NCBI RefSeq assembly: GCF_011057715.1
Contig: NZ_LNGH01000056.1
Span: forward strand, 1-35,159
Source: Marinitoga sp. 38H-ov
GTDB lineage: Bacteria; Thermotogota; Thermotogae; Petrotogales; Petrotogaceae
Reading direction: 5' to 3'
Length of the DNA: 35,159 nt
Shown here: positions 1 to 35,159 of the stretch, in pieces
Numbering within the stretch: the stretch's first letter is position 1
How the letters are laid out: each line of letters starts with the position of its first letter
Notes under the pieces: model-generated
What the model was told of the DNA's origin: nothing
What the model saw: only the letters and a program-made list of their open reading frames with translations
The model's database searches: none
Made by a program: the position numbers and the translations under genes

Positions 1-383
1 TTGAAGGTAATTTACCAAAAACAGAAATGGGTTGGGAAATATATCCAAAGGGATTATACGATAAATTGGTAGAGTTTAATAATAAATATAAACTACCGTT
101 ATATATAACAGAAAATGGAATGGCAGGACCTGATAAATTGATAAATGGTAGAGTGCATGATGATTATAGGATTAAATATTTAAACGACCATTTTGAAGCA
201 GCATTGAAAGCTATTAATGATGGAGTGGATTTAAGAGGATATTTTATATGGTCATTAATGGATAATTTTGAATGGGCTCATGGTTATTCTAAAAGATTTG
301 GTTTAGTTTATGTTGATTATACTACTCTTAAGAGATATTTGAAAGATAGCGCTTTGTGGTATAGGGAATTTAATATTAAATGA
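1..383 (+). CDS. GH1 beta-glycosidase, C-terminal part (5' end outside window)
   Basis: This is the last ~127 residues of a glycoside hydrolase family 1 enzyme, a retaining exo-acting beta-glucosidase/beta-galactosidase. The frame is open from base 3, before the first internal ATG at 27, so the gene enters from the left. The catalytic nucleophile is the Glu of YITENG (codon 111-113). The conserved C-terminal GH1 blocks follow: [20 protein letters not shown] and then [17 protein letters not shown]. The reading frame is intact to the TGA. The next gene, also GH1, begins 10 bases later and is broken, so this copy is the functional GH1 at this locus as far as can be seen. The substrate (gluco-, galacto- or mannoside) cannot be read from the C-terminus. 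Family assignment is firm; specificity is unknown. Confidence 0.93.
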
Positions 384-393
384 GGTGAATTAT

Positions 394-1855
394 ATGAAAA
401 AATTTCCTGAAGATTTCTTATTTGGTATATCGATGTCGGGGTTCCAATTTGAAATGGGAGGAAAAGAGATAGATAAGTATTCCGATTGGTATAAATGGAC
501 TCATGATGTAAGGATTATTAATTAGGATTAGTAAGTGGAGATTTTCCGGAAAATGGAGTTAATTATTGGGAATTATATCAAGAAGATAATAAATTAATGG
601 AAAAATTAGGATTAAATATTGTAAGAATAGGTATTATAAATAGTCAAGAATATTTCCAACCCCTACATTTGATGTAAAAATGAAAGTTATTGAAGAAAAT
701 GAAGATATCATTTCTATAGAAATAGATGAATGTGATATTTTAGAATTAAAAAAAATAGCAAATATAAAAGCTTTAGAGCATTATAAAAAGATTATAAATG
801 ATTTAAAAGAAAAAAATATTAAGGTTATGGTTGATTTAAATCATTTTTCATTGCCGTTATGGATTCATAATCCAATAAATGTTAATTTATATAATAAAGG
901 ACCGTATGGATGGGCTGATAAAAATACAGTAATTGAATTTGTAAAATACGGTTCTTTTCTAGCAAAAGAATTTGATGATATAGTTGATTATTGGGCTACA
1001 ATAAACGAGCCACAAATTGTATCATCTTTAGCTTATTTACAACCAAAATCTGGATTCCCACCATCAATAATTAATGAAGAATATTATAAATTAGCTCAAA
1101 AGCATCAAGCTGAAGCACATTGTAGAGCTTATGATTCTATGAAAAAATATACGAATAAACCTATTGGTTTTATTTATTCTTTTACTTGGATAGATGTTGA
1201 AAATCAAGAAGATAAAGATATTGTAGAATATGCAAAATATTTTAATAACTATCATTTTACCGATATGATTTTTAAAGGTAATATTAATTTTGATATTAAC
1301 AAAAGAAAAAATTATAGAAAAGATATGCATGGTAAAACTGATTATTTAGGTATAAATTATTATACTAGAACTGTTGTAAAAAAGGTTAATGATAACTGGA
1401 GAGTTGTTAGTGGGTATGGATATTCGTGTAAAGATAAATTTTCAAAAGCAAATAAACCAGTTACTAATATGGGATGGGAGGTATATCCGGAGGGGATTAA
1501 AAAAATTATTCTTGAGATTAAAGAAAGATATAATAATCCTTTAATGTTTATTACAGAAAATGGCATTGCTGATAAAGGAGATATTCAGCCATATTTTATT
1601 GTATCACATTTAATGAATATACACGAAGCAATAGAATTAGGAGCAAATGTAAAGGCTTATATGTATTGGTCAATTTTAGATAATTATGAATGGCCAGAAG
1701 TTTTTTCGAAAAGATTTGGATTGATTCATGTGAATTACAGTACAAAAAAAAGAACATGTAAACCAGCATATTTTGTATATAAAGATATTATAGAAAATAA
1801 AGGGATTAATAACTATTTGATTAATTATATAAAATACCCATATAAGTTAGGATAG
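394..1855 (+). pseudogene. Broken GH1 beta-glycosidase (archaeal-type) with two frameshifts
   Basis: Translation starts at ATG 394 after a GAGGTG ribosome site and gives [20 protein letters not shown], the GH1 N-terminus of the Pyrococcus/Sulfolobus beta-glycosidase type. It hits TAG at 523-525. Homologous sequence (GLVSGDFPENGVNYWELYQE) resumes from 525 in another frame, as if one T were missing in the TTAATTAGGA stretch. That frame ends at TAA 675-677. From about 644 a third frame continues to 1855, and a TAG at 641-643 sits where a conserved Trp codon is expected. The remaining ORF (680-1855) holds the acid/base Glu in TINEPQ (1007-1009) and the nucleophile Glu in FITENG (1556-1558). It lacks the first barrel strands, so independent function is unlikely. 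Sequencing errors are possible but two indels plus a stop make decay likelier. Confidence 0.85.
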
Positions 1856-1865
1856 AGGTGATAAT

Positions 1866-2858
1866 ATGGCAACTTTGAGGGAAATTTCTAAAAATATAGG
1901 AATATCAATTGCTACAATATCTAGAGTAATAAATGGTGCAGATAATGTGTCCGAAGAAACAAGGAAGAAGGTTTTAAAAGCTTTAAAAGAATATCATTAT
2001 CAACCCCCTCAGGTTGCAAAAAGAAAATTACATTATCTAGTAGGAATTATTGTTCCAAATCTTTTAGGAAATCATTATAATATTATATCTGAAAGTATAG
2101 AGTTAGAGTTATCAAAATATGGATATGATAGTTTTGTTACTTCGACTCATATGTTGTTAAATAAGGAAATAGATATATTAGAACAATTTTTTTCAAGAAG
2201 AGTTGATGGAATAATAGTATGTACTACAAAAAATGATGATAAACATATTGAAAAATTAATTAGATCAGCTATACCTGTTGTTGCAGTTGATAGAAATGAT
2301 AGTGATATAAATGTTGATACAGTAGGAATTGACAATTATCACTCGGCATTTTCAGCTATGAAATATTTATTTAATAAAGGACATAAGGATATACTTTTTG
2401 TTAGCGGTGAGAGGGAATATTACTCAGCAAAAATAAGGGAAAAAGCTGTAGTAGATTTTTCAAAAAAATATGATATTAATTTAAAGATTTTAGATGGTAA
2501 TTTTGAATTTGAAGGTGGATATTATTCTATAAAAAAATATTTAGAAAAAAATGGTAAAGATTTTTCAGCTATATTTTTTATTAATGATCAAGTTGCACTT
2601 GGTGGAACTAGGGCAATATATGAGGCGGGATATTTAATACCAGATGATATTTCTATTATTGGGTTTGATAATGATAAATATTCTAAATATTTATATCCAC
2701 CATTAACAACGGTGCATCAGCCTAGAAAAGAAATGGGAGAAAATGCTGCAAAACTTTTGATTGAAAGAATAAAAGGAAATGGAAGTAAAGTTAAAAGAAA
2801 AATTGTATTACCAACTAAAATAATAGAAAGAAATTCTGTAAAAGAGGTGGAGAAATGA
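1866..2858 (+). CDS. LacI-family transcriptional regulator
   Basis: A 330-residue DNA-binding regulator with the full LacI/GalR architecture. Residues 3-22 are the helix-turn-helix (TLREISKNIGISIATISRVI), followed by the hinge region and a periplasmic-binding-protein-like sugar sensor domain from about residue 60. The sensor domain includes typical motifs such as DGIIVCT, VVAVDRN and the late block IIGFDNDKYSKYLYPPLTTV. A GAGGTG ribosome site precedes the ATG. Its stop overlaps the start of the GH130 gene (ATGA), so the two are translationally coupled. It probably controls the surrounding glycosidase genes in response to an oligosaccharide-derived ligand. This is inferred from position only; no operator palindrome was identified with confidence. 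Confidence 0.93.
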   Translation: MATLREISKNIGISIATISRVINGADNVSEETRKKVLKALKEYHYQPPQVAKRKLHYLVGIIVPNLLGNHYNIISESIELELSKYGYDSFVTSTHMLLNKEIDILEQFFSRRVDGIIVCTTKNDDKHIEKLIRSAIPVVAVDRNDSDINVDTVGIDNYHSAFSAMKYLFNKGHKDILFVSGEREYYSAKIREKAVVDFSKKYDINLKILDGNFEFEGGYYSIKKYLEKNGKDFSAIFFINDQVALGGTRAIYEAGYLIPDDISIIGFDNDKYSKYLYPPLTTVHQPRKEMGENAAKLLIERIKGNGSKVKRKIVLPTKIIERNSVKEVEK

Positions 2859-3793
2859 TACCCTGGGAAGAAAGAAAAAATAGTAATGAAATTATTTGGA
2901 GGTATTCAAAAAATCCAATAACAAAAAGAAATCAATTTAAAAGTGGAGCAAGAATTTTTAATTCAGCTGTTTTACCATATAATGAAGAATTTATAGGTGT
3001 ATTTAGAGTTGATCATTATAATACAGTTCCAAATCTTCACATTGGAAGAAGTGAAGATGGATTAAATTGGGTTTTTGATGAAAATATAATTAAATGGGTA
3101 GATGAAAATGGAAATATATCTATTCCTGATTATGCATATGATCCTAGATTAGTAAAAATAGATGAACAATATTATATTACATTTTGCACTGATTTACATG
3201 GTCCAACTATAGGAATAGGAAGAACAAAAGATTTTGTTAATTTTGAAAGACTTCCAGAAGCTTTTTTGCCTTTTAATAGAAATGGTGTTTTATTTCCCAG
3301 AAAAATAAAAGGAAAATATTATATGCTTAGTAGGCCAAGTGATAATGGACATACACCATTTGGAGATATATTTATTAGTGAAAGTTATGATTTTATACAT
3401 TGGGGGAATCATCAGTGGTTAATGGGTAAAAAAAGCGATTCGTGGTGGGAAAACTTAAAAATTGGTGCCGGTCCAATACCAATAGAAACTTCAGATGGAT
3501 GGTTATTAATATATCATGGAGTTACAAATACATGTAATGGATATGTATATAGCTTTGGAACTGCATTATTAGATTTGGAAAATCCATCAAAAGTGTTATA
3601 TAGATCAAAAAGATATTTAATGACACCTGAAGAAACATATGAAACTGTAGGATTTGTTCCAAATGTAGTATTTCCATGTTCAGCTTTGGTTGAAGATAAT
3701 AAAGTTGCTATATATTATGGTGCTGCTGATACATATATAGGTATCGCCTTTGCTTATTTAGATGAATTAATTGAATTTACAAAAAGAAGTTGA
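2855..3793 (+). CDS. GH130 glycoside phosphorylase (beta-mannoside phosphorylase-like)
   Basis: A 312-residue five-bladed-propeller enzyme of glycoside hydrolase family 130. The family phosphorolyses beta-mannosides, releasing mannose 1-phosphate. Family hallmarks visible are the early SGARIFNSAV block with FRVDH, the proposed proton-donor Asp96 in YAYDPRL, the R/S segment FPRKIKGKYYMLSRPSDN, and GAGPIPIETSDGWLLIYHGV. No signal peptide is seen, so the enzyme is cytoplasmic and would act on imported oligosaccharides. It overlaps the LacI regulator by four bases and is followed by a strong terminator, so it ends the sugar operon. Whether it prefers mannosyl-glucose, beta-1,4-mannooligosaccharides or beta-1,2-mannosides cannot be told here. 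Confidence 0.88.
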   Translation: MIPWEERKNSNEIIWRYSKNPITKRNQFKSGARIFNSAVLPYNEEFIGVFRVDHYNTVPNLHIGRSEDGLNWVFDENIIKWVDENGNISIPDYAYDPRLVKIDEQYYITFCTDLHGPTIGIGRTKDFVNFERLPEAFLPFNRNGVLFPRKIKGKYYMLSRPSDNGHTPFGDIFISESYDFIHWGNHQWLMGKKSDSWWENLKIGAGPIPIETSDGWLLIYHGVTNTCNGYVYSFGTALLDLENPSKVLYRSKRYLMTPEETYETVGFVPNVVFPCSALVEDNKVAIYYGAADTYIGIAFAYLDELIEFTKRS

Positions 3794-3826
3794 AGAATTC
3801 CCATTGGAATTCTTCTTATTTTTTTT
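3792..3826 (+). terminator. Rho-independent terminator of the glycosidase operon
   Basis: A perfect 10-bp stem (GAAGAATTCC at 3792-3801 with GGAATTCTTC at 3806-3815), a 4-base loop, and a T-run at 3819-3826. It begins inside the stop region of the GH130 gene. Confidence 0.93.
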
Positions 3827-3827
3827 A

Positions 3828-3856
3828 TTCAAACTTAAAAATAATTATGGTATAAT
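3828..3856 (+). promoter_or_regulatory. Sigma-A-type promoter of yqeY
   Basis: A perfect -10 TATAAT at 3851-3856 with a weaker -35 (TTCAAA, 3828-3833) at 17-base spacing. It lies between the preceding terminator and the yqeY ribosome site (AAAGGAG). Confidence 0.7.
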
Positions 3857-3880
3857 GATAAAAATGAAAGGAGTGATATT

Positions 3881-4318
3881 ATGGATTTAAAAGCAAAATT
3901 AAATGAAGATTTAAAAAAGTATATGAAAGAAAAAAATACAAAAGCTTTAAATGCAATTAAAATATTAAAAACAGAAATAAAAAAAGCTGAGATTGAAAAA
4001 TTAGATGAATTAAATGATGAAGAAATACTTTCATTAATTAGAAAACAAATAAAAATGAGACAAGATTCTATACAACAATATAAAGAAGCAAACAGAGAAG
4101 ATTTAGTGGAAGAAGAAGAATATGAATTAAATATATTAAAAGAATATCTTCCGCCTGAATTATCAGATGAAGAATTGGAGAAAATAATAAAAAATATTAT
4201 TGAAGAATTAGGAGAAAATGCAAAATTTGGTCAAGTAATGGGAAAGGCTATGAAAGAATTAAAGGGAAAAGTTGATGGTAATAGAGTAAATTCTATGGTG
4301 AAAAAGTTTCTTTCTTAA
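3881..4318 (+). CDS. yqeY: GatB/YqeY domain protein
   Basis: A 145-residue protein with the whole-length YqeY fold, close to the usual ~148 residues. It is helical and highly charged, with the family blocks MDLKAKLNEDLKKYMKEKN, ALNAIKILKTEIKKAEIEK, EYLPPELSDEELEKII and the C-terminal FGQVMGKAMKELKGKVDGN. The domain resembles the C-terminal tail of GatB, which binds tRNA in the amidotransferase complex. The role of the free-standing protein is not established beyond that relation. The next gene starts one base after its stop, so the two are probably co-transcribed. A gatC gene lies elsewhere in the window at 25951. Confidence 0.93.
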   Translation: MDLKAKLNEDLKKYMKEKNTKALNAIKILKTEIKKAEIEKLDELNDEEILSLIRKQIKMRQDSIQQYKEANREDLVEEEEYELNILKEYLPPELSDEELEKIIKNIIEELGENAKFGQVMGKAMKELKGKVDGNRVNSMVKKFLS

Positions 4319-4319
4319 T

Positions 4320-5477
4320 ATGAAAAAAATATATTTATTTATTTTTCTAATTATAGTTTCTATAAATTTTTCACAAATTAAAATAGAAAAAGATACCGTT
4401 CTTTTAAAACAATACTCAAATTCTTGGATAATGAATCAAATTATTCAAGAATTTGAGTCTAAGTTGTTATATTCTTATAATGTATATAAAAATGATGAAA
4501 ATATTGATTACGATATAAAATTAGAGTTTACTGAAGATTCATCAAAAAATGCTATAAGAGTAGTTGTATCTTTGGAGAGTACAAAATTGGATTTATCAGA
4601 AAAAATAATTGACAATGATAATTGGGTGAAAAATTTTGCGACAAAAGTTCTTGAAAAAATTTCATTTAATAGATTTATGCATGATAAAAATTGGAATTTT
4701 ATTCAATTAACCTATTGGGATGGAATTGATGAATATCCATATATTTCTTCAAATGGTGAAAAAATAATTTTTATATCAGATCGTTATATTGGAAATAGAA
4801 ATGTCTGGGGATATGATTTAGAAAAAAATAAATATATAAATATTCCATTAGATTTTTCTTCTGAATATTTCCCTAATATAACAGAAGATGGGACTTTTGT
4901 TTTTCAGAGCTCATTATATGGAAAATGGGATGTTTTATTATATAACCCTGAAAATGAAGAGATTTATAGAATTTCAAATGATTCATATAATGCATATACA
5001 CCATATTATAAAAATGGAGTAGTATATTTTTCTGTAGAAGAAAGAAACGGGGAAAGCTGGACAGAAATATACAAATATTCATTAAAAGATAATCAAATAA
5101 ATAAAATAACATCTTTAAAAAATACATTTAAATTTAGACCGTCAATTTATAAAAATTATGTTATTTTTCAAATGATTGATCCAAAAACTGGACAAAGCGA
5201 TATATATTCATATGATAAAGAATTAAAACCAATTATTCTTTCTGAATTAAATGAAGTTGATCCTATAGCTAATGATAACTATATTGTTTTTTCAAAATTA
5301 AAAAATGGTTATTATAGAATAACTTTATTTGATCCTATAACAAAAAAAGAAGAATACCTAACTATGGGGATTTCAGATGATGCTTTTTATCCGTATATAT
5401 ATAATAATATTATTCTTTTTTCGCTATACTACAAAAATGGAGAGCCTGACATTTTTGCAATCAGGCTCTCAGAATAA
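4320..5477 (+). CDS. Secreted TolB-like beta-propeller protein
   Basis: A 385-residue protein with an N-terminal signal peptide (MKKIYLFIFLIIVSINFS) followed by a mixed domain to about residue 125. The rest resembles PD40/TolB beta-propeller repeats: recurring units of the type YPYISSNGEKIIFISDR, YFPNITEDGTFVFQS and PYIYNNIILFSL, with D-I-Y/W endings such as QSDIYSYD and EPDIFAIR. This arrangement matches TolB (N-terminal alpha/beta domain plus propeller). No tolQRA, ompA or pal genes are adjacent, so a classic Tol role is unproven. It probably works in the periplasm under the toga. Its last codons contain a hairpin that also serves as terminator for the convergent cheW. Confidence 0.75.
   Translation: MKKIYLFIFLIIVSINFSQIKIEKDTVLLKQYSNSWIMNQIIQEFESKLLYSYNVYKNDENIDYDIKLEFTEDSSKNAIRVVVSLESTKLDLSEKIIDNDNWVKNFATKVLEKISFNRFMHDKNWNFIQLTYWDGIDEYPYISSNGEKIIFISDRYIGNRNVWGYDLEKNKYINIPLDFSSEYFPNITEDGTFVFQSSLYGKWDVLLYNPENEEIYRISNDSYNAYTPYYKNGVVYFSVEERNGESWTEIYKYSLKDNQINKITSLKNTFKFRPSIYKNYVIFQMIDPKTGQSDIYSYDKELKPIILSELNEVDPIANDNYIVFSKLKNGYYRITLFDPITKKEEYLTMGISDDAFYPYIYNNIILFSLYYKNGEPDIFAIRLSE
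5440..5470. terminator. Hairpin terminator, inside the propeller gene's 3' end, serving cheW
   Basis: A 10-bp perfect inverted repeat (GAGAGCCTGA 5440-5449 / TCAGGCTCTC 5461-5470). On the - strand it is followed by CATTTTTG, giving a plausible U-tract for cheW. On the + strand the downstream tract is poor (ATAATTATTTAATT). The hairpin lies within the coding sequence of the propeller protein. Confidence 0.72.
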
Positions 5478-5933
5478 TTATTTAATTAACTTATCTAATT
5501 CTATTTTTTCATCTTTAGAAAGAATTTTTTCAACATCGATTAAAAAAATCATACTATCATTAGTTTTTATAATCCCGCTAATATAATCAGCTTTATTTCC
5601 TCCAATAGTTGGTGACTCTTCTATTTGTTCTTGCATAACATTCATAACTTCCTTAACTTCATCAACCATAAGTCCAAATTTCTTTTCCTCTAATTTTACA
5701 ACCAAAACTTTTGATTTGCTTTTATCTTCAAATTGTGGATAATTAAATTTTAGTCTTAAGTTTATTATAGGGAGTACACCATTTCTAAAATTAACGATAC
5801 CTTCAATATAGTCTGAAGCTTCAGGGACTTTAGTTGTTTTTTGATACTCAATTACAGTATCAACATGATTAATGTCAATTGCAAATCTTTCCTCGCCTAC
5901 ATAAAAGCTTACTGCTTTTAATTCAATAGACAT
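5478..5933 (-). CDS. cheW: CheW chemotaxis coupling protein
   Basis: A 151-residue protein consisting of a single CheW domain. CheW links chemoreceptors to the histidine kinase CheA in signalling arrays at the membrane. Typical blocks are FYVGEERFAIDINHVDTVIE, the central YIEGIVNFRNGVLPIINLR (the most conserved CheW segment), GLMVDEVKEVM, and YISGIIKTNDSMIFLIDVEK. The start is supported by AAGGAGG seven bases upstream of the ATG. It is divergent from the MCP at 6049 and convergent with the propeller gene (stops abut at 5477/5478). No cheA or cheY is in the window, so it must work with a distant core cluster. Confidence 0.95.
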   Translation of the reverse strand: MSIELKAVSFYVGEERFAIDINHVDTVIEYQKTTKVPEASDYIEGIVNFRNGVLPIINLRLKFNYPQFEDKSKSKVLVVKLEEKKFGLMVDEVKEVMNVMQEQIEESPTIGGNKADYISGIIKTNDSMIFLIDVEKILSKDEKIELDKLIK

Positions 5934-5987
5934 ATTATAACCTCCTTTTCTTTTTTCAATAATATTATATCATAAATATATCAAACA

Positions 5988-6016
5988 TTGAAATTATATA
6001 GAAAAAATGCTATAAT
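5988..6016 (+). promoter_or_regulatory. Strong promoter of the chemoreceptor gene
   Basis: TTGAAA (5988-5993), a 17-base spacer and a perfect TATAAT (6011-6016), 32 bases ahead of the GTG start. This is the best-matching -35/-10 pair in the window. Confidence 0.82.
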
Positions 6017-6048
6017 ATATTTGAATTATATTTTTTAGGAGGGATATT

Positions 6049-8196
6049 GTGAATTTTAGAAATAAACTAGTTCTTATTTTTCTTTTAATCCTAGTAATAC
6101 CGTTTATCATTATTGGTTATATTTCATTAAATTCTTCACAAAAATCTTTAGAAAATGAGATTAAATTTAATTTTCGTAATATAGTTGATTCGAAAATTTT
6201 TGAGTTAAATTTATTAATAGATAATTATAAAAGTTCATTAGAAAATATAGCTAATTTACAATATATACCAATTATGTTAAAATCGATGGATTCATATTTT
6301 AAAGATTTTAAAGATATAAAAAATTTAAAAGATGTTTACGTTTCTCAAAATCCTTATTCGGAAGAAGAAAGATTTAAATTAAATAATGTTAATGAAGAAG
6401 AATTAGGAAAGTATGGTGATGATGAATTTACAATATCTGATTATGATTTGATTCATAGAAAATATCATCCAAATTTAGTTAATTATGCTTTATCACAAAA
6501 TTTAGAAGATATATACTTAATTAATAAAAATGGAGATATAATATATTCGTTAAAAAAAGGGAATGATTTTACAGAAAATATAGAAAATAGTGAGATTAAA
6601 AACACTACTTTTGGAAATTTATATAGTTTGTTAAAAGAACAATCAGATGATAATATAAGTATAGTTTTATCAGATATAGACTTATACAATAAAAAACCTA
6701 CTCTTTTTATTGGGATGCCATTTATATATAGATTTGCAAGATATGGTTATATTGTTATTTCTGTAAACTTTGAGAAACTAGGTAATTCTTTATTTAAATC
6801 TTTAAATGAAGATCCTTCTACAAGTATATATATATTGAATGCTGACAATAAATTAATAACTAGTTTAGAGAATGTTGAATTAGGTTCCGTTATTACGCAA
6901 TATTCTCAAAATCTTGATAAAATTTCAAAATATAAAAATTATTTAAACAAAAATGTTTTAGGTGTCACACATAATTTTGATAATTTAAATAATATAAAAT
7001 TAGTTTTAGAAAAAGATGAAAAAATAGTATTTAAGCCAATTTCCGAATTAAGAAATACATTGATTATAACTATAATTATTACCATTATAATTGCTGTTAT
7101 AATATCGGTATTATTTTCAAGTAGTATAACTAAGCCAATAAAGATAATTGAACAACATGCAGTATCTGTTTCAAAAGGTAATCTAAAAAAAGACATTGAA
7201 ATTAATAGAAAAGATGAAATAGGTTTAATTGCTAATATTTTTAATTCGTTAAAAAATAATATAAAAGAAATTGTATTATTGTTTAATAAATATTCTAATA
7301 CATTGAAAAATGTAGAAGGGAATTTAGATAATTCTTCAAATGAATTAATAAAAGTAACAAATAATACTTTTGAATCTTTCGAAGAAATTAAAAATAATTT
7401 AGAAATAGTAGCTTCATCTGTTGAAGAGACAACCGCTAATATAGAAGAAATAGCATCAGGAGCTGATTTATTATACGTTTCTGCAAATGAATTACACGAA
7501 AAAACTAAGGAAATAAATACTAATGCAAATTCAGGTAAAAATAGAATCCAAAATATGATAAATGATGTTTCCAATATAGAAAAATTAGTTAATAAGAGTA
7601 ATAATATGATAAATAATTTATTTGAAAAATCTAAAGCTATAGAGGAAATTGTTAAACAAATATCAGAAATTTCGAAGCAAACTAATTTATTGGCTTTAAA
7701 TGCAGCTATAGAAGCAGCAAGAGCGGGTGAAGCAGGTAAAGGATTTGCTGTTGTGGCTGATGAAATCAGAAAATTGGCAGATGAATCTAATGTTTCTGCT
7801 TCAAATATTTCAGAAAATTTAAATTCATTAGTAAATGACGCTAGCTTAGCCTTGAATGAAAGCTCTAATATAACAAAAACTGTTAATCAAATAATAAATT
7901 CTATTAAAGAGATTGGTATTCAAATGGAATCTATATTATCTGAAATTACTAATATTTCTGAAATGGTTGAAAATACGTCAAATATATCAAATCAACAGAA
8001 ATTATCAACATCTGAGATATCAAAAGCAATTGAATCTATATCTATTTCAATACAGCAAATAACTGAAAAAATAGATGGAGTATCATTGATGATGATAAAC
8101 CAAAAAGAAAAGGTTGAGAAATTTGACGATTTAATTGAAGAGTTAGAAAAAATGACAAATGATATGATAAACTATTCGAATAAATTTGAGTTATAA
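6049..8196 (+). CDS. Methyl-accepting chemotaxis protein
   Basis: A 715-residue transmembrane chemoreceptor starting at GTG 6049 after an AGGAGGG ribosome site. It has TM1 at about residues 6-28, a large extracytoplasmic sensor (about 30-335, probably dCache-like) and TM2 at about 337-358. A HAMP segment follows ([20 protein letters not shown]) and then a long coiled-coil signalling domain. The conserved hairpin tip is at about residues 540-580, with [20 protein letters not shown] and [18 protein letters not shown]. The candidate methylation regions are the Glu/Gln-rich helices on either side. It carries no C-terminal CheR-binding pentapeptide. It sits back to back with cheW and ends at a strong terminator, so it is a stand-alone transcription unit. 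The ligand is unknown. Confidence 0.95.
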
Positions 8197-8241
8197 ATAA
8201 ATATCAGAAATTTTAATCTGAGTTAAAAAATGAAATAATAA

Positions 8242-8287
8242 AAAACACCCCTGAAAATGAGAAAATAAAAGTAAGGGGTGTTTTTTT
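8242..8287. terminator. Terminator after the chemoreceptor gene (bidirectional form)
   Basis: An 11-bp stem (AAAACACCCCT 8242-8252 / AGGGGTGTTTT 8274-8284) with a 21-base A-rich loop, followed by a T-run to 8287. The A-run on the left side makes it usable in both directions. Confidence 0.85.
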
Positions 8288-8640
8288 AATTGCAAAGTAA
8301 AGATATATGATACGATATTTTTAATAAACACATTGAAAAAATTGTTGAATCAAATGAAAAAATGTTTTTTTAATATTTATAGAGGGTTTGATATATAATT
8401 TAGATCAATATACAAATATGTCAAGACATTATGTTCTAATTGAAATTTTCTTTTGACAATTAAATGTGAATATATCAAAAAACAAGAAATGAATATATTA
8501 TAGAATATTACATAAATTTTTTGAAAGTCAAGATTAAATAATATAGCTCTAGTAGAGTACTGGAGCCATGTTGGATAAATCTTTTATTCATTTTTTTTTA
8601 ATTGTACCGTTTTTGGGGAGTGCATCATATAAAAGAGGTA
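8285..8640 (+). other. Gene-poor spacer with decayed coding traces and an orphan hairpin
   Basis: No intact gene is seen here. From about 8290 a frame reads YDIFNKHIEKIVESNEKMFF with a TGA just before it and a TAA at 8371-8373. From 8382 another frame reads GLIYNLDQYTNMSRHYVLIE and continues through TGA codons as NVNISKNKK and YYRILHKFFESQD. This looks like the remnant of a gene degraded by stops and a frameshift, but the family is not recognised. At 8546-8566 a 9-bp stem with one G-T pair (GCTCTAGTA / TACTGGAGC) and a GAG loop stands alone with no T-run, so it is not a terminator. It could be an end hairpin of a lost mobile element. Confidence 0.3.
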
Positions 8641-8655
8641 TTTTTTTATAAAATA

Positions 8656-8664
8656 TGTTATAAT
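8656..8664 (+). promoter_or_regulatory. Extended -10 promoter of the adenylate cyclase cluster
   Basis: TGTTATAAT (8656-8664), a TGnTATAAT extended -10 element, 16 bases before the ATG at 8681. No good -35 box is at the right distance. The close spacing implies a very short leader. Confidence 0.6.
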
Positions 8665-8680
8665 ATATTTAGGTGATATT

Positions 8681-10660
8681 ATGAAAAAATTAATAAATAA
8701 TTTAAAAATTAGTCATTTTTTATTTCTTCTTTTTTTATCTTTATATATAATAACGTATTTATTTAACAATCCTTGGATTGAAATATTTGAATTGAAAACA
8801 TTAGATTTAAGATATAGAATTAGAGGTGAAAAAAAAATTGAATCTAATGTTGTTATTATTGCAATAGATGAGAATTCATTAATTAATATGTCTATAAATT
8901 TTAACGATGAATGGCCATGGAATAGAGAGCATTATGCAAGAATGATAGCTAAGTTGTTTAAATTAGGTATTAAAACTATAGGTTTTGATGTATCATTTAC
9001 TACACCTTCCGAAAGCAATATATTAGAAAATGGGAAATCTAAGGATGATATTTTACTATCAGCAATTTTAAGGAAATATAATAAAACAGTTTTAGGTACA
9101 TATCTTATAGTCGATAAAAATAATTATGAGTTTTATAACAATGTATATAAAAAAGAATTGGAAAATAATAAATTTTATTTAAATTATTCCTTTAAAATTA
9201 AAAATCCGGAATATTTATCTTTATTTTCTCCACTTACTGTTTATAAAATAATTCCTCCTATAATAGAATTTTCTTCTTTAGTTCCTGCATCAACATATGA
9301 AATTGGACAGTTGGATCCAGATGGTGTTGCTAGAAGTATACCTTTGATTTTTAAAGAAAATTGGGCATATAATGAAGGATATAGTACTGGATTATTCCCT
9401 CATATGGATTTAATATTGTATGCTTTTTATAATGATTATTCCCCTTTTGATTTTGTTTTTGATCCTAAATCTTATTCAATTGAAATTAATAATGAAGTTA
9501 TAAAAACTGATAAAAATGGTTTTTATTTATTAAATTTTTATGGAAAGGGAGAAAATATTTTTGATACTATTTCTTTTTATGATTTAGTATATAGCAATAA
9601 ATATGATAATTATAATTTCAAAGATAAAGTTGCTATTTTAGGTTATTCAGCTACTGCAAAAGGATTATACGATTTGAGAATTACTCCTTTTTCTAATAAT
9701 GAACCTGGAGTATATTTGCATGCTACAGCAGTACAAAATTTAATTAATAAAGATAAAATTCAAAGAATAAATTTCTTTTATACAAGTCTAATTCTTTTAT
9801 TATTATTATTTTTTTCTTTAATTTTTTTAACATTTGACAAAATAACAATTAAATTATTTTCTTTTTCTATTCCAATAATTTATGTATTATTATCATATTA
9901 TATGTTTAAAAATAATGTATGGATAGATACTTTTTATCCATTTATGTCTTCGCTAATAATATCTACAGTAGATACAGCTCAGGCTGTTTTAAAAGAATCT
10001 AAAGAAAAGAAGAAAATTAAATCTTTTTTCTTTAAATATGTTCCAGATTATGTTGCGCAAATGCTTTTAGAACAAGGTAAAACAGAATTAGGAGGAGAGA
10101 AAAAAAATGTAGTTATTTTAATGTCTGATATTGTAGGATTTACAGAAAAATCAGAAAAATTATCTCCTGAAGAAGTGGTAAAATTCTTAAATTATTATTT
10201 ATCACAAATGGCAGATATTATTAGAAATAAATATTATGGAACTATTGATAAATTTATTGGTGATTTAATTATGGCTATTTTCGGTGCTCCTATAGAATTT
10301 GGAGATGAAGTTGATAGGGCTGTTTCATGCGCATTAGAAATGAGAAAAAAAATTATAGATATTAATATAGAACTAAAGAAAATGGGTTTTGATTTTGAAA
10401 TAAATGCAGGAATAGGTATGCATTATGGTGAAGTGGTTATTGGTAACATTGGGGCAGATTTTAGAATGGACTACACTTGTATAGGTGATACGGTAAATAC
10501 TACATCAAGAATAGAACATTTAACTAGGGATTTAAATGAGTGGTTAATTGTAACAGAAGAAATTGAAAAAAGATCTAAAAAATATTCTTTTGAGTATATT
10601 GGTGATTTTAAAGTAAAAGGAAAAGAAAAACCTTTGAAATTATTTAAAATAAAGGGGTAG
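8681..10660 (+). CDS. CHASE2-domain adenylate/guanylate cyclase
   Basis: A 659-residue membrane-bound class III nucleotide cyclase. TM1 is at about residues 11-30, followed by an extracytoplasmic CHASE2 sensor (about 35-350) with the signature blocks DLRYRIRG, VVIIAIDENSL, WPWNREHYARMI and GFDVSFTTPSE. Three membrane helices lie at about 364-432. The catalytic domain runs from about residue 475 to the end. It has the metal-binding Asp residues in SDIVGFTEK and DKFIGDLIMAIFG, and the transition-state Asn/Arg in GDTVNTTSRIEH. The Lys of DKFIGD and the DYTCIGD segment are consistent with an ATP-using cyclase of the class IIIb pattern, but guanylate cyclase cannot be excluded. It opens a co-directional cluster that also includes two HD-GYP proteins and a FecR protein. 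Confidence 0.94.
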   Translation: MKKLINNLKISHFLFLLFLSLYIITYLFNNPWIEIFELKTLDLRYRIRGEKKIESNVVIIAIDENSLINMSINFNDEWPWNREHYARMIAKLFKLGIKTIGFDVSFTTPSESNILENGKSKDDILLSAILRKYNKTVLGTYLIVDKNNYEFYNNVYKKELENNKFYLNYSFKIKNPEYLSLFSPLTVYKIIPPIIEFSSLVPASTYEIGQLDPDGVARSIPLIFKENWAYNEGYSTGLFPHMDLILYAFYNDYSPFDFVFDPKSYSIEINNEVIKTDKNGFYLLNFYGKGENIFDTISFYDLVYSNKYDNYNFKDKVAILGYSATAKGLYDLRITPFSNNEPGVYLHATAVQNLINKDKIQRINFFYTSLILLLLLFFSLIFLTFDKITIKLFSFSIPIIYVLLSYYMFKNNVWIDTFYPFMSSLIISTVDTAQAVLKESKEKKKIKSFFFKYVPDYVAQMLLEQGKTELGGEKKNVVILMSDIVGFTEKSEKLSPEEVVKFLNYYLSQMADIIRNKYYGTIDKFIGDLIMAIFGAPIEFGDEVDRAVSCALEMRKKIIDINIELKKMGFDFEINAGIGMHYGEVVIGNIGADFRMDYTCIGDTVNTTSRIEHLTRDLNEWLIVTEEIEKRSKKYSFEYIGDFKVKGKEKPLKLFKIKG

Positions 10661-10665
10661 ATATT

Positions 10666-11832
10666 ATGGATGAACTAATATTAGAAAATATAAATATATT
10701 AAAGAAATTAAATTATGAATATATTATAAAGATAAATAATAAAATATTTAAAAATTTAATAAGCAAGAAGAATGAAATAATAAAGGTAAAATATGAAGGG
10801 AAATATAATATAGAAATTTCGCTTTACGATGAAATAGATGAAAATTATTTAATTAGTTTCGATCGTCTTATTAAAGAAAAAAATGGAATATCAAGAAATA
10901 ATTTTAATAAAAAAAATATATATAAATTTCTGTCAAATATATATCCAAACATAAATTTTATTGAAAATATAAATAACATTAATAAAATACTAAAAGATAT
11001 TTTTTTATTAGATGACATAAGTTTTAATATAAGTTCAGATTTTAATTTAATACAATATAATACATTTGAAAAAAATTCATTTAAACCTGAAAAATTATTA
11101 TGTTTTAATAAAAAGATATTTTTACCTATATTTTTTGAAAAAAATTTTATAGGACTTTTTATATTATATAGAAATAATGGTTTTGATTTATATGATTATT
11201 CTATTTTAAAGAAAACTAAAGATTATATTAATAAAAACATAGAAAACTCTATTTTAGAAAATAAATTTAATTTAATATTGGATAAATCTTTGAATATTTT
11301 GAGCAAAATATTAGAAAAGAGAAATCCAGGAGCTGAAAAGCATAGTGAAAATATAGAAAAAACAGCTTTGAAAATAGGAGAAATATTATCTTTAAAAGAA
11401 AATGATTTAAAGTACTTAAAATTTGGAAGTAAAATATTCGATATAGGAAAAATAGGAATTCCAGAAAAAATTTTAAACAAAAAAGATGATTTAACAAAAG
11501 AAGAGTTACAAATGGTAAAAAATCATGTTTTAAATGGATATGAATTGGTATCAAAAATACCAACTATTCCCGAAGAAGTAAAGAAAATTGTATTATATCA
11601 TCATGAAAAATGGAATGGAGAGGGTTATCCTAAAGGTTTAAAAGGAAATGAAATACCATTATTAGCTCAGATTATAGGGCTATTGGATGTTTATTATTCG
11701 TTATTAGAAGATAGACCGTATAGAAGCAAATTACCTAAAGTGAAAGTTATAGAGTTGATGGACAGTTATAGCGGTATCTTTTTTAATCCTATTTTAGTAG
11801 ATGCATTAAAAGAGGTGATAAAAAATGAATGA
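10666..11832 (+). CDS. HD-GYP domain protein with degenerate HD motif
   Basis: A 388-residue cytoplasmic protein. The first ~200 residues are a divergent region that may contain a GAF-like fold (PIFFEKNFIGLFILYRNNGF resembles the end of a GAF domain). The C-terminal ~180 residues are clearly HD-GYP, the cyclic-di-GMP phosphodiesterase family. It keeps the first His (HSENIEK, about residue 226), the HH pair and the GYP block (HHEKWNGEGYPKGLKGNEIP, from about 311). The defining His-Asp is changed: where active members read LLHDVGKIG, this one reads KIFDIGKIG, losing the metal-ligand His. Later ADIFDALT is replaced by LDVYYSLL. It may bind rather than hydrolyse cyclic-di-GMP. It starts five bases after the cyclase gene and overlaps the next gene by eight bases. 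Confidence 0.88.
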   Translation: MDELILENINILKKLNYEYIIKINNKIFKNLISKKNEIIKVKYEGKYNIEISLYDEIDENYLISFDRLIKEKNGISRNNFNKKNIYKFLSNIYPNINFIENINNINKILKDIFLLDDISFNISSDFNLIQYNTFEKNSFKPEKLLCFNKKIFLPIFFEKNFIGLFILYRNNGFDLYDYSILKKTKDYINKNIENSILENKFNLILDKSLNILSKILEKRNPGAEKHSENIEKTALKIGEILSLKENDLKYLKFGSKIFDIGKIGIPEKILNKKDDLTKEELQMVKNHVLNGYELVSKIPTIPEEVKKIVLYHHEKWNGEGYPKGLKGNEIPLLAQIIGLLDVYYSLLEDRPYRSKLPKVKVIELMDSYSGIFFNPILVDALKEVIKNE

Positions 11833-12478
11833 AAATATTTTTTATTATTTTTTATTTGCTCATCTAATCGGAGATTATGTATTCCAAACATCTTATATTG
11901 CAAAATATAAAAATTCAAAAATTAATGTTCTTGTTTTACATATATCTATAATATTTATTTCAATGTTTTTGCTATTATTACCATCATCATTGAGATTAAT
12001 AAATTTTCTTTTAATAATATCTTTAACTTTAATTCATTTTTTAATTGATATATTAAAATATAAAAATAGAACAAATAAATCATTCAATTCTCATACGTAT
12101 TATATATTAGATCAAGTTATGCATTTTTCATCATTAATATTAATAAGTTTATTATATAAGCCTAAAAATATGCTCATTAGTTTTGAATACACAAAATTAT
12201 TTGCTATAGGATTATTTAACGCTTATTTCATTAGTTTATTATTTTATATGATTGATGGGTTTTCTAAACCATATAAAAGAGATTATTTGGGATATTTTTT
12301 TAGGTTTTCTTTACCGTTTATAAAATTCTATAGTGATATATTATTTTTGATTTTTTCTTTTCTATTTGTTTTAATCTCTATATTTATATTTTTTAAAAAA
12401 GAAGATTTTAATTCGAGATCTGAATTAGGACCATTATCTTTGAGTATAATTATTACTTATTTAACTATATGGGGGTGA
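11825..12478 (+). CDS. DUF3307 family membrane protein
   Basis: A 217-residue integral membrane protein of the DUF3307 family. The recognisable N-terminal signature is FLFAHLIGDYVFQTSYIAKY, followed by hydrophobic helices at about residues 28-50 and 56-72. A conserved His/Asp-containing helix follows (TLIHFLIDILKY), then YYILDQVMHFSSLILISLL and further helices to about residue 200. The function is unknown; polar residues buried in the first helix (His, Asp) are typical of the family. It overlaps the HD-GYP gene by eight bases and is followed four bases later by the FecR-domain gene, so it is part of the same operon and may belong to the same envelope signalling function. Confidence 0.82.
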   Translation: MNENIFYYFLFAHLIGDYVFQTSYIAKYKNSKINVLVLHISIIFISMFLLLLPSSLRLINFLLIISLTLIHFLIDILKYKNRTNKSFNSHTYYILDQVMHFSSLILISLLYKPKNMLISFEYTKLFAIGLFNAYFISLLFYMIDGFSKPYKRDYLGYFFRFSLPFIKFYSDILFLIFSFLFVLISIFIFFKKEDFNSRSELGPLSLSIIITYLTIWG

Positions 12479-12482
12479 GCTT

Positions 12483-14585
12483 ATGTATAAAAAAATATCT
12501 TTAATATTATTTTTAATTAGCACATTATTTATTTTTGGTAATTTAGTAATAACATCAGAAAGTACAAAGTTATTTGTTGGAGAGGAAACGGAAATTTTAA
12601 TTTCAACTAATCAATCAACTTTAACTCATTTAAATGTAGAAATTAGTAGCGGAGGATTTGATGATCCATTAATATTATTTGATGGTATTGATTTAATTAA
12701 TGGGAAAGCACAAATAAAGTATTTATCTCCTTGGAGAGCTGGTGAATCAATAATTAAATTTTATAATGAAGAATTAAATATTGAAAAAACAATAAAAATT
12801 AATATTGTTGAAAAAATTTTAGATACACAAAAAACAACATTAATTATTTTAGAAAAGAAAGGAAATGTTTTATACAAAGAACCTAATTCGGATATTTGGG
12901 ATTCGTTAAAAGATGATACTATAATACAAGAAGAATCAGAATTATTAACGTTAAAAGATGGATTTATACATTTAAAAGAGCCAACCCTAAATATTGAAAT
13001 TAAAGTTTCTTCTGAAACGCAATTATTTTTAAAAAAATTAAGAGCTTCAGAAAATGGGGATATAGATATAGAATATGAATTGAAAAAAGGAGCTACTGTA
13101 AATAAAATTAAAGAAATATTAGCTCCAGGTTCTAAATATCTTGTTGGCTCTGGTTCAGTAGTTGCTGGGGTCAGAGGGACTGAATTTGGTTTTGAGAAAA
13201 AGGGAGATGTAGCAAAAATAAGAACTTTTGAAGGAACAGTATATACTATGGTTAATAATAAATTATTTCCAGTTACAGTAGGAAATATGTTTAATTATTC
13301 CACAACACAAAAAAGTCCTCAAATTCAGAGATTAGATAAACCTTTAGAACAATATGAAAAGGAAATAACTCCTGAAATACCAAAAGAGCCAGAAACCGTA
13401 GAAAATAAACTAAAAAAAGAAGAAGCTCAAAACTCTATTGAAGAATCTGTTGTTAAATCAAAAGCAAATATAGGAAATATCTCTTTTGGAAAACAAATTA
13501 AAGGTACTAATAGTTATTTAGTATACTCATTTGCTCCAAGTTTGGATATTGGACCTGTTGGTTTAGGAATAGGATTTAATGCATATCAAGAAGATATAGA
13601 TAGTCCTTTATACTATGGTTTACCTAGTAAGGAGGCGTCTAGATCAGATAATCTTTTAAGTGCAATATCAATAAATTATTTAAAATTTGATTTTCCAATG
13701 TTTTATATTAGATATGGAATTAGCCCTTCTTATACAAAAGGGTTGGGTCTATTTATGAACAACTATTATATACCATACTCTAGAGTTTTAGATACTGAAA
13801 TTAGATTAAATAATTTAAAAATCGGAGTTCATATTCCATATGAAATATTATCATTTGTTCCATTTGAATTTAGTAAATCATCAGATATTTTATTTGGATA
13901 TATTGATGCTGACCTTGGAATATTTAATGCAGAATTTACTGCTATATTAAATACTGATTCGAATTCTAATGATATTAATCAAGCATATTTAACAACGTTA
14001 TATAAAGATATATTATTTTTCAAAGTAGGGGTTGAAACAGATGTTGTATTAACAAAAGATGGTACAATGGTTTATGGATTACTTGCTGGACCAACTATAA
14101 AATTTCCACCATATTTCCAATTTATGTTTGGGATAAATTATATATCCGATGGCTTTAATATAGAGTATTTAAATGCATATTATGAATATAATATAGCAAA
14201 TAATTATTATTTGGACCTTGGAACAGAGTCTTCTTTTGGTTTAATAGGAAAAAGCATATTTACAATATCGCCATATTTAAATATGATAATTAATTACAAT
14301 AAATTATTTAGCGAAAATAGGGATAGCATATTAAATGGAGAAATTATGCTTAACATTCCATCATTAGGAGGGATGCCTCAATTAACTGCTGGATTTTCTT
14401 ATACTCAATATAAATTTTTAGAAGATTATACAGTCGATAATATATTTTTAAATGATAATGCTAATTTACAAGGATTTATATATTATCCAGTTTTAGAAAA
14501 TTCTGGTATTATTTATTCTATAAGTTATAATATGAGAGATAAAAAATTTGAATATACTCTTAATTTTGAAACGAAGGAGTTTTAA
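12483..14585 (+). CDS. Secreted FecR-domain protein with beta-rich C-terminus
   Basis: A 700-residue exported protein. Residues 1-19 form a signal peptide (MYKKISLILFLISTLFIFG). Residues ~20-110 look like an immunoglobulin-type beta domain. Residues ~115-270 contain a FecR domain, ending in the diagnostic block GSGSVVAGVRGTEFGFEKKG and then AKIRTFEGTVYTM. A Pro/Glu-rich linker (about 285-320) leads to about 370 residues of alternating aromatic beta strands that look like an outer-membrane barrel. Here FecR lacks the anti-sigma cytoplasmic part and no sigma factor is nearby, so it is likely a structural or sensory envelope domain rather than an iron regulator. It may signal to, or be controlled by, the CHASE2 cyclase in the same operon; that is inference. 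Confidence 0.8.
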   Translation: MYKKISLILFLISTLFIFGNLVITSESTKLFVGEETEILISTNQSTLTHLNVEISSGGFDDPLILFDGIDLINGKAQIKYLSPWRAGESIIKFYNEELNIEKTIKINIVEKILDTQKTTLIILEKKGNVLYKEPNSDIWDSLKDDTIIQEESELLTLKDGFIHLKEPTLNIEIKVSSETQLFLKKLRASENGDIDIEYELKKGATVNKIKEILAPGSKYLVGSGSVVAGVRGTEFGFEKKGDVAKIRTFEGTVYTMVNNKLFPVTVGNMFNYSTTQKSPQIQRLDKPLEQYEKEITPEIPKEPETVENKLKKEEAQNSIEESVVKSKANIGNISFGKQIKGTNSYLVYSFAPSLDIGPVGLGIGFNAYQEDIDSPLYYGLPSKEASRSDNLLSAISINYLKFDFPMFYIRYGISPSYTKGLGLFMNNYYIPYSRVLDTEIRLNNLKIGVHIPYEILSFVPFEFSKSSDILFGYIDADLGIFNAEFTAILNTDSNSNDINQAYLTTLYKDILFFKVGVETDVVLTKDGTMVYGLLAGPTIKFPPYFQFMFGINYISDGFNIEYLNAYYEYNIANNYYLDLGTESSFGLIGKSIFTISPYLNMIINYNKLFSENRDSILNGEIMLNIPSLGGMPQLTAGFSYTQYKFLEDYTVDNIFLNDNANLQGFIYYPVLENSGIIYSISYNMRDKKFEYTLNFETKEF

Positions 14586-14586
14586 T

Positions 14587-15834
14587 ATGATTGATAATTA
14601 TATTCAAGAATATAAGATTTCTGGAATTCTTAAAGATGGAAAATTATATGGAAAAAAGGATAAGTATAAATATAATATATTATCAGATGTTCAAATTTAT
14701 TCTAGTATAAATCTTAATGATTTAGATTTAATAACTTTAAAAAATATGTTTTATGAAAATAAAGATACAAACTTTAATTTTAAAAGAAAAAATATTTTAG
14801 GAGTTTTAAAACTTATAGTTAGTAATTTTAAGTTAGAGTCTGTGTTAAAAATGACAGAAGAAGCTTTAAGGTCTTTATTAGAGTCTGACGGAGCGTCTAT
14901 ATTATTATTTAATGAAGAAAAAGAGGTGTTGAATTTTTATATAACCTCTGGTGGTGCTAGTGGAAATATTGAAACTGTTGATGTTCCAATAAATAATTCT
15001 ATTGCTGGACAATGTTTTAAAATGAAAAAAACAATCATTATTAATGATGCAGAAAATAATCCATTTCATTTTAAAGGAACTGATAAAAAAGCAAAGTACA
15101 AAACAGTTAATTTAATTGCTACTCCATTGTTTTCAAATAATGAGGTAGTTGGTGTTTTAGAAGCTGTAAATAAAAAAAATGGAGATTTTAATAATGAAGA
15201 TAAAAATATAATTGAAATTTTTTCTTCATTAATATCTAATAAATTAATAAACGCGAAAATTTATGAAGAATTAAGTAGTACTATTAAAGGCATAATATTA
15301 GCAGTTGCAACAGCTATTGATATAAGAGATAATTATACGCATACACATTCCAAAAACGTTTCAAATTTAGCAGTAAAAATTGGAGAAAAAATGGGATTTA
15401 ATGATTCATTACTAGAAGAATTAGAAATTTCTGCTTTATTACACGATGTTGGAAAGATTGGAATACCAGATGAGATATTAAATAAACCTTCAAAGCTTAC
15501 TGAAGAAGAGTATAAAATTATACAATCTCATACAATTATTGGTGCAGAATTATTAGCAGAAATTGATTTTCTTTCAAAAAATATTCCGTTAGGAGCATTG
15601 GAACATCATGAAAAATTAGATGGATCAGGGTATCCGTATCAAAAAAAAGGAAGTGAAATTTCAGAATTTGGTAAAATACTAGCAGCAGCTGATATATTTG
15701 ATGCATTAACTGCAAAAAGGGTGTACAAAGAACCTTGGCCTAAAGAAAAAGTATTTGAAATGTTAAAAAATGATTGTCCAATAAAATTTGATTGTGAAAT
15801 TATTAATGCGCTTGAAAAATCTATTAACGAGTAA
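14587..15834 (+). CDS. GAF-HD-GYP protein, probable cyclic-di-GMP phosphodiesterase
   Basis: A 415-residue cytoplasmic protein. The ATG at 14587 follows GAAGGAG and sits one base after the preceding stop. A longer in-frame reading from 14548 lies inside the FecR gene and is less likely. Residues 1-70 are uncharacterised. A GAF sensor domain spans about 90-220 (SDGASILLFNEEKEVLNFYI ... PINNSIAGQCF ... GVLEAVNKKNGDF). A complete HD-GYP domain spans about 235-410, with HTHSKNVSNLA, the intact LLHDVGKIGIPDEILNKP, HH at about 340, and LDGSGYP followed by AAADIFDALTAKR. All metal ligands expected for the family are present, in contrast to the degenerate HD-GYP gene upstream. It ends the cluster and is followed at once by a terminator. 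Confidence 0.92.
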   Translation: MIDNYIQEYKISGILKDGKLYGKKDKYKYNILSDVQIYSSINLNDLDLITLKNMFYENKDTNFNFKRKNILGVLKLIVSNFKLESVLKMTEEALRSLLESDGASILLFNEEKEVLNFYITSGGASGNIETVDVPINNSIAGQCFKMKKTIIINDAENNPFHFKGTDKKAKYKTVNLIATPLFSNNEVVGVLEAVNKKNGDFNNEDKNIIEIFSSLISNKLINAKIYEELSSTIKGIILAVATAIDIRDNYTHTHSKNVSNLAVKIGEKMGFNDSLLEELEISALLHDVGKIGIPDEILNKPSKLTEEEYKIIQSHTIIGAELLAEIDFLSKNIPLGALEHHEKLDGSGYPYQKKGSEISEFGKILAAADIFDALTAKRVYKEPWPKEKVFEMLKNDCPIKFDCEIINALEKSINE

Positions 15835-15863
15835 AAGGGGGTAATCCCCTTTTATTTTTTTTT
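15833..15863 (+). terminator. Terminator of the cyclase/HD-GYP cluster
   Basis: An 8-bp perfect stem AAAAGGGG (15833-15840) / CCCCTTTT (15846-15853), a 5-base loop, and a T-run at 15855-15863. It overlaps the stop codon of the GAF-HD-GYP gene. Confidence 0.93.
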
Positions 15864-15870
15864 GATAATA

Positions 15871-15879
15871 TGATATAAT
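15871..15879 (+). promoter_or_regulatory. Extended -10 promoter of dnaX
   Basis: TGATATAAT (15871-15879) matches the extended -10 form TGnTATAAT. No convincing -35 box is seen because the upstream DNA is the terminator T-run. The AGGAGG ribosome site is at 15907-15912. Confidence 0.6.
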
Positions 15880-15917
15880 AATGTTGAACATTACATGATT
15901 TCTTTAGGAGGACAATT

Positions 15918-17279
15918 ATGCTCACGTTGTATAGAAAATATAGACCTGTAACTTTCACTGAATTAATTGGTCAAGAACATGTAAAAAAATATTTTCAAAA
16001 ATCAATAGAGAAAAATGAAATATCACACGCTTATATATTTTCCGGCCCTAGAGGGACAGGAAAGACTACTACAGCTAGAATATTAAGTAAAATTTTAAAT
16101 TGTGAAAATCCAATTAACTATAATCCATGTAATAAATGTAATAATTGTGTTTCTATAAATGATGGAAGTTTTATGGATGTTATAGAATTAGATGCTGCTT
16201 CAAATAGGGGTATAGATGAAATTAGAAAAATTAGAGATGCAGCTAATTTTAGACCTGTTTCTGGAAAGTATAAAGTATATATAATTGATGAATTTCATAT
16301 GCTTACAAAAGAGGCATTTAATGCATTGTTAAAAACCTTAGAAGAGCCTCCGGAGCATGTTATATTTATATTAGCTACAACAAACTTAGAAAAGGTACCT
16401 GAAACAATTGTTTCAAGAGCACAGGTGTTGCAATTTAAAAATATTAGTGAGCAAGAGATAACTGAACACATTATAAATATATCTAAAAAAGAAAATAGAA
16501 ATATAAGTTATGAAGCGGCTAAAATAATAGCTAGAAAAGCTAAGGGTGGAGCTAGAGATGCTTTATCTTTATTAGAACAAGTATTGAAATTTACAGATAA
16601 TGAAATATCTAAAGAAGATGTCATTAATATTTTGGGATTATTTGATGAAAAATTTATTTTAGATTTTATAAATTCATTAAAAAATAATAATACAGAAAAA
16701 TTATTAGAAATATCAAATGATATATTTAATGAAGGTAAAGAGATAGAATCGTTTTTAGAAGAAACTTTAGAGTTTCTTATGAATGAGATCAGGAATTTAA
16801 ATGATTTAGAAAAAGATATTATTATAGCAAAAAAATTATCAGATTTATTAAGAGATATAAAAAAATCCGAGAATAAAAAAATTCTTTTTGATATAAATAT
16901 ATTATTAATTGCTTCTAACGTTGAAGATAATTCAAATTCATCAGAAAAAAATATAAAAATATATTATGATGAAAATAAAGATATTGAATATGAATTAATA
17001 ACTTCAAAAGTTATGGATACGTTATTAAATAAAAAGGAAAAAATGGATTTAGGATTATATTTTGCCTTAAAAAATGCAAAAATATTAGAAAAAGATGATT
17101 TTGTTAAAATTCTTTTTGATAAAGATAATTTGTTTGAATATCAAATAGTTAAATCAAAATCTACAGTTTTGGAATTATTGTATTCAAATTTTTCAAATCA
17201 TTTAGTAAAATTAGATATAAAATATGAATTTGATGAAAAAGAAGATACGAGAAAAAATAATATAATAAAACTTTTCTAG
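15918..17279 (+). CDS. dnaX: DNA polymerase III clamp-loader subunit (gamma/tau), short form
   Basis: A 453-residue AAA+ ATPase that helps load the sliding clamp on DNA. The N-terminus LYRKYRPVTFTELIGQEHVK is diagnostic. Walker A is GPRGTGKTTTA (from residue 43). The four-Cys zinc site is C62, C71, C74, C77. The Walker B/DExx segment is YIIDEFHML, followed by LKTLEEPPEHVIFILATTN and the arginine finger in IVSRAQVLQF. Clamp-loader domain III follows to about residue 360. The C-terminal ~90 residues are poorly conserved, and the long tau-specific domains that bind DnaB and the polymerase are absent. No obvious slippery A-run frameshift site was seen, so the single product is gamma-like in length. 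It is followed 13 bases later by the GT2 gene. Confidence 0.96.
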   Translation: MLTLYRKYRPVTFTELIGQEHVKKYFQKSIEKNEISHAYIFSGPRGTGKTTTARILSKILNCENPINYNPCNKCNNCVSINDGSFMDVIELDAASNRGIDEIRKIRDAANFRPVSGKYKVYIIDEFHMLTKEAFNALLKTLEEPPEHVIFILATTNLEKVPETIVSRAQVLQFKNISEQEITEHIINISKKENRNISYEAAKIIARKAKGGARDALSLLEQVLKFTDNEISKEDVINILGLFDEKFILDFINSLKNNNTEKLLEISNDIFNEGKEIESFLEETLEFLMNEIRNLNDLEKDIIIAKKLSDLLRDIKKSENKKILFDINILLIASNVEDNSNSSEKNIKIYYDENKDIEYELITSKVMDTLLNKKEKMDLGLYFALKNAKILEKDDFVKILFDKDNLFEYQIVKSKSTVLELLYSNFSNHLVKLDIKYEFDEKEDTRKNNIIKLF

Positions 17280-17292
17280 TCGGGGGGAAAAT

Positions 17293-19887
17293 ATGGAAAA
17301 GAAATTAATTAGTGCATGCATTATGGCAAAAAATGAAGAGCAAAATATAGAAAGATGTTTAAATAGTATTAAAGATTTTTGTGATGAAATTATACTAGTA
17401 GACACAGGGTCAACAGATAATACAGTAGAAATAGCCAAAAAATATACTGATAAAATATATTTTTTTCCTTGGAATGGAAATTTTTCTGATGCAAGAAACG
17501 AAACATTAAAATATGCATCATCAGAATGGGTTTTTATAGTTGATGCTGATGAAGAAGCTTCAGAAAATCTAAGAAATAACATAAGGGATTTTTTATTATC
17601 ACTTAATAACGATATTGTAGCAGTTTATATTCCAACAGTGAACTTTCTCGATTTTGATAAAAAACATTCGGAAATAGCAAGCACTGGTAGATTTTTTAGA
17701 AATGGAAAAGTAAAGTATGAAAATATTGTACATAATCAACCAATATATAAAGGTAAAACTGTAAAAGTAGATTTAGAATTGTTTCATTATGGGTATATCT
17801 GGACCAGATTAAGAAGAAAGAAGAAAACGGAAAGAACTTTATCTTTAATAGAAGAATATTTAAAAGAAAATCCGGATGATGAATATTATTTAATTCAATA
17901 TATGAAAACACTTTCTATTGCTAAAAAAGATGTAGAAAAAATGAAAGTAGGTTATAAAGTAGCTAAAAAACTTCAAAAAGATATAGTAAAAAAGGATTAC
18001 AAGCCAATTCCAATGGTTGTAGAATTTATGTTTTTATGGGGAATGGAGTTATTTAATAAAGGTTATTGGGATGAAGCTGAAAAATGGTTTAAATTAAGTT
18101 CTAAATGGAATTTAGATGCATATTATGGATTAATGAATGTATACTATAATAAAAGAGAATGGGAAAATTTAAAAAGGACTTCTATTGATTTTTTAAAATA
18201 TTTAGATATTTTTGAAAAAAGAAGAGAAGAAATTGTTTGGTCGGTACAGTCTTTGTTTAAAAAAAATGAAGGACTTGCATTTTTGATTATTTCAAAAATA
18301 AAAACAAATGATTATGAAGATATTGATAAAATAATATCAGAATTTAATCATAAAAAGAATAATGAGAAAATAATTAGTTTATATAATTTTATGTTAGATG
18401 AGTTTGCTAAAGAAGAATCTTATGAAAATAAAAGTAAGATTATTGATAATTTAATAATTCTCAATGAGGAAATTTTCAAATATAAAGATTATTATGATAA
18501 TGAATTTATAAAAAATATAACTAAGTATAATTTAATTTTTGAAAAATCTAAAAATAAAGATCCGTATATTTTTATAGAATATTTTATAAATAAATTAAGT
18601 TCTGAAAAAAATATTATTGGTATTCTCCTTACATTTATTGATTATTTGTTTGATGATGATTTCGATAAATTATTAGAGTTATTATTAAAAATAAGGCGTA
18701 TAAGAAAGGATATTTCCTCTGATAAGGAAAAGGCAGTATTAGAACTATTAATAGGAGATATTCTAACAAAAAACGGTAGATTTAATGAAGCTAAAAGTAG
18801 ATATAAAAAAGTAGTAGCATTAGAAAAATCATTAGCAAGATTTGTTCAAGTTATTATAGAAGATATTTTAACTCATATGAATCCTAATGAATTAATACCA
18901 GCGTATATAGAATTAAAAGATGAGATGAATCAAAAAACAGAGCTTTTCTTTGATATAAATTTATTTGACTATAGAGAATTAGCATTGTTTGACTATTATT
19001 TTGGTAATCGTTTTTTAGAACTTAAATTTGTTTATGCTTTAAAAATAAAAGTTGAAAATAAAAAATTATTTGAAAAATTATTAAATTATTCATTTGAAAA
19101 TTCGAAAAATAGATATTTTAAATCATTTGTAAGTTTAAGATTATATAATTATTATAAAGAAAATGGAGAATATGAAAAAGCAAAAGAATTTTTAGAAAAA
19201 GCTTTATTATTAAATCCTATTATATCTGATTTAGTAGGCGGGCGTTATAGATATACAGGATTTTATTTAGAAGAAAGTATAAATAAAGAGAAAGATAGAA
19301 TTGTAAATATTGTAAATATAGGTGAATTGATCTCTGTATATCCTGTAATTAATCCAATTAAAACTTGGTATGAATCAGAAAATGGATTATATTACGTTTC
19401 CCCTGTACCAACATATGAAGCTTTAAAAAGTTTTGATAATTATTTAAAAAATTATTCTAAATACTTTTCTCAAAATTTTCCAAATCCTTTAAAAAATAAT
19501 AAAGTAAAATATGTATTATCCAAAATTAGTTCTGATAATATATTAGAAATAAATAGTATTGAGTCATTTTTTAATAATGATCATATATCCATTAATGAAT
19601 TAAAATATATTGAAGATAGGGAATTAAAAAAAACATATGATGTAGTTGTATTTTTAAACCCCGAATTTTCTAGAAAATTACTTTTAGACATTACTTATTT
19701 ATTATCTATATCAAAAGAATTATTTGTTATATATAATTTAAATGAAAATATTTTTAAAAAAGATCCAAGAGCTTTATGGTATTTACCGCCTAATAATATT
19801 AATAAGTTTATAAAGGTTATTAGGCCGGAATATTTTGAGTTTATTTCGGACGAGTATTTATTAGTAAAATACAATGGTAAAATTTAA
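17293..19887 (+). CDS. Family 2 glycosyltransferase with long TPR-like helical region
   Basis: An 864-residue protein. Residues ~5-110 are a GT2 (GT-A fold) glycosyltransferase domain: [20 protein letters not shown], then [20 protein letters not shown] and [20 protein letters not shown] with the metal-binding DADEE. Residues ~170-660 are helical with tetratricopeptide-like units (for example [37 protein letters not shown] and [18 protein letters not shown]). The last ~180 residues contain a block ([19 protein letters not shown]) resembling part of a Rossmann/methyltransferase-like fold, but this is uncertain. It is probably cytoplasmic or peripheral and may transfer sugar to a protein or surface polymer; the acceptor is unknown. 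It sits between dnaX and frr and overlaps the longest possible frr reading. Confidence 0.82.
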
Positions 19888-19909
19888 AAAATATATGGAG
19901 GTGGCTATT

Positions 19910-20473
19910 GTGTCTTTAAAAGATCCTATTTTAAAAGAGGCTAAATCAAAGATGGATAAAACTGTAAAACATTTAGAAGAAGAATATAAAAAACTTAGAA
20001 CTGGAAGACCTTCTCCGGCGTTATTTGAAGAAATAATGGTAGACTATTATGGTGCTCCAACTCCAATAAATCAAACTGCAACTTTAACAGTTGGGGAGGA
20101 TAGAACAGTAGTTATTACCCCTTGGGATAAAAGTTTATGTTCAAAAATTGAAAAAGCTATAAATACAGCAAATTTAGGAATGATGGCGTCTACAGATGGG
20201 GTGGTTGTTAGGGTTAAATTTCCTAATCCAACAGTTGAAGATAGAAGAAAATGGGTTAAACACGCAAAAGAATTGGCTGAAGAAATGAAAATAGCATTGA
20301 GAAATATTAGAAGAGAAGACATTAAAGTAATAAAAGAAAAGCAGAAAAATGGAGAGATTCCTGAAGATGATGCAAAAAAATTAGAAGATGAAATACAAAA
20401 TATTTTAAAAGAACATGAAAATAAAATCGATGAAGTATTTCATAAAAAGGAAAAGGAGATTATGGAGTCTTGA
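19910..20473 (+). CDS. frr: Ribosome recycling factor
   Basis: A 187-residue protein that splits post-termination ribosomes together with EF-G. The GTG at 19910 is chosen as the start. It lies six bases after a GGAGGTGG ribosome site (19897-19904) and gives the standard ~185-residue length. In-frame ATGs at 19874 and 19895 would place the ribosome site inside the gene. Family blocks seen are [54 protein letters not shown] and the domain I helices [20 protein letters not shown] and [20 protein letters not shown]. It overlaps the uppS start (TTGA), so the frr-uppS-cdsA block is translationally linked. Confidence 0.97.
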
Positions 20474-21183
20474 GTGAGAAATTAAAAATTCCAAATCATT
20501 TGGGAATAATAATGGATGGTAATGGACGTTGGGCTAAGCTTAGAGGATTAAAACGAACAAAAGGTCATGAGCAGGGGGCTAAAGTTGCAGAAAATGTAAT
20601 AGAATGGGCTTCTGATTTGGGTATAAGGTATCTAACCTTATACTCTTTTTCTACAGAAAATTGGAAAAGGCCAAAAGAGGAAGTGAATTTTTTATTTTCT
20701 CTTATGGTTAGATATTTAGAATCAAGATTAAATAAAATTATTAAAGAAAATGTGCGAGTTAGATTTACAGGTAGAATTGAAGAATTACCTTCAAATGTAT
20801 ATGAAGTTTGTAAAAGAATTGAAGAAAAAAGCAAAAGTAATACAAAAATTGATGTTATTTTAGCTGTGAATTATGGTGGAAGAAGAGAAATTGTAGATGC
20901 TGTAAATAAATTAATTTCACAAAAAAAAGATACTGTTACTATTGAAGATTTATCTAATAATTTATATTTACCAGATGTGCCTGATCCGGAATTGATAATT
21001 AGAACCTCCGGTGAAATTAGGTTAAGTAATTTTTTGCTATGGCAAAGTGCTTATTCTGAATTATATTTTACAAATACACTTTGGCCAGATTTTAATAAAA
21101 TAGAATTAGAAAAGGCTATTATTGATTATACTAAAAGAGATAGAAGATTTGGATCTATTTCCTCTGATGAAGGAAGTGTATAA
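20470..21183 (+). CDS. uppS: Undecaprenyl (isoprenyl) diphosphate synthase
   Basis: A 237-residue cis-prenyltransferase that makes the C55 lipid carrier for cell-wall synthesis. The start is TTG at 20470, overlapping the frr stop, with AGGAG about ten bases upstream. No ATG or GTG is available in frame at the N-terminus. Signatures are [20 protein letters not shown] (with the catalytic Asp of MDGNGRW), [37 protein letters not shown] and the C-terminal block [20 protein letters not shown] with WPDF. The tail RDRRFG is also typical. The order frr-uppS-cdsA is widely conserved in bacteria and supports the calls of all three genes. Confidence 0.97.
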
Positions 21184-21184
21184 T

Positions 21185-22030
21185 ATGCCAATAAATAAAA
21201 AAAATCTATTATTAAGAACATTATCAGGTTTTGTATTAGGTCCAGCAGTGGTTTTTTCTTTTTTTGCTTTTCCTACTTCAATAGGGTTGGTAACTTCAAT
21301 TATTTTAATAACATCCATAGAATACTTTGAGATGACTTTAAAAGAATATGAATATAAATATAAAGTATTTTTATCAATTTTTACAGCTCTTACTAGTGCA
21401 ATATATGGTTTTTCTTTAAGAGCTTTTTATTCTGGTTTATCTATTTTTGATCCTATTACAGTTTATATAATTTCAATAATTTTAGTTTCTGGTATTAGTT
21501 TAATATATTTAAAGGATACACACAAATATAAAATAGCGATTGAAAGTTATATATTTGCTCTTATTGCAATATCTCTATTTTTATCATATTTTTATCATAT
21601 TATTTTAAATTATGGGGCAACTAGCGGAATTTTGGTTTTAACCACTGTTTGGGTATATGATGCCGGCGCATATTTTGTTGGTTTAAATATAGGTAAACAT
21701 AAATTGTCACCAAATTATTCCCCAAAAAAAAGTGTAGAGGGATTAATTGGTGGAATTATTTTTACGTATTTGTATATAATCTTATATGAATATATTAGAT
21801 CAATATTTCAATTAAATATTATTAATCCAATTCAAGCTGTGTTTTTTGCAATTTTAGTAGGTGTTATAGATACAATTGGGGATCTTACAGAATCTTCATT
21901 AAAAAGAACATTTAATTTAAAAGATTCTGGAGAAACATTACCAGGACATGGTGGTATGTATGATAGAATAGATGGATTGTTATATTTAGCTCCAGCATTT
22001 TATTTTTTAATGAAAATTTTAGGTATATAG
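21185..22030 (+). CDS. cdsA: Phosphatidate cytidylyltransferase
   Basis: A 281-residue polytopic membrane enzyme that makes CDP-diacylglycerol from CTP and phosphatidate, feeding phospholipid synthesis. The ATG at 21185 is one base after the uppS stop with GAAGGAAG upstream; longer readings lie within uppS. It has about eight hydrophobic helices. The CDS family signature is near the C-terminus: SSLKRTFNLKDSGETLPGHG followed by GMYDRIDGL, which contains the conserved metal-binding Asp residues. An inner block VWVYDAGAYFVGLNIGKHKL, followed by SPKKSVEGLIGG, matches the usual D-x-x-A-Y-x-x-G and SPKKTxEG motifs. Confidence 0.96.
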   Translation: MPINKKNLLLRTLSGFVLGPAVVFSFFAFPTSIGLVTSIILITSIEYFEMTLKEYEYKYKVFLSIFTALTSAIYGFSLRAFYSGLSIFDPITVYIISIILVSGISLIYLKDTHKYKIAIESYIFALIAISLFLSYFYHIILNYGATSGILVLTTVWVYDAGAYFVGLNIGKHKLSPNYSPKKSVEGLIGGIIFTYLYIILYEYIRSIFQLNIINPIQAVFFAILVGVIDTIGDLTESSLKRTFNLKDSGETLPGHGGMYDRIDGLLYLAPAFYFLMKILGI

Positions 22031-22042
22031 TGGAGGGATTAT

Positions 22043-24652
22043 ATGAATTCTAAAGAAATCAGAAGAAGATTTTTAGAGTATTTTGAAAAAAACGGACACA
22101 AAGTAATGGATAGTTTCTCATTGATACCAAGTGACCCTCAATTATTATTTACTGTTGCTGGGATGGTTCCGTTTAAACCTATTTTTTGGGGAAAGGTTGA
22201 ACCGACATATACGAGAATTGCAACATGTCAAAAATGTATTAGAACAAATGATATTGAAAATGTTGGAAGAACAGCAAGGCATCAAACATTTTTTGAAATG
22301 TTAGGAAATTTTTCTTTTGGTGACTATTTTAAAGAAGAAGCTATTAAATTTGCATGGGAATTTTTAACTGAAATTTTAAAGTTACCTAAAGAAAAATTAT
22401 GGATTTCTGTATTTTTAGAAGATGATGAGGCATATAATATTTGGAAAGATATTGTAGGTTTTCCAGAAGAAAGAATAATTAGAATGGGTAAAGAAGATAA
22501 TTGGTGGGGGCCAGTAGGACCTACAGGGCCTTGTGGTCCTTCGTCTGAAATATATTTTGATACCGGTAGAACAGATTTATGTTCTAATCCCGAAAAATGT
22601 ACTCCTGAAGATGATTGTGGAAGATATGTTGAAATTTGGAATTTGGTATTTACAGAATATTATCAAGATGAAGAGGGTAATTTATTGCCTTTACCTAGAA
22701 AAAATATTGACACGGGTGCAGGTCTTGAAAGGGTAACTGCAGCTGTTCAAGGTGTTTATGATAATTTTGAAACAGATTTATTTACACCAATTATCAATAA
22801 AATTGAAGAAATTTTTGGAGTAAAATTTAGAAAAAGTGAAAAAATAGATATTTCTATAAAGGTTATAGCTGATCATTCAAGAGCAGTAACTTTTTTAGTC
22901 TCTGAAGGAATTTTACCTTCTAATGAAGGTAGAGGATATGTTTTAAGAAGAATTTTAAGAAGAGCATTAAGGCATGGTGCATTATTAGGTAAAAAAGGTC
23001 CATTCCTTACAAAAATAGTTGATGTTGTAATTTCAGAATACGGAGAAATTTATCCAGAGATCAGAGATAAATCTAAGTTTATTAAAAATATTGTAGAAGC
23101 TGAGGAAAAAAGGTTTTTAGAAACAATTGATAATGGTATGGAAAAATTAATTGGCTATATAAATAATAGTAAAAATAAAATTATTGATGGTAAATTTGCT
23201 TTTGAATTATATGATACATATGGTTTCCCATTAGATATTACTAAAGAAATAGCAGAAGAAAATAATTTTGTCGTCAATGAAGAAGAATTTAATGAACAAA
23301 TGGAATTGCAAAGAAAAAAAGCTAGAGAAGCTGCAGGTGATAAAGAGTATGCTAAAATGAATCCTGCTTTTAAATATATTGGAGATGAATTAAAAATAAC
23401 AGAGTTTACTGGTTATGAAAAAACTGATGATGAAAGTGAAATTATATATATAGTAAAAAATGATGAAATAATAGAAGATGCAAAAGAAGGTGAAGAGATT
23501 ATAATTATTACTAAAAACACACCTTTTTATGCCGAAAAAGGCGGTCAAATAGGAGATACAGGAATTATAAGAAATGATGATTTTGAGTTTGAAGTATATG
23601 ATACTAAAATAATAAATAATGAAGTTATAGGACATTTTGGAAAAGTAAACAAAGGAAATGTAAAAAAAGGAGAAAAAGTTATCCTTTCTATTAATAAAGA
23701 AAGAAGAAATAATATAAGAAAAAATCATACTGCAACACATTTATTACATAAAGCATTAAGAGAAGTTTTGGGAGATCATGTGAAGCAAGCAGGTTCTTTA
23801 GTAACTAATGATAAATTAAGATTTGATTTTACTCATTTTAAATCATTATCAAAGAAAGATATTGAAGAAATTGAAAAAATAGTTAACGAAAAAATATTAG
23901 AAAATTTAAAAGTAGATACAGAAATAAAAAGTTTGGAAGAAGCTAAAAATGAAAATGCAATGGCTTTATTTGAAGAAAAATATGGGAATGAAGTAAGAGT
24001 TGTGAAAATTTCTAATTTTAGTGCGGAATTATGTGGTGGGACACATGTTTCATATACTGGAGAAATAGGTTTATTTAAAATAATTACTGAAACAGCTGTA
24101 TCAGCAGGTGTAAGAAGAATAGAAGCTATTACAGGATTTAAGTCTTTGGAATACCTAAATTCATTAGAAAATGAAATAATTACTATTTCTGAAATATTAG
24201 AAGTTACAAAAGAAAATATACCAAGTAAAATCAATTCAATGATAGATAAAATTAAAGATTTAGAAAAAGAAGTAAAAAAATTACAAGAAAAAATGACTTC
24301 TCAATCAATTGACTTATCAAATGTAAAAGAAATTGAAGGTGTAAAAGTATTTCTTAAAACCTTTGAAAATGTTGACCAAAGTGTATTAAGAAACACTGCT
24401 GATATTGTTGAAAATAAATTATCAGATGGTATTATAATATTGTTTAATAAAGGAGAAAATAAAGTTAATTTCATTGTTAAAGTTACAAAAGAATTAATCG
24501 GGAAATACCATGCTGGCAATATTGCAAGGAAAATTGCTAAAGCATTAGGTGGTGGAGGTGGAGGAAGACCTGATTTTGCACAAGCCGGTGGAAAGGATTT
24601 ATCAAAAATTAATGATGTAATTAATAATATTTCTGATTACATAAGGGGATGA
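22043..24652 (+). CDS. alaS: Alanine-tRNA ligase
   Basis: An 869-residue enzyme that charges tRNA-Ala and edits mischarged Ser/Gly. The N-terminal class II catalytic core has RRRFLEYFEKNGHKVMDSFS, TVAGMVPFKPIF, CQKCIRTNDIENVGRTARHQ and motif-2/3 segments including DTGAGLERV. The editing domain has zinc ligands HTATHLLH (from residue 562) and CGGTH (about 663). The C-terminal oligomerisation domain ends in GGGGGGRPDFAQAGGKD. It has full domain content and normal length (~870). It is preceded by a GGAGG ribosome site 12 bases after cdsA. Its stop region overlaps the initiation region of the transporter that follows, which has an unusual start. Confidence 0.98.
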   Translation: MNSKEIRRRFLEYFEKNGHKVMDSFSLIPSDPQLLFTVAGMVPFKPIFWGKVEPTYTRIATCQKCIRTNDIENVGRTARHQTFFEMLGNFSFGDYFKEEAIKFAWEFLTEILKLPKEKLWISVFLEDDEAYNIWKDIVGFPEERIIRMGKEDNWWGPVGPTGPCGPSSEIYFDTGRTDLCSNPEKCTPEDDCGRYVEIWNLVFTEYYQDEEGNLLPLPRKNIDTGAGLERVTAAVQGVYDNFETDLFTPIINKIEEIFGVKFRKSEKIDISIKVIADHSRAVTFLVSEGILPSNEGRGYVLRRILRRALRHGALLGKKGPFLTKIVDVVISEYGEIYPEIRDKSKFIKNIVEAEEKRFLETIDNGMEKLIGYINNSKNKIIDGKFAFELYDTYGFPLDITKEIAEENNFVVNEEEFNEQMELQRKKAREAAGDKEYAKMNPAFKYIGDELKITEFTGYEKTDDESEIIYIVKNDEIIEDAKEGEEIIIITKNTPFYAEKGGQIGDTGIIRNDDFEFEVYDTKIINNEVIGHFGKVNKGNVKKGEKVILSINKERRNNIRKNHTATHLLHKALREVLGDHVKQAGSLVTNDKLRFDFTHFKSLSKKDIEEIEKIVNEKILENLKVDTEIKSLEEAKNENAMALFEEKYGNEVRVVKISNFSAELCGGTHVSYTGEIGLFKIITETAVSAGVRRIEAITGFKSLEYLNSLENEIITISEILEVTKENIPSKINSMIDKIKDLEKEVKKLQEKMTSQSIDLSNVKEIEGVKVFLKTFENVDQSVLRNTADIVENKLSDGIIILFNKGENKVNFIVKVTKELIGKYHAGNIARKIAKALGGGGGGRPDFAQAGGKDLSKINDVINNISDYIRG

Positions 24653-24656
24653 TTTT

Positions 24657-25940
24657 ACGGAACGTGTATTTGCTTTATTTATTTTTCTTTTTTCATATAC
24701 ATTATTAATTACAGAAAAGATTAATAGAACCATTGTAGCAATACTTGGTGCAACTATAATGATGATATTAGGAATTTTTGAAAATCATATCGAGGCCATA
24801 AAAGACTATGTTGACGTTAATACTATATACTTATTAATGGGAATGATGATTTTTGTATCGGTAATTAGAAAAAAAGGACTTTTTGAATATTTAGGTATAG
24901 TTACTTTAAAGGTGTTTAATAAAAATGGTTATGTACTTTTTTTTGGGTTAACTTTTATTGTAGCTGTTTTATCTTCTATTATCGATAATGTAACAACAGT
25001 TCTTGTTTTTATACCTATAACTTTGGCAATTACCGATTCTTTAGATGTTGATCCAATTCCATTTGTTCTAGGTGAAATTCTTGCATCAAATATTGGAGGT
25101 ACAGCTACTATAATTGGAGATCCTCCTAATATTATGATAGCAAGTGCGGCTGGATTAAATTTTACAGAATTTTTTTCAGTAAATGGTGCTATATCTTTTA
25201 TTAATCTTTTTTCGATGCAAATGATTACTATAATTTTATTTAATAAGAAATTAAAATTTAAAATAAATAAAGAAAAGGTAAAGTCTTTTGATCCGAAATC
25301 TGCTATAAAAAATAAATTGGGTTTTTATATTTCATGGGTGTTATTAATATTAACTCTATTATTATTTGTTTTTCAACATCAGCTAGAAATGGAAAGTTCT
25401 ACAATTGCATTATTTATAGGCTTTTTAGCTTTATTAATTTTAGATAGAAATGAAGTTGAAGAAATATTAAAAGAGGTTGAATGGGGTACTATATTATTCT
25501 TTTTTGGATTATTTATTATGACTGGTGGATTAGTTCAAACGGGAATTTTAAAAGATTTTACTCATATTTTAGTTAATATTGCGGGGAACTCAATGAGAAG
25601 CTTTGCAATGATGTTAATAACAATTTCTGGAGTAATTTCAGGATTTGTTGATAATATTCCTTTTACAGCAACGTTAATTCCTGTAATTAAAAATTTACAA
25701 CATATAAATCCTGAGACTTTTTCAAACTTAAAACCTTTGTGGTATTCGTTATCGTTAGGTGCATGTTTAGGAGGTAATTTAACCCCTATAGGTGCTTCGG
25801 CAAATATTATAGCATTAGCTATGTTGAAACAATTTAAAAATAAAGAGATAAAATTTATTGAATTTTTTAAATATGCATCTATTATTGTTTTAGTTAATAT
25901 TATTTTATCTACAATTTATGTGGAATTTTTATTAATTTAG
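24657..25940 (+). CDS. ArsB/NhaD-type ion transporter, non-canonical start
   Basis: A polytopic membrane transporter of the ion transporter superfamily that contains ArsB (arsenite) and NhaD (Na+/H+) proteins. It has about 11-12 helices. Family motifs appear as two inverted halves: LSSIIDNVTTVLVFIPI and IGGTATIIGDPPNIMIASAA in the first, and GFVDNIPFTATLIPV and GGNLTPIGASANIIALAML in the second. The frame is open from 24645. The conserved first helix (ERVFALFIFLFSYTLLITEK) lies upstream of the first ATG (24759), so the true start must be near 24657. No ATG/GTG/TTG exists there. An ACG at 24657, six bases after AAGGGGAT, is the best candidate; a lost T in the TTTT at 24653-24656 would instead link to ATG 24649. 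The ion specificity is not determinable; no ars or regulator genes are adjacent. Confidence 0.85.
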   Translation, partial: TERVFALFIFLFSYTLLITEKINRTIVAILGATIMMILGIFENHIEAIKDYVDVNTIYLLMGMMIFVSVIRKKGLFEYLGIVTLKVFNKNGYVLFFGLTFIVAVLSSIIDNVTTVLVFIPITLAITDSLDVDPIPFVLGEILASNIGGTATIIGDPPNIMIASAAGLNFTEFFSVNGAISFINLFSMQMITIILFNKKLKFKINKEKVKSFDPKSAIKNKLGFYISWVLLILTLLLFVFQHQLEMESSTIALFIGFLALLILDRNEVEEILKEVEWGTILFFFGLFIMTGGLVQTGILKDFTHILVNIAGNSMRSFAMMLITISGVISGFVDNIPFTATLIPVIKNLQHINPETFSNLKPLWYSLSLGACLGGNLTPIGASANIIALAMLKQFKNKEIKFIEFFKYASIIVLVNIILSTIYVEFLLI

Positions 25941-25950
25941 GAGGTGCTAA

Positions 25951-26247
25951 ATGATAAATATAGATGATGAATTAATAGAGAAACTAGAAAAACTTGCTAT
26001 GATTAAATTATCAGAAGAGGAAAAAGATATAATAAAACAAGATTTAAACGAAATTCTTAAATATATGGAAATTATAGATGAAGTTGACACAAATAATGTA
26101 AAACCTATATTTTCACCGGTAGAAAATATATTAAAAAATATATTTCATTTAGATGAATCTAAATCTTCAGAAGTTATTAATAATATTATTAAAGAATTTC
26201 CTAATAAAAAAGATAATTTATTAAAAGTTCCCGGAATACAAGGTTAA
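25951..26247 (+). CDS. gatC: Asp-tRNA(Asn)/Glu-tRNA(Gln) amidotransferase subunit C
   Basis: A 98-residue protein matching GatC, the small belt subunit that holds GatA and GatB together in the tRNA-dependent amidotransferase. Typical blocks are DELIEKLEKLAMIKLSEEEK, DLNEILKYMEIIDEVDTNNV with KPIFSPVEN, and the C-terminal LLKVPGIQG. It is preceded by GGAGGTG and separated by 10 bases from the transporter gene. gatA and gatB are not adjacent, so the subunits are encoded apart in this genome. A terminator overlaps the end of the gene. Confidence 0.95.
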   Translation: MINIDDELIEKLEKLAMIKLSEEEKDIIKQDLNEILKYMEIIDEVDTNNVKPIFSPVENILKNIFHLDESKSSEVINNIIKEFPNKKDNLLKVPGIQG

Positions 26248-26275
26248 TTCTGAACCCTATGGGTTCAGAATTTTT
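26246..26275 (+). terminator. Terminator after gatC
   Basis: A 12-bp stem (AATTCTGAACCC 26246-26257 / GGGTTCAGAATT 26261-26272) with a 3-base loop, running into a T-run ending at 26275. It begins at the gatC stop codon. Confidence 0.9.
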
Positions 26276-26284
26276 ATGTCTTTG

Positions 26285-26293
26285 TGTTATAAT
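26285..26293 (+). promoter_or_regulatory. Extended -10 promoter of the phosphoglucomutase operon
   Basis: TGTTATAAT (26285-26293), an extended -10 identical to those before the cyclase gene and guaA, 36 bases before the ATG. No clear -35 box is seen. Confidence 0.62.
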
Positions 26294-26328
26294 TATTTTA
26301 GAATTTGTATTCATTTAGGAGGGAGAGT

Positions 26329-28005
26329 ATGGATAATCTAAAAGAAATTGCTATAAAAAAATATAATATTTGGTTAAATAAAGCAGATAAATCATTGAAA
26401 GAGGAATTGGAAAATTTAAATAACGAAGAAATAATAGATAGATTTTTTAAAGACTTAGAGTTTGGAACAGGTGGTTTAAGGGGAAAGATTGGAGCAGGAA
26501 CTAATAGAATAAATATACATTCTATTGCAAGAGCAACACAAGGTTTTGCTAATTATTTAAAATCACTTAATAAATATCCTTCTGTAGTAATAGCGTATGA
26601 TACTAGAAAATATTCTCAAGAATTTGCTAAAATGGCAGCTTCTGTTCTTGCTGCAAATGGAATAAATGTTCATATTTTTAAAGAAGTAACAGCAACTCCG
26701 ATTTTATCTTTTGCTGTAAGATATTTAAAAGCAGATGCTGGAATTGTAATTACAGCAAGTCATAATCCTCCTGAATATAACGGTTATAAAATATATACAT
26801 CTGATGGTACTCAGGCAGTACCACATATTGCAGAGGAAGTAATAAAAGAAATAAATAAATTGGATTATTTTGATGGTATAAAAAAAATAAATTTTGATTT
26901 AGGTATTCAAGAAGGTTACATAAATTGGATAAATGATAATGTTTTTGAAGAATATATAAATAACTTAGAGAGTTATTTGAGATCAATTGAACCTAATATA
27001 TCAAATAATATAAAAATAGTATATTCTCCTTTACATGGAACTGGATTAAAGCCTGTAAAAGAATTATTGGCTAGATTAGGGTTTGAGGTTCTTATCGTAG
27101 AAGAACAAGCTGTTTATGATTCTAACTTTTCTACAGTTAAAGTACCAAATCCGGAAGAAAAAGATGCTTTTTCTTTGGCATTAACCAAAGCTAAGAATAT
27201 GAATGCTGATTTAGTTATGGCCACTGATCCAGATTCTGATAGATTGGGAGTATATGTTAAAGAAAATAATGAGTATATCCCATACACGGGTAATCAACTT
27301 GGAGTTATGTTAAGTCATTATATTATTAATAAAATGAAAATATTAGGAATATTACCTAACAATGGATTGATAATTAAAACTATTGTTACTACAGATATGA
27401 TAAAACCTATTGCTAAAGAATTTAATATAGATGTTGAAGAAACTCTTACAGGTTTTAAATTTATAGGAGAAAAAATTGAAAAATATAAATTAAACGGTAA
27501 AAAAACATTTATTTTTGGTTTTGAAGAAAGTTATGGTTATTTAGCAAATGACCACGCTAGAGATAAAGACGCTGTAATAGCATCAGGCTTAATAGCGTTA
27601 ATGGCGTCTCATTTGGTTTCTGAGGGAAAAACATTTAAATCATATTTAAATGAATTATATAAAAAATATGGGTATTATATGGAAAAAAATATATCATTTA
27701 CTTTAGAAGGAATAGAAGGATTGAATAAAATAAATAAAATTATGGAAAAATTAAGAAGTAATCCACCTATAAAAGTAGGGGATTTGAATTTGATAAATAC
27801 TATTGATTATTTAAGTGGAGTAAATGAACTACCTAAATCAAATGTTATAGAATTAAATTATGATAACAGGCTTAAAATAATCGGAAGACCTTCGGGAACT
27901 GAACCTAAAATAAAATTTTATATACTTGCTAAAGGAAAAGATGAAAAAGCGGTAGAAAAAATTATTAACAAATCTATAGAAACGATTAATAAAATAGTGA
28001 TTTAA
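26329..28005 (+). CDS. Phosphoglucomutase/phosphomannomutase
   Basis: A 558-residue alpha-D-phosphohexomutase that interconverts hexose 1- and 6-phosphates. The ATG at 26329 follows AGGAGGG; an in-frame ATG 24 bases earlier lacks a ribosome site. The N-terminus FGTGGLRGKIGAGTNRIN is typical of the ~560-residue bacterial PGM2-like group. The phosphoserine loop is TASHNPPEYNGYKIY (Ser at residue 144). The metal loop is DPDSDRLG (from about 300). The sugar-binding loop is FGFEESYGYL, and the phosphate-binding loop is GRPSGTEPKIKFY. It could process mannose 1-phosphate or glucose 1-phosphate released by the GH130 phosphorylase; that link is inference. Confidence 0.95.
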   Translation: MDNLKEIAIKKYNIWLNKADKSLKEELENLNNEEIIDRFFKDLEFGTGGLRGKIGAGTNRINIHSIARATQGFANYLKSLNKYPSVVIAYDTRKYSQEFAKMAASVLAANGINVHIFKEVTATPILSFAVRYLKADAGIVITASHNPPEYNGYKIYTSDGTQAVPHIAEEVIKEINKLDYFDGIKKINFDLGIQEGYINWINDNVFEEYINNLESYLRSIEPNISNNIKIVYSPLHGTGLKPVKELLARLGFEVLIVEEQAVYDSNFSTVKVPNPEEKDAFSLALTKAKNMNADLVMATDPDSDRLGVYVKENNEYIPYTGNQLGVMLSHYIINKMKILGILPNNGLIIKTIVTTDMIKPIAKEFNIDVEETLTGFKFIGEKIEKYKLNGKKTFIFGFEESYGYLANDHARDKDAVIASGLIALMASHLVSEGKTFKSYLNELYKKYGYYMEKNISFTLEGIEGLNKINKIMEKLRSNPPIKVGDLNLINTIDYLSGVNELPKSNVIELNYDNRLKIIGRPSGTEPKIKFYILAKGKDEKAVEKIINKSIETINKIVI

Positions 28006-28021
28006 AACTTGAGGTGAAAAA

Positions 28022-28615
28022 ATGGAACCTAATCTGTTATTAATTACAAATAATGGAGATTTTTTTGTTCCAAAAGAATGTGAATTTATAGATGTACAAG
28101 TTATAAAATTATCTTTATATTGCGAAGATGACTTAAATAATATAAAAAATTTTAATAATGGGATTTTAGGTTATTTTATTTTAAAAGAGAAAAAAGGTAA
28201 TTTAGTAGGAATAAAAAGATTTTTAAAAATTGATAAGAGAGTTTCTTCTTATTTAAAAGTTTCTTTTGTAGATTTTTTATCAGAAGAAATTAGGGATTTA
28301 TATGGTGATTATATAGAAGTAATATCTGAATTTGTTGGTCTATACAATACTATACATGAGTTTAATAGTTTAATTAAAACAAAAAAAATAAGAGAAGATT
28401 ATGAGGACTGGTTAGAAAATATAGTTTTAGATGTTGAAGACTCCCATAAGGATACTCTAAAAATGTACATATCTAAATTTGCAAATTTATATTTAATAAG
28501 AATATATGAAAATATGTTTTCTAAGAACCTAGAACTTTTGGAAAAAAATGAAAAAGAAATAGCCTATAAACTTTTAGAAACAGGAGTATTAAAGGAAAAA
28601 GGCGTATGGAGGTAA
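28022..28615 (+). CDS. Conserved-looking protein of unknown function
   Basis: A 197-residue soluble protein with no signal peptide or clear membrane helix. The family is not recognised. The first ~70 residues are beta-rich (LLLITNNGDFFVPKECEFID, ILGYFILKEKKGNLVGIKRF). The remainder is acidic and helical (DFLSEEIRDLYGDYIEVISE, YEDWLENIVLDVEDSHKDTL). It has a clear GAGGTG ribosome site and lies 16 bases after the phosphoglucomutase gene and 3 bases before truA, so it is a genuine operon member. Codon use resembles the neighbours. Confidence 0.75.
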   Translation: MEPNLLLITNNGDFFVPKECEFIDVQVIKLSLYCEDDLNNIKNFNNGILGYFILKEKKGNLVGIKRFLKIDKRVSSYLKVSFVDFLSEEIRDLYGDYIEVISEFVGLYNTIHEFNSLIKTKKIREDYEDWLENIVLDVEDSHKDTLKMYISKFANLYLIRIYENMFSKNLELLEKNEKEIAYKLLETGVLKEKGVWR

Positions 28616-28618
28616 ATA

Positions 28619-29356
28619 ATGAGAAGAGTAGCAGCAATAGTAGCTTATGACGGTACTAAATTTAATGGGTTTCAAGGACAGCCAAAAGTAAGAACAGTTC
28701 AAGGTGAATTTGAAAAAGTATTATTTAGAATATTTAAACAAAAGATAATTTCATTTGGCGCAGGAAGAACTGACACAGGAGTCCATGGCTATGGACAAGT
28801 TATAGCCTTTGATGTTCCGATAGAGAAAATGACATTAAAAAATATAAAAGATGCATTAAATGCAAATTTGCCTGAAGATATATATGTTAGAAAAGTAATT
28901 GATGTAAGAGATAAGTTTTCTCCTAGACATGAAGCAATAAAAAGAATTTATCATTATTATATATATCAAAATAATGAACCTAATATATTTTTAAGAGATA
29001 GAGTATGGTGGTTTCCATATGATTTAGATATATATAAAATGAGAATGGCAGCTAAATATCTTGAAGGGGAACATGATTTTTCTACTTTTAAGACTGGCAA
29101 TGATGATAGAAATCCAGTAAGGACTATATATAGAATTAGAATATTAAAAATGAAAAATGATATAATTTTAGTTAGGGTAGAAGGACATTCTTTTTTAAGA
29201 AGAATGGTAAGAAATATTGTAGGAGCATTAGTAAAGGTAGGTACAGGAAGTTGGGAACCAGAATATATAAAAGAAATATTAGAAGCAAGAAATCGTTCAA
29301 AGGCGCCCGCTTCAGCGCCACCACAAGGTTTATATTTTTACTCAGTTTTATTTTAA
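28619..29356 (+). CDS. truA: tRNA pseudouridine synthase A
   Basis: A 245-residue enzyme that converts uridines 38-40 of the anticodon arm to pseudouridine. The N-terminus [20 protein letters not shown] is diagnostic. The catalytic Asp is residue 52 in [15 protein letters not shown]. Later family blocks are [57 protein letters not shown] and the tail [15 protein letters not shown]. The length is normal. The 3' ~100 bases overlap in another frame with the possible N-terminus of the following secreted protein. Confidence 0.97.
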
Positions 29357-30480
29357 TATATTCTATTTTATTTTCAAAAGAAAAAATAGGGCTTATTTAT
29401 AATGGCCCTGAAGAAATGTTTTCCAATATATTTTATTCATTGTATAGTTTTGTTGATGTAGAAACGCCACCATCTACAACATCTAAAAGATTAGAAATAT
29501 CTATAGAGGGTACTAGAATAATTATTGATTTTGAAAATCAAAAATATATAGATAATATTAATAATTATAACGTGCTTATAAAATCTATTTTTAAAGATTA
29601 TTTTCAGCGAAAGATATTTGTTATAGCTAATGATTGTTTAATTAAAGATAATGATAGCTACGTATTGTCGACTTTTGTTAATTGGGATAAAAATTTAGAA
29701 TTTATTGTTAAAAAAAACAATTCTATATTTAAATTTAAAAAAGAATTACCAATTGGAGAAAATGTAATAAAGGTACCTAATAAATGGATAAAAGTGAAAT
29801 TTATCGGTTATACTGGAGAAGCTACTTTAAATGGTCAAAAAATAATTATTAATAGCGAAATGGAATTTCCAAATGAAGAATTTAAACTTGAAACTCCTTA
29901 CGAAAATGTTTATTTTAATTTGTCAAATATAAATTATCCATATGAAATTAAATTACTATCTGAAATAATTTTAAAAGAAATAAAATTTGAAAAAATAATT
30001 AATATTTTTGAATTAGAAAGTGGTATAGAAATTTTAGGGAAAAATAAAAGTGTGTGGATATCTAAGGATAAAGAAGAAATTTTATCCTATGATAATGCAA
30101 TATTTGTTTCCCCTTATGGTCTTTTGGAAAAAAATAAAAATATTCAATTTAATGGAATTCCTGTTTTTGCCTATGAAAAAAATAAAACTATTTATTTAAT
30201 AAGCTCTTATGGGGAAGTAATATCTCTCGGAACAAGAAATATTTATAGAGATTTAGAAAGATCTCCTGCATCTATAAATGTTGAAAATGAATTTATAAAA
30301 ATTACAACATTTGGCGGGAAAAAATATATTATTGATTTAAAAAATGGGGGTTTATTCTACGACGGAGAAACAGCTATTATAAAAAATAATATAAAGTTGT
30401 TTGTTGAAAAAGAATTTATATTGAATAATAAAAATATATTTATACATAATAATAATATAAAAATCACTCAAAAGAAGTAG
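29251..30480 (+). CDS. Unknown secreted protein overlapping truA
   Basis: A protein of up to 409 residues. The frame contains a clear export signal ([17 protein letters not shown], about bases 29326-29376) followed by a beta-rich region with no recognised family. The only canonical start before the signal is TTG at 29251, within truA, preceded closely by AGGAAG. It adds a 26-residue basic leader ([20 protein letters not shown]...). The first ATG (29413) would delete the signal. An ATA at 29332 or ATT at 29350, just after the truA C-terminal codons, could also serve. The distal half has repeating strand motifs ([41 protein letters not shown]). It ends 9 bases before tlyA. The start is uncertain; the gene itself is well supported by the long open frame. 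Confidence 0.65.
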
Positions 30481-30489
30481 AGGTATAAA

Positions 30490-31209
30490 ATGGAATTTAG
30501 ATTAGATATTTTTTTAGTAAAAAATAATTTTGCTGATTCAAGAGAAAAAGCACAAAAATTAATTAAAGAAAATAAAGTTAAAGTTAATGGTAGAGTTGTC
30601 AACAAACCATCTAAAAAAATTTATGAATCTGATAGTATTGAAATTTTGGAACAAGAAAAATATGTAAGTAGAGCAGCATATAAACTTTTAAAAGCATTAG
30701 AATATTTTAATATAGATGTTCATAATAAAATATGTGTTGATATAGGATCATCTACAGGTGGATTTACACAAGTACTATTAGAATATGGAGCAAAAAGGGT
30801 TTATTCTATTGATTCTGGTACAAATCAATTACATAATTCATTAAGAAATGATACTAGAATAATATTAATGGAAAATACAAATGCTAGATATTTAAACAAA
30901 GAAAATTTTGAAAATATAGATTTTTTTACATGTGATGTTTCTTTTATTTCTGTGACTAAATTGATAGATTCTATATATAATATCGTTTCCAAAAATGCTC
31001 AAGGGATTGTGTTAATAAAACCACAATTTGAGTTAGAGCCTTCAAAATTAGTTAAAGGTGTTGTTAAAAATGAAATTTATAGATATGAAGCTGTAGAAAA
31101 AGTAAAAAATGCGTTTATTGAAAAAGGTTTTGTAGTATTAGGGATTATAGAATCACCAGTTAGAGGTAAAGAGGGTAATATAGAATATTTAATATATTTA
31201 AAAAAATAG
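30490..31209 (+). CDS. tlyA: TlyA-family rRNA 2'-O-methyltransferase
   Basis: A 239-residue protein with an N-terminal S4 RNA-binding domain (residues 1-60, RLDIFLVKNNFADSREKAQK ... KVKVNGRVVNKPSKKI) and a FtsJ-like methyltransferase domain. In that domain SRAAYKLLKALEYF carries the catalytic Lys, CVDIGSSTGGFTQVLLE is the SAM-binding motif, and FTCDVSFISV and VLIKPQFEL supply the Asp and second Lys. The family was first described as hemolysin A; TlyA methylates 16S/23S rRNA and gives capreomycin sensitivity in mycobacteria. It ends the operon starting at 26329, and no obvious terminator hairpin follows before the guaA promoter. Confidence 0.93.
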   Translation: MEFRLDIFLVKNNFADSREKAQKLIKENKVKVNGRVVNKPSKKIYESDSIEILEQEKYVSRAAYKLLKALEYFNIDVHNKICVDIGSSTGGFTQVLLEYGAKRVYSIDSGTNQLHNSLRNDTRIILMENTNARYLNKENFENIDFFTCDVSFISVTKLIDSIYNIVSKNAQGIVLIKPQFELEPSKLVKGVVKNEIYRYEAVEKVKNAFIEKGFVVLGIIESPVRGKEGNIEYLIYLKK

Positions 31210-31243
31210 TTTTTTTGTATTAATATAAATGAAAGATTTAATA

Positions 31244-31252
31244 TGTTATAAT
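31244..31252 (+). promoter_or_regulatory. Extended -10 promoter of the guaA-guaB operon
   Basis: TGTTATAAT (31244-31252) lies 25 bases before the riboswitch P1 helix. It has the TGn extension and no good -35 box. Confidence 0.65.
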
Positions 31253-31276
31253 CTTAACAAAAATAAATATATATAA

Positions 31277-31353
31277 CTTTTCCTATATAATTCCAGAAAT
31301 ATGGTCTGGAAGTTTCTACCGGATGGCCGTAAACCATCTGACTATAGGAAAAG
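31277..31353 (+). ncRNA. Guanine-type purine riboswitch aptamer
   Basis: A purine riboswitch with all three helices. P1 is CTTTTCCTATA (31277-31287) with TATAGGAAAAG (31343-31353). P2 is TTCCAG (31291-31296) with CTGGAA (31306-31311), and its loop contains ATATGGT. P3 is CGGATGG (31320-31326) with CCATCTG (31334-31340), and its loop is CCGTAAA. The junction GTTTCTACC is the family consensus. The ligand-pairing base in GACTATAGG is C (31342), as in guanine/hypoxanthine sensors; adenine sensors have U. It lies directly upstream of guaA, so high guanine would be expected to shut down GMP synthesis. Confidence 0.95.
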
Positions 31354-31406
31354 AGGTTAGGCGTATTCAATATACGCTCCTCTTTTCTTATAGAGGAGCG
31401 TTTTTT
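31348..31406 (+). terminator. Riboswitch expression platform: terminator and competing antiterminator
   Basis: The terminator stem CGCTCCTCT (31375-31383) / AGAGGAGCG (31392-31400) is followed by T6 (31401-31406). A mutually exclusive antiterminator pairs GAAAAGAGG (31348-31356) with CCTCTTTTC (31379-31387), supported by GCGTAT/ATACGC inside. The antiterminator 5' strand shares GAAAAG (31348-31353) with the P1 helix. Ligand binding that holds P1 would therefore free the terminator: an OFF switch. Confidence 0.9.
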
Positions 31407-31420
31407 AATTGGAGGTGTAT

Positions 31421-32932
31421 ATGAAAAAAGTTGTTATTGTAGATTATGGGTCACAATATACTCAATTATTAGCTAGAAGAGTAAGGGAATTAGGTGTTTA
31501 TTCGGAAGTAATTCAACATGATGATGTTTTACCAAAAAATATTGGTGCAATTATTTTGTCTGGTGGTCCAAAAAGTGTAAATGATGAAGATGCGTTACCG
31601 CTTGATAAGAATATACTCAATAAAAATATACCTATTTTAGGAATATGTTATGGAATGCAGTTATTAACAAAAGAATTAGGAGGGGTAATTGAAAAAATAG
31701 AGATTTCTGAATATGGTAAAACAGAATTACAAATAATAAAAAAAGATATTATTTTTGAAGGAATAAAAGATAATTTTATTGTTTGGATGAGTCATGGTGA
31801 TTCTGTAGTTAAATTACCAGACAATGCATATACTCTTTCAAAGACAAAAAATAATATTAGCGCATGTGTGAAATTTTCTGAAAAAATATATGGTATTCAA
31901 TTTCATCCAGAAGTAATGCATACAGAATTTGGGTTTGAGATATTAGAAAATTTTCTTTTTAAAATAGCCAAGCTTGAAAAAAATTGGTCATTAAAAAACT
32001 TTGTGGATGAAAAAATAAATTATATAAGAAATGAATTGAAAAACGAAAAAGCGATAATAGCTCTTTCGGGGGGAGTTGATTCATCAGTTGCTGCAGTTTT
32101 AGTACATAAGGCTATTGGCGAAAATTTAAAAGCTGTATTTGTAAATCATGGATTAATAAGATTAAATGAAGAAATAGAGGTAAAAAAAATATTCAATGAA
32201 TTGCTTGGCATTAATTTAACTATAGTAGATGCAAAAGAAAAATTTTTAAATAAATTAAAGGGCGTTTGTGATCCTGAAAAAAAGAGAAAAATAATAGGAG
32301 AAGAATTTATAAGAGTTTTTGAAGATGAAGCAAAAAATAATTATAAATACTTAATTCAGGGAACAATTTATTCAGATGTTATAGAAAGTGCTGCTTCTGG
32401 AAAAAATACAGCAAAAATAAAAAGTCATCACAATGTAGGAGGATTACCAGAAAAAATAGATTTTAAAATAATTGAACCATTAAAATATTTATTTAAAGAT
32501 GAAGTTAGAAAAGTTGGAGAAATATTAGGTATTCCACATCACATATTATATAGGCATCCATTTCCTGGGCCGGGTTTAGCAATTAGAATTATAGGGGAAA
32601 TAACTGAGGAAAAGTTAAATATATTAAAAAAAGCTGATTCTATATTTATAGAAACATTAAAAGAAAAAAAATGGTATGATAATGTTTGGCAAGCATTTAC
32701 CGTACTAACTCCAATAAAAACTGTAGGGGTTACTGGAGATGAAAGAAGTTATGATTATGTTTTAGCAATTAGAAGTGTTGATAGCGTTGAGGGAATGACA
32801 GCTAATTGGTCTAAAATTCCGTATGAAATTTTAGAAGAAGTTTCAACAAAAATAACAAATCAAGTTAAAGGTATAGGTAGAGTTGTATATGATATTACTT
32901 CAAAACCACCAGCAACTATAGAATGGGAATAA
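31421..32932 (+). CDS. guaA: GMP synthase (glutamine-hydrolysing)
   Basis: A 503-residue enzyme that aminates XMP to GMP, the last step of GMP synthesis. The ATG at 31421 follows GGAGGTG (31411-31417); a TTG 12 bases earlier precedes that site and is rejected. The N-terminal glutaminase domain has the catalytic triad Cys76 in GICYGMQ and His162/Glu164 in FHPEV. The ATP-pyrophosphatase domain has its P-loop at about residues 215-221 (LSGGVDSSV). The C-terminal dimerisation domain includes YRHPFPGPGLAIRIIGEI and ends KPPATIEWE. It is controlled by the guanine riboswitch upstream and is followed 13 bases later by guaB. Confidence 0.98.
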   Translation: MKKVVIVDYGSQYTQLLARRVRELGVYSEVIQHDDVLPKNIGAIILSGGPKSVNDEDALPLDKNILNKNIPILGICYGMQLLTKELGGVIEKIEISEYGKTELQIIKKDIIFEGIKDNFIVWMSHGDSVVKLPDNAYTLSKTKNNISACVKFSEKIYGIQFHPEVMHTEFGFEILENFLFKIAKLEKNWSLKNFVDEKINYIRNELKNEKAIIALSGGVDSSVAAVLVHKAIGENLKAVFVNHGLIRLNEEIEVKKIFNELLGINLTIVDAKEKFLNKLKGVCDPEKKRKIIGEEFIRVFEDEAKNNYKYLIQGTIYSDVIESAASGKNTAKIKSHHNVGGLPEKIDFKIIEPLKYLFKDEVRKVGEILGIPHHILYRHPFPGPGLAIRIIGEITEEKLNILKKADSIFIETLKEKKWYDNVWQAFTVLTPIKTVGVTGDERSYDYVLAIRSVDSVEGMTANWSKIPYEILEEVSTKITNQVKGIGRVVYDITSKPPATIEWE

Positions 32933-32945
32933 AGGAGAGGAAAGA

Positions 32946-34403
32946 ATGTTTAGAGAGACGCTTACTTTTGATGATGTATTATTAGTACCTAAATATAGTG
33001 AAGTTACTCCTTCTATGGTAGACACAGAAACAATTTTAGTGAAAGATATAAAATTAAAAGTACCCTTAATATCAGCAGCAATGGATACTGTCACAGAATA
33101 TGAAATGGCAAAAGCATTAGCACATGCTGGAGGAATAGGTATTATACATAAAAATATGACTATTGAAGAACAAGCATATCAAATTGAAAAGGTAAAAAAA
33201 ACTGAGAACGGTATTATTTATGATCCAATAACTATTTCTCCTAATACTACTATTTTAGAAGCAGAAAATATAATGAAAGAGTATAAAATAGGCGGTCTTC
33301 CTGTAGTTGATGAAAATAAAAAATTACTTGGAATATTAACAAATAGAGATATGAGGTTTGAAAAGAACACAAATAAAATGGCAAAAGAATTAATGACATC
33401 TTTTGAAAAATTAATTGTAGCTGATTCCCGTATATCAATTGAAGAAGCTAAAGAAATACTTCATAAAAATAGAATTGAAAAATTACCAATAATAGATAAA
33501 AATAAAAAATTAATAGGATTGATTACTATTAAAGATATTTTTTCTATCGAGGAATATCCTAATGCCTCACGAGATAATAAAGGTAGATTGTTAGTTGGCG
33601 GAGCGATTGGTGTTTCTGATGCTTTTGAAAGAGCAGATAAACTAATCAAAAGTGATGTAGATGTTTTAGTGCTTGATTCCGCACATGGACATTCAAAAAA
33701 CATAATAGAGATATTGAAGAAACTAAAAAAAGAATATCCAAATATTCCAATAATTGCTGGTAATATAGCTACAAAAGAAGCAGCAATAGATTTAATAAAA
33801 GCAGGAGCTGATGCTTTAAAAGTTGGAATTGGTCCTGGATCAATTTGTACTACAAGAATAATTGCTGGTATAGGAGTTCCTCAATTAACAGCAATTATGG
33901 ATGTTGTTAATGAAGCAAAAAAATATAATATACCAGTAATTGCTGATGGAGGTATAAGATTTTCAGGTGATATTGTAAAAGCATTAGCTGCTGGAGCAAA
34001 CAGCGTCATGATAGGAGGTATATTTGCGGGGACCGAAGAAGCTCCTGGAGAAACAATACTTTATCAAGGGAGAAAGTATAAAACATATAGAGGAATGGGT
34101 TCAATAGGAGCAATGAAGAAAGGAAGTAAAGATAGGTATTTTCAAGAAAATATTTCAAATAAAGATAAATTTGTTCCAGAGGGTGTTGAAGGTATGGTTC
34201 CATATAAAGGGAAGGTAAGTGAAGTAGTTTATCAATTATTAGGTGGATTGAAATCAGGAATGGGTTATATTGGAGCTAAAAATATAAATGAATTACATGA
34301 AAAGGCTGAATTTATAAAAATTACGACTGCATCCATAAAAGAAAGTCATCCGCATGACATATCTATAACTAAAGAATCACCTAATTATTCTACAAAAAAT
34401 TAA
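32946..34403 (+). CDS. guaB: IMP dehydrogenase
   Basis: A 485-residue enzyme that oxidises IMP to XMP, the committed step of GMP synthesis. The N-terminus [20 protein letters not shown] is diagnostic. Two CBS domains at about residues 92-205 ([39 protein letters not shown]) interrupt the TIM barrel. The catalytic Cys301 is in [15 protein letters not shown], followed by the flap region with [19 protein letters not shown] and the C-terminal [11 protein letters not shown]. It is co-transcribed with guaA, so the riboswitch controls both steps from IMP to GMP. It ends in a terminator. Confidence 0.98.
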
Positions 34404-34430
34404 TGCCCCTAAGGGGCATTATTATTTTTT
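34402..34430. terminator. Bidirectional terminator between guaB and the convergent small gene
   Basis: An 8-bp stem AATGCCCC (34402-34409) / GGGGCATT (34413-34420) with a 3-base loop. A T-rich tract follows on the + strand (ATTATTTTTT), and AATTTTTTG follows on the - strand. It serves both converging transcripts and overlaps the guaB stop. Confidence 0.9.
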
Positions 34431-34856
34431 ATGTGGAATATTAAAGTAATGAGGATGTTTTGGACTCAAATTTTTATAGTAATTCATATGAAACCTTTTT
34501 TCATACAATCTTTTTCTTATGTTTTTTCTTAAGTCAAATGTTTTATTTTTATAATTAATTTTTACAGGTATAAAATATTTTTCATTTTTCAATTCAATAA
34601 AATAGCCATTTAGTGTAATGTAAGTATCTTTTTCAAACAAATTAAATAATTTTTGATAATTTGGAAATAAAACTTTAAAATCATTGGTTTCTTTAAAAGT
34701 TAATAAAAAAAATCTTTCAGATACAATTTCAGTTTTTTCTATAGTTCCTATAATTTCTATCAATTTATTTTCATCAAATATAGGTGGGTTTTTAACAAAT
34801 GAAAACATAGAAACACTAAATAAAATAATTAAAAATACTACAAGTGTTTTTTTCAT
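34422..34856 (-). CDS. Small secreted protein of unknown function
   Basis: A 144-residue protein with an N-terminal signal peptide (MKKTLVVFLIILFSVSMFSF). A compact beta-rich domain follows (LIEIIGTIEKTEIVSERFFL, TYITLNGYFIELKNEKYFIP), possibly an OB-like barrel, and then a basic His/Tyr-rich tail (residues ~110-144). The family is not recognised. Its ribosome site AGGAGGTGG (34861-34869 on the - strand) is four bases from the ATG. Directly beyond that site begins the proposed left end of the IS110 element, so the native promoter has probably been displaced by the insertion. Expression may now depend on transcription out of the element or be lost. Confidence 0.75.
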   Translation of the reverse strand: MKKTLVVFLIILFSVSMFSFVKNPPIFDENKLIEIIGTIEKTEIVSERFFLLTFKETNDFKVLFPNYQKLFNLFEKDTYITLNGYFIELKNEKYFIPVKINYKNKTFDLRKNIRKRLYEKRFHMNYYKNLSPKHPHYFNIPHKK

Positions 34857-34873
34857 TGTACCACCTCCTCGTG

Positions 34874-34879
34874 TATAAT
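34874..34879 (+). promoter_or_regulatory. Isolated TATAAT just inside the IS left end
   Basis: A perfect -10 hexamer lies five bases after the proposed core CT. The chromosomal DNA at the -35 distance (34851-34856, TTTCAT) is poor. In IS110 elements a complete promoter for the bridge RNA can form when circularisation brings a right-end -35 next to the left-end -10. Transcription would start near 34886. Confidence 0.55.
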
Positions 34880-34885
34880 GTTTTC

Positions 34886-35100
34886 ATATAATTAATAAAT
34901 CTGATATTTATTTTTAAAAAAATAATTCTAACTCTGAGTTATTATATAACTAAAGTAATTCTGTCACCTCCTGCACTTAAGTGCCTTGAATAGTCTGACT
35001 AACTTTGGTATATAAGTTGAATTGCTACCGGAGAATGAGCTATAGCTCTTACATATAACGAGGCTCTTTTCTTATATACCCAGAGTTAGAATCTAATTCT
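34886..35100 (+). ncRNA. Putative IS110 bridge RNA
   Basis: Predicted structure read from complementarity: a 5' hairpin AATAAAT (34894-34900) / ATTTATT (34906-34912), then an outer helix ATTCTAACTCTG (34925-34936) / CAGAGTTAGAAT (35081-35092), 12 perfect pairs. Inside are two arms. Arm 1 is closed by ACTAAAGT (34949-34956) / ACTTTGGT (35002-35009) and holds the hairpin GCAC-TTAA-GTGC (34973-34984). Arm 2 is closed by GGTATATAAG (35007-35016) / CTTATATACC (35071-35080) and holds the hairpin GAGC-TATA-GCTC (35037-35048). The two arms share three bases, so they compete slightly. The order fits IS110 bridge RNAs: 5' stem-loop, target-binding loop, donor-binding loop. The ends are approximate. Confidence 0.72.
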
Positions 35101-35116
35101 GAAAGGTTGTGTTTCT

Positions 35117-35159
35117 ATGTTGTTTGTTGGTATCGATGTTTCTAAAGATAAACTTGATT
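35117..35159 (+). CDS. IS110-family transposase (N-terminus only, cut by window end)
   Basis: Only 14 codons are present: MLFVGIDVSKDKLD. The hydrophobic strand followed by GIDVSK is the hallmark N-terminus of IS110-family DEDD recombinases, where the first Asp is a catalytic residue of the RuvC-like domain. GAAAGG (35101-35106) ten bases upstream is a plausible ribosome site. The remainder, including the serine-containing Tnp domain, is outside the window, so integrity cannot be judged. Confidence 0.85.
   Translation, partial: MLFVGIDVSKDKLD

Follow-up and report, generated by a model that had tools for sequence, protein, structure and literature searches.

A conserved five-gene operon of Marinitoga that may link an exported FecR protein to cAMP and cyclic-dinucleotide signaling

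Do five adjacent genes of Marinitoga sp. 38H-ov, a member of the Thermotogota (a phylum of mostly heat-loving bacteria), form one system that carries a signal from the cell envelope to cAMP and to a second nucleotide messenger? We computed the identity, order, conservation, and co-occurrence of these genes as well as the catalytic residues and predicted folds of their products. The window, i.e. the whole stretch of DNA that was analysed, comprises positions 1-35,159 of contig NZ_LNGH01000056.1. The cluster under study lies at 8681-15834, where five open reading frames, all on the plus strand, were confirmed.

8243..8289, plus strand: terminator, likely that of the MCP gene upstream, AAACACCCCT ... 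AGGGGTGTTT then a T run, read from the sequence; its loop exceeds what the terminator scan accepts
8642..8680, plus strand: likely promoter and ribosome-binding region, with TATAAT at 8659-8664 and AGGTGAT before the ATG (conservation)
8681..10660, plus strand: CHASE2 class III adenylate-cyclase-type enzyme, 659 aa (Pfam, hydrophobic segments, conserved residues)
10666..11832, plus strand: HD1, an HD-GYP protein with FDIGK, 388 aa (Pfam, residue check)
11825..12478, plus strand: DUF3307 helical membrane protein, 217 aa (Pfam, AlphaFold2, invariant residues)
12483..14585, plus strand: exported protein with a FecR domain and a predicted barrel, 700 aa (Pfam, AlphaFold2, Foldseek, hydrophobicity)
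14587..15834, plus strand: HD2, a GAF-HD-GYP protein (Pfam, solved relatives, residue check)
15829..15857, plus strand: intrinsic terminator-like hairpin with a T run (terminator scan)

The original prediction described tightly packed genes (spacings of -8 to +5 bases) between one promoter and one terminator. The packing was confirmed, the gaps being +5, -8, +4, and +1 in order. For HD2, the listed start is a TTG at 14548, and the first ATG, at 14587, is preceded by a ribosome-binding-like AAGGAG. The terminator was also found, at 15829-15857; the scan gave three entries compared with 1.1 expected, two of the three being this one hairpin. The promoter stood only in part. The segment from 8642 or 8652 up to the cyclase start, which contains the TATAAT, matched sister species at 92-93% by blastn, and the remainder of the 484-base gap upstream of the cyclase had no match, but a scan for the sigma-70 consensus was uninformative (76 sites compared with 77.3 expected from shuffled sequence). 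Rfam gave no match in 511 bases around the upstream gap, and NCBIfam gave nothing above cut-off for the five proteins except an HDIG domain model for HD2.

We surveyed 103 Thermotogota genomes, of which 37 were CHASE2-positive and 66 CHASE2-negative. The complete five-gene order was present in 28 of the 37 positive genomes, and contig ends interrupted it in 5 more; the flanks of the cluster vary between genomes. The cluster spans five families of the phylum, and this conservation places it far beyond chance. In one family only the first three genes occur: in its two genomes (f5; 71% and 90% complete), the cyclase, HD-GYP, and DUF3307 genes are present and no FecR gene was detected. Counted over genomes that are not phylogenetically independent, FecR was found in 31/37 CHASE2-positive and 0/66 CHASE2-negative genomes, DUF3307 in 35/37 and 8/66, and a two-domain cNMP protein in 27/37 and 0/66, the last being missing from 10 of the 37. 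The view of the five genes as one system, which the original prediction had made depend on linkage in relatives, was thus upheld by the neighborhoods. We found no report in the literature of the five-gene form.

Our preferred reading, to which we give a probability of about 0.6, is that the operon is a cAMP input module, in which a signal would pass from an outer-membrane receptor via FecR and CHASE2 to cAMP and cNMP-binding proteins, with coupling to c-di-GMP. We infer all protein contacts, ligands, and activities, and the direction of the signal, in this model.

The cyclase matched CHASE2 (4.7e-43) and Guanylate_cyc (1.8e-24) in Pfam; a hydrophobic segment at the N terminus precedes CHASE2, and more such segments lie between CHASE2 and the cyclase domain. 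The D, K, D, T, N, and R positions were invariant in 13/13 sequences and include all residues looked for in a catalytic PF00211 domain, which we take to be two metal-binding Asp, a substrate-binding Lys and Thr, and a transition-state Asn and Arg. The closest solved structures are adenylate cyclases. The gene at 8681-10660 thus encodes an adenylate-cyclase-type enzyme, predicted from its sequence to produce cAMP. A search for class III cyclases gave a single match in each of 35 of the 103 genomes, always the CHASE2 gene, and no second one was detected in any of the 103; because this is the sole class III cyclase locus detected, the operon marks where class III cAMP signaling exists in the phylum. 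According to the preferred reading, the cAMP would be read by cNMP-binding proteins, chiefly the two-domain protein that is co-inherited with the operon.

The FecR match in the window (1.7e-4, 22.4 bits) fell just below the 24-bit cut-off, and that of the relative L092 (7.5e-16) was well above it. The 700-aa protein consists of a signal-peptide-like N terminus, a β-rich N-terminal domain, FecR, a linker at 300-331 (low confidence), and a predicted barrel at about 328-697, for which AlphaFold2 placed about 20 strands after residue 328 (model pTM 0.50). Foldseek matched outer-membrane barrels with a probability of ~1.00 but with TM-scores of 0.2-0.4 on this model of pTM 0.50, and a profile search against solved structures gave nothing significant (best E 0.38). 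We therefore treat the C-terminal outer-membrane barrel as a prediction of the model, its location in the membrane being putative. Barrel paralogues without FecR also occur alone, e.g. one of 399 aa beside an apparent sugar-binding-protein gene.

In Foldseek, part of the same model resembles anti-sigma regulators: it aligned with the FecR-like anti-sigma factor 4m0h at an rmsd of 2.7 across 135 columns and also matched the signaling domain of PupR (6ovk), as would be expected if the operon were a case of classical FecI-FecR-FecA sigma-factor signaling. However, Pfam detected no sigma factor among the five operon proteins, and the signal-peptide-like stretch is the sole hydrophobic segment of the FecR protein, none being internal. 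We rejected canonical FecI-FecR on these two counts and regard it as highly improbable. In the cAMP input reading, the barrel would sit in the outer membrane and bind or relay an outside signal, and the FecR domain would touch, in the periplasm, the CHASE2 domain of the inner-membrane cyclase, a contact that would alter cAMP synthesis.

Outside the phylum, we inspected the best 75 tblastn matches to Thermotogota cyclases, a non-random sample with several loci from the same genera (Ruegeria, Paenibacillus, and Cohnella) and some cut near the cyclase by contig ends. Among the matches listed, a same-strand FecR gene lay within two genes of the CHASE2 cyclase in 41/75 loci, and, on either strand, FecR accounted for 47/397 genes within three places of the cyclase compared with 1/539 farther away. 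This adjacency is spread over seven or more phyla, three of which contribute a single locus each, amid quite different further genes. The six gammaproteobacterial and four betaproteobacterial loci and the one unassigned proteobacterial locus among the matches listed had no FecR neighbor; these loci and the f5 genomes indicate that FecR is not obligatory. The FecR partners in Bacillota, among the matches listed, are mostly 704-1147 aa long, and these bacteria are single-membraned; the barrel is therefore not a general feature.

In Sinorhizobium meliloti, a FecR-domain gene lies directly upstream of cyaK, with a one-base overlap, and CyaK has CHASE2; judging by its length of 1197 aa, this gene is probably nsrA. 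Both systems cluster a FecR-domain gene with a CHASE2 cyclase gene, but the S. meliloti protein (~1197 aa) has TPR repeats after FecR, none of which was found by Pfam in the operon's FecR protein, and no HD-GYP or DUF3307 gene appears by product name in 14.8 kb of S. meliloti, for which the gene table is possibly incomplete. According to the published account (PMC7529298), the barrel receptor NsrA, with its barrel portion at residues 600-1200, is required for CyaK signaling, with cAMP as the output. FecR beside a CHASE2 cyclase is also on record in Campylobacterota, where the CHASE2 adenylate-cyclase cluster described in PMC9239204 includes an outer-membrane protein bearing a FecR domain and, in addition, a TPR protein and a cAMP phosphodiesterase. 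In the BiofilmReg operon of Burkholderiales, an exported FecR-domain protein adjoins a CHASE2 receptor, but the signal leaves through a response regulator and its histidine kinase, and LysM accompanies FecR; the accessible portion of that paper mentions no barrel (PMC5192318). The tie between FecR and CHASE2 that the original prediction had drawn is thus borne out both within and outside the phylum.

Contact between FecR and CHASE2 does not follow from co-transcription, and the genes might instead be a co-inherited bundle of envelope-related signaling genes, with the pathway acting on the barrel protein instead of receiving its signal from it; the stand-alone, FecR-less barrel paralogues such as that of 399 aa would suit this. 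We consider it unlikely, given that the adjacency recurs in seven phyla (three by a single locus each) amid quite different genes and that CyaK signaling is reported to need NsrA (PMC7529298). The signal read by CHASE2 domains was called unknown in 2016 (PMC5192318), and a ribosomal protein acting via NsrA has since been proposed as the S. meliloti signal (PMC7529298). The recurrent FecR partner points to a signal-presenting protein, and direct binding becomes testable; the operon proteins are likely stable enough for structural work.

Both HD-GYP proteins matched HD_5 (HD1, 1.5e-35; HD2, 6.9e-38), HD2 with a GAF domain in addition. HD1 had been called degenerate, and indeed it carries FDIGK in place of HDIGK, with the remaining checked positions retained; the HD motif His is absent in 33/35 HD1 sequences and present only in the two from f5. 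Every checked HD, GYP, and metal-ligand residue of HD2 was intact in 28/28 sequences. The best solved relative to cover HD2 in full is the GAF-HD-GYP protein 4mcw/4me4 (PmGH), to which HD2 aligns over 342 residues (E 1e-56) and from which HD1 differs in lacking the HD-motif His; a 3'3'-cGAMP phosphodiesterase came second. In the preferred reading, HD2 would be an active phosphodiesterase that cleaves a cyclic dinucleotide, c-di-GMP being the likeliest, and would be regulated by the inactive HD1 as its partner; the surface signal may in this way tune this second messenger too. We found no literature report of such an inactive/active pair, which provides a defined spot to look for cAMP/c-di-GMP coupling.

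Alternatively, the cyclase and FecR/barrel protein could be one unit and the HD pair its cAMP off-switch, with HD2 cleaving cAMP or a related nucleotide, HD1 regulating it, and no role for c-di-GMP. The GAF region of HD2 does resemble in sequence those of animal cyclic-nucleotide phosphodiesterases, and a class II cAMP phosphodiesterase, which the Campylobacterota relatives have, was found in 0/37 CHASE2-positive Thermotogota genomes. In three Campylobacterota loci (L139, L140, and L201, the last on the opposite strand), however, that enzyme is fused to GAF-HD-GYP, keeping both domains, which would be redundant under this reading, and the best solved relatives of HD2 are those named above; we hold this alternative to be distinctly unlikely. 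We found no report of such fusions near Campylobacterota CHASE2 cyclases. Together with the intact HD2 and GGDEF proteins in 103/103 genomes, the three fusions are suggestive of the meeting of two messengers that the original prediction had proposed.

The DUF3307 protein (Pfam 2.3e-25) is a helical membrane protein with invariant His, Asp, and Gln residues and a confident AlphaFold2 model (mean pLDDT 92.5), for which fold searches gave no convincing match (Foldseek best E 1.5; VIA-align Z ≤5.6, a range that tool calls a common arrangement). It may be a membrane partner of the cyclase. Outside the phylum, three of seven DUF3307 neighbors (L174, L186, and L188) are on the cyclase strand, among the matches listed; one of the seven (L157) has no FecR, and DUF3307 was not found in the 11 Campylobacterota loci among those matches. 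Of 28 plasmid records that match DUF3307, we examined 18, picked for variety: a class III cyclase lies directly upstream in 11, all Rhizobium or Sinorhizobium, and not in the other 7 (Cupriavidus (3), Roseateles, Ruegeria, Shinella, and Tritonibacter). DUF3307 as a recurrent cyclase neighbor appeared in no report that we found, and the protein acquires a testable partner in the adjacent cyclase.

Tentatively, and with the odds somewhat against it, these observations may be generalized. FecR and CHASE2 would be a general receptor pair with exchangeable output, in at least seven phyla including single-membraned ones. Sensory transmembrane adenylate cyclases, CHASE2 and dCache-like alike, would have DUF3307 as their own membrane subunit, which is perhaps a metalloenzyme working within the membrane. 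In Thermotogota as in Campylobacterota, this receptor would act on an HD-GYP phosphodiesterase as well, so that cAMP and c-di-GMP would be joined in a hard-wired switch.

Iterative-search drift was considered as the source of the alphaproteobacterial DUF3307 matches of 127-134 aa and rejected, since the six of the seven outside matches that were checked, Brevibacillus included and the L204 fragment left out, all scored above the Pfam gathering score. Finally, DUF3307 is also known from a SatD-DUF3307 gene pair, and SatD adjoins the DUF3307 gene of L107; in the operon, by contrast, SatD is absent beside DUF3307, and the neighbors are HD-GYP and FecR.

The five genes at 8681-15834 lie on a single strand and, as originally predicted, are tightly packed, with gaps of +5, -8, +4 and +1 bases. 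Pfam matched their products, in order, to CHASE2 plus class III cyclase, HD_5, DUF3307, FecR, and GAF plus HD_5 (the second and fifth, both HD-GYP proteins, will be referred to as HD1 and HD2); the FecR match of the window protein, at 22.4 bits, is slightly below the 24-bit cut-off. The proposed single terminator is supported by a hairpin and T run at the 3' end of the cluster: a terminator scan returned three entries against 1.1 expected, and two of the three are this hairpin. By eye, we noted a second hairpin and T run 3' of the upstream MCP gene. For the proposed single promoter, the consensus scan was uninformative in this AT-rich DNA (76 sites against 77.3 expected), and what speaks for it is a conserved stretch directly 5' of the first ATG, which matches sister species (from 8642 in one, from 8652 in three) and contains TATAAT at 8659-8664. 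The remainder of the 484-base upstream gap had no match among the loci compared. Sister species in which the upstream gene is the same have a gap of only about 70-140 bases, and the extra sequence (8197-8640) matched neither Rfam nor any locus compared.

We inspected the gene neighbourhood of each CHASE2 gene, the window included, in 103 Thermotogota genomes (G numbers; L numbers denote loci and f numbers families), of which 37 encode CHASE2, 43 DUF3307 and 31 FecR. The predicted linkage holds in relatives, with the complete five-gene order in 28 of the 37 CHASE2-positive genomes, a count that includes G007 (broken genes), G020 (split FecR gene) and G069 (split cyclase gene). Contig ends interrupt the operon in G073, G086, G087, G098 and G102; the two f5 genomes have the cyclase, HD-GYP and DUF3307 genes only; the operon has decayed in G076; and the G070 cyclase is inverted between two transposase-type genes. 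Genes upstream and downstream of the operon vary between genera, and its conservation is therefore not general synteny. FecR was detected in 31/37 CHASE2-positive versus 0/66 CHASE2-negative genomes and DUF3307 in 35/37 versus 8/66 (one of the eight below cut-off); these counts, like the other co-occurrence counts given here, are not independent, as the genomes are related. Among the six CHASE2-positive genomes without a FecR match, G018 has the gene, though below the whole-genome threshold (E 9.5e-6 when searched alone), G073 and G102 are cut by contig ends, G076 is decayed, and G023 and G024 belong to f5. The Thermotogota cyclases longer than 500 aa (n = 33) form one clade, with support of 1.0, against 75 others, which fits a single origin with repeated loss.

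In the G070 locus (L126, G070:C1:6000-25000; 9139-12268 and after), the cyclase is opposite in orientation to the other four genes and flanked by two 343-aa ORFs, of which the one checked is an IS240-type DDE transposase; an IS-mediated inversion probably separated the cyclase gene from the rest of the operon. The G007 locus (L112, G007:C7:130000-149000) holds all operon genes in order yet fragmented, as a decaying copy.

From a GTDB genome scan with Thermotogota cyclases, the best 80 matches were listed, five of them from Thermotogota; the remaining 75 are the outside loci, assigned to taxon groups from the names of database records. In 41/75 of the outside loci listed, a FecR gene is no more than two genes away from the cyclase and has the same orientation.

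Same-strand FecR within two genes of the cyclase, among the outside loci listed
Bacillota: 15/20
Alphaproteobacteria: 16/18
Campylobacterota: 7/11, three more on the other strand
Cyanobacteriota: 1/4
Cloacimonadota: 1/4
Bacteroidota: 1/1
Gammaproteobacteria: 0/6
Betaproteobacteria: 0/4
Other groups: 0/7

FecR thus accompanies a CHASE2 cyclase in at least seven phyla, including Thermotogota; three of these rest on one locus each, the cyanobacterial FecR being the only one of the three checked singly by Pfam, which confirmed it (9.1e-7). As an internal control on either strand, FecR accounted for 47/397 genes at up to three positions from the cyclase versus 1/539 further off, HD-GYP for 11/397 versus 1, and DUF3307 for 7/397 versus 0. 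By Pfam alone, FecR was found in 11/49 next-downstream and 25/55 next-upstream same-strand genes of the outside loci listed.

Parts of this association have precedents in the portions of the literature available to us. A Campylobacterota cluster of CHASE2 cyclase, FecR, cAMP phosphodiesterase and TPR has already been described (PMC9239204), and FecR adjoins a CHASE2 histidine kinase in PMC5192318. An HD-GYP fused to PDEase_II, of which the available part of the cluster account makes no mention, is near the cyclase in three Campylobacterota loci (L139, L140 and, on the other strand, L201). In Sinorhizobium meliloti, signalling by the CHASE2 cyclase CyaK is reported to require the barrel outer-membrane protein NsrA (PMC7529298, PMC13001267), and another protein under cAMP control carries a FecR domain (PMC5498481). 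CyaK has the same domain pair, CHASE2 plus cyclase, as the operon cyclase, and the gene directly upstream of cyaK on pSymB, presumably nsrA, encodes 1197 aa with FecR (1.5e-15) and TPR repeats. We found no earlier report of the Thermotogota operon in the open-licence literature, as far as its text was accessible.

FecR-less CHASE2 cyclases in L148 (11218-13888) and similarly in L138, L152, L164, L187 and L192 are followed by a trio of about 160, 280 and 430 aa; the last, which in L148 weakly matches a FadL/TodX-type barrel (3.6e-4), is perhaps another outer-membrane partner. In Paenibacillus (L142, L144, L145, L150, L167), a 532-544-aa gene, with NHL and copper-amine-oxidase-N domains in L142, lies downstream of the cyclase-FecR pair and is followed by an HD-GYP of about 250 aa in four of the five loci.

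The AlphaFold2 model of the FecR/barrel protein (mean pLDDT 81.8, pTM 0.50) predicts an N-terminal helix followed by a beta-rich domain and the FecR region; after a low-confidence linker (300-331), about twenty strands run to the C terminus. Foldseek searches with this model returned 4m0h, a FecR-like anti-sigma factor (rmsd 2.7), and 6ovk, the cell-surface-signalling domain of PupR (rmsd 3.9), in alignments of about 135-144 columns that presumably cover the modelled FecR region, and many outer-membrane barrels at a probability of about 1.00 yet with low TM-scores. Stand-alone paralogues of the barrel region occur in the operon-bearing genomes of the window's family and in the CHASE2-negative G011; one, of 399 aa (L026, 1480-2679), has no FecR or Pfam match and adjoins a gene reading like a sugar-binding protein. 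Some f9 and f10 genomes have an additional, smaller FecR gene (about 300-360 aa), which in L099 (2885-3964) and L100 (13828-14838) sits in a separate cluster a few kb upstream of the operon.

The catalytic Asp, Lys, Asp, Thr, Asn and Arg positions are invariant in 13/13 aligned cyclases, and the closest solved structures to the operon cyclase are adenylate cyclases. Class III cyclase matches occur in 35 of the 103 genomes, one per genome and always the CHASE2 gene; no class III cyclase locus other than the operon was therefore detected in the phylum. Because cNMP-binding domains occur in 91/103 genomes, the mere presence of a CRP-like protein cannot serve as a marker. A better marker is a two-domain cNMP protein, mostly of 390-460 aa and with two stretches shown by Pfam in the window genome's copy; it gave strong matches (E <1e-12) in 27/37 CHASE2-positive versus 0/66 negative genomes, and is the leading candidate effector. 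It is missing from G004, G023, G024, G070, G076, G077-G080 and G098; weak matches (E 8.5e-4 to 3.1e-8) were seen in seven CHASE2-negative genomes, for the most part to ordinary proteins of CRP length. G007, with its decaying operon, retains it. Class II cAMP phosphodiesterases were detected in 2/103 genomes of the phylum, neither of them among the 37 that are CHASE2-positive. The best-supported chain is one in which the barrel would pass a signal to FecR, FecR would act on the CHASE2 domain of the cyclase, and the resulting cAMP would be read by the two-domain cNMP protein.

HD2 and HD1 may adjust a cyclic dinucleotide alongside this chain. All checked positions are retained in 28/28 HD2 sequences. 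HD1 has lost the His of the HD motif in 33/35, and the equivalents of H250, H276 and H277 (PmGH numbering) are kept in every HD1 covering them. Both HD1 sequences with the His are from f5, where no FecR gene is detectable and the locus shows no HD2 gene; with only 0.4 and 0.8 kb of contig left downstream, this absence is uncertain. GGDEF proteins occur in 103/103 genomes; c-di-GMP is therefore likely available, and their presence is not diagnostic.

DUF3307 may work in the membrane together with the cyclase. Nine residues (H13, D17, Q21, H39, H71, D75, D96, Q97 and H100) are invariant in 37 DUF3307 sequences, eight of them on predicted helices (model pLDDT 92.5), a pattern suggestive of a possible metal site; structure comparison of the model gave no convincing fold match. 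We found no report of DUF3307 function in the accessible open-licence literature, in which one phage paper names the domain. Seven of the outside loci listed, six alphaproteobacterial and one from Brevibacillus, have DUF3307 no more than two genes away from the cyclase; three of these seven neighbours are on the cyclase strand, and all six tested by Pfam were confirmed. In plasmids, a class III cyclase lies directly upstream of DUF3307 in 11/18 loci examined (from 28 matching records), all 11 from Rhizobium or Sinorhizobium. None of these 11 cyclases matched the CHASE2 profile; Pfam, applied to two of them, gave a dCache-like region in both, below the family cut-off. Of the eight CHASE2-negative genomes with DUF3307, the one in which the neighbouring gene was checked by Pfam, an f2 relative (L107, 8519-10056), has a SatD-family gene adjoining DUF3307.
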